Positions 1-64,000 of a stretch of DNA of 64,000 nt are shown here, piece after piece. The notes under the pieces were generated by a model that did no database searches, was not told where the DNA came from, and saw only the letters and a list, made by a program, of their open reading frames with translations. Every line of letters starts with the position of its first letter. Positions within the stretch are counted from its first letter, which is position 1. The stretch lies in the NCBI GenBank assembly GCA_947504045.1, contig CANNFY010000001.1:1302001-1366000 (forward strand). The letters run 5' to 3'. The DNA comes from an uncultured Maribacter sp. (GTDB taxonomy: Bacteria > Bacteroidota > Bacteroidia > Flavobacteriales > Flavobacteriaceae). Position numbers and translations under genes: made by a program.

Positions 1-279
1 ACCAAGCTCTCTAAAATTCTCTTGAAAAATACGCATAAGATGCGGCTGCCCAATAGAAGCTAAAGCCTGTTTTACATTAATTTCTTCGCCATTATGTTCT
101 AGTTTTACAAATTGTTTTGCCGCAGCAATAGCGCCAGAACTAACAATAATGAATTCATAATCTTCTTTTAAACTAGCTATTTGCCTTCCAATATCTTCTA
201 TTTTACCTCTAGAAATATGATTGGTTTCTTTGGTAAGTGTATTAGAGCCAATTTTAAGTAAGATTCTTTTTTTCTTCAT
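1..279 (-). CDS. proB: Glutamate 5-kinase, N-terminal 93 residues (cut by window edge)
   Basis: First enzyme of proline synthesis: it phosphorylates glutamate to gamma-glutamyl phosphate in the cytoplasm, feeding ProA. I translated the minus strand from an ATG at 277-279. The protein begins MKKKRILLKIGSNTLTKE, matching the amino-acid-kinase N-terminus of glutamate 5-kinases, and continues with IIVSSGAIAA, the conserved SSGAI nucleotide/substrate loop. The reading frame is open to base 1, so the rest lies outside the window. It starts 35 bases after the proA stop codon on the same strand and is the last visible gene of the arginine/proline operon. The family assignment is secure; whether a C-terminal PUA domain is present cannot be seen. 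Confidence 0.9.
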   Translation of the reverse strand, partial: MKKKRILLKIGSNTLTKETNHISRGKIEDIGRQIASLKEDYEFIIVSSGAIAAAKQFVKLEHNGEEINVKQALASIGQPHLMRIFQENFRELG

Positions 280-314
280 TTTTTATGCTTTGCAAATTTT
301 ATTTAAGAACCGTA

Positions 315-1511
315 TTATCGTATTTGACCGTTTCCTAAAACATACCATTTATTGGTTACTAAATGTTGTAATCCAATAGGGCCACGTTGGTGTAATTTAT
401 CTGTACTAATAGCAAGTTCACCTCCTAATCCAAATTGCCCGCCATCTGTAAAACGCGTAGATGCATTATGATATACTGCAGCAGTATCTACGGTTTGCAT
501 AAAGATATTGGCTTTTTCTTCATTTGCCGTTACAATTGCAGCAGAATGTCCGCCGCTATAGGTATTAATCTTAGTAATAGCATCTTCTAAAGTAGCAACT
601 TGTCCAAAAGCAATTTTATAATCTAAGAACTCCTCATACCAAACATTATCTTCTTTTATTAGGGATGTTCCTTCTAAAGAGGATAGTGCATCATCTACTA
701 ATATTTCTACATTACTTTTCTTTAATTCTAAGATTAAATGTTGTAAAAATTGTTGTTTTCTTGGTAAATCTGCAGCAATTAATACTTTGTCTAAAGCATT
801 ACAAACCGATATTTTAGTAGTCTTAGCATTTACAATAATATCTACCGCCATTTCTAAATCGGCCTCGGCATCTACATATAAAAAGTTATTTCCTCTACCA
901 CTAACTATTACAGGACAGCTTGCGTGTTTTTTAGTAAAGGCAATAAGTTTCTCTCCCCCTCTAGGAACAATTAAATCTAGTTTTTGGGATGGTTTTTCTA
1001 AGAATTGTTGGGTTTGTTCTCTATTAAATTGTAAATAGCTAACCCAGTCTTTAGAACAGTTATTTGCTTCTAATGCTTTATGCCAAAGATCTACTAATAC
1101 TAAATTGCTATTTAAAGATTCTTTACCTCCTTTTAATAGTATCTTATTTCCAGATTTAAATGCAATACCAGCAGCTTCAATAGTTACATCAGGTCTAGAT
1201 TCATAAATAATTAGTATTGTTCCAAAAGGAGCCGTTTTGTTGCTTACTTTAATACCATTCTCATGCGTAAAAGCAAAACGTTCTACACCTAATGGGTCTT
1301 TATCGTTAGCTAATTGTTTTAAAGATAGGATCATTCCATCAATCTTGCCTTGGTCTACTTTTAGACGGTCTTCCATTGCAATATCATCTCCGGAATATGC
1401 TTCTAAATCCTTTTTATTGGCAGCAAGTATATCTTCTTTATTTGTTACGATTAACTCTGCCATATGTAATAATACAGCATTACGTTCTTCTATGTTTAAT
1501 AAAATGCTCAC
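315..1511 (-). CDS. proA: Gamma-glutamyl phosphate reductase
   Basis: NADPH-dependent reduction of gamma-glutamyl phosphate to glutamate semialdehyde, the second step of proline synthesis, in the cytoplasm. The 398-residue protein has the family's landmarks: IIYESRPDVTIEAAG near residue 101, KSGNKILLKGGKE near 119, and the catalytic cysteine in TTKISVCNALDK at about C237. Length is normal for the family (roughly 400-420). The start ATG overlaps the last base of the argD stop codon, which indicates translational coupling. Its partner proB follows 35 bases downstream. Finding proA and proB inside an arginine operon is a mixed arrangement that the leader peptide upstream may explain. Confidence 0.95.
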   Translation of the reverse strand: MSILLNIEERNAVLLHMAELIVTNKEDILAANKKDLEAYSGDDIAMEDRLKVDQGKIDGMILSLKQLANDKDPLGVERFAFTHENGIKVSNKTAPFGTILIIYESRPDVTIEAAGIAFKSGNKILLKGGKESLNSNLVLVDLWHKALEANNCSKDWVSYLQFNREQTQQFLEKPSQKLDLIVPRGGEKLIAFTKKHASCPVIVSGRGNNFLYVDAEADLEMAVDIIVNAKTTKISVCNALDKVLIAADLPRKQQFLQHLILELKKSNVEILVDDALSSLEGTSLIKEDNVWYEEFLDYKIAFGQVATLEDAITKINTYSGGHSAAIVTANEEKANIFMQTVDTAAVYHNASTRFTDGGQFGLGGELAISTDKLHQRGPIGLQHLVTNKWYVLGNGQIR

Positions 1512-2635
1512 TATAATTCTTCTTTAAGTGCTTTAAAAAATAGGTCTATTTGTTCTTTGGTACAGTTTAGTGCTGGTAAAAATCTAAGGAGTTTTTTATT
1601 CATAGCGCCACCCGTAAAAATATGTTGGTTGTAAATCATTTTTTTGCGTAGTTCCCCTACTTCAAAATCAAATTCTATACCTAACATTAATCCTTTTCCT
1701 TTAACTCCTTTTATAGCAGGAATTTCTTTTGCTTTTTCTATAAAATAGGCTCCAACTTTTGTGGCATTTTCTATAAGATTTTCTTTTTCTAAAACCTCTA
1801 ATACCGCGGTAGTTGCAGCACAAGCTAAATGATTACCACCAAAGGTTGTTCCTAAGAGACCATATGAAGCCTTTATGTTATCATGAATAAGTACGCCACC
1901 TACAGGAAAACCATTTCCCATACCTTTTGCAATACTTATAATATCTGGCTTAATATTGTGGTGCTGAAATCCAAAAAATTTACCGCTTCTACCAAAACCA
2001 CATTGTACTTCATCTGCAATAAGAAGTGCTCCATTTTCTTTAGAAAGTTTTGCTATAGTAGAGAAAAACTCTTTGTTAGGTTCATCTAAACCACCAACAC
2101 CTTGAATTGCTTCTAAAATTACGCCACATACATCTCCTTTTTTAATTTCAGCAGTAAAAGCTTCAATATCATTAAAAGGAAGTATGGTTACTTTTTGTTG
2201 TTTGTTTAATGGGGCATTTATTTTTTCATTATCTGTTGCAGCAACTGCAGCAGAGGTTCTTCCATGAAATCCGTTCTTAAATGCAATTACACGAGATTTT
2301 CCTGTTTCGAAAGATGCCATTTTTAAGGCATTTTCATTAGCTTCTGCACCAGAGTTACAAAGGAACAAATTGTAATCTTCGCATTGTGATAATTGCCCTA
2401 ATTTAGTAGCAAGTTCTACCTGTAGCGGGTTTTGTACTGCATTACTATAAAACCCAATATTATCTAATTGTGATTTTATTTTATTTACATAATGTGGGTG
2501 TCCATGACCAATAGAAATTACGGCATGACCACCATAAAAGTCTAAATATTCTTGGCCCTTATCATCTATAACCGTCATTCCTTTTGCCGAAACTGGGGTT
2601 ACATTATAGAGAGGATAAACATCAAATAATTTCAT
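1511..2635 (-). CDS. argD: Acetylornithine/succinylornithine aminotransferase (class III, PLP)
   Basis: PLP enzyme that converts N-acyl-glutamate semialdehyde to N-acyl-ornithine in arginine synthesis. Visible class III aminotransferase signatures are the NSGAEANENALKMA loop (about 94-107), the cofactor-binding aspartate in LLIADEVQCGFGR (D208), and the PLP-binding lysine in SIAKGMGNGFPVGG (K237). The 374-residue length is a little short for ArgD but normal for this phylum. It lies between proC (29-base gap) and proA (1-base overlap). Bacteroidetes are known to use succinylated rather than acetylated intermediates, so the true substrate may be N-succinyl-glutamate semialdehyde; this protein alone does not decide that. 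Ornithine aminotransferase is a less likely alternative given the operon. Confidence 0.88.
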   Translation of the reverse strand: MKLFDVYPLYNVTPVSAKGMTVIDDKGQEYLDFYGGHAVISIGHGHPHYVNKIKSQLDNIGFYSNAVQNPLQVELATKLGQLSQCEDYNLFLCNSGAEANENALKMASFETGKSRVIAFKNGFHGRTSAAVAATDNEKINAPLNKQQKVTILPFNDIEAFTAEIKKGDVCGVILEAIQGVGGLDEPNKEFFSTIAKLSKENGALLIADEVQCGFGRSGKFFGFQHHNIKPDIISIAKGMGNGFPVGGVLIHDNIKASYGLLGTTFGGNHLACAATTAVLEVLEKENLIENATKVGAYFIEKAKEIPAIKGVKGKGLMLGIEFDFEVGELRKKMIYNQHIFTGGAMNKKLLRFLPALNCTKEQIDLFFKALKEEL

Positions 2636-2664
2636 ATTATATTTTTTTAAAGAACAAGGTGTGC

Positions 2665-3459
2665 TTATCCTTTTTTAATTTGATTTATTTTTTCGAATGA
2701 GGCTATAATTCCTTGTATTAAGGAAGAACTTAAGCCTTGGTGTTCCATTTCATTTAAGCCTTCAATAGTACAGCCTCCTGGGGTTGTAACGCGATCTATT
2801 TCTTCTTCTGGATGGTTGCCAGATGCTAATAATAAACCAGCAGCTCCATTGCAAGTATGTTTGGCTAATTCTTGGGCTTCTTTAGCTTCAAAACCTAACT
2901 GTATAGCACCTTGTGTGGTAGCACGTATTAAACGCATCCAAAAAGCAATTCCACTAGCACAAATAACAGTAGCTGCTTGCATTTGTTCTTCTGGAATTAC
3001 CATAGAAGCTCCTACCTTATCAAAAATAGATTTTGCAATAGTAATTTTGCTTTTTCCTATATCGTTACTACACATACATGTCATAGACTTACCTACGGCA
3101 ATTGCAGTGTTTGGCATGCTTCGGATAATATTTTTATCACTACCAACAATACTTTCTATTCTTGAAATGCTAAAACCAGTAATAACGGAAATAATAATAT
3201 GGTCTGCCGTTAATAGATCTTTTACATCTTCTAGTATGGCTTCTAAATGACGCGGTTGAATAGCAAATATTAGAACGTCAGAATTTTTAACAGCTTCTCT
3301 GTTATCGCTTGTTAAAACAACGTTGTCATAACTAGCGTATTCTTTAATGTCATCTAGATTTCTTTTGGTTAGGTACATAGAACTAGCTCCGTTGCTATCT
3401 AATATTCCTTTACCAATGGCTAATCCTAAATTTCCGGTTCCAATGATTGCTACTTTCAT
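2665..3459 (-). CDS. proC: Pyrroline-5-carboxylate reductase
   Basis: Last step of proline synthesis: NAD(P)H reduction of pyrroline-5-carboxylate. The N-terminus has the Rossmann fingerprint VAIIGTGNLGLAIGKG (residues 3-18). The middle shows FAIQPRHLEAIL and RSMPNTAIAVGKS, and the C-terminal dimerisation domain carries the PGGCTIEGLN active-site segment and the HTCNGAAGLL helix, all diagnostic of ProC. The 264-residue length is normal. The gene sits between argC (83 bases) and argD (29 bases) on the same strand. Together with proA and proB it gives this one operon a complete proline branch alongside arginine genes. Confidence 0.95.
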   Translation of the reverse strand: MKVAIIGTGNLGLAIGKGILDSNGASSMYLTKRNLDDIKEYASYDNVVLTSDNREAVKNSDVLIFAIQPRHLEAILEDVKDLLTADHIIISVITGFSISRIESIVGSDKNIIRSMPNTAIAVGKSMTCMCSNDIGKSKITIAKSIFDKVGASMVIPEEQMQAATVICASGIAFWMRLIRATTQGAIQLGFEAKEAQELAKHTCNGAAGLLLASGNHPEEEIDRVTTPGGCTIEGLNEMEHQGLSSSLIQGIIASFEKINQIKKG

Positions 3460-3542
3460 ATCTTTTTTACTATTCTGTAGTAGCCACTAAAATGTTAGTT
3501 TTTACCACTTTTTGATTATTTTTTATTGTATTAAAGACTCTT

Positions 3543-4517
3543 TTAAAATACTCCAGCTTTTAAATTAAGTCCCTCATTTTCGTTAAAGCCAAACATTAAA
3601 TTCATGTTTTGCACTGCCTGCCCAGACGCTCCTTTTAAAAGGTTGTCTATGGCAGATGTTACTAACAAAGTATCGCCATGTTTGTGTAAATGTATATGCG
3701 CCTGGTTGGTGTTTACTACTTGTTTAAGATTAATTGGTTCTTCTGCAATTTGTGTAAAAAGAGCATCATTATAAAAATCTTTAAAAAGGTTTTTAGCATC
3801 TTCTAATGTACCATCATATTTGGTATAAACGGTAGCTAAAATTCCTCTGGTAAAGTTACCTCTATTTGGTAAGAAGAAAAGTTCTCCTACATTTTTTTGT
3901 AAACTTTCTAAGCTTTCTCCAATTTCTCCTAAATGTTGATGCGTAAAAGGTTTATACCAAGAAACATTATTGTTTCTCCAACTAAAATGCGATGTTGCAG
4001 ACGGACTAACACCTGCACCAGTACTTCCAGTAATGGCATTTATATGTACATCATTTTCTAGTTTATTTTCTTTTGCAAGTGGCAATAATGCTAGTTGAAT
4101 TGCGGTAGCAAAACAACCTGGATTAGCAATATTTTTTGCGTTTTGTATTTCGGTTTTTCGTAATTCAGGTAGTCCGTAAACAAATGTTCTATCGTTTAAG
4201 GTTTCATCTGCATTTAATCTAAAATCATTACTTAAATCAATAATCTTAGTGTCTTTAGAAAAGGCATTTGCATTTAAAAACTTGGTAGAATTACCATGAC
4301 CTAAACATAGGAAAACCAAATCTGCATTTAAATTTACATCGCCAGTAAATTCTAAGTCTGTTACCCCTAATAAATCGGCGTGTGCACTTGTAATTTTTTT
4401 ACCGGCTCTTGTAGTACTATACACAAAGTCTATTTCTGCCTGCGGATGGTTTAATAAAATTCGTATTAGTTCGCCTCCTGTATAACCAGAGCCACCAATA
4501 ATTCCTACTTTAATCAT
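3543..4517 (-). CDS. argC: N-acetyl-gamma-glutamyl-phosphate reductase
   Basis: Third step of arginine synthesis: NADPH-dependent reduction of N-acyl-gamma-glutamyl phosphate to the semialdehyde. Evidence includes the N-terminal VGIIGGSGYTGGELIRIL nucleotide-binding motif, VFLCLGHGNS near residue 68, and the catalytic cysteine in ANPGCFATAI at C135, followed by the THQHLGEI histidine segment. It is 324 residues long, a short-type ArgC. The start codon overlaps the end of argG by 8 bases, so the two are probably translationally coupled. Acyl specificity (acetyl or succinyl) cannot be judged from motifs. Confidence 0.95.
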   Translation of the reverse strand: MIKVGIIGGSGYTGGELIRILLNHPQAEIDFVYSTTRAGKKITSAHADLLGVTDLEFTGDVNLNADLVFLCLGHGNSTKFLNANAFSKDTKIIDLSNDFRLNADETLNDRTFVYGLPELRKTEIQNAKNIANPGCFATAIQLALLPLAKENKLENDVHINAITGSTGAGVSPSATSHFSWRNNNVSWYKPFTHQHLGEIGESLESLQKNVGELFFLPNRGNFTRGILATVYTKYDGTLEDAKNLFKDFYNDALFTQIAEEPINLKQVVNTNQAHIHLHKHGDTLLVTSAIDNLLKGASGQAVQNMNLMFGFNENEGLNLKAGVF

Positions 4518-5700
4518 TTTGTTGATTTACATGGTTATATATCTTACCAGAGTTAGAAAGTATTTTAATAAAACCTTTAGCATCCTCAGCAGACCATCCT
4601 TTATTTATTTCGCCGTAGCTACCAAAAGCATCGGTCATTAAATCGTGTTTAGAATCGATACCGTTTAATCTAAATTGGAAAGGGTAAAGGCTTATAAAAA
4701 CATCTCCAGAAACGTTCTTTTGTGTGTCTGTTAAAAAGGCTTCAATATTTCGCATAACAGCATCTAAATAATTTCCTTCGTGTAATAACATTCCGTAGAA
4801 ATTACCTTGTTGTTCTTTTTGGTATTGCTGCCATTTAGTAAGCGTATGTTTTTCTAATAAATGGTGTGCTTTTATGATTATTAAAGCTGCAGCAGCTTCA
4901 AAACCAACTCTACCTTTTGTGCCAATAATGGTGTCTCCTACATGAATATCTCTACCTATTGCATATTTAGAAGCCATGGCTTCTAACTTTTCTATATTTG
5001 CAACAGGATTATCTTTAGTACCATTGATTGCAACTAATTCTCCTTTTTCAAAAGTTAGTTTTACATCGGTAGGTTCTTTTTCTTGTAATTGGCTTGGATA
5101 TGCGTTATCTGGTAAAGCGTTTTGAGATGTTAATGTTTCTTCTCCTCCTACAGATGTTCCCCAAAGTCCTCTGTTTATAGAGTATTTTGCTTTTTCCCAT
5201 GGGTAATCTACCCCATTTTCTTTTAAGTAGGCAATTTCTGCTTCTCTAGATAATTGGTTATCTCTAATTGGAGTAATAATTTCTATTTCAGGAGCTATAA
5301 TTTGAAAAATCATATCAAACCTTACCTGATCATTACCAGCACCAGTACTACCATGTGCTATATATTCTGCGCCAATTTTTTTAGCATAATTTACTATCTC
5401 AATAGCTTGTACAATACGTTCTGCACTTACAGAAAGAGGATAGGTGTTATTTTTTAATACATTTCCGAAAATTAAATATTTTACAACTTTATCGTAAAAG
5501 GTTTGTACGGCATCTATAGAAGTATAGGTTGTTGCCCCTAACTCCAGTGCTTTTTTATTTATAGTAGCAATTTCCTCTTTAGAAAAACCACCAGTATTTA
5601 CACTAACTGCATGAACTTCAAAACCTTTTTCTTTGGATAAATTTTTTGCACAGTACGATGTGTCTAACCCTCCACTGTATGCTAAAACTAATTTTTTCAT
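4510..5700 (-). CDS. argG: Argininosuccinate synthase
   Basis: ATP-dependent ligation of citrulline and aspartate to argininosuccinate, in the cytoplasm. The PP-loop nucleotide-binding motif AYSGGLDTSYCAK is at residues 8-20, followed by the citrulline/aspartate-binding segment AHGSTGAGNDQVRFD and the conserved ITPIRDNQLSREAEIAYL and KYSINRGLWGTSVGG segments. The 396-residue length is normal. It lies 36 bases downstream of the GNAT gene and overlaps argC by 8 bases, so it is the second gene of the operon. No defects are visible. Confidence 0.96.
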   Translation of the reverse strand: MKKLVLAYSGGLDTSYCAKNLSKEKGFEVHAVSVNTGGFSKEEIATINKKALELGATTYTSIDAVQTFYDKVVKYLIFGNVLKNNTYPLSVSAERIVQAIEIVNYAKKIGAEYIAHGSTGAGNDQVRFDMIFQIIAPEIEIITPIRDNQLSREAEIAYLKENGVDYPWEKAKYSINRGLWGTSVGGEETLTSQNALPDNAYPSQLQEKEPTDVKLTFEKGELVAINGTKDNPVANIEKLEAMASKYAIGRDIHVGDTIIGTKGRVGFEAAAALIIIKAHHLLEKHTLTKWQQYQKEQQGNFYGMLLHEGNYLDAVMRNIEAFLTDTQKNVSGDVFISLYPFQFRLNGIDSKHDLMTDAFGSYGEINKGWSAEDAKGFIKILSNSGKIYNHVNQQND

Positions 5701-5736
5701 TATATATATTATTTGCTTCCGTTTAGGACGGAAAAT

Positions 5737-6357
5737 CTATTTATGTTTCTTTTTTAGGAATAATTGTTCTTTTATTCTTTGAAAAGCTTTGCCATTCACT
5801 TTTTCTGATTCCTGCTCTTTTTCTTCTTTTGTTGTTGCTTTTGGATCATGTAACATACCGGTACATAAACACATTTTTCTTTCTGTACGAGTTAAAATGT
5901 CGAAATTTTTGCAAGTTTGACAGCCTTTCCAAAATTCAGGATCGTCTGTAAGCTCGGAAAATGTAACAGGTTTATAGCCTAATTCATAATTAATTTTCAT
6001 TACTGCTAGACCAGTAGTAATACCAAATATTTTAGCATCTGGAAATTTTTCTTTAGACAAATTAAATACAGCTTTTTTAATTTTTTTAGCAAGCCCTTGA
6101 TTTCTATAGTCTGGATGTACAATAAGACCAGAATTGGCGACAAATTTTTCATGCCCCCAAACTTCTATATAACAGAAACCCGCAAAATTATCACCATCTA
6201 AGGCAATTATAGCATTGCCGTTTTCTAGCTTTTTTTGAATATATTCTGGGGTACGCTTTGCAATACCTGTGCCTCTTACTTTTGCAGATTCTCCAATAGT
6301 ATCGCAAATAAGTTGAGCGTATTTAAAATGTGATGTATTAGCAATTACAATTTTCAT
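5737..6357 (-). CDS. GNAT-family acyltransferase with C-terminal cysteine cluster, first gene of the arginine operon
   Basis: A 206-residue GNAT protein. The acyl-CoA loop (motif A) is visible as VHPDYRNQGLAKKI at about 80-93. After the GNAT fold there is an unusual cysteine set, C146-x2-C149 and C163-x-C165, which looks like a metal (zinc-type) site. It is the first structural gene of the arginine operon, 36 bases before argG. By position it is a candidate for the enzyme that acylates glutamate (N-acetyl- or N-succinyl-glutamate synthase), for which Bacteroidetes usually lack a classical argA. That role is inference from position, not from motifs. The start ATG is the only one near the end of the untranslated leader; a leader-peptide ORF lies about 90 bases upstream. 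Confidence 0.8.
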   Translation of the reverse strand: MKIVIANTSHFKYAQLICDTIGESAKVRGTGIAKRTPEYIQKKLENGNAIIALDGDNFAGFCYIEVWGHEKFVANSGLIVHPDYRNQGLAKKIKKAVFNLSKEKFPDAKIFGITTGLAVMKINYELGYKPVTFSELTDDPEFWKGCQTCKNFDILTRTERKMCLCTGMLHDPKATTKEEKEQESEKVNGKAFQRIKEQLFLKKKHK

Positions 6358-6406
6358 TGAATGCTTGTTTTATTAAAAAAATGAATGACTTATTATTTTC
6401 GAGAAG

Positions 6407-6466
6407 GGAAATGGACTCACCTATTTCCATAAATATAACACACCCCTACGGGCGGCGGCGTGTAGG
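6407..6466 (-). promoter_or_regulatory. Candidate attenuator structures between leader peptide and arginine operon
   Basis: In the minus-strand RNA, bases 6466-6462 (CCUAC) pair with 6449-6445 (GUAGG) around a 12-base loop containing the three CGC arginine codons; the downstream arm includes the stop codon. A second perfect 6-bp hairpin (GGAAAU/AUUUCC, arms 6428-6423 and 6412-6407) follows. Neither is directly followed by a long U-run, so a classical intrinsic terminator is not evident. A translating ribosome stalled at the Arg codons would occupy the first stem. The mechanism (attenuation, Rho access or translational control) is inference. Confidence 0.5.
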
Positions 6467-6529
6467 TACAAAAGAAGGTACTGGTGCAGTTGCACAGTTA
6501 GTTATAAATATGTTTTCCTTTGTTTTCAT
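6446..6529 (-). CDS. Leader peptide of the arginine/proline operon (27 codons, Pro- and Arg-rich end)
   Basis: A 27-codon ORF upstream of the first operon gene, on the same strand. Its C-terminal half reads TAPVPSFVPTRRRP and then TAG. This gives four proline codons (residues 16, 18, 22, 27) and three consecutive CGC arginine codons (24-26, bases 6452-6460), matching the two end products of the operon below. The Arg codons lie inside the loop of a CCUAC/GUAGG stem. A good Bacteroidetes promoter ends 7 bases before the ATG, so the ORF sits at the very start of the transcript. The layout (short ORF, end-product codons next to a hairpin, biosynthetic operon downstream) is that of an attenuation leader. 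Expression is not proven. Confidence 0.7.
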   Translation of the reverse strand: MKTKENIFITNCATAPVPSFVPTRRRP

Positions 6530-6536
6530 TACGCGA

Positions 6537-6565
6537 CAAATGTACAAATTATACTGGATTGGCAA
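6537..6565 (-). promoter_or_regulatory. Promoter of the arginine/proline operon
   Basis: On the minus strand there is TTG (6565-6563), 18 bases, then TACATTTG (6544-6537). This fits the Bacteroidetes primary-sigma consensus TTG-N17..23-TAnnTTTG exactly at every fixed position. The leader-peptide ATG begins 7 bases past the -7 box, so transcription should start at or within a few bases of that ATG. Confidence 0.75.
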
Positions 6566-6575
6566 TACGTAGTAA

Positions 6576-7940
6576 TTAATTTTTACAAAAAATCTGTTTT
6601 TTGTTACGTTGCGTTAATAATTCATAAGCAATTACTCCAAATACTGAAATATATTCAATAGAAATAAGTAATAAATTTTCTTTAAAATCTGGTTGACTAT
6701 ATGCCCAATAACTTAAAATTACGGCAGCAGACCATACAAATGCGTATTTATAATTAGTAAATAAACTAATTAGAGTTAAAAAAATAACATACCATGGGTG
6801 TATGGTAGGAGAAATAAAATAATAAAAAGTAAGGGTAAATAGCATAGAAGAAATAAGGGTGCTTAATTTTTTATTATCTCTTAAGAATGTAATAAGGAGT
6901 ACTACACTTATTGTTAATAAAGGGGTTATTTTTCCATACGTTTTTATAAGCTCCCAAGGTTTAGCATCAAAAAGAGATATTGCTATATGTTTTACGGTAT
7001 TATATATGCCGGCATTAAATTCAAAATTTGAAAACCAAAGTGCAACCGTTTCAGAATAATTTGTAATAAATTCTGAAGAATAAAAGGGAAGGGCAAATAA
7101 TACTATTGTACCGCCTATTATACTATAAAAAAAGATGCTTTTTTTAAATTTAAAATGGGTAAGAAATAAGGGTAAAAAAAGTAAGGGTACTAATTTAACT
7201 AATATAGATAATGCATAAATAATGGCACTAGTTTTCCATTTATTTAAAGATAATAAGTATAAAGACCATATAAAAAAGAATAGCATTACGCCTTCAAAGT
7301 GTAAATTTCCAGTGAGCTCTATAAGTACTAATGGGTTTATAAAATACCAAAACACTAAATGAGGAGAACGATTTAGATTTTTTAAAAGTTTTCTGCCATA
7401 ATAAACAATGCCAATATCTGCTAGAATTATAATTAAACGTAATACAATTATAGAACCCAAAATAGTTTTACCACCAAATAAAGATGCTACAGCAAATATA
7501 AGTTGATTTAAAGGTGGGTAGTTACTATAAAATTTTGGGCTTAAACTTCCCATACCATCATACAACTCTTGCGCATTAGCAATAGCTAAGTCTTTTTGTT
7601 CTATAAGTACTTTGGGTAGATATAAATATGGATTTTTAAAATTAGTTAGTAACTCCCCATCCCAAATAAAACGATAAAAATCTTGAGATAAATTAGGTTC
7701 TGCAAAAAGAAATATTATTCTAAATAGAATTCCTGTTCCGAGTAGAAATTTAAAGTTCCATTTTTGGAATTGTATAATTTTATAGCATAGTAAAAATAAT
7801 GCAATACAAAGCGAGAGAAGCTTTATAAAATCTTCTCTATGAAGGTTGTATGCAAATGTTGCATACAACAAAACACTTGTTAAAACTAATAGTATAGAAT
7901 ACTTATGTAGTTTCCAGTGGGAAGTGAGTTGCCTCCACAT
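6576..7940 (-). CDS. GT-C type membrane mannosyltransferase-like protein
   Basis: A 454-residue integral membrane protein with about 11-12 hydrophobic segments. The first extracytoplasmic loop contains NLSQDFYRFIWDGELL (about 104-119), an acidic motif like the D-x-x-R/Y-x-W-D catalytic loop of GT-C enzymes that use polyprenyl-phosphate sugars (the DUF2029/GT87 and ALG/MptB-like group). A second loop has LSPKFYSNYPPLNQ, also typical. The likely job is transfer of mannose or another hexose from a lipid-phosphate donor on the outer face of the inner membrane. The gene is the last of a co-directional group that includes a polyprenyl-phosphate GT2 (10608-11297) that could make the donor. Acceptor and sugar are unknown. 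Confidence 0.7.
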   Translation of the reverse strand: MWRQLTSHWKLHKYSILLVLTSVLLYATFAYNLHREDFIKLLSLCIALFLLCYKIIQFQKWNFKFLLGTGILFRIIFLFAEPNLSQDFYRFIWDGELLTNFKNPYLYLPKVLIEQKDLAIANAQELYDGMGSLSPKFYSNYPPLNQLIFAVASLFGGKTILGSIIVLRLIIILADIGIVYYGRKLLKNLNRSPHLVFWYFINPLVLIELTGNLHFEGVMLFFFIWSLYLLSLNKWKTSAIIYALSILVKLVPLLFLPLFLTHFKFKKSIFFYSIIGGTIVLFALPFYSSEFITNYSETVALWFSNFEFNAGIYNTVKHIAISLFDAKPWELIKTYGKITPLLTISVVLLITFLRDNKKLSTLISSMLFTLTFYYFISPTIHPWYVIFLTLISLFTNYKYAFVWSAAVILSYWAYSQPDFKENLLLISIEYISVFGVIAYELLTQRNKKQIFCKN

Positions 7941-7993
7941 ACTTAAATTGGTTTATATGCAATATACAAATAACCTTATAATAGAAATTAATT

Positions 7994-8443
7994 TTAGTAT
8001 GGTTTTGGAAAAGGTTTTTTAAAATTAAAAACATCTTTATTAGGGCCATTTTTTTGCAGTTGGGCAAGTTTTTCTACAGCTTCTTCAACAGTAGGGTATT
8101 TACCTTCTGGAATCCACCACATAGCGGTGCTAACTTCTCCGTAATTTTTAAACCATTCTTTTCTTCTTCTTAAAAAGTTTGTATGGACTGTTTTATACAC
8201 ATAGTTACTTAACGTTTCTACATCTTTCCAAACAGATATATTTATAATAATTTGAACATCATTATAAGGGTTTAGGTTAGTTGCATTATTAGAATCGTCT
8301 TTTAATCGCCAGACAAAACCATCGCTATTTTCTGCAAGTGCATTTATAGTGTCTAGGTTGTCTACAAACTCTTTCATTATAGGGTCTTCTATTGTTGTCC
8401 CTTTTATTCTTGCTACATTAATTTCTGCTAATTGGTAACTCAT
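7994..8443 (-). CDS. DUF3291 domain protein
   Basis: A 149-residue soluble protein matching the DUF3291 family as I remember it: an N-terminal YQLAEINVARIKG strand, a central NISVWKDVETLSNYVYKTVH segment, and the tryptophan-rich WFKNYGEVSTAMWWIPEG block followed by TVEEAVEKLAQLQKNG. The fold resembles dimeric alpha-beta barrel monooxygenase-like proteins, but no catalytic role is established. It lies 13 bases after the AlkB-like gene on the same strand, so it is probably co-transcribed. No signal peptide is visible, suggesting a cytoplasmic location. Confidence 0.75.
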   Translation of the reverse strand: MSYQLAEINVARIKGTTIEDPIMKEFVDNLDTINALAENSDGFVWRLKDDSNNATNLNPYNDVQIIINISVWKDVETLSNYVYKTVHTNFLRRRKEWFKNYGEVSTAMWWIPEGKYPTVEEAVEKLAQLQKNGPNKDVFNFKKPFPKPY

Positions 8444-8456
8444 TTATGGTGCTATT

Positions 8457-9062
8457 TTAAGAAGTTTCAATTGTTCTAAAAGTTAAATTTATTCTTGGTG
8501 TAAATACTTTTTTGGTGGGAGGCAGTCTATGAAGCCAATTTTTTTGCGTTTCACCTTTCATTACTAATAAGCTGCCTTTTTCTAAAACAATACTAATTTT
8601 TTGTTTTGTTTCTTTATGTTTAAAAAGAAATTTTCTTTCTGCTCCAAAACTTAAAGAGGCAATAGCGCCATTTTTTTTTAAATCTTTTTCACCATCGCTA
8701 TGCCATGCCATACCTTCATCTCCGTTATGATAAAGGTTAAGTAAGCAAGAATTATAGGTTTCTCCTGTTTTGGTTTCAACAATTGTTTTTAGTTCTAAAA
8801 GCTCTTTGGTCCATGGTAAAGAAATTTTTGTGCTATTAGAATAGGTGTATTCAAATGTTTTTTGAGCATACCAGGCAACTTTACGTTTTGTAAAAATTTT
8901 TTTCCCAAAAATTACTGCTTCATCTGGTTTCCATTCTATAGAATTTAAAAGAGTATTGTAGTAATATTTACATTTGGCAAGCTCTAGAATAGTGCCATAG
9001 TACACTACTTCTCCATCAAAAGGTAATATATTTTGAGTGGTATTTGTATTAAATAAATCCAT
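8457..9062 (-). CDS. AlkB-like 2-oxoglutarate/Fe(II) dioxygenase
   Basis: Member of the AlkB family of Fe(II)/2-oxoglutarate dioxygenases, which oxidatively demethylate alkylated nucleic acid bases. The iron ligands are visible as H121-x-D123 in GMAWHSDGEKD and H178 in NWLHRLPPT. The 2-oxoglutarate-binding arginines are R190 and R196 in RINLTFR, equivalent to the RxNxTFR signature of E. coli AlkB. The substrate-lid segment (VAWYAQKTFEYTYS) precedes them. The 201-residue length matches the ALKBH2/3-like bacterial subgroup. It lies 13 bases before DUF3291 and 59 bases after the GT2 gene; no functional link to glycan synthesis is evident. Confidence 0.9.
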   Translation of the reverse strand: MDLFNTNTTQNILPFDGEVVYYGTILELAKCKYYYNTLLNSIEWKPDEAVIFGKKIFTKRKVAWYAQKTFEYTYSNSTKISLPWTKELLELKTIVETKTGETYNSCLLNLYHNGDEGMAWHSDGEKDLKKNGAIASLSFGAERKFLFKHKETKQKISIVLEKGSLLVMKGETQKNWLHRLPPTKKVFTPRINLTFRTIETS

Positions 9063-9121
9063 TTATTAGTGTAATAGTATTGCAATCTAATAAAAAGAAT
9101 AATTAATAAGAGGAATGTAAC

Positions 9122-10606
9122 TTATGCTCTTGCTGTAAGTGATTTAAAAAACACGTAACCAAAACCTAAGAATAGCATAAAATGAAAAGGAAATAATCCA
9201 AAATCGTTTAGAGGTACAGCGCTATACATTCCGAAAAGAAAGTATAACATTAGGGCTGCTTCTAAAATCATGTTTGGAGATAGTTTTTTAGTTAGATACT
9301 TATTGCCTTTCCAACTATCTGTAAGGTTGTTTAAGTTAAATTTAGGTGTACGTACAAATTCACTTCTTTTTCCCATGTGGCCTTCTAGAACCGCAATAGA
9401 GTTGTGTAATGAAAACCCAAGAGCGATAGAGAAAAAGGTAAAGAATAGTTTTATGTAATCTATAAAATTATCAAAACTACTACCTTGTATACTTTTATAA
9501 GTAAACCAATAACAAACAAATAATATAATAGTACTTACAATAAAAAAGCTGGTAACTTCAAAAACCCATCCTAAATGCCCGTAGCTGTTTTTTATATAAA
9601 GCATAGGTATGCTTAATAAAGCAACTATAAAAACACATAAAAACATAGAGCTGTTAAGTAAGTGCATTACCCCATGAAATTTAGTTTTAAAGGGTATGTT
9701 TTTAGCAGAAAGAACACTAGTAACTGTTTTTCTAAAATTTTCTGCTCCACCTTTATTCCATCTAAATTGTTGTGAACGAGCAGCACTAATTACAACCGGA
9801 AGTTCTGCAGGCGTTTCTACGTCTTCTAAATATTTAAACTTCCAATTTTTTAATTGTGCTCTATAGCTTAAATCTAAATCTTCTGTTAGGGTGTCTCCTT
9901 CCCAATTTCCGGCATCTAGAATACATTCTTTACGCCATATACCTGCGGTACCATTAAAATTTATAAAATGTCCTTTAGCATTACGCCCAACTTGTTCTAA
10001 AGTAAAATGTGCATCTAACGCAAAGGCTTGTATACGTGTTAAGGTAGAGTAATCTCTGTTTATATGTCCCCAGCGGGTTTGCACAACACCAATTTCTTTA
10101 TCTTTAAAATAGATAACGGTTTTCTTTAACCAATCTGCATCGGGTAAAAAATCGGCATCAAAAATGGCTATAAACTCTCCTTTAGCAATTTCTAAACCTT
10201 CTTTTAGAGCACCAGCTTTAAAACCTTGTCTGTTTTCTCGTCTAATATGCTCTATATCTAAACCTGTTGCTTGTAGTTTTTTTATATGTTTTGCAGTATC
10301 GTGTACAGATTCATCTGTAGAATCATCTAATACCTGAATTTCCAATTTGCTTTTAGGGTATTCTATTTTTGCAATATTTTCTAAAAGTCTTTCCATAACA
10401 TATTCCTCGTTATAGACAGGTAATTGTATGGTAACAAATGGAATTTCTTTTGGATCTAAAAGGTTGTATTTTGGAGCAGTTTGGTTTCTTCTTTTATATC
10501 CTAGGTAGTTTACTAAGAGATTAAGTTGCGCTAAACTGTAGAAGAATATCAACAATAATGCAATACTGTAAATGCCAATAATAATGTAAGCAATTGTTAG
10601 TCCCAT
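9122..10606 (-). CDS. Processive family-2 glycosyltransferase, CslA/cellulose-synthase-like
   Basis: A 494-residue membrane GT2 enzyme. It has one N-terminal membrane helix, a cytosolic catalytic domain and about four C-terminal helices. Catalytic signatures are D94/D95 (LDDSTDES), D150-x-D152 (IFDADF), T241-E-D (TLTEDLDLSYR) and Q279-QFRW, the D,D,D,QxxRW set of processive beta-glycan synthases. The stretch QQFRWNKGG is typical of the CslA/CslC and bacterial mannan- or glucan-synthase-like branch. It probably polymerises a nucleotide-sugar into a beta-linked glycan and passes it through the inner membrane. It is directly downstream of another GT2 (1-base gap). Product identity (mannan, glucan or another) is not determinable here. 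Confidence 0.85.
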   Translation of the reverse strand: MGLTIAYIIIGIYSIALLLIFFYSLAQLNLLVNYLGYKRRNQTAPKYNLLDPKEIPFVTIQLPVYNEEYVMERLLENIAKIEYPKSKLEIQVLDDSTDESVHDTAKHIKKLQATGLDIEHIRRENRQGFKAGALKEGLEIAKGEFIAIFDADFLPDADWLKKTVIYFKDKEIGVVQTRWGHINRDYSTLTRIQAFALDAHFTLEQVGRNAKGHFINFNGTAGIWRKECILDAGNWEGDTLTEDLDLSYRAQLKNWKFKYLEDVETPAELPVVISAARSQQFRWNKGGAENFRKTVTSVLSAKNIPFKTKFHGVMHLLNSSMFLCVFIVALLSIPMLYIKNSYGHLGWVFEVTSFFIVSTIILFVCYWFTYKSIQGSSFDNFIDYIKLFFTFFSIALGFSLHNSIAVLEGHMGKRSEFVRTPKFNLNNLTDSWKGNKYLTKKLSPNMILEAALMLYFLFGMYSAVPLNDFGLFPFHFMLFLGFGYVFFKSLTARA

Positions 10607-10607
10607 T

Positions 10608-11297
10608 TTATTTCATGCTATATTTAAATATCCAACCTAATATTTTTATGCCCGCAAATATACTACCTTTTACCGTTCCAGACACTTTTGAAACACCAAT
10701 TCTTTTTTTGTAACGCACTGGTACTTCGCAATATGCTACTTTCTTTTTTAATGCTTTTAATTGCATTTCTACTGTCCAGCCATAAGTTTTATCTTCCATG
10801 TTTAAAGATAATAACGTATTGTAATCTATAGCTCTAAACGGTCCTAGGTCTGTAAATGTTGCGTTAAACAACAGTTTCATTAATCTGGTTGCTAGCCAAT
10901 TACCAAAAATTTGCTGCGGCGTCATACTACCTTCTTCTCTTAGCTCTTTTGCTCTAGCACCAACAACAAATTTTACTTTTTTATCTATAATTGGTTGTGT
11001 AATTTTTGTTAGTTCTTCTGGGTAGTCAGAATAATCTCCATCTACAAAAACGATAATATCTGGTTTGTTTTCTTGTTTACTTACATAGTCTAAGCCTGTA
11101 AGACAAGCATAGCCATAGCCCATTTTTGTTTCTGTTAAAACAGTTGCTCCAGCTTTTTCTGCATTTTCTACTGTATTGTCTGTAGAGTTATTGTTAACTA
11201 CAACAATTTCAGAAACTAAAGATGGTATTTCTTTTATTACATGTGCAATAGAGTCTGCTTCATTAAAAGCAGGAATAATAACTATTATATTGGTCAT
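10608..11297 (-). CDS. Family-2 glycosyltransferase, polyprenyl-phosphate-sugar synthase type
   Basis: A 229-residue soluble or membrane-associated GT2 enzyme. Motifs are IIPAFNEADSIAHVI at the N-terminus, VVVNNNSTDNTV, FVDGDYSDYPEE (the metal-binding acidic motif) and TDLGPFRAIDYNTLL. The last is characteristic of dolichyl/undecaprenyl-phosphate mannose- or glucose-synthase-like proteins. It has no C-terminal transmembrane helices of its own. It may load a hexose onto polyprenyl phosphate for the GT-C enzyme at 6576-7940; this pairing is inference. Its start overlaps the stop of the YwqK-like gene by one base, and it is one base from the processive GT2, so the three are tightly coupled. Confidence 0.85.
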   Translation of the reverse strand: MTNIIVIIPAFNEADSIAHVIKEIPSLVSEIVVVNNNSTDNTVENAEKAGATVLTETKMGYGYACLTGLDYVSKQENKPDIIVFVDGDYSDYPEELTKITQPIIDKKVKFVVGARAKELREEGSMTPQQIFGNWLATRLMKLLFNATFTDLGPFRAIDYNTLLSLNMEDKTYGWTVEMQLKALKKKVAYCEVPVRYKKRIGVSKVSGTVKGSIFAGIKILGWIFKYSMK

Positions 11298-11782
11298 TAA
11301 TACAAATCAGATAATTTATTTTCTTTTTTAAAACTGGAAAAACTAGTCCACTCTTTTATTTTCTTTCCGTTGCTGTATCTTACAGCTGCTGTTATTTTTT
11401 CATCTTTGTATTTTAAGCAATAGCCATTTTTTACTCCATTTGTAAGTTGGCATTTATGAATAATACTTCCTTTTGAGTTGTAAAAAAGCCACCAATTAAC
11501 CATTTGTCCGTTTTCGTATTTGCCATCTTTAATACGAACATTGTACTTGCTATAAAAATACCAGTAATCTTCTTTTTTGCCATTGTAGTAATGGCCCTGT
11601 TCTGAGACAACACCATTTTCATGATAAAACTTCCAATATCCAGTTTTTATATTGTTTTTAAGCCATCCTTCGGACTTTATTTTCCCGGTATCATAATATT
11701 CTTTATAATATACAGAATCTTGGTTATCCTTTAGGTTAAGAAAAAGACATAAAATAGCTATAAATGGAATTTTAAATATCAT
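11297..11782 (-). CDS. YwqK/MORN-repeat exported protein
   Basis: A 161-residue protein with an N-terminal hydrophobic signal (IPFIAILCLFLNL) followed by about five MORN-like repeats of the form YYDTGKIKSEGWLKNNIKTG and YHENGVVSEQGHYYNGKKEDY. Databases often label this family YwqK antitoxin, but no toxin gene is adjacent, so that name should not be taken as function here. In Bacteroidetes such proteins are common envelope-associated repeats of unknown role. It is tightly packed between the 4Fe-4S gene (2-base gap) and a GT2 gene (1-base overlap), so it is part of the operon. Confidence 0.75.
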   Translation of the reverse strand: MIFKIPFIAILCLFLNLKDNQDSVYYKEYYDTGKIKSEGWLKNNIKTGYWKFYHENGVVSEQGHYYNGKKEDYWYFYSKYNVRIKDGKYENGQMVNWWLFYNSKGSIIHKCQLTNGVKNGYCLKYKDEKITAAVRYSNGKKIKEWTSFSSFKKENKLSDLY

Positions 11783-11784
11783 TT

Positions 11785-13365
11785 CTATTTTTTGTTTACT
11801 AATTTCATTAAATCTACATCATTACCTAATAATACTTCGGTAGGGTTTATACGTCCTTCTTCTGGTCCGTTTTCTAATTTTAAAACACCTCTAGGGCATA
11901 CTGCAGAACAAACACCACAACCTACACAACTAGAACGAACAATGTTTTCTCCTTTTTGAGCATAGGCTCTAACATCAATACCTTGTTCGCAATATGTAGA
12001 ACAGTTACCACAAGAAATACATTGCCCACCATTGGTAGATATTCTAAAGCGAGATTTAAAACGTTGTACAAAGCCTAAATATGCGGCTAAAGGGCAACCA
12101 AATCTACACCAAACTCTATTCCCAAAAATAGGATAAAAACCTGTTCCTATTACTCCTGCAAAAACAGAACCTATTAATAAACTATATAGATTTTGTATGC
12201 TAGAGGTTTTTATTCCTAAAACAGTACTTGTTTCTGCAAAGAAACTATATAAAGTTAAACCTGTCATTATAACTGCAAAAAGTAATACACTATGTATTAA
12301 CCATCGTTCTACTTTCCATGAGAATAAAGATTTGCTAGAGTGTTGACGGTAAGGGTCTCCTAAAGTTTCTGCAAGTCCACCACAACCACATACCCAAGAG
12401 CAGTACCATCTTTTTCCAAAAAAGTATACCATTACCGGAACCACTACTAAGGTTAATAAAATACCCCAAACTAAAATAAACATACCAATACCACCACTAT
12501 TAATAAGCGATTTTAAATTCCATTGAAAAAAGAAATCATAATCTAATGGGAAAGCATTTTTAAAATCGTAATATGGCATTTGTAAGCGTACCATAATTTC
12601 TGGAATTAGAAAGGCAAATACAATCTGGAAAAATAATACAGAAGTGGTGCGTACTATTTGATACATGTTATGGCGGTATTTAATATACATACGTGCTGCC
12701 ATAACTAACATTACTACGCAGTACATAAAACCATAAACAAACCAATGTCCAGCAGGGTTACCACTTAAAAATTCGCTAATAGGGTCTACAATAAGTGTCC
12801 AGTTTACGGCATATTCAGAACGGAAATAAAGTACTAAATAAAAACTAACTAGAAATATAAATACCATCCAGGCAATCCATCCTTTATTTGTAGCACTTTC
12901 AAGATAAATTCCATCGTTTTTAATTCCTTTTTTGCCAAGTAATATTACGTTTGGTAAAATAAACATTAAGGCGCCAATAATACCTAATCCAAAGGTTAAG
13001 AACCACATTGTACCTTTGTTATTTGCTATATAACCACTAGCAGATTTTTTACCTATAAAGGCAGCCATATCGTGTGGTTTGGTATAAATAACTTTTTTGT
13101 ATTCTTTGTTTTTTTTATGTTGATTGTTTGCATTTTCTAGGGCATTAACCACTATTGGCGATAAAGATAACATGCTGTTAAATTCTTTGCCTACAACCTT
13201 GTCTTGTAATTCTTGTTTAAAAAGATCACTTTTAATCTTTTTTTCTGTTACAATTTGCTCTAATAATTGTTCGTTTACTGTAAATTTTCCTGTAACAGTT
13301 ACAGTGGTAAAAATTGCTAAGCCAATTAAGAATATTACAAGGCCTATATTTTTTATTATTTTCAT
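11785..13365 (-). CDS. Membrane-bound 4Fe-4S protein, NosR/NapH/CcoG-like
   Basis: A 526-residue integral membrane electron-transfer protein. The N-terminal third contains one membrane helix and a periplasmic domain (about 25-115), followed by several transmembrane helices. Then come cysteine motifs of the NapH/NosR type (WYCSWVCGCGGL and VWCRFGCPLAAYLG) and two classical ferredoxin clusters, CISCGNCSTYCEQG and SCVGCGVCSAVCPRG. Such proteins pass electrons between quinol, flavin or ferredoxin pools and periplasmic or membrane partners. The gene follows the FAD oxidoreductase by 40 bases on the same strand, suggesting that the pair works as a membrane redox chain. No nitrous-oxide or nitrate reductase genes are visible nearby, so the terminal acceptor is unknown. 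Confidence 0.85.
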   Translation of the reverse strand: MKIIKNIGLVIFLIGLAIFTTVTVTGKFTVNEQLLEQIVTEKKIKSDLFKQELQDKVVGKEFNSMLSLSPIVVNALENANNQHKKNKEYKKVIYTKPHDMAAFIGKKSASGYIANNKGTMWFLTFGLGIIGALMFILPNVILLGKKGIKNDGIYLESATNKGWIAWMVFIFLVSFYLVLYFRSEYAVNWTLIVDPISEFLSGNPAGHWFVYGFMYCVVMLVMAARMYIKYRHNMYQIVRTTSVLFFQIVFAFLIPEIMVRLQMPYYDFKNAFPLDYDFFFQWNLKSLINSGGIGMFILVWGILLTLVVVPVMVYFFGKRWYCSWVCGCGGLAETLGDPYRQHSSKSLFSWKVERWLIHSVLLFAVIMTGLTLYSFFAETSTVLGIKTSSIQNLYSLLIGSVFAGVIGTGFYPIFGNRVWCRFGCPLAAYLGFVQRFKSRFRISTNGGQCISCGNCSTYCEQGIDVRAYAQKGENIVRSSCVGCGVCSAVCPRGVLKLENGPEEGRINPTEVLLGNDVDLMKLVNKK

Positions 13366-13405
13366 TTTTAAAATTTTATGATTGTATCTATGTATACAGT
13401 TATAT

Positions 13406-14752
13406 TTAGGCTTTGCTAAAAATTCTTTTCCAACTTTTTTTCTTAGGACTTATGTTTGTTCCGTTTTCTTGATTATACTTTGCTAGTATTTCTTTTTCAT
13501 ACTGCGAGTAAAATTCGGGGTCAAAATTTGCATCTTTAAGGTATTCTAAAACATATTCTATTGTTCTGTTTTCGGTTAACCAACGGTCAAAAATGTTATG
13601 TCGCATACGAATACCAAAAGTGTTTATTCCTAAAAATGCTTTAGTGTCTTTATGGTAAGCAATGGTTACGCATATTTTTTCGGAAGCATGTCTCCAATGA
13701 AAATGTTGTTCTTCGTCGGTTTTACTTCGTTCACTAAACACCCAACCATAGGTTTGGTATTCTAAGTCTAAAAATTTTGCAGAGTTAAACCAATGTCCGG
13801 GCTTATATTCTGTTGGGTTGCCACAAATAGTTTGTGCAATGGTTTCTCCCATCATTCTTCCAGTATACCAAACCGCTTCTATAGGTCTTCTTTTTCCAAT
13901 ACCTTGGTGTTGCTCAGCGCAATCTCCTATTGCATATATGTCAGGAATGTTAGTTTCTAATAACCTATTTACTTTTACACCACGGCCAAGTTCTATACCA
14001 GAATCTTTAAGGAAATTAATATTAGGAGATACACCTGCTGTTAAACCTACAACATTACATTCTATAGTATCTCCTTTATCCGTTACAATTGCTCTGGCAT
14101 TGCCGTTATCGTCAGCTAAAATTTCAACTAAATTGGTTTCTAAACGTAAATCTATATGGTGTTCTAAAATATGTTCGTTAATCATTTGCGATTCGCCAGA
14201 AGGTAAAACACCATTCCAAAAGCTATTTTCACGAACCAAAAAAGTAACAGGAATGTCTCTACTTCTAAGCATTTCTGCCATTTCTATTCCAATTAACCCG
14301 CCACCAACAATAACCGCTCTTTTACAAACCTCTTTATTAGGAGCATTTTTTTCTAAAGCTTCTAAATCTTGTTTTGAATATAGGCCCTGCACATGCCCTA
14401 GGTCTTGTCCTGGCCATCCAAATTTATTTGGTTTAGAACCAGTGGCTATAATTAATTTATCATATTTAATATCTGTATGATTATCTATTTTAAGAACATT
14501 ATTCTTATGGTCTATAGATTTTACATATCCTTTAATTAAATCTATTCTATTTTTTTTCCAGAACCAATTTTCATAAGGTTGCGTATGTTCAAATTTCATG
14601 TGTCCCATGTAAACATACATAAGGGCAGTTCTTGAGAAAAAATAATCTGTTTCTGCAGATATGATAGTAATTTCTTTGTCGGATAATTTTCTAATATGAC
14701 GAGCAGCAGTTACTCCAGAAATTCCATTACCTATAATGACTATATGTTCCAT
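13406..14752 (-). CDS. NAD(P)/FAD-dependent oxidoreductase (rubredoxin/nitrite-reductase-like)
   Basis: A 448-residue flavoprotein. The FAD fingerprint is IVIIGNGISGVTAARHIR (4-21), the NAD(P)H fingerprint is RAVIVGGGLIGIEMAEML (about 144-161), and the second FAD motif is NIPDIYAIGDCAE. This is the layout of rubredoxin reductase and of the N-terminal domain of NirB. A C-terminal extension of about 100 residues (after about 340, including WFNSAKFLDLEYQTYGWVFS) is not part of the standard fold and may contact a partner. It is the first gene of the co-directional group that continues with the membrane 4Fe-4S protein, its likely electron partner. No promoter matching the consensus could be identified with confidence upstream. 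Confidence 0.85.
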   Translation of the reverse strand: MEHIVIIGNGISGVTAARHIRKLSDKEITIISAETDYFFSRTALMYVYMGHMKFEHTQPYENWFWKKNRIDLIKGYVKSIDHKNNVLKIDNHTDIKYDKLIIATGSKPNKFGWPGQDLGHVQGLYSKQDLEALEKNAPNKEVCKRAVIVGGGLIGIEMAEMLRSRDIPVTFLVRENSFWNGVLPSGESQMINEHILEHHIDLRLETNLVEILADDNGNARAIVTDKGDTIECNVVGLTAGVSPNINFLKDSGIELGRGVKVNRLLETNIPDIYAIGDCAEQHQGIGKRRPIEAVWYTGRMMGETIAQTICGNPTEYKPGHWFNSAKFLDLEYQTYGWVFSERSKTDEEQHFHWRHASEKICVTIAYHKDTKAFLGINTFGIRMRHNIFDRWLTENRTIEYVLEYLKDANFDPEFYSQYEKEILAKYNQENGTNISPKKKSWKRIFSKA

Positions 14753-15023
14753 AAATATGATTGGTTATTTGGCTTAGGTCGTAATTTAATTTGAAAACTT
14801 AACTATTTTTTTTAAAAATATTTTCGTGATAACTGTGTGATACTTTTGAAGTTCCTTTGGCACAGAAAGAAAGAATAAGATTTGTTAAGTTTTTAAATTT
14901 AGTTCGACATAGCATAAAAATTTATTGCATTTATAATGCTAACAATACAATAAATTAAATCAAAAAACCTTTAATAAGTAAGTTTTTTCTTTCAAAAAAT
15001 AAAAACAATAAAATAAATAAAAA
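14753..15023. other. Divergent intergenic region
   Basis: A 271-base AT-rich region between two divergently transcribed gene groups. It must hold promoters for both directions, but I could not find a convincing TTG-N17..23-TAnnTTTG pair on either strand. No RNA gene, repeat or ORF is evident. Confidence 0.5.
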
Positions 15024-15737
15024 ATGAAGAAAATAATAGTCTTAGCTGTTTTATGCCTTATAGGCTTAAAAAGCAACGCCCAAAGCACAGAAGTATTTTT
15101 TGCAAAAGCAGATACTTTTTTTGGTAAACATGTAAAAAATGGAAGAGTAGCATACTCTACCATTAAAAAAGATGCCAAAGAGTTACATGAAATTTTAGAT
15201 TTAGCCACTAATATTACGGTGAATAAAGCAAATGCAAAAGAATACCAAGCTTTTTGGATAAACGCTTATAACTTAACCGTTATTAAAAGTATTGTTGAAA
15301 ATTACCCAATTAAATCGCCATTAGATAAGGCTGGGTTTTTTGATAAAACAAAACATAGTGTTGGAGGAAAAAAAATAACACTTAACGATATAGAAAATAA
15401 ACTTTTAAGAGGCAATTTTCCTAACGAACCTCGTTTTCATTTTGTCTTAGTTTGTGCAGGTTTAGGGTGCCCACCAATAATAAATAAAGCATATACACCT
15501 AATACATTAGAAAAGCAATTAGAAACGCAAACAATAAAAGCTTTAAACAATCCTAATTTTATTCAAGTAAATAAAAGTAAGGTTAAAATTTCTCAAATAT
15601 TTGAGTGGTATAAAGGAGATTTTACAAAAGAGGGTTCTCTTGTAGACTATATAAATAAATATAAAAAAGAAAAATTACCAATGAAATCTAAAGTGTCTTA
15701 TTACACTTATGATTGGACTTTAAACGATTTAAAATAA
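15024..15737 (+). CDS. DUF547 exported protein (first of two paralogs)
   Basis: A 237-residue protein with a signal peptide (IIVLAVLCLIGLKSNAQ) and a complete DUF547 domain: EYQAFWINAYNLTVIKSIV, ITLNDIENKLLRG, and the conserved HFVLVCAGLGCPPI with the GCP motif. It ends in a YDWTLN tail. DUF547 proteins are exported and their biochemical function is not established. A paralog lies at 21578-22294 with the same SQIFEWY/SQIFKWF and YDWTLN/YNWSLN segments. It is the first gene of a plus-strand group of envelope genes and is 28 bases from the next gene. Confidence 0.85.
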   Translation: MKKIIVLAVLCLIGLKSNAQSTEVFFAKADTFFGKHVKNGRVAYSTIKKDAKELHEILDLATNITVNKANAKEYQAFWINAYNLTVIKSIVENYPIKSPLDKAGFFDKTKHSVGGKKITLNDIENKLLRGNFPNEPRFHFVLVCAGLGCPPIINKAYTPNTLEKQLETQTIKALNNPNFIQVNKSKVKISQIFEWYKGDFTKEGSLVDYINKYKKEKLPMKSKVSYYTYDWTLNDLK

Positions 15738-15765
15738 TTATACAATAACTTAAAAAAAATATAAA

Positions 15766-16662
15766 ATGAAACTAATTAATATATATGTAGCATTAGCACT
15801 ATTACTAACTGCCAGTACAAGTTTTGCTCAAGACATGGAGGACAAAATGGATAAAGAAGATGAGGAAGCTATAAGTAATATACAACAATACACACCATCT
15901 AAATTAATAGGTAAAGGACAAGTAGACATTAAGTGGTTTAATAACTTGTATACAGAAACAGAAAGTACTTTTGTAGATGGCGAACAACCTAGACAAACCT
16001 TTTTTACTTCTACTCTAGAAGCGTATACAGGTATTGGAGAAAATAATAGATGGAATGTTGGAGCAATATTTGAGTTTCGTTCAAATGTAATTGGAGGTAG
16101 AGATGCATTAGATGTGTTTAAATTTGACGGAGAAGATACTACTGCTCGTTCTGGATTAACTTCTATTGCACCATCTATTAAGTTTGTGCCATTTAAATCT
16201 GTAAGTAATTTTAGTTTGCAAAGTTCTATTTTTATTCCTCTAGTAGATAACGAAACAGAAAATGGTGTTTTTCTAGATCAAAAAGGATATACATGGCAAA
16301 ATAGATTCTTTTATGACTATACTTTTCCGGGTAATAAATGGCAAGTTTTTACAGAGTTAAATTCTGAACTACATTTTGGGGATAAAGAAGAAAGTTTTGC
16401 AAATAATAGTTTAAGTCTTACACCAGGAGTATTTTTAAGTTATTTTCCAAGTTCTAAATTTACAGTTTTAGGGCTAATACAGCACTCCCAAAGAATAGAT
16501 TTAGGCAATAATTTTGAGCAAGACTTTACCGCAGCTGGCGGAGGAGTTAAATACCAATTAACAGACGCATTAAATTTAGAAGCATTATATACTAACTTTT
16601 TAAGAGGTAATAATACAGGGCTTGGGCAAACATTTAATTTAGGACTTAGAGTTATCCTATAG
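15766..16662 (+). CDS. Putative outer-membrane beta-barrel protein, unknown function
   Basis: A 298-residue protein with a signal peptide ending near TSFAQ. The remainder alternates aromatic/hydrophobic and polar residues (for example KWFNNLYTETES, RFFYDYTF, LNLEALYTNFLRG) and ends in a hydrophobic strand, GLRVIL, as expected for a 10-14 strand barrel. I recognise no family with certainty. It follows the DUF547 gene by 28 bases. A terminator-like hairpin begins 21 bases after its stop and overlaps the start of the next gene. It could be a small-molecule channel or a structural barrel. Confidence 0.6.
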   Translation: MKLINIYVALALLLTASTSFAQDMEDKMDKEDEEAISNIQQYTPSKLIGKGQVDIKWFNNLYTETESTFVDGEQPRQTFFTSTLEAYTGIGENNRWNVGAIFEFRSNVIGGRDALDVFKFDGEDTTARSGLTSIAPSIKFVPFKSVSNFSLQSSIFIPLVDNETENGVFLDQKGYTWQNRFFYDYTFPGNKWQVFTELNSELHFGDKEESFANNSLSLTPGVFLSYFPSSKFTVLGLIQHSQRIDLGNNFEQDFTAAGGGVKYQLTDALNLEALYTNFLRGNNTGLGQTFNLGLRVIL

Positions 16663-16682
16663 AAAAATAATTACTGTAATTT

Positions 16683-16728
16683 AGGAGTCTTAATTAAATG
16701 AAATGAAAAAGTTAGGACTCCTTTTTTT
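16683..16728 (+). promoter_or_regulatory. Terminator-like hairpin straddling the start codon of the GH113-like gene
   Basis: AGGAGTC (16683-16689) can pair with GACTCCT (16716-16722). The second arm lies in codons 5-7 of the downstream gene and is followed by seven T residues (16722-16728). The 26-base loop contains the start ATG (16703). The shape is that of an intrinsic terminator, but the position would also let it control translation or cause partial transcript termination between the two genes. Confidence 0.5.
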
Positions 16729-17701
16729 GTTATTGCAATTTTCTTGCACTAGCCAAAAGAGTGTTAAAATTAATGGAGTAAGTTTTGTAGCTTCTAGAGA
16801 AGAGGCAACTCAAGAACATGTTAATAGTATTTTAAATGTTAACGCAAACCATGCAACGGTAATGCCATTTGGTTTTATTAGAGATATGGATTCTGCTATA
16901 ATTTCTTTTAATACCCAAAGACAATGGTTTGGAGAAACTAAAAACGGAACAGAGCAGTATATAAACATCTTGCATAAGAATAAGATAAAAGTAATGCTTA
17001 AACCACAAATTTGGATTAGAAGAGGCATATTTACTGGAACACTTAAAATGCAAACAGAAGAAGATTGGCTTTCTTTAGAAAAGTCTTATGAAGATTTTAT
17101 TCTTACATACGCAGAGCTAGCACAAGAAAAAAAAGTAGAGCTATTTTGTATAGGAACAGAGCTAGAGCAATTTATAGCTAATAGGCCCTTGTTTTGGGAA
17201 CAATTAATTGCCAAAGTAAAAAATATTTATAAAGGAAAATTAACCTATGCAGCTAATTGGGATGAGTATACAAAAGTGCCTTTTTGGAAAAAACTTGATT
17301 ATATTGGGATAGATGCTTACTTTCCATTATCAGAGGCTAAGACGCCAACAGTAGAAGAGTTAAAAACAGCATGGCAGCCATGGAAAATAAAAATAAAAGC
17401 AATAGCTGAAGAAAATAATAAACAAATAATTTTTACAGAATTCGGGTATAGAAGCGTAGATTATACAGCAAATAAACCATGGTTAGTAGATCGTATTGAT
17501 CAAGCGGTTAATTTAAAAGGACAAGTAAATGCTAAAGAAGCTATTTTTAGCGAATTTTGGAAAGAAGAATGGTTTGCAGGTGGCTATATTTGGAAATGGT
17601 TTTTAAACCATAAAACAAGTGGCGGAGAAAACGACAACAGGTTTACACCCCAAAACAAACCAGCACAGGAAACAATAAAAAGTTTTTATAAATATAATTA
17701 A
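16703..17701 (+). CDS. Glycoside hydrolase-like lipoprotein, GH113 type (TIM barrel)
   Basis: A 332-residue predicted lipoprotein (N-terminal LLFLLLQFSC, lipid-carrying Cys at 15). The barrel resembles GH113 beta-mannanases. The probable acid/base is E153 in LFCIGTELEQF at a strand end, and the probable nucleophile is E246 in IIFTEFGYRS; both positions and the KPQIWIRRG and YIGIDAYFPL strands agree with this family. The expected role is hydrolysis or remodelling of a mannan-like polysaccharide at the cell surface. A divergent CslA-like synthase lies 6 kb away, so it may act on the cell's own glycan; that is inference. The start codon lies in the loop of a terminator-like hairpin. It is one base upstream of the next gene. 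Confidence 0.8.
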   Translation: MKKLGLLFLLLQFSCTSQKSVKINGVSFVASREEATQEHVNSILNVNANHATVMPFGFIRDMDSAIISFNTQRQWFGETKNGTEQYINILHKNKIKVMLKPQIWIRRGIFTGTLKMQTEEDWLSLEKSYEDFILTYAELAQEKKVELFCIGTELEQFIANRPLFWEQLIAKVKNIYKGKLTYAANWDEYTKVPFWKKLDYIGIDAYFPLSEAKTPTVEELKTAWQPWKIKIKAIAEENNKQIIFTEFGYRSVDYTANKPWLVDRIDQAVNLKGQVNAKEAIFSEFWKEEWFAGGYIWKWFLNHKTSGGENDNRFTPQNKPAQETIKSFYKYN

Positions 17702-17702
17702 A

Positions 17703-18431
17703 ATGAAAAATTATATTCTTTTTGTACTAGGTATATTTTTTATAAGCTGTTCTGAAGATTTAGAGCAAAGTTTAGAAACTCTTCAAAGTACTTTAGAAGA
17801 AAAAACTGTTGTTGTAGATAATGTAATTGCTTGTGCAGCTAGTGCAAAAGAAACTTCACTGGTAAGTGTTTTTTTATACCCAAGATCAGGAGCCACGAAT
17901 ATAGAATGTTATGCAACAATAACGGAAACTGACGATAAAAATAATTATGAAAACTATATAAAAGTAGATGCAGATCTAAAAGATGTTTTTAATGGGTATT
18001 TAATGAAATTTGATATTAACTTTGATTCAGAAAAATGGGTTATAGTTAGTTTTATTGAAGACGGAAAAACTCACTTGTCTAATCCCATACGTTTAAAACA
18101 ATATAGCAAACCCACAGAGTATGCAGTAGATAATATTACAATTGATACTACTAGTGCAATGCCAACATTTGAATGGGAAAATGGCACATATTTAGATACT
18201 AAAATCTATTTTCAAGTACTTTCAGATGCAGATAACAACCTAATATCTGGCACATATACTTTTGATAAAAACTTTCAGTTTTATAATTTAGATAATGTAG
18301 TTTTAAATATTACTAAAAATAATCCTCCAGAATTAGCAGCAGACACCAATTATATATTTACATTAATGGGTGTAAGTGAAGATAATTGGGTAAATTTATT
18401 TTCTGAAAAACCCTTTGTTACACGATTTTAA
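17703..18431 (+). CDS. Putative lipoprotein of unknown function
   Basis: A 242-residue protein with a lipoprotein signal (ILFVLGIFFISCSED, Cys near 16). The rest is a beta-rich, soluble-looking chain with no family I can recognise. Segments such as TMPTFEWENGTYLDTKIYFQVL-like patterns suggest immunoglobulin-like sandwich domains. It starts one base after the GH113-like stop codon and is 3 bases from the BamA-like gene, so the three genes form one translational unit. It may be a surface accessory to the glycosidase. Confidence 0.55.
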   Translation: MKNYILFVLGIFFISCSEDLEQSLETLQSTLEEKTVVVDNVIACAASAKETSLVSVFLYPRSGATNIECYATITETDDKNNYENYIKVDADLKDVFNGYLMKFDINFDSEKWVIVSFIEDGKTHLSNPIRLKQYSKPTEYAVDNITIDTTSAMPTFEWENGTYLDTKIYFQVLSDADNNLISGTYTFDKNFQFYNLDNVVLNITKNNPPELAADTNYIFTLMGVSEDNWVNLFSEKPFVTRF

Positions 18432-18434
18432 GAC

Positions 18435-19703
18435 ATGCCAAAACGTATACTACTTTTAATTATAATTTTTACAGTATTTGTAGGGCAGGCTCAAGAAAAG
18501 CAATTAACTATCTCTAAAATAGAAATAACGGGTGTTAAACGAACAAAACCTTCCTTTTTAAGAAATTTAATAAAAGTAAAAAAAGGAATTGCGTTAGATT
18601 CTACTATGTTGGTTGCCGATATAGCGCATTTAAAAAGACTATCTTTTATTGCTAATGCAACATTTAAGGTTACTACAAATATAAATAACACATGTACTGT
18701 AGTTTACGCCTTAGAAGAGAATATTACCTTAATACCATTTGCTAATTTATTTAGTTCTTCAAATGACGATTTTGCATTTAGAATAGGCTTACAAGAATTT
18801 AATTTATTTGGTCGTGGCGTTACTTTAGGAGGTTTTTTTCAGTATGATATTTTTAATTCCTATGGGGTAAATATTAGAGCACCCTATTTATTTGGCCCTA
18901 AATTAGGCTTGGCCGTAAATTATAAAGATTTAACCACACAAGAACCAGTTTTTTTTGATAATACTAGTGCAGATTATAGGTATAATAATAAAGGTGCAGA
19001 AGTATTAGGGCTTTATCAAATAAATTTTAAAAATAGAGTAGAACTTGGTTTTAGTTTATTTACAGAAGATTATAATTATATTTCTGGAGCTACAAATAAT
19101 AAAGTTCCGCAGGCATTAAAAGTAGATAAACACTTATTTAAACTTATTTACGATTATTCGGATATAGACTACCATTACCAATATTTATCTGGCTTTAGAA
19201 GCAATCTTAATTTTCAGTATGTAGGTAGTTCAGATAAAAATTTACCAGAGTTTTTAATAGGTTTTAACGATTTTGCTTTTTATAAGAGAGTTAAAGAAAA
19301 AGGCAATTGGGCTAGTAGAGTTCGTTTAGGATTAGCAACAAATATAGACACTCCTTTTGCGCCATTTACTGTAGATAATAATATAAATATTAGAGGAGTT
19401 GGTAATACTATAGATCGTGGTACTGCAGCTATTATTATAAATTCGGAATATAGGCACACGCTTATAGATAAAGATTGGTTTGTTTTGCAAAGTAACGTTT
19501 TTGTTGATGGTGGCACTTGGAGAAACCCTGGAGGAGATTTTGGCGATTTTAATGATGATCAAAATGTGCGTATTTATCCTGGTGTTGGATTAAGACTTAT
19601 TCATAAAAAAATATTTAATGCCATTTTTAGAATAGATTATGGTTACGGAATAACTAAAAATTCTTCCCGTGGTTTAGTATTTGGTATTGGCCAGTATTTT
19701 TAA
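18435..19703 (+). CDS. BamA/TamA-like outer-membrane protein
   Basis: A 422-residue exported protein. A signal peptide (LLLIIIFTVFVGQAQ) is followed by one POTRA-like domain beginning LTISKIEITGVKRTKPSFL. The C-terminal 300 residues form a predicted 16-strand Omp85-type barrel, with the typical NNINIRGVGNTIDRGT loop (compare the RGF/RGY motif of Omp85 proteins) and a terminal aromatic residue in GIGQYF. With a single POTRA it is shorter than BamA itself, so it is more likely a specialised insertase or secretion barrel. It ends the plus-strand unit that begins with the DUF547 gene; a terminator-like hairpin follows. Confidence 0.75.
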   Translation: MPKRILLLIIIFTVFVGQAQEKQLTISKIEITGVKRTKPSFLRNLIKVKKGIALDSTMLVADIAHLKRLSFIANATFKVTTNINNTCTVVYALEENITLIPFANLFSSSNDDFAFRIGLQEFNLFGRGVTLGGFFQYDIFNSYGVNIRAPYLFGPKLGLAVNYKDLTTQEPVFFDNTSADYRYNNKGAEVLGLYQINFKNRVELGFSLFTEDYNYISGATNNKVPQALKVDKHLFKLIYDYSDIDYHYQYLSGFRSNLNFQYVGSSDKNLPEFLIGFNDFAFYKRVKEKGNWASRVRLGLATNIDTPFAPFTVDNNINIRGVGNTIDRGTAAIIINSEYRHTLIDKDWFVLQSNVFVDGGTWRNPGGDFGDFNDDQNVRIYPGVGLRLIHKKIFNAIFRIDYGYGITKNSSRGLVFGIGQYF

Positions 19704-19707
19704 TGTT

Positions 19708-19730
19708 AAAAAGTAGTTAGTACTTTTTTT
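19708..19730 (+). terminator. Intrinsic terminator after the BamA-like gene
   Basis: AAAAAGTA and TACTTTTT form an 8-bp stem with a GTTAG loop, continuing into T residues, 5 bases after the stop codon. The stem is AT-rich, so efficiency is uncertain. Confidence 0.55.
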
Positions 19731-19766
19731 AATTCTACATTTAAATTACATAGTAGTTGTATAAAT

Positions 19767-19798
19767 TTGATGTCTGTTAATATTAGGCACTATTTTTG
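19767..19798 (+). promoter_or_regulatory. Promoter of the amidase gene
   Basis: TTG at 19767-19769, 21 bases, then TATTTTTG at 19791-19798: a full match to the Bacteroidetes consensus. The ATG at 19813 lies 14 bases downstream, and this favours that ATG over the in-frame TTG at 19807. Confidence 0.6.
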
Positions 19799-19812
19799 AA
19801 TTCTATTTGTAT

Positions 19813-20850
19813 ATGTCCATTTGTAGTAAATACTTTTTAATACTTATTGTTATTATTTCTTCTTTTTCAATAAAGGCTCAAGATAGTTTAGAAACTGTTG
19901 TAGCAGAAAAAGGAGAAGGTATATATGCCCTATTGCGAAAAAAAGGGGTAAATCCGTACGAAACTTTTGATGCTTTTGTAGCGCTAAACATAGATAATAT
20001 TAGAGATAGTATTCATGTTTATGAAGGGCGCACCTATAAGATTCCGAAGGTAGAAAAGAAAGTAAAATTAGAAACACCAAAAAAAGCAATTTCAAATGTA
20101 GCTCCAGAAAAAGGAAAAGGGTATAGTATTTTTGGTAAAAAATATAGAAAAATAACCCCTAAAAGCAGTAAACTAAAAAATGCAGTTTACTATTTAGTCT
20201 CAGGTCATGGTGGGCCAGACCCAGGGGCTATGGGAACTTATTCTGGAAAACCAATAGCGGAAGATGAATATGCGTATGATATAACTTTAAGGCTAGCAAG
20301 AGAGTTAATAGCACATGGGGCACTTGTGTATATAATTATTAGAGATAATAATGATGGAATAAGAGATAAGCGTATTTTAAAAATAGACCACGATGAGGTT
20401 GCGTACCCAAATAAGGTTATTCCGTTAAACCAAGTTGCCAGATTAAAACAACGAGTAGATATTGTTAATAATCTTTATAAAAAACACAAAGGGCAATACC
20501 AAAGGTTAATAGTAACCCATGTAGATAGTAGAAGTAAAGGTCAAAATATTGATGTGTTTTTTTACCATCATGAAAAAAGTAAAAACGGTAAAAATTTAGC
20601 AGAGAATATTCATAAGACCTTTCAAAAAAAATATAAAAAATACCAACCAAACAGAACTTATTCAGGTACTTTTGAACACAGAACAGAACTATACTTAGTA
20701 AGAAAAACTTGGCCTGCAATGACGTTTATAGAAATTGGTAATATTAGAAATAAGAAAGACCAAAAAAGAATTTTGGAGCCAGATAATAGACAGGCTCTTG
20801 CAAAATGGATTAGCGAAGGTGCAATTTTAGATTTTGAAAAAAGACAGTAG
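19813..20850 (+). CDS. N-acetylmuramoyl-L-alanine amidase
   Basis: Zinc amidase (Amidase_3 family) that cuts the bond between MurNAc and the stem peptide in the periplasm, for example during cell separation. An N-terminal signal (YFLILIVIISSFSIKAQ) is followed by a LysM-like region (EKGEGIYALLRKKGVNPYETF) and the catalytic domain. That domain contains VSGHGGPDPGAMG (zinc histidine), the ITLRLAREL helix, VTHVDSRSKGQ and a late TFIEIGNIRNKKDQ with the glutamate expected in the active site. I start at the ATG at 19813 rather than the TTG at 19807 because it is a standard codon and fits the promoter. The gene is convergent with the glycosyltransferase at 20875. Confidence 0.85.
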   Translation: MSICSKYFLILIVIISSFSIKAQDSLETVVAEKGEGIYALLRKKGVNPYETFDAFVALNIDNIRDSIHVYEGRTYKIPKVEKKVKLETPKKAISNVAPEKGKGYSIFGKKYRKITPKSSKLKNAVYYLVSGHGGPDPGAMGTYSGKPIAEDEYAYDITLRLARELIAHGALVYIIIRDNNDGIRDKRILKIDHDEVAYPNKVIPLNQVARLKQRVDIVNNLYKKHKGQYQRLIVTHVDSRSKGQNIDVFFYHHEKSKNGKNLAENIHKTFQKKYKKYQPNRTYSGTFEHRTELYLVRKTWPAMTFIEIGNIRNKKDQKRILEPDNRQALAKWISEGAILDFEKRQ

Positions 20851-20874
20851 TTTTTAGCAGTCTATTTTTCTTTT

Positions 20875-21588
20875 TTAAGAACTTAAAGCAACTTTTTTCT
20901 TGTAATACTTATGTAGCTCATAAGGGCTTGCTCCAAGGTATTTTTTAAAATGAATAATACCAAAGTAGTATTGCAACTTGTAAACACCAATTTCTTCATA
21001 CCTTCTTGCAGAAGTTTTTACTTTTTGCGGTAAAACGGTAAATTTATTTTCCTTATAAATTCGGCCAATAAACTCATTGTCTTCGTAAATAATATAAGAC
21101 TCATTATAACCATTAAGTTTTGTAAAAAGCTCTTTAGATATAAAGAGAGATTGGTCTCCTCCACGACACATTTTGTGGTTTATTCTAGAAAACCATGCAA
21201 AGAATTTTAAAAGTAAGTGATCGTTGTCAAATTGCATTTGAAAACAACCTACTTTATTGTTTTTAAGAAATTGATTTACAATTAAAGCATCAAAATTTAT
21301 AGGAGGAAAAGTATCAATATGTAAAAAATATAAAATACTTCCAGAAGCTATTTTTGCTCCAGTGTTCATTTGTATTGCCCTTCCTTTTTTAGAAGAAACT
21401 ACTGTTGCGCCATTTTTTTTAGCAATTGCAATAGAATTGTCTGTGCTACCGCCATCTACTATAATAACTTCTTTTATATAGTTGCAGCTAGATATAGTGT
21501 TTTTTAAATGTAAAAATAGTTTTGAAATACTTTTTTCTTCATTTAAAACAGGAACAATAATAGAAATATTTGGGGAACTATTTTTCAT
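20875..21588 (-). CDS. TIGR04283-type glycosyltransferase (arsenosugar-cluster family)
   Basis: A 237-residue GT2-fold enzyme: SIIVPVLNEEKSISKLF at the N-terminus, IIVDGGSTDNSI, the donor/metal motif FLHIDTF, and MCRGGDQSLFISKELF followed by YIIYEDNEFIGRIYK. The combination matches the TIGR04283 family, which annotators associate with arsenosugar biosynthesis because it co-occurs with ArsM and a radical SAM protein. Neither is present in this window. The start overlaps the DUF547 gene by 11 bases, and it is the last gene of a five-gene minus-strand group. The true donor and acceptor are unknown. Confidence 0.75.
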   Translation of the reverse strand: MKNSSPNISIIVPVLNEEKSISKLFLHLKNTISSCNYIKEVIIVDGGSTDNSIAIAKKNGATVVSSKKGRAIQMNTGAKIASGSILYFLHIDTFPPINFDALIVNQFLKNNKVGCFQMQFDNDHLLLKFFAWFSRINHKMCRGGDQSLFISKELFTKLNGYNESYIIYEDNEFIGRIYKENKFTVLPQKVKTSARRYEEIGVYKLQYYFGIIHFKKYLGASPYELHKYYKKKVALSS

Positions 21589-22294
21589 TTAAACTCCAAT
21601 TATAATCTAAATATTTTAAAGTTGTTTTTTTAGAAAGCGATACAGAGGTATAGTTATTTATAAAATCTACAATACTACCTTTGGTTGTAAAATCTTTTTT
21701 AAACCATTTAAATATTTGAGAAACTTGAACTTCTGAAGCGCTTATTTTATTTCGTTTTGGGTCGTTAATAAAGTCTTTAGTAGCTTGTTCTAATTGGGTA
21801 TTTATTTTTGAAGCAATAAAAGCTTCGTTTTTTAGCATTGGGCAAGAATAAGAAGCGCAATTAATTGCAAAATGTATTCTAGGTTCTTGCATTTTTCTTA
21901 GAATTTTATGTTCTATATCTCCTAAAGACATAGTTTTGTCTCCTACCTTTATCCATTCCTTATCCCAAGGTTTATCTATTTTTTTTATACTCTTTATTGG
22001 GTAGTTATCTATAATAAGTTTTACAGTAGCTGCATTATATAAGTTTATATAATATGCCAATTTTTCATTTTTAGTAGCATTTTCTTTTAAAGGGTTTTCT
22101 CCCAATTCTTTTATATAATTTGCTAATGCTTTTTTATCATTTAAAAACCCTTTATAATCTACATTGCCTTTGTGGTCTACATGGGTTTTTAATAATGAGT
22201 TCCAGCTACTATGTATTGTTTTATTTACTTGTCCGTTAATTATACTAGTATTAAAATAAAAAGTAAATAGTATGAAAGAAATAACTAATCGCAT
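21578..22294 (-). CDS. DUF547 exported protein (second paralog)
   Basis: A 238-residue protein with a signal peptide (ISFILFTFYFNTSIINGQ) and a DUF547 domain: KLAYYINLYNAATVKLIID, MSLGDIEHKILRK, HFAINCASYSCPML, SQIFKWFKKDF and a terminal YNWSLNEK. It is clearly paralogous to the protein at 15024-15737 but uses SCP where that one has GCP. It lies 102 bases downstream of the purine nucleoside phosphorylase and overlaps the TIGR04283 GT by 11 bases. DUF547 genes are frequent neighbours of TIGR04282/TIGR04283 genes in marine bacteria; the function is not established. Confidence 0.85.
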   Translation of the reverse strand: MRLVISFILFTFYFNTSIINGQVNKTIHSSWNSLLKTHVDHKGNVDYKGFLNDKKALANYIKELGENPLKENATKNEKLAYYINLYNAATVKLIIDNYPIKSIKKIDKPWDKEWIKVGDKTMSLGDIEHKILRKMQEPRIHFAINCASYSCPMLKNEAFIASKINTQLEQATKDFINDPKRNKISASEVQVSQIFKWFKKDFTTKGSIVDFINNYTSVSLSKKTTLKYLDYNWSLNEK

Positions 22295-22396
22295 CTAATA
22301 TTTTTCTTTTATAGTAGGTGTTATTTGTAAAAACTTACAGGACCATATCTTTTTTAGATAAACGGTAACTATAAGGCTGTAAAGAGACTAGGGTTA

Positions 22397-23218
22397 CTAT
22401 AGTTGTTTTATTAAGTCTTTAAATAAACGAATCATTTTAGGTTCTGTTTTGCTTGCAACCTCTATAATTTCTTTAATGTTAACAGGCTGTAAATTATCGG
22501 GGTCACATTCATCTGTTATAACAGATATGGCAACAATTGGTAATTTTAAATGATTTGCTACTATTACTTCTGGTACAGTACTCATACCAACAGCATCTGT
22601 GCCAATAATTTTTAACATTCGGTATTCTGCTTTAGTTTCTAATTGTGGGCCAACAACAGAGGTGTATACTCCTCTTTTTAAAGGAATTTCTGCTTTGTCT
22701 GCTATTGCAATAAGTTTTTGTCGCATGGGTAATGAATATGGTTCTAGCATATCTACAAACCGCTCTCCAAACTCGGCAACATTTTTAAAAGCTAGAGGTG
22801 AACCACCTTGTAAATTTATATGGTCTTCTATTAGCATTAAATCTCCTTTTTTATAATTTAGATTTATTGCCCCTGCAGCATTGGAAACAAAAAGACTTTT
22901 AATGCCTAATTGGTGCATTACTCTAATAGGGTAGGTAATGTCCATAAAGTCGTAGCCTTCATATAAATGAAACCTACCTTGCATAACTATTACTTTTTTG
23001 TTTTCTATTGTTCCGTAAATTAATTTTCCAGTATGAAATTCTACTGTTGCTAGCGGAAAAAAAGGAATGTGGTTATAATGTGCAGTTATAGGGTTTTCTA
23101 TTTCGTCTACTAATTTTCCTAAACCAGTTCCTAAAACTATTCCTATTTCAGGGTTTTTAAATCCCTTTTTTTTTAGGAATGATACAGATTCTTGCAGTTG
23201 TTTTTTTGTAAGATTCAT
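22397..23218 (-). CDS. Purine-nucleoside phosphorylase (trimeric class)
   Basis: Phosphorolysis of a purine nucleoside to base and ribose 1-phosphate, in the cytoplasm. The 273-residue protein has the class I (trimeric PNP/MTAP) signatures: IGIVLGTGLGKL (26-37), the phosphate-loop VMQGRFHLYEGY, VSNAAGAIN, the base/ribose-binding E194 (GPQLETKAEYR) and M212 (VGMSTVPE). At the position where 6-oxopurine-specific enzymes have Asn in an ITN motif, this protein has Asp (ISVITDECD, D236). Acidic residues there are associated with adenine-type specificity (as in MTAP). The start overlaps the TIGR04282 gene by 4 bases, so it is co-translated within the arsenosugar-like set. Confidence 0.9.
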   Translation of the reverse strand: MNLTKKQLQESVSFLKKKGFKNPEIGIVLGTGLGKLVDEIENPITAHYNHIPFFPLATVEFHTGKLIYGTIENKKVIVMQGRFHLYEGYDFMDITYPIRVMHQLGIKSLFVSNAAGAINLNYKKGDLMLIEDHINLQGGSPLAFKNVAEFGERFVDMLEPYSLPMRQKLIAIADKAEIPLKRGVYTSVVGPQLETKAEYRMLKIIGTDAVGMSTVPEVIVANHLKLPIVAISVITDECDPDNLQPVNIKEIIEVASKTEPKMIRLFKDLIKQL

Positions 23219-23886
23219 ATGTTTTTAATAAAAGGTTTAAAGGCATCAATGTCTTTAATATCTTCATAAAGATCCACATCATTTTTTGCCTTTAGTATAT
23301 GTGTTTTTGTGTTTTTTAAATCGTTTAAAGTGTCATCTAAAACAGTTTCTTTACCCCAATCTTTATTTTTAAAAAGGGAAGGAGTAATGGTTTTCATGCC
23401 TAAAAGATAGTAGCCACCATCTGTTGCAGGTCCAATTACATAGTTGTTAGTATTTAGGGCTATAAAAGCATTTTCTAGATCTTCATGAGATAGGTCATAC
23501 ATATCACTGCCAATAACAATAATGCGTTCGTAACCGGCATTAAAACCATCTGCAAAGGCATTAAACATACGCTCGCCTAAATCGTTGCCATGCTGTAGTT
23601 TTTTGTCGTATATGGTATTGTCCCAAGTGTCGTTATCCCATATTTCTTCAGAGTAAAGAACTTGTTTGGTTGCGTAAATGTTTTTAGTAAAGTTTGCGGT
23701 GTGTTGTAATAAAAACTTATAAATATTTAAGGCAGATTGTTTTCCTACAGTTGCAGCTAAACGTGTTTTGCATTTTCCTAATTCAGGGTTTCTAGTAAAT
23801 ATTAAAAGTAAGTTTTTAGAATTTGCGAGTTCAAAACTAACGAGTTTTTCATCTGCTTTGTTTTTGTTTGTATATAGTACACCCAT
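23215..23886 (-). CDS. TIGR04282-type (DUF2064) nucleotidyl/glycosyltransferase-like protein
   Basis: A 223-residue protein of the GT-A-like DUF2064/TIGR04282 family. It shows LLIFTRNPELGKCKTRLAAT at 28-47 (the KTRL motif of cobalamin/nucleotidyl-transfer-like enzymes), NDLGERMFNAFADGF, IVIGSDMYDLSHEDLE and VIGPATDGGYYLLGM with the DGGYYL signature. The family commonly sits beside TIGR04283 and arsenic genes and is thought to handle a sugar or nucleotide-sugar intermediate; biochemistry is not settled. It overlaps the following PNP gene by 4 bases and lies 20 bases after the rhodanese gene. An N-terminal tail of about 25 residues precedes the fold. Confidence 0.75.
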   Translation of the reverse strand: MGVLYTNKNKADEKLVSFELANSKNLLLIFTRNPELGKCKTRLAATVGKQSALNIYKFLLQHTANFTKNIYATKQVLYSEEIWDNDTWDNTIYDKKLQHGNDLGERMFNAFADGFNAGYERIIVIGSDMYDLSHEDLENAFIALNTNNYVIGPATDGGYYLLGMKTITPSLFKNKDWGKETVLDDTLNDLKNTKTHILKAKNDVDLYEDIKDIDAFKPFIKNI

Positions 23887-23906
23887 TTAGTTAGTAAGAC
23901 TTGTTT

Positions 23907-24401
23907 TTAATTATATATTTTAACCCCTTTTTTTAAAAGTTTACCCCAATGTTTATTGTAGGCATGTACTTCTTCGGTTTCTTGTTTTTTTTGGTTGTAA
24001 ACAGGTTGGTTTTGGTTTTTCCATTCAAAAATACCACCATATAAATTTTTTACATTAGTATAACCCATTTTTTGTAAAGCTTCTCCAATGTCTTCTGATC
24101 GAACACCAATAGAGCAATAAACAACAATAGGAGTGTCTTTGTTTGTTATTTTGTTGGTAACAATTTTTTCATCAAAATTTTTATAGCCAACCCATATGGC
24201 ATTTTTTAAATGACTTATATTAAATTCGGCTTCTTCTCTGCTGTCTAATAATACAACGCTATCGTTAGAAACCAAGTTGTTTACTTGTATGTACGGAACT
24301 GTTTCTTTATTGTAACTTTTTAGTGCTTTATCTAGCTTAGATTGTGATTGTAGATTAATTAGAAAAAAAAAGAAAAGTAAAAAACACAATGTGTTTCGCA
24401 T
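23907..24401 (-). CDS. Exported rhodanese-like protein
   Basis: Single-domain rhodanese, expected to bind or transfer sulfur (or another anion) through its loop cysteine. After a signal peptide (TLCFLLFFFFLINLQSQ), the domain shows VVLLDSREEAEFNISHLKNA and the active-site loop VVYCSIGVRSEDIG with the catalytic Cys, then GYTNVKNLYGGIFEW. I start at the ATG at 24401, giving 164 residues, rather than the in-frame ATG at 24428. The upstream ATG overlaps a TATATTTG -7 box (24426-24433), so it would lie outside the transcript. It is the first gene of the group leading to TIGR04282 and PNP. A periplasmic location sets it apart from the cytoplasmic enzymes downstream. Confidence 0.8.
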   Translation of the reverse strand: MRNTLCFLLFFFFLINLQSQSKLDKALKSYNKETVPYIQVNNLVSNDSVVLLDSREEAEFNISHLKNAIWVGYKNFDEKIVTNKITNKDTPIVVYCSIGVRSEDIGEALQKMGYTNVKNLYGGIFEWKNQNQPVYNQKKQETEEVHAYNKHWGKLLKKGVKIYN

Positions 24402-24425
24402 AGCATGTAATTTATGTGAGGGTAA

Positions 24426-24433
24426 CAAATATA
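24426..24433 (-). promoter_or_regulatory. -7 box of the rhodanese-TIGR04282-PNP group
   Basis: TATATTTG on the minus strand, a perfect TAnnTTTG match, 25 bases upstream of the chosen start codon. No TTG is present at the right distance (TTA at 20 bases is the best), so the upstream half is weak. Confidence 0.5.
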
Positions 24434-24526
24434 CTATTTTACAAATGTTGAATTAATTTTTATACGAAGTAAATTTAAGAAAAGGCAGCTAAGCTTTTAA
24501 AGAAAAATAGTGGAATTAATGCATAC

Positions 24527-24559
24527 AAAAAAATCCCTACTCGATAGGAGTAAGGATTT
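24527..24559 (-). terminator. Intrinsic terminator of tRNA-Phe
   Basis: In the minus-strand RNA a 12-bp stem (arms 24559-24548 and 24542-24531, one G-U pair) with a 5-base loop is followed by a run of seven U residues, just downstream of the tRNA. Confidence 0.9.
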
Positions 24560-24563
24560 ATTG

Positions 24564-24636
24564 TGGTGCCTCCAGGAATCGAACCAGGGACACATGGATT
24601 TTCAGTCCATTGCTCTACCAACTGAGCTAAGGCACC
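24564..24636 (-). tRNA. tRNA-Phe (GAA)
   Basis: A 73-base cloverleaf on the minus strand. The acceptor stem is GGTGCCT paired with AGGCACC, the D arm is GCTC/GAGC, and the anticodon stem ATGGA/TCCAT has loop CTGAAAA, giving anticodon GAA. The T arm is CCTGG-TTCGATT-CCTGG and the discriminator base is A. The CCA end is not encoded, as is usual in this phylum. It has its own promoter and terminator. Confidence 0.97.
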
Positions 24637-24653
24637 ATGCCGTTAAGCGGCTG

Positions 24654-24683
24654 CAAATATATGCTCAAATTTATTATATACAA
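24654..24683 (-). promoter_or_regulatory. Promoter of tRNA-Phe
   Basis: TTG (24683-24681), 19 bases, TATATTTG (24661-24654) on the minus strand: an exact fit to the Bacteroidetes consensus, 17 bases before the mature tRNA 5' end. Confidence 0.8.
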
Positions 24684-24737
24684 ACAAAAAATTGAAAAAA
24701 AGACGATTGTTTTTTTATATTTCTTAATCTTTGTAAC

Positions 24738-25466
24738 ATGAATTTAATTGTAGATGTAGGAAATACCTATATAAAACTTGCTGTTTTCGAGGAAGATAGC
24801 ATGCTGTATGTGTCTTCTGTAGAGTTAAACTTATTAATGGATGAAATTGAAAATATTTTTAAAAATTATCCGAATATTAATAAAAGTATAGTTTCTTCTG
24901 TAGGAAACTTAACAACTAATGTTTTAGACAAGTTGTCAAAACACACACAACTACATAAATTAACATCTGGTTCTAAAACGGCTTTTAATAATAAATATGC
25001 TACGCCTACTACATTGGGAGTAGATCGTATTGCATTGGCAATGGCAGCAGTTGTGTTGTATCCTAAAAAAAATGTGTTAGTTATTGATGCTGGTACCTGC
25101 ATTACGTATGATTTTGTATCAAGTAAAGGTGATTATTTAGGAGGGGCAATTTCTCCAGGAATAACAATGAGGTATGAGGCTTTACATAAATTAACGGCAA
25201 AATTGCCATTATTAGAAAAAGAGGATACAGAATTTTTTATAGGAAATTCTACAAAAACAAGTATTCATAGCGGAGTAATTAATGGGGTTTTTGTAGAAAT
25301 CGAAGGAATAATTGGACAATATCAAAGTAAATTTGAAGATTTAACAGTTATTTTAACAGGAGGAGATACTCATTTTTTGTCAAAACGATTAAAAAATACC
25401 ATATTTGCGGATTCCAAATTCCTGCTAAAGGGACTAAACTATTTGTTGGAATACAACAAGCACTAG
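24738..25466 (+). CDS. coaX: Type III pantothenate kinase
   Basis: First step of coenzyme A synthesis: ATP-dependent phosphorylation of pantothenate. The 242-residue protein shows the ASKHA-fold phosphate motif LIVDVGNTYIKLAVFE (residues 3-18), the GVDRIALAMAA segment that binds substrate at the dimer interface, and the second phosphate motif VIDAGTCITYDFV. GGAISPGITMRYEALH is the pantothenate-binding region typical of CoaX. Length is normal. The stop codon abuts the ATG of the outer-membrane protein gene at 25467, so it leads a plus-strand operon running through lptC. Confidence 0.95.
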   Translation: MNLIVDVGNTYIKLAVFEEDSMLYVSSVELNLLMDEIENIFKNYPNINKSIVSSVGNLTTNVLDKLSKHTQLHKLTSGSKTAFNNKYATPTTLGVDRIALAMAAVVLYPKKNVLVIDAGTCITYDFVSSKGDYLGGAISPGITMRYEALHKLTAKLPLLEKEDTEFFIGNSTKTSIHSGVINGVFVEIEGIIGQYQSKFEDLTVILTGGDTHFLSKRLKNTIFADSKFLLKGLNYLLEYNKH

Positions 25467-26753
25467 ATGATTAAAAAAATTGTAATTGCAATAATGTGTA
25501 TAGCTTCGGCTGGTATATACGCACAAGAAGGATCCGTTTCTCCATATTCTTACTTTGGAATAGGAGAGTTAAGAACTACAAGTACTGTAGAAAACCAGAT
25601 GATGGGAGGCTTAGGAGTCTATGCAGATAGTATTCATGTAAATCTTACAAACCCAGCGGCATATAGTAAATTAGGTATTTCTCAGAATAATAAAGTTGGT
25701 TTAACAGTATATACAGCAGGTATTTCTCATAATAGAGTAACACTTTCAAGTTTTACTGAGGAAGAAAAAACAGCATTAACTAATTTAGATTATTTAGCAC
25801 TTGGTTTTAGCCTAGGTAAAGGCTTAGGTATAGGTTTTGGATTAATGCCTTATACCTCTTCTGGTTATAATATTGAGCAAAATATAACAACTAGCGATGG
25901 GCTAACGGAAAATGTTTACACCGGAGGTGGTGGTTTAAATAAAGTTTATTTTTCTGTAGGGTATGAGTTTATAAAAGATTTAAGTTTTGGCGCAACAGCT
26001 AATTTTAATTTCGGAACTATAAACAGTAGTAGAGTACAGGTAGTGGAAGGTATTCAATTTGGAACTTTTGATCGTAGAGAGTCTCAAATAGAAGGTATAG
26101 ATTTTAACTTAGCATTAAATTACACTCCTAAAATAACAGAAAAGCACACGCTTTATTCTTCGGTTAGAATAAAAACACAAGGAAATTTATCTTCAAAAAA
26201 CAGCCAAGAAATTGGTTCTTTTTCTTCAGATAATGGGGTTAATATAGAGCTAAAGCAAGTAGATTTAGCAGCGCAAAATTTAAATAATACTGAATTTAAA
26301 ATTGCACCAGCAACTACTTTAGGGTTGGGTTATGGAGAAGAGAAAAAATGGTTTTTAGGAGCGGAATATACTTTTCAGTCGCTAGATTCTTTTTCTAATG
26401 ATTTTCTTGGGGCAACAAATATAACGTATGGAGATGCTTCTAATTTTTCTTTAGGAGGTTTTTACATACCAGAACATTCTTCATTTACAAGTTACTTAAA
26501 AAGAGTTACTTATAGAGCTGGTATGCGTTTAGATAACTCTGGAATGATAGTAAATAATAAAGAGATTAAAGATTTTGGCATAACTTTTGGACTTGGCTTA
26601 CCACTAGGACGAAGTTTTTCTAATATTAACCTAGGTTTTGAATTGGGTAGAAGAGGAACAACTACTGCCGATTTAATAGAAGAAAAATACTTTAAAATAA
26701 ATATTGGGTTATCATTAAATGATTTATGGTTCCAAAAAAGAAAAATTAATTAA
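25467..26753 (+). CDS. Outer-membrane beta-barrel protein, FadL/OmpP1-like pattern
   Basis: A 428-residue exported protein with a signal peptide ending at GIYAQ. The mature N-terminus, SVSPYSYFGIGELRTTST followed by NLTNPAAYSKLG, resembles the hatch/first strand of FadL/OmpP1-type transporters (NPA motif). The rest is made of alternating strands, for example YTFQSLDSFSNDFLG and LGLGYGEEKKWFLGAEY. It starts directly after coaX and is followed by a TPR protein (34 bases). In flavobacteria this gene is commonly next to coaX and the LPS-export gene lptC. Exact substrate unknown. Confidence 0.65.
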   Translation: MIKKIVIAIMCIASAGIYAQEGSVSPYSYFGIGELRTTSTVENQMMGGLGVYADSIHVNLTNPAAYSKLGISQNNKVGLTVYTAGISHNRVTLSSFTEEEKTALTNLDYLALGFSLGKGLGIGFGLMPYTSSGYNIEQNITTSDGLTENVYTGGGGLNKVYFSVGYEFIKDLSFGATANFNFGTINSSRVQVVEGIQFGTFDRRESQIEGIDFNLALNYTPKITEKHTLYSSVRIKTQGNLSSKNSQEIGSFSSDNGVNIELKQVDLAAQNLNNTEFKIAPATTLGLGYGEEKKWFLGAEYTFQSLDSFSNDFLGATNITYGDASNFSLGGFYIPEHSSFTSYLKRVTYRAGMRLDNSGMIVNNKEIKDFGITFGLGLPLGRSFSNINLGFELGRRGTTTADLIEEKYFKINIGLSLNDLWFQKRKIN

Positions 26754-26787
26754 AAAATAGTACATTAACCACTTTAAAAAAAGAAAT

Positions 26788-28161
26788 ATGAAAACGAAAC
26801 TTTACTTCGCAGCAATATTGTTTTTAGGAACAATAGGAGTAAGCAATGCGCAAGCTCAAAATCCAGAATGTATGACCAACTTATCTATATATGTTGAGCA
26901 TGCTAAAGTTAAAAATTACGAAGCAGCTTATACACCATGGAAAATGGTTTATGATAATTGTCCTGCATTAAACTGGGCAAACTTTGCTTATGGAGAAAGA
27001 ATATTAAAAGACAAAATTAAAAAATCTTCTGGAGCAGATAAAGATGCCTTAATTACAGATTTATTAGGTTTATATGATGCTAGTTTAAAGCACTTTCCTA
27101 AAAAAGCAACAATAGCTTCAGTAGCTATAGACAAAGTGTTATTAAAGTATGATAACAAAATGACGAATGATGCAGAGGTTTATTCTATGTTAGGTGATGC
27201 TTTTACTAAAGACAGAGCTAATTTTAAAAACCCAAAAGCATTATACTTATATTTTTCTAGCTTAGTAGATTTACATAATGCTGGTTCTAAAGATCTTCAA
27301 GAAGTTTTTGATGTTTATGATGATGTTAATGAGAAGATAGAAGAAGAAAATCTTAAGTTAACTAACATGATTACAAAGCTTTTGCCTAAAGAAGAAGATG
27401 GCACATTAACCTCTAAAGAAAAGAAGAGATTAAAGTATGCTACAACAAACTCGGAGTCTTTTGGTAAAATTGCAGGTAGTATAGACTCTAAATTAGGAGC
27501 TCTAGCAGATTGTGGTAACTTAATACCTTTATACGAGAAAAACTTTGAAGAGAAAAAAGGAGATGTTAAGTGGGTAAAAAGAGCAGTTGGAAGAATGTTT
27601 AGTAAAGAGTGTACTGAAGACCCAATGTTCAAAAAATTATTTGATGAGCAATTAAAATTAGATCCTTCTGCAGATGCTTATATGTATGGTGGTATGTTAA
27701 AGCTTAAATCTGGAGATAAAAATGGAGCAATATCAGATTTTAATAAAGCAGGTGAGTTAGAAGCAGATCCATATAAAAAATCTAACTTATTGTACAAGAT
27801 AGCTACAATCTATAAAAAAGGAGGCAGTAAATCTACAGCTAGAAGTTATGCACAAAAAGCAATATCAGCTAACTCTTCTAACGGTAAAGCATACTTATTA
27901 ATAGCAAGTTTATACGCTAGTAGTGCTAATGCTTGTGGAGGAACTTCTTTTGAAAAAAGAGCTATATATTGGAAAGCAGCAGAAATGGCAAGAAAAGCAG
28001 GTAGAGTAGATCCATCTTTAAGTGGTAGAGCAAACCAATCTGCAGCTAGTTATTCTGCAAAAGCGCCTACAAAAGAAATGATTTTTACAGCTGGTAAAGC
28101 AGGTCAAACAGTTACTTTTAACTGTTGGGCAGGTGGTAGCGTAAAAGTACCTAACTTGTAA
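26788..28161 (+). CDS. Exported tetratricopeptide-repeat protein
   Basis: A 457-residue protein with a signal peptide ending near SNAQAQ. TPR-like helical pairs recur through the chain, clearest at about 305-375 (YMYGGMLKLKSGDKNGAIS, NLLYKIATIYKKGG, KAYLLIASLYA). It ends in a small beta segment, GQTVTFNCWAGGSVKVPNL. It probably acts as a periplasmic scaffold or assembly factor next to LptC and the outer-membrane barrel, but no direct evidence for a partner is visible. One base separates it from lptC. Confidence 0.7.
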   Translation: MKTKLYFAAILFLGTIGVSNAQAQNPECMTNLSIYVEHAKVKNYEAAYTPWKMVYDNCPALNWANFAYGERILKDKIKKSSGADKDALITDLLGLYDASLKHFPKKATIASVAIDKVLLKYDNKMTNDAEVYSMLGDAFTKDRANFKNPKALYLYFSSLVDLHNAGSKDLQEVFDVYDDVNEKIEEENLKLTNMITKLLPKEEDGTLTSKEKKRLKYATTNSESFGKIAGSIDSKLGALADCGNLIPLYEKNFEEKKGDVKWVKRAVGRMFSKECTEDPMFKKLFDEQLKLDPSADAYMYGGMLKLKSGDKNGAISDFNKAGELEADPYKKSNLLYKIATIYKKGGSKSTARSYAQKAISANSSNGKAYLLIASLYASSANACGGTSFEKRAIYWKAAEMARKAGRVDPSLSGRANQSAASYSAKAPTKEMIFTAGKAGQTVTFNCWAGGSVKVPNL

Positions 28162-28162
28162 G

Positions 28163-28780
28163 ATGTTTAAAAAAAATACAGATAACTTAAAAGGCATTGC
28201 TATGGTATTTTCCATGGCAATGCTTTTTTTGTCCTGTAAAGACAATTATAAAAGAGTAGGAGAAGAAGCAAAACCTATTATATTTCCTCAAGGTGTTGCC
28301 GAAAATTTTGTACTTACTTACACAGAAACCAAAGAAAAATTAGGTAAAGAGGATAAAAAGGCGTCAAAAGTACTAGCAATATTAACCAGTTCTTTAAGCG
28401 AGGATTATGATAATCTAAATTTTCCGCATAGAACGTTTCCGAACGGAGTTCATGTAGATTTTTTTGATGATAATAATAAGAAAAGCACAATTACAGCAGA
28501 CTATGGTATAATTTATAGTGCAACTAATGTAATAGATTTACAAGGCAATGTAGTTATAAAAAGTCATGACGGTAAAATATTAACAACCCCTCAATTATAT
28601 TGGGATCAAACTAATGAGTGGATATTTACCCAAGAAAAATTTAAATTTACAAATCCAGAAGACGGTACAGTAATGGATGGAGAAGGAATGGATTTTAATA
28701 AAGATTTAAGTTTTCTTAAAGCCAATAAAACATATGGTTTAATGCTTATCAAAGAAGAAAAAGAAGAAAAAAATGATTAA
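28163..28780 (+). CDS. lptC: LPS export protein LptC
   Basis: A 205-residue protein with an N-terminal lipoprotein-like anchor (IAMVFSMAMLFLSCKDN). Its OstA/LptC beta-jellyroll shows NGVHVDFFDDNNKKSTITADYG followed by INDLQGNVVIKSHDGK-like strands: VIDLQGNVVIKSHDGKIL and TTPQLYWDQTNEWIFTQEKF. LptC takes LPS from the LptBFG transporter and passes it along the periplasmic bridge. The Cys suggests a lipidated variant, common in Bacteroidetes, in place of the transmembrane anchor of E. coli LptC. It overlaps the next small gene by 8 bases. Confidence 0.85.
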   Translation: MFKKNTDNLKGIAMVFSMAMLFLSCKDNYKRVGEEAKPIIFPQGVAENFVLTYTETKEKLGKEDKKASKVLAILTSSLSEDYDNLNFPHRTFPNGVHVDFFDDNNKKSTITADYGIIYSATNVIDLQGNVVIKSHDGKILTTPQLYWDQTNEWIFTQEKFKFTNPEDGTVMDGEGMDFNKDLSFLKANKTYGLMLIKEEKEEKND

Positions 28781-28973
28781 GATTTTAAGATATACAGAGT
28801 ATTTATATTTAATAGTGTGTCTTTTCTCTGTTTATAGAGTGTTTACAGATTGGAGTATAGATAAGAGTAGTGCTTATCTATTTATCTTTTTTGCTGTAGT
28901 GTCATTAGGAATGTTCTTTTTTAGAAGAAACTACCGTAAGAAATTTGAACAAAGAAAAAACGATAACCAATAA
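28773..28973 (+). CDS. Small two-helix membrane protein
   Basis: A 66-residue protein with two predicted transmembrane helices (YLYLIVCLFSVYRVF and AYLFIFFAVVSLGMFFF) and a basic C-terminal tail (RRNYRKKFEQRK). It overlaps lptC by 8 bases and ends 5 bases before the CNNM-type gene, so it is surely translated with them. I recognise no named family; its conserved-looking position suggests an envelope accessory subunit. Confidence 0.7.
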   Translation: MIKILRYTEYLYLIVCLFSVYRVFTDWSIDKSSAYLFIFFAVVSLGMFFFRRNYRKKFEQRKNDNQ

Positions 28974-28978
28974 CTATT

Positions 28979-30262
28979 TTGGAAACGTCTGTAATACTAA
29001 TTTCGCTTTTATTTTCTGCTTTTTTTTCAGGAATGGAAATTGCCTTTATTTCTGCCAATAAGATTCATATCGAAATTGAAAAAAAACAAGAAGGCTTTTT
29101 AGCAAAAATACTTACGAGATTAACCAAAAAACCATCTAAATTTATTGCCACAATGCTAATTGGAAACAATATAGCATTAGTAGTATATGGGTTGTTCATG
29201 GGTAAATTACTTATGAAGTGGTTTAATGAAATGCCACCATCAACCTTTGGTTTTTTAGATATTTTAAGAACAGATTTTAGTTTGTTTACACAAACATTAA
29301 TATCTACTCTGGTAATATTAGTAACAGCAGAGTTTTTACCAAAAGTTCTATTTCAAATATATTCTAATACCTTATTAAAAGTACTAGCCTTTCCGGCTTA
29401 TATTTTTTACATACTATTCTCTTTAATTTCTGATTTTGTTTTAAAGGTTTCCGATTTTATTTTAAAAACTTTTTTTAAAACAGATGGGGATCAAGTGCAG
29501 TTAGCATTTAGTAAAATGGAATTAGGAGACTATATTACAGAGCAAATGGAAACTGTAGAGGCAAATGACGAAGTAGATTCTGAAATTCAAATTTTTCAAA
29601 ATGCACTAGAGTTTACAGCTGTTAAAGCTAGAGAAGTTATGATTCCTAGAACAGAAATTACAGCGGTAGAGTTGGAAGAATCGCCTAAAAATTTGGCAAA
29701 ATTATTTTCAGAAACTGGCTATTCTAAAATTTTAATATATAAAGAAACTATAGATAATATAATAGGTTATGTACATTCTTACGAGCTATTTAAAAAACCA
29801 AAAACTTTAAAAAGCATACTACTTCCAGTGCAACTTGTTCCAGAAACTATTCTAATACATGATATACTAAAAATACTTACTAAAAAAAGAAAAAGTATAG
29901 CTGTAGTATTAGATGAATATGGTGGAACATCAGGTATAATAACGGTAGAAGATATTGTAGAAGAACTTTTTGGAGAAATAGAAGATGAGCATGATTCTAC
30001 AGATTTAAGAGAAGAAAAAATAGACGAGACTAATTTTTTATTCTCCGCTAGATTAGATGTAGATTATATAAATGAAAATTATAATGTAGAACTTCCAGAA
30101 AGTGACGAATATGAAACTTTAGGGGGGTTTATTGTATATAACACAGGAGAGATTCCGGAACAAGATTCCGAAATAGAAATAGATAATTTTAAATTTACAA
30201 TACTAGAGGTTTCCAATACAAAAATAGATTTAGTAGCGCTTAAAATTCAAGAACAAGACTAG
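28979..30262 (+). CDS. CNNM/CorC-type hemolysin-family membrane protein (DUF21-CBS-CorC_HlyC)
   Basis: A 427-residue protein. The N-terminal DUF21/CNNM domain has three to four membrane helices (about 1-170), and a CBS pair spans about 205-325 (MIPRTEITAVELEESP, SIAVVLDEYGGTSGIITVEDIVEELFGEI). The C-terminal transporter-associated domain is at about 345-425 (YETLGGFIVYNTGEIPEQ). The family includes Mg/Co efflux-related proteins and the flavobacterial gliding protein GldE; neighbours typical of gldE are absent here. The start is a TTG at 28979, since no ATG is in frame before the first helix; the alternative ATG is 18 codons in and would remove part of that helix. Confidence 0.85.
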   Translation: METSVILISLLFSAFFSGMEIAFISANKIHIEIEKKQEGFLAKILTRLTKKPSKFIATMLIGNNIALVVYGLFMGKLLMKWFNEMPPSTFGFLDILRTDFSLFTQTLISTLVILVTAEFLPKVLFQIYSNTLLKVLAFPAYIFYILFSLISDFVLKVSDFILKTFFKTDGDQVQLAFSKMELGDYITEQMETVEANDEVDSEIQIFQNALEFTAVKAREVMIPRTEITAVELEESPKNLAKLFSETGYSKILIYKETIDNIIGYVHSYELFKKPKTLKSILLPVQLVPETILIHDILKILTKKRKSIAVVLDEYGGTSGIITVEDIVEELFGEIEDEHDSTDLREEKIDETNFLFSARLDVDYINENYNVELPESDEYETLGGFIVYNTGEIPEQDSEIEIDNFKFTILEVSNTKIDLVALKIQEQD

Positions 30263-30354
30263 AACTTGTATTCTGTAATACAAGGTATTTTTTAGGTTTT
30301 ATTATTTCAATTAAAAATGGTAATTTCGCCAACTGATTTTAATTATTCCAAACA

Positions 30355-32472
30355 ATGGCAATTTTAGAGAATATAAGAAAGAGAACAACCATATTAATCC
30401 TAATTATTGGGTTAGCATTATTCGCATTTGTAATTTCTGGGGTTTTTACCAGTAGTAACTTTGGCGGAGGTAAAGTAGGTTCTGCTGTTGCAGAGATAAA
30501 TGGCAATGAAGTTTCTATAGACGCATTTAGGTCTAAAGTAGAGGCAGCTTCTAGAAGAGTAGGGCCAACAACATCCTCTTTGCAACTTGTAAACCAAGTT
30601 TGGGATCAAGAACTTAGAAGTACAATTTTAGAAGAACAATTTAATGATCTAGGAATAGGAGTAGAGCAAGATCAAATTATAGATTTCCTAAAAACAACTG
30701 GTTATGCTCAAAATCCAGAATTTCAAAATGAAAATGGCATTTTTGATCCTAACCGATTTAAAAACACAATTGCAGATTGGAAGTCTAATAACCCAGCACA
30801 ATACGAAGCTTGGTTAGAAACTGAAAAAACAATTATACAATTAGCAAAAGAGCAAACGTATTTTAATTTAATAAAGGCTGGTGTAGGAGCAACTTTAAAA
30901 GAAGGAGAGTTAGATTACAAATTAGCTAATGATAAAGTAGATATTAAATACGCTAGAGTTCCTTATAGTTCTATAGCAGATAGTACAATATCTGTTTCTA
31001 AAAGTGATATATCTGCATATGTTAGTGCACATAAAGAAGATTATGAGCAAGAAGATGCTAGAGATATACAATTTGTATATTTTGAAGAAAAAGCCTCTAC
31101 AGAAGATGTATCAGCAGTAAAAGAAAAGATTACTAAATTATTAGACAATACAGTAGAGTATAATTCTCAAACAGATAGAAACGATACTATTTTAGGTTTT
31201 AGAAACACAAAAAATGTAACTGCATTTTTAGATAGAAATTCAGACACTAAGTTTGATACTATTTATAAAGACAAAAAACAGTTGCCAGCTTTATTTGCAG
31301 ATACCTTGGCAACATTAGGTGTTGGAAATATATATGGTCCTTATAAAGATGGAAATTTTTATAAGTTATCTAAAATGGTTGCTAAAAAGGCTAATGGTTC
31401 TGTAAAAGCAAGCCATATATTAATTGCGTATGAAGGAGCAACAAGAGCTAAACCTGAAGTAAAAAGAACAAAAGAAGAAGCAGAAAAGAAAGCAAAAGAG
31501 CTTTTAAAAGAAGCTAAAAAGAAAGAAACGGTATTTGTACAACTAGCTAGAGATAATTCTGATGGGCCATCTGCTGCTAATGGAGGAGATTTAGGATATT
31601 TCCAAAGAGGAACTATGGTTCCTAAATTTAACGATTTTGCTTTTGGTAATAAAGTGGGTTCTATAGGCTTAGTAGAAACAGATTTTGGATACCATGTTAT
31701 TAAGATAGATGATAAACAAGACATTTATCAAATAGCAACTATTACAAGAGAAATACTACCATCTGAAGAAACTATAAATAAATTATTTACAGATGCGACT
31801 AAGTTTGAAATGGAATCTATAGAAGGTTCAAAAGCTTTTGTAGATTTAGCAAAAGAGAATGAATATACTGTGCGTCCGGTAAATAAAATAAAAGCTATGG
31901 ATGAAAACTTACCAGGCTTAGGAACACAACGTAATATAGTGCAATGGGCATTTAACGAGGATTCTGATATAGGAGATATTAAAAGGTTTAATGTTAATAA
32001 TGGTTATGTAATAGCACAATTAACTGCAGAATATAAAAAGGGTCTTATGTCTCCAGAAGATGCATCAGCATCAGTATTACCTATTTTACGTAAACAAAGA
32101 AAAGCAGCGCAAATTATTAGCGCAAACAGCGGTAAAGGCTTAGATGCTTTTGCAAAAGATAATAATGTTTCTGTAGCTACAGCATCTGCATTAACAGTAA
32201 AATCTCCTACAATTCCTGGCGCTGGTAATGAGCCGGTAGTAGTTGGTAATGCTTTTGGTTTAAAAGAAAACGAAACTTCTGAATTAATTGAAGGTAATAC
32301 AGGAGTATTTATTGTTACGGTTACTAAAAAGACAGACGCTATAAAATTAGATAACTATAGTACCTATGCAAATTCGCTTAAAAACTCTAATGGGGCTAAA
32401 GTAACAACAGAAGTTTATAATGCATTAAAAGAAGGAGCAGAAATTAAAGATAATAGAGCTACATTTTATTAA
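30355..32472 (+). CDS. PpiD/SurA-type peptidyl-prolyl isomerase foldase
   Basis: A 705-residue periplasmic folding factor anchored in the inner membrane by one N-terminal helix (ILILIIGLALFAFVISGVF, about 13-31). A SurA_N-like chaperone region follows (EINGNEVSIDAFRSKVEAA, about 46 onward). A parvulin PPIase domain sits near 350-460 (VKASHILIAYEG, FVQLARDNSDGPSAANGGDL, GYFQRGTMVPKFNDFAF, VETDFGYHVIKI). The layout and length match PpiD proteins. It is monocistronic, with a bidirectional terminator downstream. Confidence 0.9.
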   Translation: MAILENIRKRTTILILIIGLALFAFVISGVFTSSNFGGGKVGSAVAEINGNEVSIDAFRSKVEAASRRVGPTTSSLQLVNQVWDQELRSTILEEQFNDLGIGVEQDQIIDFLKTTGYAQNPEFQNENGIFDPNRFKNTIADWKSNNPAQYEAWLETEKTIIQLAKEQTYFNLIKAGVGATLKEGELDYKLANDKVDIKYARVPYSSIADSTISVSKSDISAYVSAHKEDYEQEDARDIQFVYFEEKASTEDVSAVKEKITKLLDNTVEYNSQTDRNDTILGFRNTKNVTAFLDRNSDTKFDTIYKDKKQLPALFADTLATLGVGNIYGPYKDGNFYKLSKMVAKKANGSVKASHILIAYEGATRAKPEVKRTKEEAEKKAKELLKEAKKKETVFVQLARDNSDGPSAANGGDLGYFQRGTMVPKFNDFAFGNKVGSIGLVETDFGYHVIKIDDKQDIYQIATITREILPSEETINKLFTDATKFEMESIEGSKAFVDLAKENEYTVRPVNKIKAMDENLPGLGTQRNIVQWAFNEDSDIGDIKRFNVNNGYVIAQLTAEYKKGLMSPEDASASVLPILRKQRKAAQIISANSGKGLDAFAKDNNVSVATASALTVKSPTIPGAGNEPVVVGNAFGLKENETSELIEGNTGVFIVTVTKKTDAIKLDNYSTYANSLKNSNGAKVTTEVYNALKEGAEIKDNRATFY

Positions 32473-32495
32473 AATGTAACTTAAAAATAGAGTAT

Positions 32496-32529
32496 AAAAA
32501 AAGCCTTCCAATTTCGGAAGGCTTTTTTT
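32496..32529. terminator. Bidirectional intrinsic terminator
   Basis: AAGCCTTCC (32501-32509) pairs with GGAAGGCTT around a 6-base loop. A-runs lie on the left and T-runs on the right, so it can terminate both the plus-strand foldase gene and the minus-strand GHMP kinase gene, which converge here. Confidence 0.9.
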
Positions 32530-33469
32530 ATAGTACCATATCTTTATAGGGTATTAGAGTTAAATATCCTTTTCGTTTAAAATAACGCATTTGTCTTGGT
32601 GTTCCTGTTGCTAAAATAAAATCACCTCCCCAAGCTCCTAAGCTTTTAATACAACCTTCAAAATCTGGGAAAAGAGCATTTTTTTGTGTTGGTATTTGTA
32701 AGAAGTTAGATAGCAGAGTTTCGTGCTTTATAATTAGTGCGTTAAACTCTTCTATAGTTTTCACGTTAAGTATTTGTTGGGTAATTTTAGAAAGAGTATT
32801 AATTAAATCTGTTTTTTTAGTTGCAATAGACTTGTATGTTGCAATTCCTTCACGGCTATTTTGTTTTTCGTTTAAGTAAACAAAATATAGTTTGTCTTTA
32901 AATGGAGGGTCAAAAACTATTTTTTTAACCTCTGGTTCTCCTTTATTTAATTTATAAGTAATAGGGTAATTGTGTTTTGCACAAGCAATATCATATGCAC
33001 TTCCAGAAAATGCATTCCATAATAGTGTATAGGCATCTACGTTAGCCCAATTAGCAATATTATTTATTAATGTAGATGATGACCCCAAACCCCAATTTCT
33101 AGGAAACGTAAGTTTAGTTTCTACAATATACCCATTAGTAGTAGAAAGAAAAGAATTAAGTTTTTGCGCTTCAGTTAATATAATAACTAGGGTTTCTGCC
33201 GTATGTAAGTCTTCTTTACTTAAAGTACTTTTATTTTCTATTTCTATAAATACCTCATTAGAAACAGTATTTTTAATTAAAAAAGTAGAGGTAAACCATA
33301 CCTTATTTTTTTCATCTAAACTAGACCATATAATTTTTGGAGCATTATTTTTTTTAATACTTAATAATTGTCCGTATTTAGTTGGTATAGCCAAGCTTAA
33401 GGCACCATCTAAAACACCGTATTCTCCGGTTAATAATAACTTTCCATTGCTATAAAAAGTAGAGTTCAT
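32528..33469 (-). CDS. GYDIA-family GHMP kinase
   Basis: A 313-residue GHMP-fold kinase. The N-terminus is SNGKLLLTGEYGVLDGA, the ATP loop is the glycine/serine-rich WGLGSSSTLINNIANW, and the family's naming motif appears as SGSAYDIACAKH. GYDIA proteins are restricted to Bacteroidetes and are thought to supply a mevalonate-pathway kinase activity. That fits its position 3 bases after HMG-CoA reductase in the same operon. Which of the mevalonate or phosphomevalonate steps it performs is not shown by the sequence. Confidence 0.85.
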   Translation of the reverse strand: MNSTFYSNGKLLLTGEYGVLDGALSLAIPTKYGQLLSIKKNNAPKIIWSSLDEKNKVWFTSTFLIKNTVSNEVFIEIENKSTLSKEDLHTAETLVIILTEAQKLNSFLSTTNGYIVETKLTFPRNWGLGSSSTLINNIANWANVDAYTLLWNAFSGSAYDIACAKHNYPITYKLNKGEPEVKKIVFDPPFKDKLYFVYLNEKQNSREGIATYKSIATKKTDLINTLSKITQQILNVKTIEEFNALIIKHETLLSNFLQIPTQKNALFPDFEGCIKSLGAWGGDFILATGTPRQMRYFKRKGYLTLIPYKDMVL

Positions 33470-33472
33470 TTA

Positions 33473-34789
33473 TTATTTTTTAAGTTTTTCATAAGCATCT
33501 ATAACAGCACTATGAGAAACGGTATTATTTTTAAAATGATTAATTATAGCTTCTTTTTCAGTTTCTGTTGCACCTAGTTGGTTTAGAATATTAAGAAGGT
33601 GCATTTTCATGTGTCCTTCTTGTATTCCTGTAGTAACTAAAGAGCTTATAGCACCAAAGTTTTGAGCTAAACCAGCTACAGCAACAATTTGCATAAGTTC
33701 TTTGGCGTTTGGTTTTTGTAGTATTTCAAAAGCTAATTTTACTAAAGGGTGTAAATTAGTTAGACCACCAATGGTACCTAAGGCAAGCGGTATTTCTATC
33801 CAAAATTTAAAAATATTATTTTCTATAGTGGCATGTGTTAAGCTAGTATAAGTTCCGTCTTTTGCAGCATAAGCATGTACACCTGCCTCTATAGCTCTAA
33901 AATCGTTTCCGGTTGCTAAAACAACTGCATCTACCCCGTTCATAATACCTTTGTTATGTGTAACGGCTCTATAGGTTTCTACTTTTGCAATAGCAACTGC
34001 TTGTACCATTTTATTAGCAAAATCTTTAGCATCTATATTTTTGCTTAATTTTAAATCGTTTACAGGGCAACTTACTTCTGCTTTTACTAGGCAATTAGGA
34101 GTGTAATTAGAAAGTATACTCATTACTACTTCTATATTTTTTTCCTCCGTAGAAAATAATTCAAATTTTTGTGCTTCTCTTTTTAAGGTGGTTGCAAATT
34201 GTTCTAGGCAACTATTTATAAAATTTGCTCCCATTGCATCCATTGTTTCAAAGGTGCAATGTAGTTGGTAGTAGTTTTTTAAATGTTCAGTTTTATTTTT
34301 TAATTCTATAGTAGAAATTCCACCGCCTCTTTTTTTCATATTCTTAGTTAAAGAAGCAGAGTCGGAAAGCAGTATAGGGTGTACGTAAGTAAAGAATTTT
34401 TGTAATTTACTATCGTCACCAGTATACATAAAATGTACCTGACCTATTTTTTCTGTACCAATAATAGTTGTTTTAAAACCACCACGATCTAACCAAAATT
34501 TTGCAGCTTTACTGGCAGCAGCAACAACAGAACTTTCTTCAATAACCATTGGTATAGATAATAACCTGTTATTTATTAAAAAATTAGGAGCAACTCCTAA
34601 TGGTAAATAAAAGTTAGATATGGTATTTTCTATAAACTCGTCATGTAGTTTTTGTAGCTGAGTATCCGTATTCCAATACTTAGAAAGTATTTTTTTGGTA
34701 GCTTTTGGGTGCTGGGTATATTTTGTTGCAATCCAGTCTATTTTTTCTGCTTTTGTAAGCTTAGAAAAACCTGAAATAGGCTCAATCAT
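33473..34789 (-). CDS. Hydroxymethylglutaryl-CoA reductase, class II
   Basis: A 438-residue enzyme interconverting HMG-CoA and mevalonate. Class II (bacterial, often called degradative) signatures include the N-terminal FSKLTKAEKIDWI, MVIEESSVVAAASKAAKFW (about 81-99), FETMDAMGANFINSCLEQ, THNKGIMNGVDAVVLATGNDFRAIEAG-type catalytic Lys/Asp segments, and a C-terminal flap with the catalytic His (NNTVSHSAVIDAY). Class II enzymes also serve anabolism in bacteria without the MEP pathway. Pairing with a GYDIA kinase argues for isoprenoid synthesis here. Confidence 0.92.
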   Translation of the reverse strand: MIEPISGFSKLTKAEKIDWIATKYTQHPKATKKILSKYWNTDTQLQKLHDEFIENTISNFYLPLGVAPNFLINNRLLSIPMVIEESSVVAAASKAAKFWLDRGGFKTTIIGTEKIGQVHFMYTGDDSKLQKFFTYVHPILLSDSASLTKNMKKRGGGISTIELKNKTEHLKNYYQLHCTFETMDAMGANFINSCLEQFATTLKREAQKFELFSTEEKNIEVVMSILSNYTPNCLVKAEVSCPVNDLKLSKNIDAKDFANKMVQAVAIAKVETYRAVTHNKGIMNGVDAVVLATGNDFRAIEAGVHAYAAKDGTYTSLTHATIENNIFKFWIEIPLALGTIGGLTNLHPLVKLAFEILQKPNAKELMQIVAVAGLAQNFGAISSLVTTGIQEGHMKMHLLNILNQLGATETEKEAIINHFKNNTVSHSAVIDAYEKLKK

Positions 34790-34987
34790 AAGTATCTTTA
34801 TTTCAATTTAAATGTAGTTGTAAAAAAACTATTAAAACACTGGTAAATATAAGGATTATGCGAATAGGTAGGCGGAAATTTATAGAACCCTTTTTTAACC
34901 TTTTTTTTAGACACATTTTTTCTCTAAAATGCCATTTTTAGTAAAATTATTAGTAAACTTGATAGATTTAACAAAATAGAAATATTC

Positions 34988-37216
34988 ATGAAGAAATCTT
35001 ACATTTTCACCCTTTTTGTAGTTGGTTTTTTACAACTAATAGTAGCACAAAATAAAACTATAACTGTAGAAGAAATTTATCAGGGGGAATTTAGAACAGA
35101 AGGTATGGATGTACTTCGTTCTTTAAAAAATGGAAAACAGTATACCGTACTTAATTTTGACCGTAACACAAGATCTACTTCAATAGATACGTATGATTAT
35201 AATACTTTAGAAAAAGTAGAGACAATAGTTTCGTCTACAGATTTAAAAGATGTAGCCTATTTTACATCATATGAGTTTAGTGCAGATGAATCTAAAATTA
35301 TTTTAGCTACAGATTTAGAGTCAATTTACAGACATTCTGCTTTAGGGATTTATTTTATTTATGATATTGCTAGCAAGAAAATTATAAAAATTGCAGATTA
35401 TAAAATACAAGAACCATCTTTATCTCCTAATGGTAAACAAGTTGCTTATGTAAAAGACAATAACATTTTTCTGTTAGATATTGCATCAAATACCACTACA
35501 CAAATAACTACAGATGGCGAGAAAAATAAGATTATTAATGGTATAACAGATTGGGTTTATGAAGAAGAATTTGCCTTTGTAAGAGCTTTTGAATGGAATG
35601 CCGATGGTTCTAAAATTGCTTTTCTTCGTTTTGATGAGAGTAATGTACCAGAGTTTTCTATGGATGTATATGGCTCTGCCTTATACCAAAGTCAAGAAGT
35701 GTTTAAATATCCAAAAGCAGGAGAGACTAATGCTACAGTTTCTTTGCACATGTTTGATGTTAAATCTAATAATATAACAAAGGTAAATCTTAATAATCCG
35801 TACTATATACCACGTATTAAATGGATGAATAACGCAAATTACCTAAGTGTACAAACCTTAAATCGCCATCAAAACAAATTACAATTACTAGCTGTTAATG
35901 CTAAAAAAAATGTAGCTGAAGTTTTATTAGAAGAAACAGATGCTGCGTATATAGATATTAAAGATGATCTTACCTTTTTAGCTGATGATAGTTTTATTTG
36001 GACAAGTGAAAAAGATGGATGGAACCATATTTACCTTTATAACGACTCTGGTAAATTAATTAACCAAATAACAAAAGGAAATTGGGAAGTAACAAATTAT
36101 TATGGTTATGACCAAAATGAGGATAGAGTTTACTATCAATCTACAGAAAACGGATCAATAAATCGTGGTATATATAGTGTAGATAGTAGCGGAAGTGATA
36201 AAAAAGAATTATCGGCATTAGAGGGTAATAATTCAGGAGATTTTAGTGCAAATTTCACCTATTACATAAACACTTATTCTAGTGCTACAACGCCTCCAAA
36301 GTATACATTGCACAATGCATTAAGTGGAGAAAAATTAAAAGATATAAAAGATAATACGGCGCTTTTAAACAAATTAAAAAATTATAAGTTAAGTTCAAAA
36401 GAGTTTTCTACTATTGCTATTAATGGGAATGACCTTAATATGTATATGATAAAACCATTAGATTTTGATGCAACTAAACAATACCCTATGATTATGTATC
36501 AATATAGTGGGCCAGGTTCTCAAAATGTTTCAAATAGTTGGATGAGAGCAAATGATTATTGGCACCAAAAATTAGTTTCAGAAGGGTATGTTGTTGTTTG
36601 TGTAGATGGTAGAGGAACTGGTTATAAAGGAAGAGATTTTAAAAAAGTTACTCAAAAAGAACTAGGAAAATTTGAAGTGCAAGATCAAATAGCTGCGGCA
36701 GAAAAATTAAGCGAATTACCTTATATAGATGAAAATAGAACGGGTATTTGGGGCTGGAGTTACGGAGGCTTTATGTCTACCAACTGTATCTTAAAAGGGA
36801 ATGATGTTTTTGAAACTGCAATAGCAGTTGCACCAGTAACATCATGGCGTTTTTATGATACTATTTATACAGAGCGCTATATGCAAACACCACAAGAAAA
36901 TGCAAGTGGCTACGATGAAAACTCTCCATTAAATTACCCAGAAAGATTAAAAGGAGATTATTTATTAGTACATGGTTCAGGAGATGACAATGTGCATTTG
37001 CAAAATACCATGCGTATGGCAGAAGCATTAATACAAGCCAATAAGCAGTTTGAATGGTCTGTGTACCCAGATAAAAATCATGGTATATACGGTGGTAACA
37101 CAAGAATACATTTGTATAATAAAATGACTAATTTTTGGAATAAGAATTTAAGAGATAAACCAAGAGCTACTAAAAAAGAAAAGCCTATTAAAACATCAAT
37201 TAAGGTTAAAGGATAA
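34988..37216 (+). CDS. Dipeptidyl peptidase IV, S9 family
   Basis: A 742-residue exported serine peptidase releasing X-Pro or X-Ala dipeptides from peptide N-termini. It has a signal peptide (FTLFVVGFLQLIVAQ), an eight-bladed DPPIV propeller (about 40-480) including the substrate-binding double glutamate in DWVYEEEFAF, and an alpha/beta-hydrolase domain. The triad is S591 (GWSYGGF), D666 (HGSGDDNVH) and H698 (DKNHGIYGG). Length is normal. The next gene is a proton-coupled di/tripeptide transporter 50 bases downstream, so products may be taken up directly. An 11-base C tract lies between them. Confidence 0.95.
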   Translation: MKKSYIFTLFVVGFLQLIVAQNKTITVEEIYQGEFRTEGMDVLRSLKNGKQYTVLNFDRNTRSTSIDTYDYNTLEKVETIVSSTDLKDVAYFTSYEFSADESKIILATDLESIYRHSALGIYFIYDIASKKIIKIADYKIQEPSLSPNGKQVAYVKDNNIFLLDIASNTTTQITTDGEKNKIINGITDWVYEEEFAFVRAFEWNADGSKIAFLRFDESNVPEFSMDVYGSALYQSQEVFKYPKAGETNATVSLHMFDVKSNNITKVNLNNPYYIPRIKWMNNANYLSVQTLNRHQNKLQLLAVNAKKNVAEVLLEETDAAYIDIKDDLTFLADDSFIWTSEKDGWNHIYLYNDSGKLINQITKGNWEVTNYYGYDQNEDRVYYQSTENGSINRGIYSVDSSGSDKKELSALEGNNSGDFSANFTYYINTYSSATTPPKYTLHNALSGEKLKDIKDNTALLNKLKNYKLSSKEFSTIAINGNDLNMYMIKPLDFDATKQYPMIMYQYSGPGSQNVSNSWMRANDYWHQKLVSEGYVVVCVDGRGTGYKGRDFKKVTQKELGKFEVQDQIAAAEKLSELPYIDENRTGIWGWSYGGFMSTNCILKGNDVFETAIAVAPVTSWRFYDTIYTERYMQTPQENASGYDENSPLNYPERLKGDYLLVHGSGDDNVHLQNTMRMAEALIQANKQFEWSVYPDKNHGIYGGNTRIHLYNKMTNFWNKNLRDKPRATKKEKPIKTSIKVKG

Positions 37217-37225
37217 GCTATATAA

Positions 37226-37236
37226 CCCCCCCCCCC
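37226..37236 (+). repeat. Homopolymer tract of 11 C in the DPP IV-POT transporter gap
   Basis: Eleven consecutive C residues in an otherwise AT-rich intergenic stretch, 10 bases after the peptidase stop and 30 bases before the transporter ATG. Such tracts change length easily by slippage and might alter spacing or transcript continuity; they are also prone to sequencing error. Confidence 0.8.
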
Positions 37237-37266
37237 GATAATAAGTATAAATTAACTAATTAATAT

Positions 37267-38796
37267 ATGTCAGATACTAATAAACAACCACATCAGAAAG
37301 AGCTTTTTGGACATCCTGTAGGCTTATATGTTTTATTTTTTACGGAAACTTGGGAACGTTTTTCTTACTATGGTATGCGTGCTTTATTGGTATTATACAT
37401 GACTGCACAAACTATGCAAGCCAATGGACAAAGTGGTTTTGGCTGGTTAGAAAATGAAGCTTTAGCTCTATATGGTTGGTATACCATGTTGGTATACATA
37501 ATGAGTATTCCAGGAGGGTTCATTGCAGATAGGTATATTGGTCAAAAAAAAGCAGTAACTATTGGGGCTATTTTACTTACTATAGGACATGGGGTACTTG
37601 CTATAGATGCTATGTGGGCATATTATACTGGATTAGGTTTTGTAATTCTTGGTGTTGGTATGTTAAAGCCAAACATATCTACCATGGTAGGAGGTTTATA
37701 CGCACAAAATGATATTCGTAGAGATAAAGGTTTTAGTATATTTTATGTTGGTATTAATTTAGGTTCTTTTTTAGCTTCCTTATCTGTTGGTTTGGTAGCA
37801 AAAGAATATGGTTGGCATGCTGGCTTTGGGTTAGCAGGCATAGGAATGTTTTTAGGGTTAATAGTATATTTATACGGGCAACGATACTTGGTGCATGTAG
37901 GTAATGCGCCAACGGAAGAAGAAAAGTCTGAAGACATTAGTATAGGACAACTTCTAGGGCAGCTTTTTAAGGCACCTAAACATTTAGCACTTGTAATTGC
38001 AATTATTGTTTATGCTGTTTATGCCGGATTTAATTATGATGGCGCTGACAGCTGGGGTTATACAGCATTATATACTTTTATAGCTGTAGTAACTGGTATA
38101 ATGATGATGATTTATAAAAATTTAAATGGAAAAATAGAAAAAGACAGGTTTATAGTTTTGCTTTTGTCTTTATTAATTATAATTGTTTTTTGGGGATGTT
38201 TTGAGCAAATGGGAGGTTTGATGAATTTGTACGCAGAACAAAAAACAAATCGCGATTTTTTTGGTTGGGAGGTTCCTGCGGCATGGTTTCAAGCAGCTAA
38301 TCCTTGTTTTATTATATTATTTGCTGTGGTAATTGCTAATATTTGGGCAAAAAGAAAGTTTAAAAATAAAGAGGCTGGCTCTCTTTTTAAAATGGCAGTA
38401 GGAGTAATTATTATGGGCTTAGGGTTTATGTTTATGGTATTTGCATCTATGGAGTACCAAGCAAACGGAAGCTCTGCTATGTATTGGTTAATTTTAGCCT
38501 ATTTTTTTCATACCACAGGAGAGTTATGTTTGTCTCCAGTATCGTTATCTTTCTTTACAAAATTAGCACCTGCACGTTATATGGCATTAATGATGGGGGT
38601 ATATTGGGCAGCAACAGGATTAGGTAATAAAGTAGCAGGAGTAATAGGAGAAAGCTCTTCTAAAGCAGGAGAATTAAATATTTTTGGCGGGCTCTTTATT
38701 TTTGCCGTTGCTTTTGGAATTTTAGTAATATTAATAATGAAGCCTTTAAAAAGGCTTACTCATGGAGCAGAAGATAAAGAAGTACAACTGCAATAG
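37267..38796 (+). CDS. POT/PTR2 family proton-coupled peptide transporter
   Basis: A 509-residue inner-membrane MFS transporter with 12-14 helices importing di- and tripeptides with protons. The POT signature ETWERFSYYGMRALLVLYM (26-44) contains the ExxER motif. The second family motif appears as FSIFYVGINLGSFLASLS, and the seventh-helix region has FEQMGGLMNLYAEQ. The gene follows DPP IV, which makes suitable dipeptides, so the two look like a peptide-scavenging unit. No defect is visible. Confidence 0.93.
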   Translation: MSDTNKQPHQKELFGHPVGLYVLFFTETWERFSYYGMRALLVLYMTAQTMQANGQSGFGWLENEALALYGWYTMLVYIMSIPGGFIADRYIGQKKAVTIGAILLTIGHGVLAIDAMWAYYTGLGFVILGVGMLKPNISTMVGGLYAQNDIRRDKGFSIFYVGINLGSFLASLSVGLVAKEYGWHAGFGLAGIGMFLGLIVYLYGQRYLVHVGNAPTEEEKSEDISIGQLLGQLFKAPKHLALVIAIIVYAVYAGFNYDGADSWGYTALYTFIAVVTGIMMMIYKNLNGKIEKDRFIVLLLSLLIIIVFWGCFEQMGGLMNLYAEQKTNRDFFGWEVPAAWFQAANPCFIILFAVVIANIWAKRKFKNKEAGSLFKMAVGVIIMGLGFMFMVFASMEYQANGSSAMYWLILAYFFHTTGELCLSPVSLSFFTKLAPARYMALMMGVYWAATGLGNKVAGVIGESSSKAGELNIFGGLFIFAVAFGILVILIMKPLKRLTHGAEDKEVQLQ

Positions 38797-38823
38797 AATT
38801 AAATAAAGAGGATATTTCCTAAT

Positions 38824-40842
38824 TTATTTTAAACAATAAGCTCCCTTTTCACCAGTATAGTGAAAAGGGATTTTTCTTTTATCACAAGTAGCTTTCCATC
38901 TATAAATATAACTTTTGTAATTACTACCATCTGCAATAATTTTTGTTGGCTGAGTAGTATCTAAAAACCTGTCTATATTTATTTTAGGAGAGTTTGTTAG
39001 TAAATAAATTGCAGACTTTTTTGATGGCAGATAAATACCAGTAGAATCAATTATTTTTAAATTTAAACTATTGTATACATAAGAATTTAATAGAGTGCTA
39101 TGTAGTACAGTATCTATTCTTTTTTCCATTTTGTAGTTAGTTAAAGTAGCAGTATTTAATTCTTTTTTAGAAGAAATAACATGTAATTTTTTTCCATTTT
39201 GATGGTAAATAACCGAGTTTCTACTTTCATGTAAAATCCAAGTGTTTTCTTCCCTTTGTAGAATATTGTTTTGGTATAAGTAAAACACTTGCCAGAAGAC
39301 TATACTTACTAAAAAATAACATACCTTTTTAAAGGTAGTTTTACTCAGCATGGTAACAAATAAAATTAGAATACCATAGCTAAGAAAAAGTTGTAATTGG
39401 TTAAATGGTATGTTAGAAAATATAAAGACTTCTTGTTTGGCCACCCACCCAACAATATAATTCATGCAATAAATTATAGTATTATAAAATAGGGCAATAC
39501 TATTTGGTAAGCAATTAAAAAATACCAAGACAATAACAAATATACCAAGCCCCAAAATAACTCCTAAAAAAGGAATAATAAGAAGGTTAGAAATAAAGAA
39601 CAAACTAGGAAATTGATGAAAATAAAAAAGAGAAATAGGAAGTACACCAACCTGTGCGGCAATACTAACAGCAAGTAATTGCCAAATTTTATTTACTATT
39701 ATATTTTTAGGAAACCAAAAACGCTGCAGTTTAGGAAAAATCCAGGCAATAGCAAAAACAGCAGCATAGCTCATTTGAAAACCTACCTGATATAATAAAT
39801 TGGGGTTAATAAATAATAAAATAAAGCCCATAGACAAAGCAAGAATATTAAACGTATTACTAGGTCTATTTAAGTATAAAGCATAAGCAATAAAAGTAAA
39901 CATGGTAGTTGCTCTAATTACCGAAGCACTAAAACCTGATAACAGAGCAAAAGCCCATAAGAGTATAACTAACACTCCTAATTTTATTTTTCTGCCATAA
40001 GGTAAATAGGTTAAAAATTGTAATAGAAACTCTAGAATAAGTAATAAAATACCAATATGTAAACCAGACACAGCTAAAATATGAACCGCTCCGGCTTTTT
40101 TATAGTTATCATAGGTGGTTTTAGAAATATCTTGGCGTTGCCCTAATAAAAGAGCTTCTATAACCGCAAATTCATTTTTTCCAAAAGGAGCTTTTTTCAA
40201 TTTTTTAATTATAAGGTTTCTTATTCTAGAGGAAAAACCATAAAGCGTAGTGCTCCTATTTTTGAGAATAATAATCTCTTTTGTAGAAATATTTATTTGA
40301 TCGTAAACCCCTAAATAATGCATATACTTTTTGTAATTAAACTGGTACGGGTTTACCGATGGTTGTATTTTATTTAATAAAGCTGCTGTTCTTATTTCAT
40401 CATCAATACTTAAAGTAAAGTCGGTAGAGTCTTTACTAATATATACTAGAATTTTACCAGAATAATTTGTGTTGTTTATAGCTTTTACTTTAGCAATATA
40501 CTTTTGGCTATAGGTATTTGGTTTTAAAACTTCGGTAATTTTCAGAGTATAAATTCCCGTAGAATTTTTTTTAGCATAGCTATAGTGCGAATTGTAATTT
40601 AAGGGGGTATTAAGAGCACTTGTTAATAGGCCTAAGCTTATGGTTGTACTAACCATAAAAAAGTTAAAAAGAAAACTCTTTATTTCTGTTTTTATAGTAA
40701 AAAAAGAAACTCCTAAGCCAAGTAAAAAAATACCAGTAAAAATAAAACAGCTATTAATGGTAACTTTTGTATAGGTTCCTATAAGTATTCCTACAACTAA
40801 TAATAGGGTAAGTTTTATAGACGCAAATTTTAAAAGCTGCAT
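38824..40842 (-). CDS. ComEC/Rec2-type competence membrane protein
   Basis: A 672-residue membrane protein. It has two N-terminal helices, an N-terminal OB-fold region (about 95-180), and the ComEC competence core with the diagnostic AVHILAVSGLHIGILL near 252-267 and LWAFALLSGFSASVIRATTMF. Multiple helices follow. The C-terminal part (about 520-672) is the soluble domain, but the metallo-beta-lactamase HxHxDH motif seen in full ComEC proteins is not apparent, as is common in Bacteroidetes. The expected role is transport of single-stranded DNA across the inner membrane. It is downstream of the NlpC/P60 gene (109-base gap). Confidence 0.85.
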   Translation of the reverse strand: MQLLKFASIKLTLLLVVGILIGTYTKVTINSCFIFTGIFLLGLGVSFFTIKTEIKSFLFNFFMVSTTISLGLLTSALNTPLNYNSHYSYAKKNSTGIYTLKITEVLKPNTYSQKYIAKVKAINNTNYSGKILVYISKDSTDFTLSIDDEIRTAALLNKIQPSVNPYQFNYKKYMHYLGVYDQINISTKEIIILKNRSTTLYGFSSRIRNLIIKKLKKAPFGKNEFAVIEALLLGQRQDISKTTYDNYKKAGAVHILAVSGLHIGILLLILEFLLQFLTYLPYGRKIKLGVLVILLWAFALLSGFSASVIRATTMFTFIAYALYLNRPSNTFNILALSMGFILLFINPNLLYQVGFQMSYAAVFAIAWIFPKLQRFWFPKNIIVNKIWQLLAVSIAAQVGVLPISLFYFHQFPSLFFISNLLIIPFLGVILGLGIFVIVLVFFNCLPNSIALFYNTIIYCMNYIVGWVAKQEVFIFSNIPFNQLQLFLSYGILILFVTMLSKTTFKKVCYFLVSIVFWQVFYLYQNNILQREENTWILHESRNSVIYHQNGKKLHVISSKKELNTATLTNYKMEKRIDTVLHSTLLNSYVYNSLNLKIIDSTGIYLPSKKSAIYLLTNSPKINIDRFLDTTQPTKIIADGSNYKSYIYRWKATCDKRKIPFHYTGEKGAYCLK

Positions 40843-40951
40843 AAAAAAGTGTTATGCTTCTAAAATACCGTATTTCAATAATTATATAGGTAATGTGTTG
40901 TTTATTAAAAGTCTAGGGCACCCAAAACGAGGGAGAATCCATCAAAAAATA

Positions 40952-41509
40952 TTATAATATTCTGGTAGCTTTTACAAAGGCGTAATTCCAAAACCCTTCT
41001 CTTAAAGAAGAAACAGTAACTCCTCTAGAGCTAGAGGCGTGTATAAACTTTATTTCATCGTTATCTATAGAAACCACCATACCAACATGGTTTATTCTTT
41101 TACCTTTTTTACTGGTTTTAAAAAATAATAAATCGCCTTTAACAACATCTTTAATTTTAACACGTCTACCTTCATTTGCCATATTGTACGAAACCCTAGG
41201 TAATGTAATATCATGTGCTGCAAAAGAAACATAAAGTAAGCCAGAGCAATCCATTCCTTTTTTAGTAGTGCCTCCAAACTTATACCGTACACCAGAAAAA
41301 GTAAGAGCAGTATTTATAATAGCATCTACTTTAGAATTTTCTTTTGCTACTTTTTTAGCAGGAACCTTATTCGGTATAGGAGTAGTTGGTTTTGGGTCTG
41401 GGGCAACAGAAACTTTATAGGTTTTACTTTTAGTGGTTGTTCTCTTTTTAGAGGTACCGCAACTTCCAAGTAATACAAGTAGAAAAATAATAGAGGCTTT
41501 ACGATACAT
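40952..41509 (-). CDS. NlpC/P60 (C40) peptidase lipoprotein
   Basis: A 185-residue cell-wall endopeptidase anchored as a lipoprotein (LLVLLGSC, Cys 17). After a Thr/Lys/Pro-rich linker (about 20-60), the NlpC/P60 domain shows the catalytic Cys88 in GGTTKKGMDCSGLLYVSF and His141 in RINHVGMVV; the third polar residue is probably His157 in KFIHASS. It cleaves peptide bonds in peptidoglycan stem peptides in the periplasm. It lies 22 bases after lpxB on the same strand. Confidence 0.9.
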   Translation of the reverse strand: MYRKASIIFLLVLLGSCGTSKKRTTTKSKTYKVSVAPDPKPTTPIPNKVPAKKVAKENSKVDAIINTALTFSGVRYKFGGTTKKGMDCSGLLYVSFAAHDITLPRVSYNMANEGRRVKIKDVVKGDLLFFKTSKKGKRINHVGMVVSIDNDEIKFIHASSSRGVTVSSLREGFWNYAFVKATRIL

Positions 41510-41531
41510 GAATAAAAATATATGTATAAAG

Positions 41532-42641
41532 TTAGTTATTTTCTATTAGTAAAGTGGCAGCTTTTAAACTAGCGCCACCACCACCAAGCATACTTTCTAA
41601 TTGTATGTATGCCTTAATTTGGTCCTCTCTATAACTTCCTTTTAAAATTTTTAGTAATTCTTCTTTTAAATTTTTAGTAGTTAAGTTATCCTGTATAAGT
41701 TCTTTAACTACTTCTTTTTTCATAATTAAATTTACCAAAGAAATATACTCTAATGTAATTATACGTTTTGCTATTTGATAAGAAATCCAATTAGCTCTAT
41801 AACAAACCACCTGCGGAACTTTAAATAAAGCAGTTTCTAAAGTTGCAGTACCGCTAGTTACTAAAGCAGCAGTGGCATGCGAAAGTAGGTCGTACGTTTT
41901 ATTACTTACAAAGGCTACATTGGTATTTAGATAAGGTTTGTAAAAATTTAACTCTAAACTAGGTGCGCCTGCAATTACAAACTGGTAAGCTGTAAAAGAG
42001 GAAGTAAGCGAAAGCATTACATCTAGCATTTTTTGTACCTCTTGTTTTCTGCTACCTGGTAATAATGCTATAATTGGTTTAGTAGTGTCTAAATTATTTT
42101 CTTCTCTAAATATACTTTCTTCTGTTTTTGCTCTACTTTCTATGGCATCTAATAATGGGTGGCCAACAAAATGCACAGGAAAATTATGCTTTTCTTCATA
42201 AAATTCTTTTTCAAAAGGGAGTATAACAAACATGTTGTCTATATCTCTTTTAATTTTTTGTATGCGTCCTTCTCTAGAAGCCCATATTTGTGGAGAAATG
42301 TAATAATTGGTTTTAAAGTTATTAGCTTTTGCCCATTTAGCAATACGTAAATTAAAACCAGAATAATCTATAAAAATTAATAAATCAGGATTAAAATTGG
42401 CAATGTCTTTTTTACAAAAAGTTATGTTTTTAAATATTTTATTAAGGTTGGTAAGTACTTCTAAAAACCCCATAAAAGCGAGCTCTTTATAATGCTTTAC
42501 TAAAGTGCCACCAGCCTGTTGCATTAAATTTCCTCCCCAACAACGTATATCTGCATTGGGGTCTTTAATACGCAATGCTTTTATTAGGTTAGAGCCATGC
42601 AAATCTCCAGAGGCTTCCCCAGCTATTATGTAATATTTCAT
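41532..42641 (-). CDS. lpxB: Lipid-A-disaccharide synthase
   Basis: GT19 enzyme condensing UDP-2,3-diacylglucosamine with lipid X to form the lipid A disaccharide at the inner-membrane face. Signatures are YYIIAGEASGDLHGSNLI at the N-terminus, the GFLEVLTNL segment, DLLIFIDYSGFNLRIAKWA, VGHPLLDAIE, IALLPGSRKQEVQKML and VTSGTATLETALFKVPQVVCYR. The 369-residue length is typical. It lies in a minus-strand group with surE upstream. Confidence 0.96.
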   Translation of the reverse strand: MKYYIIAGEASGDLHGSNLIKALRIKDPNADIRCWGGNLMQQAGGTLVKHYKELAFMGFLEVLTNLNKIFKNITFCKKDIANFNPDLLIFIDYSGFNLRIAKWAKANNFKTNYYISPQIWASREGRIQKIKRDIDNMFVILPFEKEFYEEKHNFPVHFVGHPLLDAIESRAKTEESIFREENNLDTTKPIIALLPGSRKQEVQKMLDVMLSLTSSFTAYQFVIAGAPSLELNFYKPYLNTNVAFVSNKTYDLLSHATAALVTSGTATLETALFKVPQVVCYRANWISYQIAKRIITLEYISLVNLIMKKEVVKELIQDNLTTKNLKEELLKILKGSYREDQIKAYIQLESMLGGGGASLKAATLLIENN

Positions 42642-42721
42642 ACTTGTTTTTTCTTTTTAAGAAAATAGTTATTGTTTTTCTAGCATTTTTTAGCTTGAAT
42701 GCTTTTTAAATAGCAATCAAA

Positions 42722-43006
42722 TTAAAAAACTTTATAGTACAATATTGCTAAGGCGGTTATTAAAGTAGCAAGTAAAACACCACGTGCTCTATGGTCTCTT
42801 TTTATTTTTAAAAAACCAAAAAATGCTACTAAATTAAGTATAGCGCCTAAAGCAAGTAAACTTCCAACATGTTCTTGGGCAACTGCAGCATTATAGGTTT
42901 CTACAATTCCAAATTCCGAAAAAATTAGAATATATAAAATAGTACCAGTAGTGTTTGCAATAAGACCTACAATAAAACCGATTAAAATTTCTTTTTTAGT
43001 GTTCAT
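42722..43006 (-). CDS. Small membrane protein of unknown function
   Basis: A 94-residue protein with three predicted membrane helices (LIGFIVGLIANTTGTILYIL, LALGAILNLVAFFGFL, VLLATLITALAILYY). No family name is recognisable. It overlaps the end of surE by 11 bases and precedes lpxB by 80 bases. Its position between surE and lpxB seems typical for flavobacteria, from memory. Confidence 0.75.
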   Translation of the reverse strand: MNTKKEILIGFIVGLIANTTGTILYILIFSEFGIVETYNAAVAQEHVGSLLALGAILNLVAFFGFLKIKRDHRARGVLLATLITALAILYYKVF

Positions 43007-43778
43007 TTAAATTCCAGTTGTTTATGTGGTGAATAGCGTGGTGTGCCGTTAAATCAAATTGTGTAGGAACTACAGAAATATAGCCTTGAGAAAGAGCCCA
43101 TTCATCGGTGTCTTCTCCTTTGTCAAGTAACTCAAACTCTCCGGTTAACCAGTAATAGTCTTTTCCCATTGGGTTGGTACGCTTGTCAAATTTTTCTTTC
43201 CAGTTAGCCCTTGCTTGTCTGCAAATTTTAATCCCTTTAATTTCGTCGGTATTTAGTTTAGGAATATTTACATTTAAAACAACACCTTTAGGTATGCCAT
43301 TAGTAAGAGCTTCAGAAACAATAGTTTTAACGTGTTTTTTTGCAGCTTCAAAATTTGCCTCCCAAGAAAAATCGCATAAAGAAAATCCAATAGCCGGAAT
43401 ACCTTCTATACCAGCCTCAATAGCAGCACTCATGGTACCAGAGTAAATTACGTTTATAGAAGAATTAGAACCATGGTTAATACCACTAACACAAATATCA
43501 GGTTTGCGGTCTAAAATCTCTTGCAAAGCCAATTTTACACAATCTGCAGGAGTGCCACTACAACTATATTCTTGGTGTAAATCGGTTAACGGTTTTATTT
43601 TCATCCGTTTAGAATATAAGGTGTTATCTATGGTAATAGCGTGTCCCATTCCAGATTGCGGACTATCAGGAGCAACAACAACAACATCGCCTAGTTCCGC
43701 CATAAAGTTTACTAAATTTCGTAAACCAGGAGCTGTAATGCCATCATCATTAGTAACAAGAATAAGAGGTTTTTTCAT
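42996..43778 (-). CDS. surE: 5'/3'-nucleotidase SurE
   Basis: Metal-dependent nucleotidase of the stationary-phase survival family. The start MKKPLILVTNDDGITAPGL includes the metal-binding Asp pair; VVVAPDSPQSGMGHAIT, SGTPADCVKLAL and CVSGINHGSNSSINVIYSGT follow, all SurE hallmarks. I start at 43778, giving 260 residues (normal). An in-frame upstream ATG would add 28 basic/hydrophobic residues that are not part of the family. The gene overlaps the next small membrane protein by 11 bases. Confidence 0.95.
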   Translation of the reverse strand: MKKPLILVTNDDGITAPGLRNLVNFMAELGDVVVVAPDSPQSGMGHAITIDNTLYSKRMKIKPLTDLHQEYSCSGTPADCVKLALQEILDRKPDICVSGINHGSNSSINVIYSGTMSAAIEAGIEGIPAIGFSLCDFSWEANFEAAKKHVKTIVSEALTNGIPKGVVLNVNIPKLNTDEIKGIKICRQARANWKEKFDKRTNPMGKDYYWLTGEFELLDKGEDTDEWALSQGYISVVPTQFDLTAHHAIHHINNWNLNEH

Positions 43779-43965
43779 AGCGTATACTTTATAGAGTAAA
43801 AATACGTTTTTAAAAAAGATATGGCGCCCACGTCGATTAACAAAAAAATAACTAAGATGCATATTACTGGCATGGTTTTTTCAGTATCTTAGAGAATTGT
43901 ATATATTTTGCTACAAAACAAAGGCTTCTTTAGCCATAAAATGCAAAAATAAAATTATTGAATAT

Positions 43966-46092
43966 ATGAAAAGGAATTTAGTCTATGTATTAACAGTTTT
44001 AATGATAGCTGTGGCTTCCTGTAGTTTTACAAACAGAACTTTTGAGAATGATGATAAGGATAAATTGTTGTTAGATTTAATTACATACGTTTTAGAAAAA
44101 GGGCACTATGAGCCTAAAGCTATAGACGATGATTTTTCTGTAGAAGTTTTTGAAGATTTTATTGATGTTTTAGATCCTACAAAACGATATTTTTTAGAAA
44201 GTGATATTGAAGATTTAGAGCAATATAAATTTCAGATAGATGATCAAATAAAAAATACCGACATTACTTTTTTTAATGCGGTATATGAGCGTTTAATGCT
44301 TCGTATGAATGATGCAAAAGGAATTTATAAATCTATTTTAGAGCAACCTTTTGATTATACACAGGACGAAACCATAAACATTAAATACGAAAAAGAAACT
44401 TTTGCTAGCTCTAAAAAGCAATTAGAAGAAAGATGGAGAAAGCAATTAAAATATGCCACTTTAGGTACGTATGACTCTAAGTTAGAAAGACTTTTAGAAG
44501 AAGATAAAGATGGTAAAGAAAAAAGTATAATCTCAGCAGAAGCAGAAGTAGCTTCTAGAAAAGCAACAGAAAATACCTTAGATGAGTTTTTCGATTTTGT
44601 AGACGATTTAGAACGTAAAGACTGGTTTGTGCAATACATAAATAGTATTGTAGATGAGTTTGATCCACATACCTTTTATTTTGCGCCAGAAGAAAAAGAA
44701 AAATTTGATACCAGTATGTCTGGTAAGTTTGAAGGTATAGGAGCACGTTTGCAAAAGAAAACAGAAGGAGCTAAAATTGTAGAAATTATTTCTGGAGGTC
44801 CAGTATGGAGAGACCAAAGAATAGAGGTTGGTGATGAAATTACAAAAGTAGGCCAAGATGGAGAAGATCCTGTAGATATTTCTGGAATGCGTTTAGACGA
44901 TTCTATAAAACTAATAAAAGGAGCAAAAGGCACTATAGTAGATTTAACAGTACGTAAAGTAGATGGTTCTATAGAGGTTATTTCTATTACTAGAGATGTG
45001 GTAGAACTAGAAGAATCGTACGCAAAATCTGCTAATATTATAAAAGATGACCAAAAATTTGGACTAATAAATCTACCTAAATTTTATGTAGATTTTGAAG
45101 ATTATAGTAAAAGAAATGCAGCATCAGATGTTGCTAAAGAAGTAGAGCGTTTAAAACAAGAAGGCGCAGAAGGGTTAATTTTAGACCTAAGAGACAATGG
45201 TGGTGGATCATTAAAAACCGTTGTAGAAATGGCAGGTTTATTTATAAAAGAAGGACCTATTGTACAAGTGCGTTCTAGCGGAAAAGGAAAAGATGTGTAT
45301 GATGATAAAGATGAAAGAATACAATGGGATGGGCCATTAGTAATTTTAGTAAACGAGTTATCTGCATCTGCATCTGAAATTTTAGCAGCAGCAATGCAAG
45401 ATTATAAAAGAGCTATTGTAATTGGTAGTAAACAAACCTTTGGTAAAGGTACCGTACAAAATGTAATACCTTTAGATAATATAGTACGTAGTAACGAGCA
45501 CGGAGACTTAGGGGCAATAAAACTTACTACACAAAAATTTTATAGAATTAATGGTGGGTCTACACAATTAGAAGGCGTAAAAAGTGATGTTGTTGTGCCA
45601 GACAAATATAGCTATATAGATTTAGGAGAAAGAGACCAGAGTAATCCTCTAAAATGGGATAAAATTACACCAGCAGACTACCAAATTTGGGATGGGTATA
45701 TAGATTATGACAAAACGGTAGCAAGTAGTGTTAAGCGTATGGCTGCACATCCGCAAATTAAACTAATAGAAGAAAATGCTAAATGGTTAAAGGCAGAACA
45801 AGAAGAAACAAATATATCTTTGAACTACAATGTGTATAAAGCGGAAGAATCTAAAGACAAAGAAAAGTCCGATTATTTTAAGAATTTATCAGACTATGAT
45901 TCGCATTTAACCTTTACCTCTTTAAAATACGAAGAAAACTTATTTACAAAAGATTCTTTATTAAGAGAAAAAAGAAACCGTTGGCATAAGAATCTTGCAA
46001 AAGATGTTTACGTAGAAGAAGCGGTTAATGTATTACAAGACCTTAAATTAAATAATATTAAACACACAAAATTAGCAAGTGTAAAAGATTAA
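43966..46092 (+). CDS. Tail-specific carboxy-terminal processing protease (Prc/CtpA type)
   Basis: A 708-residue S41 protease. It has a lipoprotein signal (LTVLMIAVASCSF), a helical N-terminal domain (to about 215), a PDZ domain (about 240-345, GKFEGIGARLQKK and GGPVWRDQRIEVGDEI), and the protease core with GLILDLRDNGGGSL. The catalytic dyad is S468 (LSASASEIL) and K494 (TFGKGTVQ), with Q498 as in E. coli Prc. A DUF3340-like C-terminal domain follows. I start at the ATG at 43966; the ATG 69 bases upstream would place a non-signal tail before the lipoprotein signal. A strong terminator follows the stop codon. Confidence 0.92.
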   Translation: MKRNLVYVLTVLMIAVASCSFTNRTFENDDKDKLLLDLITYVLEKGHYEPKAIDDDFSVEVFEDFIDVLDPTKRYFLESDIEDLEQYKFQIDDQIKNTDITFFNAVYERLMLRMNDAKGIYKSILEQPFDYTQDETINIKYEKETFASSKKQLEERWRKQLKYATLGTYDSKLERLLEEDKDGKEKSIISAEAEVASRKATENTLDEFFDFVDDLERKDWFVQYINSIVDEFDPHTFYFAPEEKEKFDTSMSGKFEGIGARLQKKTEGAKIVEIISGGPVWRDQRIEVGDEITKVGQDGEDPVDISGMRLDDSIKLIKGAKGTIVDLTVRKVDGSIEVISITRDVVELEESYAKSANIIKDDQKFGLINLPKFYVDFEDYSKRNAASDVAKEVERLKQEGAEGLILDLRDNGGGSLKTVVEMAGLFIKEGPIVQVRSSGKGKDVYDDKDERIQWDGPLVILVNELSASASEILAAAMQDYKRAIVIGSKQTFGKGTVQNVIPLDNIVRSNEHGDLGAIKLTTQKFYRINGGSTQLEGVKSDVVVPDKYSYIDLGERDQSNPLKWDKITPADYQIWDGYIDYDKTVASSVKRMAAHPQIKLIEENAKWLKAEQEETNISLNYNVYKAEESKDKEKSDYFKNLSDYDSHLTFTSLKYEENLFTKDSLLREKRNRWHKNLAKDVYVEEAVNVLQDLKLNNIKHTKLASVKD

Positions 46093-46111
46093 AAACTACG
46101 TTTTAAAATTT

Positions 46112-46151
46112 AAAAACCCCGTTTAAAATATATTTTAAACGGGGTTTTTTT
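46112..46151 (+). terminator. Strong intrinsic terminator after the tail-specific protease
   Basis: A perfect palindrome (arms 46112-46130 and 46131-46149) centred on an ACCCCGTTTAAAAT-type stem and followed by seven T residues, 20 bases after the stop codon. It separates the protease from the CRISPR locus. Confidence 0.92.
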
Positions 46152-46253
46152 GTGCTTATTTTTCTTATAATTTCTATTGGAATAGTACTACAATTTAGTA
46201 TATTTAAATCCCTTTAAATCTTTACGAGTTTAAATTTTCCCCTTCTACTTTAT
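46152..46253. other. Spacer DNA between protease terminator and tracrRNA
   Basis: About 100 AT-rich bases. I see no ORF, promoter consensus or repeat here. Confidence 0.5.
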
Positions 46254-46342
46254 AAAAAACAGAAAGCGACATAAGTATAAACTAATGCCGCTTTAAATGT
46301 TTTCACAACGGAATAATCCTTATTGTGAATTGCTTTCAGTGT
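46254..46342 (-). ncRNA. tracrRNA of the type II-C CRISPR system
   Basis: On the minus strand an anti-repeat (46340-46323, 18 bases) is perfectly complementary to the 5' part of the minus-strand repeat. It is followed by a nexus-like AAUAAGGAUUAUUCCGUUGU segment, strikingly similar in layout to the S. pyogenes tracrRNA nexus (AAUAAGGCUAGUCCGUUAU). Then comes a 10-bp terminator stem (AAAGCGGCAU/AUGUCGCUUU, arms 46294-46285 and 46272-46263) and a U-run at 46259-46254. A TATATTTA box lies just upstream (46354-46347), placing the start near the anti-repeat. It is transcribed away from cas9, starting about 90 bases upstream of that gene. Exact ends are estimates. Confidence 0.88.
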
Positions 46343-46380
46343 TGTAAATATATGAAAAGAAAATAATATATAGAATACAG

Positions 46381-46396
46381 ATTTCCGTAAGGAAAT
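46381..46396 (+). repeat. Small perfect hairpin in the cas9 leader
   Basis: ATTTCC-GTAA-GGAAAT, a 6-bp stem with a GTAA tetraloop, 37 bases before the cas9 start. It could be part of the cas9 5' untranslated region or an operator; no evidence decides. Confidence 0.4.
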
Positions 46397-46433
46397 TAAA
46401 AAAGTAAAAAATAGCTTTAAAGAAAATATTTAA

Positions 46434-49400
46434 ATGAAGAAAATTTTAGGATTGGATTTAGGAACCAATAGTATTGGTTGGGCGTTAGTTAACGAAGCTG
46501 AAAATAAAGAAGAAAAATCAAAAATTATAAAGTTAGGGGTTAGAGTAAATCCGTTAACTACAGATGAACAAACCGATTTTGAAAAAGGAAGGCCTTTATC
46601 TGTAAATGCGGATAGAACATTAAAACGTGGGGCAAGAAGAAATTTACAACGTTTTAAACTCAGAAGGCAGTATTTAATAGAGATATTAGAAAAACACAAA
46701 ATAATTTCTAAGGAAACACCTTTAACTGAAATTGGTAAAGGAACTACACATGAAACATTAAGGTTAAGAGCTACTGCTGCTGCTGAGAAAATTGAATTGG
46801 AAAATCTGGCGAAGATTTTACTAGCAATTAATAAAAAGAGAGGTTATAAAAGTAGTAGAAAAACGGTAAACGAAGATGAGGGTGTGGCAATTGATGGAAT
46901 GTCAGTTGCTAAAGAATTGTATGAGAATAATCTAACTCCTGGGCAATATGTTTACCAATTACTAAAAGAGGACAAAAAGTACATCCCTGAGTTTTATCGT
47001 TCCGATTTACAAACTGAATTGGATAAAGTTTGGAATACCCAAAAAGCATTTTATTCAAAAATTTTAACGGACGACTTATACAAAGAATTAAAGGGTAAAA
47101 ACAAAGGTGCTACATGGGCTATTTGCCAAAAACCTTTCAACATTGTTGGTAAAAAACTAGACGGGAAAGCTTCGGAGCAAAAGTTGAAAAAGTATCAGCT
47201 ACGATCAAAAGCACTATCAGAGCAATTAGACTTAGAGCATTTAGCTATTGTTTTACAAGAAATAAATAATGATTCCAATAAATCTAGTGGTTATTTGGGG
47301 GCTATAAGCGATAGAAGTAAAGAGCTTTATTTTGATAAAATTACAGTTGGTCAATATTTAAATAAGCAAATAAAAGAAAATCCGCATACATCACTTAAAA
47401 ATCAAGTGTTTTATAGACAAGATTATCTAGATGAGTTTGAGCAAATTTGGGAAACTCAAGCTAAACATCATTCGGTTTTAACTAAAGAGTTAAAAGAAGA
47501 AGTAAGAGATGTCATTATATTTTATCAAAGAAGATTAAAATCACAAAAGCATTTAATTTCTAATTGCCAATTTGAAAAATATCATAAGGCGATTCCTAAA
47601 TCGTCACCTTTGTTTCAAGAGTTTAAAATTTGGCAAAATTTGAACAATGTAAAGTTTAAGTCTATTGATGAAAAGTTGAATAGTTTAAATAATAAAAGTG
47701 GAGAAGCAAATCACATTTTAGATGATGAAACTAAAATACTATTATTTGAAGAATTAAATCTAAGAGGAGATTTAAAAGCCAATGAAGTCCTTAAATTTTT
47801 AGGGAAGAAAACGAAAGATTGGAACTGTAATTTTGAAAAAATTGAAGGGAATAGAACTAACCAAGCCCTATATGCTATTTATAAAGAAATAGCAGAAATG
47901 GAGGGCTATGGTTTTGATTGGTCCAAAAAGACAGCGGGGGAAATAAAAGAGGAATTAAGAGCTGTTTTTCCAGAAATAGGAATTAAACCCGAAGTTTTAG
48001 ATTTCAACGCGTATAAAAAAAATACTGATTTTGATAAGCAAGCCAGTTACCAGTTATGGCACTTGTTGTATTCAGCCGAAGACGACCATAAAATTAGTGA
48101 AGATGATAAATTAGTTTATGGTAATTCTAGCGTTGCATTAAAAAAGAAACTACACAATAAATATGGTTTTAAACCAGAGTATGCTAAATGGTTAGCAAAC
48201 ATAAAGTTGCAACAAGATTACGGTAGCTTATCGGCAAGATCTATTCGTAAAATTTTGCCTTTTCTACAAAGTGGCAACGAGTTTTCAGAATCTTGTAGAC
48301 TAGCTGGCTATAATCATTCCAATAGCTTAACCAAGGATGATTTAGACAAACGGGTTTTAAAAGATACCTTAGAGCTTTTGCCTAAAAACAGTTTGCGAAA
48401 TCCTGTTGTGGAAAAAATATTAAATCAAGTGGTGAATTTGGTAAATCAAGTTATTGAAACTTATGGAAAACCAGATGAAGTTAGAATAGAATTAGCCAGA
48501 GAACTTAAGAAATCAGCGTCAGAACGTAAAGATGCAACCTATTTTATTACAAAACGTACCAAGGAAAATGAGGATGTTAGAAAATTAATCTCTAAGGACT
48601 TTGGGATTCCTAACCCAACAAAAAATGATGTTGTTAGATATCGTTTGTATGAAGAATTAAAAGATTTAGGTTATAAAACTGTTTTTACCAACGTGTATAT
48701 TCCTAAGGAGAAACTCTTTTCAAAAGAAATAGATATTGAGCACATTATTCCAAAAGCTATGTTGTTTGACGATTCTTTTTCTAATAAAACTTTGGCTTAC
48801 AGAAAAATAAACCTTCAAAAAAGAGATAGAACAGCAGTAGATTTTATTGAAAACGATTTTAACGATGATTTAGAAAATTACAAAAATAGAGTTGAGGCAC
48901 TTTACAACAAAGGTAACGGCATTAGCAAAGGCAAGTATAAAAAACTGCTAATGAGTCAGCAAGATTTACCCGATGGTTTTATTGAGCGCGATTTAAGAAA
49001 CTCGCAATATATAGCTAAAAAAGCAAAATCTATGCTGTTTGAAGTGTTTAAAAGCGTAGTTTCTACAACTGGAAGTATTACCGATAAGTTGAGGGAAGAT
49101 TGGGATTTAATTAACGTCATGAAAGAGTTAAACCTTCCAAAATATAAAGCGTTAGGCTTAACAGAAATACAAACAAGAAAAGGTAATAAAAAAGTTGAAG
49201 TAATAAAGGATTGGACCAAACGTAACGATCACCGCCATCATGCAATGGATGCATTAACGGTTGCATTTACAACGCATAATCATATACAATACCTTAATAA
49301 CTTAAATGCCAGAAAAGATGTTAAACATAAAAAACATTCAAATATTATTGCCATAGAAAAAGTAATAACCCATAAAAATAGCGAGGGAAAGAAAAAGTTT

Positions 49401-50555
49401 ATTGCTCCAATGCCTAATTTTCGTGCTCAGGCCAAAGAGCATATTGAATCTATTTTGGTTTCTTTTAAGGCAAAGAATAAAGTAGTAACTAAAAACATTA
49501 ATAAAACTAAATTAAAAGGGAAGCAGAACTTCAAGTCTAAGATACAGCTTACACCAAGAGGTCAATTGCACAAAGAAACGGTTTATGGTAAATCTAAACA
49601 ACCAATGAATAATACCATAAAAATTAATAAGCGAATTACCTTAGAACAGATAAGCAATATTATTAATCCTCAAATAAAGCAATATTTATTAGAATATGTA
49701 GCAAAATATAATAATGATACTTTAAAAGCTTTTGATACAAAAACACTTAAGAAAGAGCCGTTGATTTTTAACAACAAACTTATAAAAGAAGTGTTCTGTT
49801 ATGAAGATATTTATACTATTAGAAAAGCTGTTAATGCAGATAATTTTAAAAACGAAAAGAGTCTTGATAAAATTATAGATAGTAATATAAAAACACTTCT
49901 TAAAACACGTTTAAAAGCTTATAATGGAAATGCTAAAGAAGCATTTTCAGATTTAGACAATAACCCCATTTGGTTAAATAGAGAAAAAGGTATTGTAGTA
50001 AAACGCGTTACCATTTCTGGTGTAAATAATGTAGAAGCACTTCATGAAAAAAGAGACCATAATGGTAATTTAATTCTTGATAAAAATGGAAAACCAGTAC
50101 AAAATGACTTTGTGAGTACCGGAAACAACCATCATGTTGCTATTTATAAAGACATTAAAGGTAAACTGCAAGAAAGGGTAGTGTCGTTTTATGAAGCTGT
50201 ACAACGCGTTAATTCTGGCCTTTCAATAATCGATAAAGATTATAACAAACACCTTGGATGGCAATTTTTGTTTACAATGAAACAAAATGAATTGTTTGTT
50301 TTTCCTTCTGAAGACTTTAATCCAAGTGAAATTAATATAATGGATCAAAAGAACTCAAAGATGATAAGTGAGCATATATTTAGGGTTCAAAAAATAGCAA
50401 TTAAAAATTATGTATTTCGCCATCATTTAGAAACTACTGTTACAAATGATTTAGAGTTTACATATCGAAGTGTACGTTCTACAGGAGGTCTTGAGGGTAT
50501 AGTAAAAGTCAGAACTAATCATTTAGGGAGTATTGTGCAAATAGGTGAATATTAA
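46434..50555 (+). CDS. cas9: CRISPR-associated endonuclease Cas9, type II-C
   Basis: RNA-guided DNA endonuclease, 1373 residues. RuvC-I is at the N-terminus (ILGLDLGTNSIGWAL, D8), followed by the arginine-rich bridge helix (RTLKRGARRNLQRFKLRR, about 62-79) and a long alpha-helical recognition lobe (about 100-660). RuvC-II is at 683-691 (VRIELAREL, E686). The HNH domain has D767-I-E-H770 (catalytic H770) and N793. RuvC-III is H935-H936-A-M-D939. The C-terminal 400 residues hold the wedge and PAM-interacting regions. All nuclease residues appear intact. Cas9, cas1 and cas2 without csn2 or cas4 define subtype II-C, and the length is normal for the large Bacteroidetes branch. Cas1 starts 10 bases downstream. 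PAM preference cannot be read from sequence. Confidence 0.97.
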   Translation: MKKILGLDLGTNSIGWALVNEAENKEEKSKIIKLGVRVNPLTTDEQTDFEKGRPLSVNADRTLKRGARRNLQRFKLRRQYLIEILEKHKIISKETPLTEIGKGTTHETLRLRATAAAEKIELENLAKILLAINKKRGYKSSRKTVNEDEGVAIDGMSVAKELYENNLTPGQYVYQLLKEDKKYIPEFYRSDLQTELDKVWNTQKAFYSKILTDDLYKELKGKNKGATWAICQKPFNIVGKKLDGKASEQKLKKYQLRSKALSEQLDLEHLAIVLQEINNDSNKSSGYLGAISDRSKELYFDKITVGQYLNKQIKENPHTSLKNQVFYRQDYLDEFEQIWETQAKHHSVLTKELKEEVRDVIIFYQRRLKSQKHLISNCQFEKYHKAIPKSSPLFQEFKIWQNLNNVKFKSIDEKLNSLNNKSGEANHILDDETKILLFEELNLRGDLKANEVLKFLGKKTKDWNCNFEKIEGNRTNQALYAIYKEIAEMEGYGFDWSKKTAGEIKEELRAVFPEIGIKPEVLDFNAYKKNTDFDKQASYQLWHLLYSAEDDHKISEDDKLVYGNSSVALKKKLHNKYGFKPEYAKWLANIKLQQDYGSLSARSIRKILPFLQSGNEFSESCRLAGYNHSNSLTKDDLDKRVLKDTLELLPKNSLRNPVVEKILNQVVNLVNQVIETYGKPDEVRIELARELKKSASERKDATYFITKRTKENEDVRKLISKDFGIPNPTKNDVVRYRLYEELKDLGYKTVFTNVYIPKEKLFSKEIDIEHIIPKAMLFDDSFSNKTLAYRKINLQKRDRTAVDFIENDFNDDLENYKNRVEALYNKGNGISKGKYKKLLMSQQDLPDGFIERDLRNSQYIAKKAKSMLFEVFKSVVSTTGSITDKLREDWDLINVMKELNLPKYKALGLTEIQTRKGNKKVEVIKDWTKRNDHRHHAMDALTVAFTTHNHIQYLNNLNARKDVKHKKHSNIIAIEKVITHKNSEGKKKFIAPMPNFRAQAKEHIESILVSFKAKNKVVTKNINKTKLKGKQNFKSKIQLTPRGQLHKETVYGKSKQPMNNTIKINKRITLEQISNIINPQIKQYLLEYVAKYNNDTLKAFDTKTLKKEPLIFNNKLIKEVFCYEDIYTIRKAVNADNFKNEKSLDKIIDSNIKTLLKTRLKAYNGNAKEAFSDLDNNPIWLNREKGIVVKRVTISGVNNVEALHEKRDHNGNLILDKNGKPVQNDFVSTGNNHHVAIYKDIKGKLQERVVSFYEAVQRVNSGLSIIDKDYNKHLGWQFLFTMKQNELFVFPSEDFNPSEINIMDQKNSKMISEHIFRVQKIAIKNYVFRHHLETTVTNDLEFTYRSVRSTGGLEGIVKVRTNHLGSIVQIGEY

Positions 50556-50565
50556 TTTTTGATTT

Positions 50566-51468
50566 ATGATAAAACGAACCCTATTTTTCGGCAATCCTGC
50601 CTATTTAAGTACACGAAATGAGCAATTGGTTGCAACATACCCAGAAGAGGGTAAAGAAGAAAGAACGGCAGCCATAGAAGATTTGGGTTTTGTAGTTTTA
50701 GAAAACTCGCAAATAACCATTACTACTGGGTTGCTCATGAAATTGGTGCAAAATAAAACCGCTGTTATAACCTGCGATAAACAACATTTACCTTGTGGTT
50801 TTTTACAACCTTTGGTAGGGAATACAGAACAGACGGAGCGTATGCGCCACCAATTAAATGCCAGCGTACCTTTAAAAAAGCAATTGTGGCAACAAACCGT
50901 ACAAGCAAAAATTGAGAACCAAGCACAGCATTTATTAGTGCAATCTAAAAACGCCTTAAAGTTAAAACGCTGGGCAAAAGAAGTAAAAAGCGGTGATGCT
51001 CAAAATCATGAAGCCTATGCTGCGGCGTACTATTTTCAGGAGTTATTTACAGGTATAGAAGGCTTTAGTCGTAACCAAAAAGGAGTAGCGCCAAACAACC
51101 TTTTAAATTATGGCTATGCCATATTACGAGCCGTAACGGCAAGGGCTTTGGTAAGTAGTGGTATGTTACCTAGTGTAGGTATATTTCATAGAAATAAATA
51201 CAATGCCTTTTGTTTGGCAGATGATATTATGGAACCATATAGACCTTTTGTAGATCAATTGGTTTATGAGATTGTAGAAACTGGTAGCCAAATAGAAGAA
51301 CTTACTACCATATTAAAAACACAATTATTGCAAATACCTGCAATGGACGTAGTAATAGATGGTAAAAAAAGCCCATTAATGAATGCCATGAGCCGTACCA
51401 CCAATAGTTTGTACGAGTGTTTTTATGGCAGTAGCCGAAGAATATTATATCCAGAATTTAAGTTGTAG
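50566..51468 (+). CDS. cas1: CRISPR integrase Cas1, type II
   Basis: Metal-dependent integrase that, with Cas2, inserts new spacers. The 300-residue type II Cas1 begins MIKRTLFFGNPAYLSTRNEQ and has the expected active-site residues: E149 (AQNHEAYAAAYYF), H208 (GIFHRNKYN) and D219/D220 (CLADDIMEPYRPF). Length is normal and no interruption is seen. It lies 10 bases after cas9. The usual Cas2 partner is separated from it by a 557-base insert with a GIY-YIG gene and palindromic repeats. Confidence 0.96.
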   Translation: MIKRTLFFGNPAYLSTRNEQLVATYPEEGKEERTAAIEDLGFVVLENSQITITTGLLMKLVQNKTAVITCDKQHLPCGFLQPLVGNTEQTERMRHQLNASVPLKKQLWQQTVQAKIENQAQHLLVQSKNALKLKRWAKEVKSGDAQNHEAYAAAYYFQELFTGIEGFSRNQKGVAPNNLLNYGYAILRAVTARALVSSGMLPSVGIFHRNKYNAFCLADDIMEPYRPFVDQLVYEIVETGSQIEELTTILKTQLLQIPAMDVVIDGKKSPLMNAMSRTTNSLYECFYGSSRRILYPEFKL

Positions 51469-51513
51469 ATATATTTAAATAAAGTTGTTTAAAATTAATT
51501 ATTAGAACTAATA

Positions 51514-51537
51514 TCAGTTCAAGTGTAGTCGAGTAAC
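51514..51537 (+). repeat. Degenerate copy of the TCGAG palindromic element
   Basis: TCAGTTCAAGTGTAGTCGAG followed by TAAC, matching the better copy at 51541-51564 except for a few substitutions. It is the first of at least eight related units around the GIY-YIG gene and cas2. Confidence 0.65.
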
Positions 51538-51540
51538 CTT

Positions 51541-51564
51541 GTCAGTTCGAGCGCAGTCGAGAAC
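51541..51564 (+). repeat. TCGAG palindromic element, upstream of the GIY-YIG gene
   Basis: GTCAGTTCGAGCGCAGTCGA then GAAC. It matches the copy after cas2 (52398-52421) at 22 of 24 positions and is in the opposite orientation to the copies just after the GIY-YIG gene. Units of this type are, to my recollection, frequent in flavobacterial intergenic regions. Confidence 0.75.
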
Positions 51565-51590
51565 AAATAATGTGCAATTAATAACAAATC

Positions 51591-51905
51591 ATGAAAACCT
51601 ATTTTGTTTACATACTAAAATGTAATGACGGTCTTTTATATACCGGCCTTACTAATAATTTAAGCAGAAGATTAGAAGAACATCAGTTAGGTAAAAATAA
51701 AACTAGTTTTACTTTTAAGAGAAGGCCAGTTACTCTTATATGGTACCAAATGTTTAATGACATTGCACAAGCTATTTTAATAGAGAAACAAATTAAAAAA
51801 TGGAGTAGTAAAAAGAAATGGGCTTTAGCAAATGATGATGAAAAAATGCTAAAAATTTTAGCAGAATGTAGGAATGCTAGTCATTATACCTATAAGCCAG
51901 ACTGA
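51591..51905 (+). CDS. GIY-YIG nuclease-domain protein inserted between cas1 and cas2
   Basis: A 104-residue single-domain GIY-YIG protein (UPF0213/YhbQ-like size). The two sheet motifs are FVYILKC (Y7) and LLYTGLTNN (Y17-x-G19); the expected catalytic residues are R26/R27 (LSRRLEEH) and E65 (LIEKQIKKW). It is not a known Cas protein. It lies between cas1 (122-base gap) and cas2 (119-base gap), with TCGAG palindromic elements immediately on both sides in opposite orientation. This suggests a small mobile or REP-like unit that landed in the adaptation operon. Its nuclease may act on the palindromes; this is inference. A host repair or housekeeping role is the alternative. Confidence 0.88.
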   Translation: MKTYFVYILKCNDGLLYTGLTNNLSRRLEEHQLGKNKTSFTFKRRPVTLIWYQMFNDIAQAILIEKQIKKWSSKKKWALANDDEKMLKILAECRNASHYTYKPD

Positions 51906-52005
51906 GGTCTCGACTGCGCTCGACCTGACATGACTGCGCTCGACCTGACATGGCTGCACTCGACTTGACAAGACTGTACTAGATCTAACAAGCTTATACT
52001 TGACA
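51904..52005 (-). repeat. Decaying tandem array of 20-bp TCGAG-type units
   Basis: Starting at the GIY-YIG stop codon, a 27-bp unit (51904-51930) is followed by copies at 51931-51950, 51951-51970, 51971-51990 and a partial copy at 51991-52005. All are based on TGACTGCGCTCGACCTGACA and have more substitutions with distance (TGGCTGCACTCGACTTGACA, then AGACTGTACTAGATCTAACA). The steady gradient of divergence suggests repeated duplication at one end. Confidence 0.8.
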
Positions 52006-52024
52006 CTGTTGTTTTTAAATATAA

Positions 52025-52375
<351 letters not shown>

Positions 52376-52396
52376 TATAAAAGTTAAGTTTAAAAA

Positions 52397-52423
52397 TGTC
52401 AGGTCGAGCGCAGTCGAGACCTC
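52397..52423 (+). repeat. TCGAG element between cas2 and the CRISPR array (27-bp inverted partner of 51904-51930)
   Basis: TGTCAGGTCGAGCGCAGTCG then AGACCTC, the exact reverse complement of bases 51904-51930. It lies 22 bases after cas2 and 70 bases before the first repeat, in what could be the array leader. Internally it folds as AGGTCGA/TCGAGACCT with a 2-base bulge. Confidence 0.85.
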
Positions 52424-52492
52424 GTTACTCTCTTTTTTTTATTTCTAAAAACAGGTTTAAACAACAGTATACCAGCTTTTTATGGCGGGTAT

Positions 52493-53963
52493 ACTGTGAA
52501 TTATCCTATAAAGATAAGAACTGAAAGCAATTCACAACCTGTCGGTGATGACCCCTACAACTTAGAAGACTGTGAATTATCCTATAAAGATAAGAACTGA
52601 AAGCAATTCACAACTGTATATTTTCTTCTTGGTTATTTAATTTAACTGTGAATTATCCTATAAAGATAAGAACTGAAAGCAATTCACAACTCAAATACGT
52701 ATTGTAACGTATAAAAGCTTACTGTGAATTATCCTATAAAGATAAGAACTGAAAGCAATTCACAACCTATAGAATTATTATAATAAGCAACACCATACTG
52801 TGAATTATCCTATAAAGATAAGAACTGAAAGCAATTCACAACAAAGATTGCTTTTATTGCATCATAACGGGCACTGTGAATTATCCTATAAAGATAAGAA
52901 CTGAAAGCAATTCACAACTAACTGTCATGTCCATAGCATCAAAATCTAACTGTGAATTATCCTATAAAGATAAGAACTGAAAGCAATTCACAACTACGAT
53001 GTGGAAAAAGCTACAAGAGATTTACTGTGAATTATCCTATAAAGATAAGAACTGAAAGCAATTCACAACTATCAAGCGGTTTAGATTTGTTAGGTTTTGA
53101 CTGTGAATTATCCTATAAAGATAAGAACTGAAAGCAATTCACAACGGTAGATGATAAAGAAGTAGTTAATTGGTTACTGTGAATTATCCTATAAAGATAA
53201 GAACTGAAAGCAATTCACAACCTACCGAAGGATTACCTCCTGTATATCTTGACTGTGAATTATCCTATAAAGATAAGAACTGAAAGCAATTCACAACTTA
53301 TTTGCGGAATGACACTATTTCTTGTATACTGTGAATTATCCTATAAAGATAAGAACTGAAAGCAATTCACAACGTGTTTTTTATCTTTTTTAGAGGTATT
53401 TCAACTGTGAATTATCCTATAAAGATAAGAACTGAAAGCAATTCACAACTCTGCGGGCTTAAATGAATTAGGAGCGACTACTGTGAATTATCCTATAAAG
53501 ATAAGAACTGAAAGCAATTCACAACTCACGAGAAAGGTTTAACACAAGAAGAATACTGTGAATTATCCTATAAAGATAAGAACTGAAAGCAATTCACAAC
53601 CGTTATATATTTCTTTTGCCGCTTTTACAACTGTGAATTATCCTATAAAGATAAGAACTGAAAGCAATTCACAACTCAAAGAAATGGAAACAGTTGGGAA
53701 TAATAACTGTGAATTATCCTATAAAGATAAGAACTGAAAGCAATTCACAACTCGTTTGAGACGTTTTAATTTCGCATAACCACTGTGAATTATCCTATAA
53801 AGATAAGAACTGAAAGCAATTCACAACTTCGTTTAGTTCGTCTTGTGTTTTGCTTACACTGTGAATTATCCTATAAAGATAAGAACTGAAAGCAATTCAC
53901 AACTATAGAATATTCTTTCTTTGACATTGAATGACTGTGAATTATCCTATAAAGATAAGAACT
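52493..53963 (-). CRISPR. Type II-C CRISPR array, 19 full repeats plus one truncated repeat, 19 spacers
   Basis: The repeat is 46 bases (first copy 52493-52538; plus-strand start ACTGTGAATTATCC, end GCAATTCACAAC) and spacers are 30 bases, except spacers 7, 14 and 15, which are 29. All full copies look identical by eye. The last copy (53934-53963) keeps only the first 30 bases. The tracrRNA anti-repeat pairs only with the minus-strand repeat (GTTGTGAATTGCTTTCAGT...), so crRNAs read leftward toward cas2. In that orientation each repeat has TTG at positions 2-4 and TATCTTTA at 23-30, spaced 18 bases: a promoter-like sequence in every unit. Spacer targets are unknown. Confidence 0.97.
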
Positions 53964-54023
53964 AAACAAGCATAGATAACAAAAAATGTAGGTATAAAAC
54001 CATGCAGTTGTTAAAATAAATAA

Positions 54024-54046
54024 AAACCTGCTATAGTAACAGGCTT
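54024..54046 (-). terminator. Intrinsic terminator after the DoxX-like gene
   Basis: On the minus strand CCUGUUA pairs with UAGCAGG (7 bp, loop CUA) and is followed by a run of U residues, about 35 bases past the stop codon. It also separates this gene from the CRISPR array, which is read in the same direction. Confidence 0.75.
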
Positions 54047-54079
54047 TTGTAGGTAATCTAAAAAGTATAACATTTTTAA

Positions 54080-54496
54080 TTATGCTACTTTTATATAAGA
54101 TTTTGGTTCCTCATTCTCTTTAGTTTTAGGGTTTTCTTTATGGTATTTTAGCTTTTTATTTTGAATATAAGTAACCCATACTAGTACTAAACAGACAACT
54201 GCTGGGGCACCGTTACCATCTTTTGCTAGTAAGTGGGCAATAACGCCAAATAAAAAATTTAAAAAAAAGCCTGCATAAGCCCATTCTAAAAGCCATTTTC
54301 CTTTATTTAATAGTATAATGGCCAAACCTAATAATTGTGCAATGCCAATTACAAATATTAAATAACTTGGGTATCCTAATTGTTGAAATTTAAGAACTAT
54401 TGCATCATAATTAATAAAAGAATTTGCTACAGCATAAAGAATAGCAATAGAAAATAAGATAAGCGCAATACGATAATATGTTTTTGTAGTATTCAT
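54080..54496 (-). CDS. DoxX-like membrane protein
   Basis: A 138-residue inner-membrane protein with four predicted helices (IALILFSIAILYAVANSFI, YLIFVIGIAQLLGLAIILL, WLLEWAYAGFFLNFLFGVIA, APAVVCLVLVWVTYI) and a charged C-terminal tail. The four-helix layout with GIAQLLGLAIIL resembles DoxX/DUF-type quinol-related proteins. Role unknown. It lies next to msrA on the same strand (104-base gap), and a long hairpin immediately precedes its start codon. Confidence 0.65.
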   Translation of the reverse strand: MNTTKTYYRIALILFSIAILYAVANSFINYDAIVLKFQQLGYPSYLIFVIGIAQLLGLAIILLNKGKWLLEWAYAGFFLNFLFGVIAHLLAKDGNGAPAVVCLVLVWVTYIQNKKLKYHKENPKTKENEEPKSYIKVA

Positions 54497-54499
54497 AGT

Positions 54500-54546
54500 A
54501 ATGGGGTTTTAGATTGTATTTCTAAGATATACTCTAAAACCCCATT
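54500..54546. repeat. 14-bp perfect hairpin directly upstream of the DoxX-like gene
   Basis: AATGGGGTTTTAGA (54500-54513) is the exact reverse complement of TCTAAAACCCCATT (54533-54546), with a 19-base loop. Read on the plus strand it runs into TTTTTATTT, like a terminator. On the minus strand it ends 3 bases before the DoxX-like start codon and could sequester it. Confidence 0.7.
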
Positions 54547-54600
54547 TTTATTTGTAAGATAGACCAGTAGCAGCTTACTAAAGACCAGTAACACAAAGGT

Positions 54601-55140
54601 TTATTTTAATTTGCTAGCATGCATTTTTCTTAATTTAGCAAGCTTAGGAGTAATTACTGCACTACAATAACTTTGTGTAGTGTTGTTGCTGTAATAATCT
54701 TGGTGATAGTCTTCTGCTTCGTAAAAAATAGATAATGGGCTAATTTCTGTAACAATAGGATCTTCGTAATACGGTGCAACTTCTTTACTAACTTCTTTAG
54801 CAATGTTCTCTTGTATAGCATCATGATAATAAATTACAGAGCGGTATTGTGTGCCAACGTCTCCTCCTTGTCTATTTAAGGTAGTAGGGTCGTGGCTTGT
54901 CATAAAAATTAGTAACACATCTTTATAAGAAATTATAGAAGAATCAAAAGTAAGTTGTATAACTTCGGCGTGGCCAGTAAGCCCAGAGCATACCTCTCTA
55001 TAAGTAGGTTTTCCGGGGGCAGTGCCTCCACTATAACCAGATACTATTTTTTGTATTCCTTTTATTTGATTAAAAACAGCTTCTACACACCAAAAGCAGC
55101 CGCCACCAATGGTAGCAATTTGTATATTAGAATTACTCAT
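54601..55140 (-). CDS. msrA: Peptide-methionine (S)-S-oxide reductase
   Basis: Repairs the S-epimer of methionine sulfoxide. A 179-residue protein with the catalytic C15 in TIGGGCFWCVEAVFNQI and the family segments VSGYSGG, YREVCSGLTGHAEVI and SHDPTTLNRQGGDVGTQYRSVIYY. No signal peptide, hence cytoplasmic. Its start overlaps msrB by 8 bases, so both reductases are made together. Confidence 0.96.
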   Translation of the reverse strand: MSNSNIQIATIGGGCFWCVEAVFNQIKGIQKIVSGYSGGTAPGKPTYREVCSGLTGHAEVIQLTFDSSIISYKDVLLIFMTSHDPTTLNRQGGDVGTQYRSVIYYHDAIQENIAKEVSKEVAPYYEDPIVTEISPLSIFYEAEDYHQDYYSNNTTQSYCSAVITPKLAKLRKMHASKLK

Positions 55141-55591
55141 TTGTTGTTTCTTTGTTTAATAGTAAAGATTCGGAGTTTACACAATAGCGTAAACCACTTG
55201 GTTCTGGCCCATCAGGAAAAACGTGTCCTAGGTGAGAGTCGCAAGTATTACACATAACTTCAACCCTAATCATACCGTAAGTAGTGTCTTTCTCATACTT
55301 AATAGCATTTTCTTTTACAGGTTGTGTAAAACTTGGCCAACCTGTGCCAGATTCAAATTTAATGGTAGAGTTAAATAAAGAGGTATTGCAGCAAACACAA
55401 TTGTATTTACCAGCTTCATGTGCACTACAAAGTGCACCAGAATGTGGAGCCTCGGTTCCTTTTTGTCTGGTAACTCTATATTGCTCTGGTGTTAGTATTT
55501 TTTTCCATTCAGCTTCGGTTTTTTCTACTCTTTTATCTGGGGTAGGATTGCCTTTAACGCTAAAGTTAATTATGTCTTTCCAAGTTAGCAT
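55133..55591 (-). CDS. msrB: Peptide-methionine (R)-S-oxide reductase
   Basis: Repairs the R-epimer of methionine sulfoxide. Counting from the ATG at 55591 there are 152 residues: zinc ligands C65-x2-C68 (YNCVCCN) and C114-x2-C117 (VMCNTCDSHLGHVF), FESGTGWPSF, and the catalytic C137 in LRYCVNSESLLL. I prefer 55591 to the ATG at 55684 because an AAAGGAA purine stretch precedes it and the extra 31 residues are basic/aromatic and lie where the promoter is expected. It overlaps msrA by 8 bases. Confidence 0.94.
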   Translation of the reverse strand: MLTWKDIINFSVKGNPTPDKRVEKTEAEWKKILTPEQYRVTRQKGTEAPHSGALCSAHEAGKYNCVCCNTSLFNSTIKFESGTGWPSFTQPVKENAIKYEKDTTYGMIRVEVMCNTCDSHLGHVFPDGPEPSGLRYCVNSESLLLNKETTNE

Positions 55592-55694
55592 GGTATTTTT
55601 CCTTTCTATTTTATTATATACAAAGTATAGGTATAGTCTTAATTTTATAGTAAACCTTACTTTTTTAATAGGCTTATAAACCACTAAATTAAGT

Positions 55695-55702
55695 TAAATT
55701 TG
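55695..55702 (+). promoter_or_regulatory. -7 box of the nuclease gene
   Basis: TAAATTTG, a full TAnnTTTG match, only 4 bases before the nuclease ATG at 55707. TTA is found 18 bases upstream instead of TTG. If used, transcription would begin at or inside the start codon. Confidence 0.4.
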
Positions 55703-55706
55703 AATT

Positions 55707-56519
55707 ATGAGAAAAAGCTATTCTAATAAAACAATGTATTCTGTTTTAATGCTTATTTGTGTAGTAGGTTTTTGGTTATTTGAAAATTTTTATACTCCAG
55801 ATACGTATTCCGACACTACTTCTAGTGGGTTAAAAAAAGAAGTTGCTTCTTATTTAATGCCAAGTTCTACTACAGGAAGTATTGTGGAGCATTCTTATTA
55901 TTCTTTATCGTATAACGAGGCATATGAGCAGGCAGAATGGGTAGCCTATAAATTAGATAAAGAAGATTTAACCTATGAGGATAGAAAAAGGCCTTATTTT
56001 ATAGAAGATCCAAGGGTAAAAACTAAATCTGCCGACTGGCGAAATTATAAAGGTTCTGGTTATGATCGTGGCCATTTATGCCCTGCTGGGGATCGTAGAT
56101 TTTCTAAACAGGCGTATGACGAAACTTTTTATACCAGTAATATTAGTCCACAAAATCGTGAATTTAATGCTGGTATTTGGAATAAATTAGAAATGAAAAC
56201 CCGCTATTGGGCAAAAAAGTACGGAAGTGTATTTGTAATAACTGGTGGAGTTTTAGAAAAAGGTTTAATAGAAATAGGAGAGGAAGATGTTGCTGTACCT
56301 AATTATTTTTATAAAATTATAGCTAAAGGGAGTAAAGATAATATTAGCGCAATTGCTTTTTTAATGGAGAATAAAGAGAAAAATACTTCTTTAAAAACAT
56401 TTTTAGTGCCTATAGATGTTATTGAAAAACGTACTGGCATAGATTTTTTTAAAGAACTTTCTAAAGAAAACCAAGATAAAATAGAAAGTACGGTATCTAC
56501 TAACGGGTGGAAATTTTAA
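55707..56519 (+). CDS. Membrane-anchored DNA/RNA non-specific endonuclease (NUC1 family)
   Basis: A 270-residue beta-beta-alpha-metal nuclease. One N-terminal helix (MYSVLMLICVVGFWLFENF) either anchors it or acts as an uncleaved signal. The catalytic motif is D120-R-G-H123 in GYDRGHLCPAGDRRF, followed by the Mg-binding asparagine region YTSNISPQNREFNAGIWNKLE. It probably degrades extracellular or periplasmic nucleic acids. It converges on rodA, overlapping its end by 4 bases, and diverges from msrB. Confidence 0.9.
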   Translation: MRKSYSNKTMYSVLMLICVVGFWLFENFYTPDTYSDTTSSGLKKEVASYLMPSSTTGSIVEHSYYSLSYNEAYEQAEWVAYKLDKEDLTYEDRKRPYFIEDPRVKTKSADWRNYKGSGYDRGHLCPAGDRRFSKQAYDETFYTSNISPQNREFNAGIWNKLEMKTRYWAKKYGSVFVITGGVLEKGLIEIGEEDVAVPNYFYKIIAKGSKDNISAIAFLMENKEKNTSLKTFLVPIDVIEKRTGIDFFKELSKENQDKIESTVSTNGWKF

Positions 56520-57805
56520 ATACTTTCTTTTAATCTATTTGCATCTAAGCGCAAAAAAATAAAAAGTAATATGGTGAAAAATAATAATCCGGAGCCACCA
56601 TAACTCATAAATGGTAGCGGAATACCAACTGTTGGCAATATACCTATTACCATACCTACATTAATTAAAAAGTGTACAAAAAGAATAGATACTACACCAT
56701 AGCCATACATTCTAGAAAACGGATTTTTTTGCCGTTCTGCCAAGTGTATTAGTCTTAAAAAAAGAAATGTAAATGTAAGTACAACCAAAGAGGTTCCTAA
56801 AAAACCCCATTCTTCTCCAATGGTACTAAAAATATAATCGGAGTGTTGTTCAGGAACAAAGTCTCCTTTAGTACGAGTACCTTCTAAAAACCCTTTTCCA
56901 ATTAGTCCGCCAGACTCAATTGCTTTTTCGGATTGGTAGGTGTTATATCCAATAGTTTTTCTAATTTGTTCTAATTTTTTTGGGTCTTTTTCTAACCGTA
57001 ACCAAAGTCCAAAACGGTCTCTATGCCTTTGTTCAAAAATGGAATTGTAAACAAAATTTACAGAAAGAGAGAATAGAATAATACTTACTAAAACTACTGC
57101 AAAAGGAATAATGGGAACTTTAAATGACTTTTTTTTAATTAAAAAGAACAAAACAGTCAGGAAGATAATAGACGCAATTAGCCATAAGGTTCCAAACTTT
57201 AAAGTAGCAACAAATATTAGTATTGCTAAAAACAGTATGCCTAAATAATAGAGTGGTAATCCTTCTCTAAAAAGAACAAATATTAATGCAAAGAATACTA
57301 GCGCGCTTCCGGGGTCTGGTTGCGGAATAATTAGTATTGCAGGTATTGTTAATATTAATAGCGCATAAAATTGGTGTTTTTTACGCTTAATATCTGTTTG
57401 TATATCACTTAAATATTTAGCAAGTGCTAGTGCTGTAGCTACTTTTGCTAATTCGGAAGGTTGTAAGTTAAAAAAGCCTAGATCGTACCAAGATGTAGCA
57501 CCTGCAATGGTTTTTCCAAATGGGTAAAGCCCTAAAAGGATAATCATAGCAATTAAATAAAACAGACTAGAAAAACGTTCGTAAAAGTTAACTTCTATTG
57601 CAAGAACTAATAAAATTGCTAGTACACTAGCACCCGCAAAAAAAAGTTGCTTGCCATGCAAAGCGTTAAAATTAAATATTTGTGGTTCTGCTTCGGTAAC
57701 TGTACTAGAGTAAATATTTAGCCACCCGATTAGTACTAAAGTAAAATAGAATAATACACTTAACCAATCTATACGTTTTAGAACACTTTTACCAGACATA
57801 CTCAT
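56516..57805 (-). CDS. rodA: Rod-shape SEDS glycosyltransferase RodA
   Basis: Peptidoglycan polymerase of the SEDS family in the elongasome, working with PBP2. A 429-residue inner-membrane protein with ten or so helices. Signatures: ATSWYDLGFFNLQPSELAK (about 104-122), LIIPQPDPGSALVFFAL with the conserved PDxGSA, GGLIGKGFLEGTRTKGDFVPEQHSDYIFS-type extracytoplasmic loop, and GIPLPFMSYGGSGLLFFTI near the C-terminus. It overlaps the PBP2 gene by 17 bases. Confidence 0.95.
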   Translation of the reverse strand: MSMSGKSVLKRIDWLSVLFYFTLVLIGWLNIYSSTVTEAEPQIFNFNALHGKQLFFAGASVLAILLVLAIEVNFYERFSSLFYLIAMIILLGLYPFGKTIAGATSWYDLGFFNLQPSELAKVATALALAKYLSDIQTDIKRKKHQFYALLILTIPAILIIPQPDPGSALVFFALIFVLFREGLPLYYLGILFLAILIFVATLKFGTLWLIASIIFLTVLFFLIKKKSFKVPIIPFAVVLVSIILFSLSVNFVYNSIFEQRHRDRFGLWLRLEKDPKKLEQIRKTIGYNTYQSEKAIESGGLIGKGFLEGTRTKGDFVPEQHSDYIFSTIGEEWGFLGTSLVVLTFTFLFLRLIHLAERQKNPFSRMYGYGVVSILFVHFLINVGMVIGILPTVGIPLPFMSYGGSGLLFFTILLFIFLRLDANRLKESI

Positions 57806-59657
57806 TAATCTTAAACTCTTCTCCGCTATACGGTTTTGCGTATTCGTGTTCTAAAGTTTTTTCTAGCATTCTTTTTTCTAGGTCTTTTCTAGTTACAGTG
57901 CCTTTAACATATTTTTCTATCATTAAAGATGCTATATGTCCTGCATATCTAGAACCATAATACCCATTTTCTATATAAACTGCAATTGCAATTTTGGGGT
58001 TATTAACAGGGGCAAAAGCAACAAATACAGAGTGGTCTGTAAGTTGTTTTCTAACACCATTTATTTTGGTGAAGTTTTCTGCAGTTCCTGTTTTTCCAGC
58101 AATTTCAATACCTGGTATTTGCACCCATTTTGCGGTACCTTTTCGGTATACATCTGCCATACCTTGTATTACGGGTTCAAAATGTTTACGATCTATTGTG
58201 GTATGTTTAGGTTCTGTATACTTTGGGTTAGAAATTGCTTCTCCTTCAATTTTCTTTAAAATATGTGGAGTGTAGTAATGTCCTCTGTTGGCAATAGCAG
58301 CCGTCATATTTGCTAATTGTATAGGAGTGGCTAATATTTCTCCTTGTCCAATAGAATTAGATATAATGTACGAAGAGCTCCATCTATTATCACCATACCA
58401 TTTATCGTAATATTCTTTGCTGGGAATTCTTCCTTTTTGGCCATACGGCAAATCGTATCCTAAGTAATTTCCTAAGCCAAAACTTTTCATGTGTTTTTCC
58501 CAAACATCCATACCTTCATCTGTAGTCTCATACTTTTCATATATTTTTCGGAATGTTCCGGCAAAATATGCGTTACAAGATTTATAGATTCCTGAGTTTA
58601 CATTTCGTAAACCACCACCACAGTGGCACCCTTTTTTAGATCGTCCTACATAAAAACCGTTATAACAACGTATGGTTGTGTTTTCTTCAATAACACCTTC
58701 TTGTAGTGCAATAAGAGCATTTAGGGTTTTAAATGGTGAACCAGGTGGTTGTTGTGCTAATATAGATCTATCCCAAGTTGGGTTTGCAATAGTATCGTTA
58801 TATAGCTTGGTGTAGTTTTTAGAGCGTTGTCTTCCTACCAATAGAGCGGGGTCGTAGGTTGGGCCAGATATCATAGATAATATTTCGCCAGAAGATGGTT
58901 CTAAAGCAACTATACCGCCACGTTTACCAACCATTAATTGTTCTCCATATTCTTGAAGAACTTTGTCTATTGTTAAGCTAATTTGTTTTCCTTGTTCCGG
59001 AACCGTGTCTAATGTGCCATTTTTATATGGTCCTATATCTCTATTAAAGCGATCTTTTTGTATGTGTTGTACTCCTTTACGGCCTCTTAAAATTTCTTCG
59101 TATTGTTTTTCTACTCCAGTACGCCCAGTTAACTCTCCTTGTACATAGTATTTGTTTTTTGCTAGATCTCTTTCGTTAACTTCACTAATATACCCTAAAA
59201 CGTTTGCAGCACTTTTGGTATCATAGTATCTAAGAGAACGTTTTTGAATATAAAAACCTTTATATTTTCGCATTTTTTCTTGTAGCCTACCATAATCTTC
59301 TTTGGAGAGTTGGTGCACTAAAACGGAAGGTAATCTAGGAGAGTATACTCTTGCTTTTTTAAGTTGTTTTACAAACTTTTCTTTGTCTAAATTTAATAAG
59401 TTACAAAACTCTAGAGTGTCTAATGGTTTTACTTCTCTAGGAATAACCATTACATCGTAGGCAGGATCATTACCTACTAATAATTTTCCATTACGATCAT
59501 AAATATAACCGCGTTCAGGATAGTCATATATTTTTTTTATTGCAGGGTCATCTGTTAATTGGTCTGGCGAAAAGCTAAATATTTGTAAATAAGATAGCCT
59601 ACCTAAAAAGGTAATGCCTATAAGTACAACTAAAGAGGATAATAATATTCTTTTCAT
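57789..59657 (-). CDS. mrdA: Penicillin-binding protein 2 (elongation transpeptidase)
   Basis: Class B PBP that cross-links peptidoglycan during elongation. A 622-residue protein with one N-terminal anchor helix (ILLSSLVVLIGITFLGRL), the PBP dimerisation domain (about 45-210, PERGYIYDRNGKLLVGND), and a transpeptidase domain with the acylated Ser in PPGSPFKTLNAL (SxxK), IYKSCNAYFAG (SxN) and EIAGKTGTAENF (KTG). It overlaps rodA by 17 bases and mreD by 4. All catalytic motifs are present. Confidence 0.95.
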   Translation of the reverse strand: MKRILLSSLVVLIGITFLGRLSYLQIFSFSPDQLTDDPAIKKIYDYPERGYIYDRNGKLLVGNDPAYDVMVIPREVKPLDTLEFCNLLNLDKEKFVKQLKKARVYSPRLPSVLVHQLSKEDYGRLQEKMRKYKGFYIQKRSLRYYDTKSAANVLGYISEVNERDLAKNKYYVQGELTGRTGVEKQYEEILRGRKGVQHIQKDRFNRDIGPYKNGTLDTVPEQGKQISLTIDKVLQEYGEQLMVGKRGGIVALEPSSGEILSMISGPTYDPALLVGRQRSKNYTKLYNDTIANPTWDRSILAQQPPGSPFKTLNALIALQEGVIEENTTIRCYNGFYVGRSKKGCHCGGGLRNVNSGIYKSCNAYFAGTFRKIYEKYETTDEGMDVWEKHMKSFGLGNYLGYDLPYGQKGRIPSKEYYDKWYGDNRWSSSYIISNSIGQGEILATPIQLANMTAAIANRGHYYTPHILKKIEGEAISNPKYTEPKHTTIDRKHFEPVIQGMADVYRKGTAKWVQIPGIEIAGKTGTAENFTKINGVRKQLTDHSVFVAFAPVNNPKIAIAVYIENGYYGSRYAGHIASLMIEKYVKGTVTRKDLEKRMLEKTLEHEYAKPYSGEEFKINEYVW

Positions 59658-60163
59658 TCTTTTTTAACGCTAAACAGAGTGCTAAATAGTAAGCAAAGTA
59701 TTAAAGTAGCTAAGCCAATTGCTAGTACTTTTTTTACTATTAAAATAATATTAACAAAGCTAAAAATTTCTAGAGTAAAAAACACTAGATGGTGCACTAC
59801 TATTAATAACGCTAAAAAGGTGATTTGTTGTACTTTAGTTGTGTTACCAAGTCTAAAACTTTGAAACTCTAAGTTTACCCCAAAAACAAAATTCATTATT
59901 ACGGGCCTTAAATAGGCTATTGTTACTGTAGATGCTGCATTTATGGCCATGGTGTCCGAAAAAAAATCTATACACAAACCAAGTAAAAAGCTTAAACCAA
60001 TAAATGCTGCTCTGTTTTCTTTAATAGGATACCAGTATAAAAATAAAATGTATACCATTGGGTTTATAAAACCAAAAAAGTTAAGTCTATTAAACACCAA
60101 AACTTGCACTAAAATAAGTAGTGTAAAACGTAAAATTTGGACAAAAAAATTAGTATTGATCAT
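59654..60163 (-). CDS. mreD: Rod-shape-determining protein MreD
   Basis: A 169-residue membrane protein with five or six helices (FTLLILVQVLVFNRLNFFGF, AAFIGLSFLLGLCIDFFSD). GLCIDFFSDTMAINAA corresponds to the conserved G-x2-x-D-x3 region of MreD. It is part of the elongasome with MreB and MreC. It overlaps mreC by 14 bases and mrdA by 4, confirming one operon. Confidence 0.88.
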   Translation of the reverse strand: MINTNFFVQILRFTLLILVQVLVFNRLNFFGFINPMVYILFLYWYPIKENRAAFIGLSFLLGLCIDFFSDTMAINAASTVTIAYLRPVIMNFVFGVNLEFQSFRLGNTTKVQQITFLALLIVVHHLVFFTLEIFSFVNIILIVKKVLAIGLATLILCLLFSTLFSVKKE

Positions 60164-60974
60164 TGGAAATGGTCTCTTGTTCTAATTTTAATATTTCTTT
60201 TCTGTTGGGATTGTTTATTATATATACGTTTTTAATGTTTGTCATGTCATTAAAAAGAGAAACATCTATATAATAAAAACTTTTAGAGTCGTCTAAAGCA
60301 AACTTTTTTATGGTTCCGATTGGAATATTTTCTGGAAAAATACTACTCATAGCTCCTGTTACAATAGTATCGCCTATGGTAAGAGGTACTAGTTTAGGAA
60401 TATCTATTAACTGTACGGTATTATAATTTTTTGTGTTCCAGATTAAAGAGCCAAAGTGGTTGGTGTTTTTAATTTTAGCATTAATATTAGAGTGTGCATT
60501 TAAAACACTTTGTACCGATGCGTAATTAGAAGATGTATTTTCTACAATTCCTAAAATACCTTTGTCGGTTATAACACCCATATCCTGTTTTATACTATCT
60601 TTTTTACCTTTATTTATGGTTATATAATTACGCTGATCAGCATAACTATTTTTTATTACTTGCCCTGTTATTACAGTGTATTTTGTTTTTGAAGAATCTA
60701 TACGTACAGTGTCTTTTATTTTTGCATTAAATAGTATTTGACGTAAACGTTTATTGTCTTCGGTTAGCTTCTTGTTTTCAGTTTTTAAATCAAAATAAGA
60801 AGTAATGTTAAAAGAGGTTTGAAAAATACCACCAGTTACCCAATTAGCAGAATTAAAAAATTTAGATTGATGAAAAGAATGTGATTGAATAGTAAAACCC
60901 AACGAGATAATCATCAAAAAGATATAAAGCAAAAATGTTTTATACCGTATTATAAAATTTAATATCTGCTGCAT
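60150..60974 (-). CDS. mreC: Rod-shape-determining protein MreC
   Basis: Bitopic membrane protein linking the cytoplasmic MreB filament to periplasmic wall enzymes. 274 residues: one N-terminal helix (TFLLYIFLMIISLGFTI), a short coiled coil (about 58-80, DLKTENKKLTEDNKRLRQIL), then the MreC double beta-barrel with GQVIKNSYADQRNYITINKG, GIVENTSSNYASVQSVL and PKLVPLTIGDTIVTGAMSSI. It lies between mreB (85-base gap) and mreD (14-base overlap). Confidence 0.93.
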   Translation of the reverse strand: MQQILNFIIRYKTFLLYIFLMIISLGFTIQSHSFHQSKFFNSANWVTGGIFQTSFNITSYFDLKTENKKLTEDNKRLRQILFNAKIKDTVRIDSSKTKYTVITGQVIKNSYADQRNYITINKGKKDSIKQDMGVITDKGILGIVENTSSNYASVQSVLNAHSNINAKIKNTNHFGSLIWNTKNYNTVQLIDIPKLVPLTIGDTIVTGAMSSIFPENIPIGTIKKFALDDSKSFYYIDVSLFNDMTNIKNVYIINNPNRKEILKLEQETISNDQY

Positions 60975-61059
60975 TCAGTTAAAGATTAAGGTACTACCAT
61001 AAAGGTATGTTTCAATTTGGGGGAATTGATAACAAAAACAAAATATTATGCTTTTAAAG

Positions 61060-62088
61060 TTATTTTATTAAAATACTTTTATAACGTTCTAGGTTTTTAA
61101 GAGCAATACCCGTACCTCTAACAACAGCTCTTAAAGGATCTTCGGCAATGTAAACTGGTAAATCTGTTTTTTGTGATAATCTACGATCTAAACCACGCAA
61201 CATAGAACCACCACCGGCTAAATAAATACCAGTATTATAAATGTCAGCAGCTAATTCTGGAGGTGTTTGCGATAATGTTTCCATTACGGCATCTTCTACA
61301 CGTAAGATAGATTTATCTAAAGCTTTTGCTATTTCTCTATACGAAATTTGTACTTGTTTAGGCTTACCAGTAAGTAAGTCTCTGCCCTGTACAGATTTTT
61401 CATCCGGCGGGGTTTGTAAATCTTCTGTTGCAGAACCTATTTCAATTTTTATAGCTTCTGCTGTAGTTTCTCCAACATATAAATTATGTTGGGTACGCAT
61501 GTAATAAATAATATCATTAGTAAAAACATCTCCTGCAATTTTTACAGATTTATCGCAAACAATACCGCCTAAGGCAATAACAGCAATTTCAGTAGTACCA
61601 CCACCTATATCTACAATCATGTTTCCTTTAGGTTGCATAATGTCTAGGCCAATACCAATTGCTGCTGCCATTGGTTCGTGTATTAAATATACTTCTTTAC
61701 CGTTTACACGTTCTGCAGATTCTTTTACGGCACGCATTTCTACTTCTGTAATTCCGGAAGGAATACATATAACCATACGTAAAGCAGGTGGAAACCATTT
61801 TTTCTTTAATGCAGGAATGTTTTTAATAAACATATTTATCATCTTCTCAGAAGCATCAAAATCTGCAATTACACCGTCTTTTAGTGGACGAATTGTTTTT
61901 ATGTTTTCATGGGTTTTTCCTTGCATCATGTTGGCTTCTCTTCCAACGGCAATTATTTTTCCAGAAATTCTATCGCGAGCAACGATAGATGGACTGTCTA
62001 CAACCACCTTGTCTAAATGAATAATAAGTGTGTTGGCAGTTCCTAAATCTATTGCAATTTCCTCTGTTAAGAAATCAAAAAATCCCAT
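61060..62088 (-). CDS. mreB: Rod-shape actin homolog MreB
   Basis: ATP-dependent actin-like filament organising cell-wall elongation. 342 residues with phosphate 1 EIAIDLGTANTLIIHLD, MVICIPSGITEVEMRAVKE, phosphate 2 MIVDIGGGTTEIAVIALGG and the adenosine motif YLAGGGSMLRGLDRRL. Length is normal. It heads the mre operon, with purH upstream on the same strand (56-base gap). A TACCTTTA box upstream resembles a promoter -7 element but has no clear -33 partner. Confidence 0.96.
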   Translation of the reverse strand: MGFFDFLTEEIAIDLGTANTLIIHLDKVVVDSPSIVARDRISGKIIAVGREANMMQGKTHENIKTIRPLKDGVIADFDASEKMINMFIKNIPALKKKWFPPALRMVICIPSGITEVEMRAVKESAERVNGKEVYLIHEPMAAAIGIGLDIMQPKGNMIVDIGGGTTEIAVIALGGIVCDKSVKIAGDVFTNDIIYYMRTQHNLYVGETTAEAIKIEIGSATEDLQTPPDEKSVQGRDLLTGKPKQVQISYREIAKALDKSILRVEDAVMETLSQTPPELAADIYNTGIYLAGGGSMLRGLDRRLSQKTDLPVYIAEDPLRAVVRGTGIALKNLERYKSILIK

Positions 62089-62144
62089 ATTTTAGTAAGT
62101 TTGGTTTCGATTAAACGTGCATTTCGTCGATAAAGGTACTAAAA

Positions 62145-63674
62145 TTAATGCTTAAAATGACGTGTTCCTGTCATAACCATTGCAATTTCGTTATCATTAC
62201 AATAGTCAATACTTAATTGGTCTTTTATAGAGCCTCCAGGTTGTATTACACTTTTTATACCGCTATTACCCGCAATTTCTACACAATCTGGGAATGGGAA
62301 AAATGCATCACTCGCCATAACAGCTCCTTCTAGGTCAAAATTAAAAGATTTTGCTTTGTGTATTGCTTGGTTTAATGCATCTACTCTAGAGGTTTGTCCT
62401 GTACCACTAGCACATAATTGCTTATTTTTTGCTAACACAATGGTGTTACTTTTTGTGTGTTTACAAAGCTTAGAGGCAAAAATTAAATCTTCTAAATCTT
62501 CTTTAGATGGTGTTAGAGTAGTTACCGTTTTTAAATCTTCAAGAGAGTCTGTCTTAGCATCTTTTTCTTGTAATAAAATACCATTTAAACAAGTTCTTAC
62601 TTGGTTAGTTGGTAATTCTATTTCGTTTTGTATTAAGATAATACGGTTTTTCTTTCCTTGTAGTATTTCTAATGCATCGGCAGCATAACCTGGTGCTATT
62701 ACTACTTCGCAGAAAAGTTTATGAATTTCTTCGGCTGTAGCTTTGTCTATTTCTTTATTACTAATAAGCACTCCACCAAAAGCAGAAACTGGGTCTCCAG
62801 CTAAAGCATCTACATAGGCTTGGTGTAAGGTGTCGCGTTGTGCTAAACCACAAGCATTATTGTGTTTTAATATAGCAAATGTTGGTGCATCATTTTTAAA
62901 TTCGTTCATTAAATTTACTGCAGCATCAACATCTAATAAGTTGTTGTAAGAAAGTGCTTTACCGTGTAATTTGTTAAACATGGCGTCAAAATCTCCAAAG
63001 AAAAATCCTTTTTGGTGTGGGTTTTCTCCGTAGCGTAATACTTGTCCTTTTGTTTCGCTAATTTTTAATGCAGCTTCTTCGTGGTTTTGGTTAAAGTAAT
63101 TAAAAATTGCACTATCATAATGAGAAGAAACATTAAAAGACTTTGCAGCAAAACGCTTACGGTCTTCTAAAGTTGTTGTTCCATTACCTTCTGTAATTAA
63201 TTCTAAAACTTCGCTATAATCTTCCATAGAAGAAACACAAAGTACATCTTTAAAGTTTTTGGCAGCAGCACGTATTAATGATATACCACCTATATCTATT
63301 TTTTCTATAATATCTTGTTCTGGAGCTCCACTTGCTACCGTTTTTTCAAAAGGATAAAGATCTACAATTACAATATCTATTTGTGGAATATTAAATTCTT
63401 CAAGTTGGGCAACATCACCCTCATGATCTTGTCTGTTTAAAATTCCTCCAAAAACTTTTGGGTGTAGTGTTTTTACTCTGCCACCAAGAATAGAAGGGTA
63501 GCTTGTAACATCTTCAACAGGTACAACATCTATACCTAAATCGGTAATAAACTTTTCTGTTCCTCCGGTAGAGTATATAGTTATTCCAAGTTCATTAAAC
63601 TTTTTTACTATTGGTTCTAATCCGTCTTTATGAAATACAGATATTAAGGCCGATGTTGCTTTTTTGGTACTCAT
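62145..63674 (-). CDS. purH: Bifunctional AICAR formyltransferase/IMP cyclohydrolase
   Basis: Last two steps of IMP synthesis. A 509-residue two-domain enzyme. The N-terminal MGS-like cyclohydrolase has ALISVFHKDGLEPIVKKF, STGGTEKFI and GGRVKTLHPKVFGGIL. The C-terminal AICAR transformylase has RYGENPHQKG, ILKHNNACGLA, SAFGGVLISN and a terminal DAFFPFPDCVEIAGNSGI. Length is normal. It is transcribed in the same direction as the mre operon. Confidence 0.96.
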   Translation of the reverse strand: MSTKKATSALISVFHKDGLEPIVKKFNELGITIYSTGGTEKFITDLGIDVVPVEDVTSYPSILGGRVKTLHPKVFGGILNRQDHEGDVAQLEEFNIPQIDIVIVDLYPFEKTVASGAPEQDIIEKIDIGGISLIRAAAKNFKDVLCVSSMEDYSEVLELITEGNGTTTLEDRKRFAAKSFNVSSHYDSAIFNYFNQNHEEAALKISETKGQVLRYGENPHQKGFFFGDFDAMFNKLHGKALSYNNLLDVDAAVNLMNEFKNDAPTFAILKHNNACGLAQRDTLHQAYVDALAGDPVSAFGGVLISNKEIDKATAEEIHKLFCEVVIAPGYAADALEILQGKKNRIILIQNEIELPTNQVRTCLNGILLQEKDAKTDSLEDLKTVTTLTPSKEDLEDLIFASKLCKHTKSNTIVLAKNKQLCASGTGQTSRVDALNQAIHKAKSFNFDLEGAVMASDAFFPFPDCVEIAGNSGIKSVIQPGGSIKDQLSIDYCNDNEIAMVMTGTRHFKH

Positions 63675-63709
63675 TTTTTGCTTTGCTTGAAATTATGGTT
63701 CTAAGCTTG

Positions 63710-63717
63710 CAAAAGTA
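63710..63717 (-). promoter_or_regulatory. -7 box upstream of purH
   Basis: TACTTTTG on the minus strand, a perfect TAnnTTTG match, about 35 bases before the purH ATG. No TTG lies at the expected distance, so only half of the consensus is met. Confidence 0.4.
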
Positions 63718-63769
63718 ATTTTTTTGAAACTAAAAAAACAGGTAGTTTATTAACAAAAAGCCTAAAGTT

Positions 63770-64000
63770 TTAAAGAATTTGAGCCACTTTTTCATTTACA
63801 TATTCTAAAAAGCGCTCGTCTTCTTCAGAAAAAGGATTTGGAGTGTTAGAGTCTATGTCTATTTGTCCTATGTTTTTACCGTTTTTAAAAAGAGGTACAA
63901 CAATTTCTGCCTTAACGGTAATGCTACAAGCAATATAGTTGTCTTGCGCGGCCACATCAGGAACCACAAAATTTTTATTACTTTCTGCTACTTGTCCACA
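63770..64000 (-). CDS. GAF-domain protein, free methionine-(R)-sulfoxide reductase-like (3' part only)
   Basis: The visible 76 residues are the C-terminal half of a GAF domain. The frame is open to the window edge, so the gene starts outside. Motifs match the free-methionine-(R)-sulfoxide reductase branch: CGQVAESN and YIACSITVKAEIVVPLFKNG correspond to the two active-site cysteine segments of E. coli fRMsr (VCGTAVA and HIACDAAS). NIGQIDIDSNTPNPFSEEDERFL is the conserved end. Because the first cysteine region is not in view, a regulatory GAF protein cannot be excluded. Confidence 0.7.
   Translation of the reverse strand, partial: CGQVAESNKNFVVPDVAAQDNYIACSITVKAEIVVPLFKNGKNIGQIDIDSNTPNPFSEEDERFLEYVNEKVAQIL

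Follow-up and report, generated by a model that had tools for sequence, protein, structure and literature searches.

How is the supply of arginine controlled in a bacterial family in which the usual regulator cannot be detected? Model bacteria rely mainly on the repressor ArgR to control arginine biosynthesis. A profile search for this protein (PF01316) gave no match in any of 40 relatives of the organism considered here, its own genome included, and in a control the same profile matched 9 of 14 known genomes (8 above the cut-off), Bacteroides ihuae among them. With PF01316 absent from that search, the operon at issue could not be placed among the ArgR-regulated arg operons. It lies on the minus strand at one end of a 64,000-nucleotide stretch from an uncultured Maribacter sp., the whole of which was analyzed and is referred to below as the window, and its genes within the window are as follows:

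5737..6357 (-): GNAT acetyltransferase, the operon's first gene, by homology
4510..5700 (-): argG, by homology
3543..4517 (-): argC, by homology
2665..3459 (-): proC, by homology
1511..2635 (-): argD-type aminotransferase, subfamily score 363.5 against a cut-off of 410
315..1511 (-): proA, by homology, with proB and further arg genes beyond the window

An initial annotation had described an operon in which proline and arginine enzymes are combined, and this description was borne out: GNAT, argG, argC, proC, the argD-type gene and proA are in the window, and the rest adjoins it, with part of proB, a carbamoyltransferase, argB and an ArgE/DapE-type deacylase just outside. The operon's carbamoyltransferase (positions 1633-2568, minus strand, of locus L061) scores best with N-acetylornithine carbamoyltransferase, at 283.8 bits against a cut-off of 288, and this best-scoring subfamily suggests an acetylated or succinylated arginine route.

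Upstream of the operon, the same annotation had proposed a leader peptide ORF of 27 codons with four Pro and three consecutive Arg codons, which is present as claimed and is preceded by promoter-like elements:

6446..6529 (-): leader peptide ORF, 27 codons, with its ATG at predicted +4 and ending Arg-Arg-Arg-Pro-stop
6452..6460 (-): three consecutive Arg codons CGC, read from the sequence
6537..6544 (-): -7 promoter box TACATTTG, following the TAnnTTTG consensus, with the predicted +1 at 6532
6563..6565 (-): TTG, a possible -33 element, read from the sequence

Read from 6529 to 6446 on the minus strand, the ORF translates as MKTKENIFITNCATAPVPSFVPTRRRP followed by a stop, with four Pro residues and the run CGC CGC CGC; among the 578 Arg codons of the window, CGC accounts for 33 and AGA, the commonest, for 314. 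The TTG is a candidate -33 element only. The TAnnTTTG box sits at -12 to -5 relative to the start site, according to the relevant part of PMC9723704, and the transcript is expected to begin on the leader AUG itself or a few nucleotides ahead of it.

Taken as a single sequence, the leader does not rise beyond chance. Its fold is no better than that of shuffled sequences (z-score -0.15), and Arg-Arg-Arg occurs in 3 of the 493 short ATG ORFs of the window, the leader ORF included. These two results agree with an alternative that the annotation itself had raised, namely that a GC-rich stem happens to read as Arg codons, and the significance of the leader derives from its conservation across genomes. 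Rfam models gave no match at the leader at E-values up to 1 (positions 6300-6640), and at the gathering threshold they found only a tRNA in the window; the leader could be assigned neither to the T-box nor to another known RNA family by this search.

Conservation was assessed for the 3' end of the ORF together with the structures around and behind it, which are located in the window as follows:

6441..6454 (-): hairpin H1, CGCCC-GUAG-GGGUG, with the stop codon in its loop, from the family-wide model
6438..6463 (-): longer hairpin in another register, overlapping H1 and favored by the local fold in this genome
6430..6440 (-): U-rich stretch after H1, from base counts over the copies
6407..6428 (-): hairpin H2, GGAAAU-A-GG-UGAGU-CC-AUUUCC, a covarying stem with a bulged A and a near-invariant loop

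A GNAT protein search of 60 relatives gave a match in 34, and 30 loci were fetched. Among the 24 loci of family f1 that were readable upstream, all carry the H2 loop and 21 the peptide end Arg-Arg-Pro-stop (RRP-stop), and in a 25th (L020) the leader was recognized with R1, a covariance model of the ORF 3' end and the next two hairpins that was built from 20 of these 24 loci. At E-values up to 0.1, R1 matches 160 of 249 Flavobacteriaceae genomes, representing 150 of 235 genera, and in an order-wide sample its 13 matches out of 196 all fall in this same family. The genome studied here has one strong match of 78.2 bits, followed by two of 20.8 and 15.7 bits, the former of which was rejected as antisense within argB. 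From these searches 156 copies from 156 genomes were taken forward, comprising 150 of the 160 (the ten weakest were left out) and six more members of the genus. Homology to the GNAT was found downstream in 155 of the 156, and argG also in 47, most stretches ending before argG. The sole copy without this GNAT, L065, has another GNAT acetyltransferase behind its leader, and L031 keeps the leader, with argG to follow, though its GNAT (1768-2361) is 26% identical; the leader therefore goes with the operon and not with one GNAT gene. In the best 80 of 475 GNAT loci, which come from Maribacter, Arenibacter, Zobellia, Flagellimonas, Cellulophaga and other genera and partly overlap the 156-genome set (L002 and L263, for instance, cover one and the same stretch of contig), the R1 motif is found in all 80 and RRP-stop in 79. 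Among the matches listed, which possibly do not include the window's own record, the nearest relative is Maribacter vaceletii, with a GNAT 94% identical. Because R1 was built on the RRP end, some of the agreement that its matches show in the last codons is there by construction. The comparison of upstream regions across Flavobacteriaceae, which the annotation had suggested as a check, nonetheless shows the Arg-rich ORF to be conserved: it is real, and it is part of a conserved leader in most of the Flavobacteriaceae sampled.

The distribution of arginine codons along the ORF bears directly on whether they are there to be translated. Across the 156 copies the peptide ends in RRP-stop in 126, in xRP-stop in 7 and otherwise, often past the hairpin, in 23, and the stop codon directly follows the Pro codon in 132. 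Counted from the Arg codon in the hairpin, offsets -4 to -8 lie upstream of the part covered by R1, and there Arg is encoded in 27-58 of the 156 copies in the frame of the ORF versus 1-14 in the other frames. Leaders with a single ORF (class A, below) contain 10.2% Arg before the final RRP versus 3.07% in the window. An alignment of eight genomes of the genus has four variable sites in codons 19-28 (SFVPTRRRP-stop), in third positions only, and of the 16 codons that vary within codons 2-18, 15 change the residue. Codon 19 was set as the boundary once this alignment had been inspected. Change restricted to third positions is the pattern of a leader peptide in which only the sensing codons matter. 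The in-frame Arg codons at -4 to -8 refute the idea that the CGC codons are a mere by-product of a GC-rich stem, and with family-wide conservation also against it, chance carries a practically negligible probability. The arginine leader peptide is strongly supported by conservation, frame-specific Arg, the content of the operon and the absence of ArgR: a short ORF, presumably translated to judge from its codon-position bias, stands directly upstream of a biosynthetic operon and clusters in-frame codons of the putatively regulated amino acid, arginine.

Two architectures can be told apart, with 39 of the 156 copies sorted into neither. Class A (44 of 156), for which a TAnnTTTG box was required 2-12 nt upstream of an in-frame start, has a single ORF, whose start codon stands 7 nt after the box in 32 of the 44, which puts the AUG at about +4 when the box is taken as -12 to -5; among the best 80 GNAT loci the box is present in 40, and the 7-nt spacing in 23 of those. 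In class B (73 of 156 under a permissive rule that needs three Arg, with several assignments weak and lacking a promoter box, e.g. L045, L101, L113 and L127), an Arg-rich uORF of the type MKNLKNKIRCTIPGLPVRSRRRF, here uORF1, comes first. Where class B copies have a strict box (23 of 73), uORF1 starts 4-6 nt after it in 21, at or beside the predicted +1. The search for a first uORF succeeded on the sense strand in 77 of 155 copies versus 10 of 155 on the reverse strand, and with at least three Arg in the last eight residues in 63 of 155 versus 1 of 155 under the mirrored rule. The Arg codons of uORF1 are CGC or CGT in 81% of cases versus 30% in the window, with one genome as background; its Arg content of 23% is inflated, since the selection rule demands three Arg.

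Class B leaders also have structure of their own. A long-range helix, P1, pairs uORF1 codons (such as AATAAAATACGT) with a U-rich stretch (such as ACGTATTTTTATTTTTTT), and in 55 class B copies with an ATG and a box-like site the native pairs were more stable on average than all 2000 permutations (0 of 2000), a figure that ignores kinship and has to be read with the caveat that a median of 20% of foreign strands pair equally well. For H0, a hairpin within the second ORF, 0 of 2000 swaps were as stable (kinship again ignored), compared with 1974 of 2000 in a negative control region. Class A shows H0 only weakly (34 of 2000 swaps equally stable), and the pairing of ORF and tail that was looked for as an antiterminator is not conserved (926 of 2000). 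An inverted repeat between the ORF and the H1 tail of this window was rejected because it is not conserved. In class B loci such as L164, L080 and L013 the upstream Arg-rich uORF is apparently leaderless and is joined to a U-rich stretch by a covarying long-range helix.

What the ribosome would act upon is, in the first place, H1. The annotation had located the CGC triplet in the loop of a stem. In the family-wide hairpin (6454-6441) this does not hold: the third CGC alone belongs to the stem, where it is part of the 5' arm, and the loop contains the stop codon; in the longer register (6463-6438) the claim holds for part of the third CGC only. The local fold skips the conserved H1 register in 15 of 152 copies, the window included. 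Covariation says little on H1, since most of its pairs hardly vary and the outer one is often open, being broken in 18 of 73 and again in 19 of 81 rows. Behind H1, the tail has a T fraction of 0.546 versus 0.354 in control windows (147 of the 156 copies), and at least five T in the ten positions after the hairpin are found in 78% of the 147 versus 30% of controls; the T-tract is interrupted, a run of six T occurring in just 11 of 137, and the stem is short. H1 is probably a weak terminator or a pause hairpin, and with T-rich sequence after H1 and A-rich sequence after H2 it is the better candidate of the two for such a role.

The merged arginine-proline operon is quite probably controlled by its leader, acting as a leader-peptide attenuator that reads arginine codons, and the cell most likely gauges its arginine supply by the ribosome rather than by the usual repressor protein. 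Ribosomes of these bacteria do not recognize Shine-Dalgarno sequences, as stated in the relevant part of PMC9976891. With transcription predicted to start so close to the AUG, a ribosome would load at once on the new 5' end. When arginine is plentiful, it would reach the stop codon and leave, whereupon H1 and its U-rich tail would form and transcription would end or stall. When charged arginine tRNA is scarce, the ribosome would stall at the CGY Arg codons that abut the base of H1. With a footprint of the usual size it would cover H1 from there, so the stalled ribosome would mask the hairpin, RNA polymerase would continue into the operon, and the outcome of low arginine would be read-through. 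P1 may serve as an additional, earlier gate in class B. Translation of the leader, termination at H1, the sign of the response and the role of the ribosome are inferred. For a large family without detectable ArgR, this account offers a testable answer to how arginine supply is controlled.

A different use of the ribosome's position is conceivable, in which it acts through Rho-dependent termination or RNA decay and H2 protects or exposes the RNA. The weakness of H1 as a terminator would fit, as would the near-invariant loop of H2 downstream of it, and in Salmonella the orf34-speF leader, which has two Arg codons, acts by way of Rho and RNase G (in the relevant part of PMC6386406); the tail after H1, however, is T-rich and G-poor, and in L154 a longer stem and in L158 a short stem is followed by six T. 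On this evidence the Rho or decay route is rather unlikely. The peptide itself might instead be the sensor. TnaC, with its tryptophan-bound stall of termination, is the model for nascent-peptide arrest, and the Arg-Arg-Pro-stop end of 126 of the 156 copies invites the idea that it stalls termination when arginine is bound. Yet the 23 copies without R-P-stop, many of which run past the hairpin, give the stop a variable position, which is easier to reconcile with codon sensing than with arrest at the stop codon, and the preceding residues are not conserved between genera. Arrest leaders such as TnaC, SpeFL and fungal AAP have a conserved peptide and a fixed stall site, and here only Arg-Arg-Pro is widely common, which sets the leader apart from them and makes arrest very unlikely.

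For the arginine-codon attenuator there is the further question of whether it senses proline as well, as the annotation had proposed, since the operon makes both amino acids. The distance between leader and proC is 2.8-4.3 kb in 137 of 150 genomes, and Pro makes up 8.9% of class A leaders versus 2.88% in the window. Where neither proC nor proA is linked, as far as contigs show (10 copies), the last 17 codons before Arg-Pro contain 4.1% Pro, and those of the 145 others 9.7% (p 0.004; a class-stratified permutation test gave 13 of 5000), and in uORF1 the values are 3.1% in 7 unlinked and 7.3% in 66 others (p 0.026); Arg is equal in the two groups (13.5% unlinked, 13.7% others). The 145 comprise 137 with proC linked by position, L065 with proA linked, L031 with a contig break and the six genus members L002-L007 counted without a linkage measurement, and L126 was excluded because its contig ends. 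The outcome shifts with the definition of the unlinked set: p is 0.065 and 0.16 by E-value alone, which missed four copies, and 0.001 for a wider set that included four copies actually linked and one unjudgeable. Against proline sensing, Phe is higher in the same ten copies (35 of 5000), and since it moves the opposite way, base composition or kinship may explain the Pro difference. Moreover, the four Pro are peculiar to this species (its seven congeners among eight genomes have two or three), the final Pro codon lies in a hairpin arm and is constrained by H1, and Pro positions are not fixed. A sensor of both amino acids is a lead worth keeping, though less likely than not.

H2 is the best supported structure of the leader and is without a place in the attenuator account. 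In the first 75 copies each of the five outer-stem pairs shows changes on both sides, and in the other 81 this holds for seven of eight pairs, in alignments that were fitted to the model. The loop reads AGGTGAGTCC in 108 of 152 copies and AGGTGTGTCC in 27, and in 153 of 156 the pentaloop is UGNGU. Four more, L113, L140, L145 and L164, have AGATGNGTT, in which a G-C pair has become A-U by compensatory change, and from this it follows that the GG/CC pairs close the pentaloop. The sequence after H2 is A-rich. A model of H2 (R2) gave 15 matches of at least 25 bits in 40 genomes, all at the arg leader and none elsewhere, and the matches of 22.7 bits and less include three arg leaders plus others. 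H2 is therefore a strongly conserved RNA hairpin tied to this operon in the genomes searched. Two roles for the loop were considered and rejected. One, prompted by the likeness of AGGTGAGTCC to the complement of the 16S 3' end, was that of a Shine-Dalgarno mimic, which fails because the commonest base at the variable loop site would be unpaired and four copies carry AGATGNGTT; the 16S end GGAACACCTCC was found by exact pattern in two of five genomes, the organism's own not being one of them. The other was pairing of the pentaloop with another site, whose complements do not track the loop type.

Genomes without the leader were looked at as well. Outside genus g147, an ArgG query of 16 of the 89 family genomes without an R1 match found none in 14. 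The other two, G024 and G063, have argG but no R1 match, which counts against the attenuator account; in G063 a short Arg-rich ORF and an H1-like hairpin remain, and the stretch from G024 ends short of the leader region. Genus g147 contributes 17 genomes without an R1 match in the order-wide sample, and argG is present in 7 of 8 queried. Five of its loci (L182-L185 and L187, with L185 read by eye from the DNA) have a different conserved leader ORF upstream of GNAT, SRT..P.TSPEVR with CGG Arg codons, and this leader also carries the inverted repeat ACTTC-TCCC-GAAGT; no such leader was seen in the argG loci L194 and L195 of that genus. Arg-rich leaders were found in other families of the order (L027/L188, L026/L189, L030/L190 and L196), and none was seen in two f5 genomes (L191 and L029/L192). 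Class-wide, GNAT is present in 40 of 99 genomes, and an Arg-rich ATG ORF precedes it on the sense strand in 13 of 28 loci versus 8 on the reverse strand, so that as a set these candidates are not clearly above the control. L240, L241 and L236, from other families, show possible Arg leaders upstream of GNAT (e.g. ARRPFSRRPARV-stop).

A further-reaching hypothesis would join all of these elements, so that ArgR-less Flavobacteriaceae would use a new class of ribosome sensor that reads Arg and Pro through leaderless, tandem Arg-rich uORFs, with P1 letting the first decide the translation of the second, the second controlling H1, and H2 (UGNGU, strong only in the arg leader) binding a factor or the ribosome. 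As a whole, this composite is improbable.

In a literature search that covered few subscription papers, no arginine leader before an arg operon was found in Bacteroidota, and the annotation's view that a Pro/Arg leader would be new in Bacteroidetes stands uncontradicted within the openly searchable literature. The trp, his and thr attenuators have leader peptides rich in the regulated residue. The leader described here resembles them in placing a short ORF rich in end-product codons, and then hairpins, before a biosynthetic operon. It departs from them in its end product, arginine, in an ORF that is near-leaderless by promoter consensus, in codons that abut the first hairpin with the stop in its loop, in the extra conserved H2, and in that no antiterminator was found in class A. 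Salmonella orf34-speF, as presented in the relevant sections of PMC6386406, offers a second parallel, in that consecutive Arg codons of an upstream ORF convey the supply of arginine to a metabolically related gene. There, however, speF encodes ornithine decarboxylase and is governed by Rho, sequestration of the ribosome-binding site and RNase G, whereas here a biosynthetic operon follows, and from the leader sequences no sequestration of the GNAT start is apparent. A third parallel is uORFC-8-2 before cysS of Rhodobacterales, for which ribosome-mediated attenuation has been proposed and in which, to judge from the pertinent part of PMC8632094, tandem codons likewise lie in the first of two stems and were recognized by comparative genomics. 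Its codons are those for cysteine, its gene encodes a tRNA synthetase, and a U-run terminator ends the motif, whereas A-rich sequence follows H2 here. The nearest precedent by kinship comes from Flavobacterium psychrophilum: although the relevant sections of PMC9723704 name no arginine leader, attenuation was inferred there, in the same family, before amino-acid operons, with structured 5' elements without Rfam hits upstream of pheA, hisG and others.
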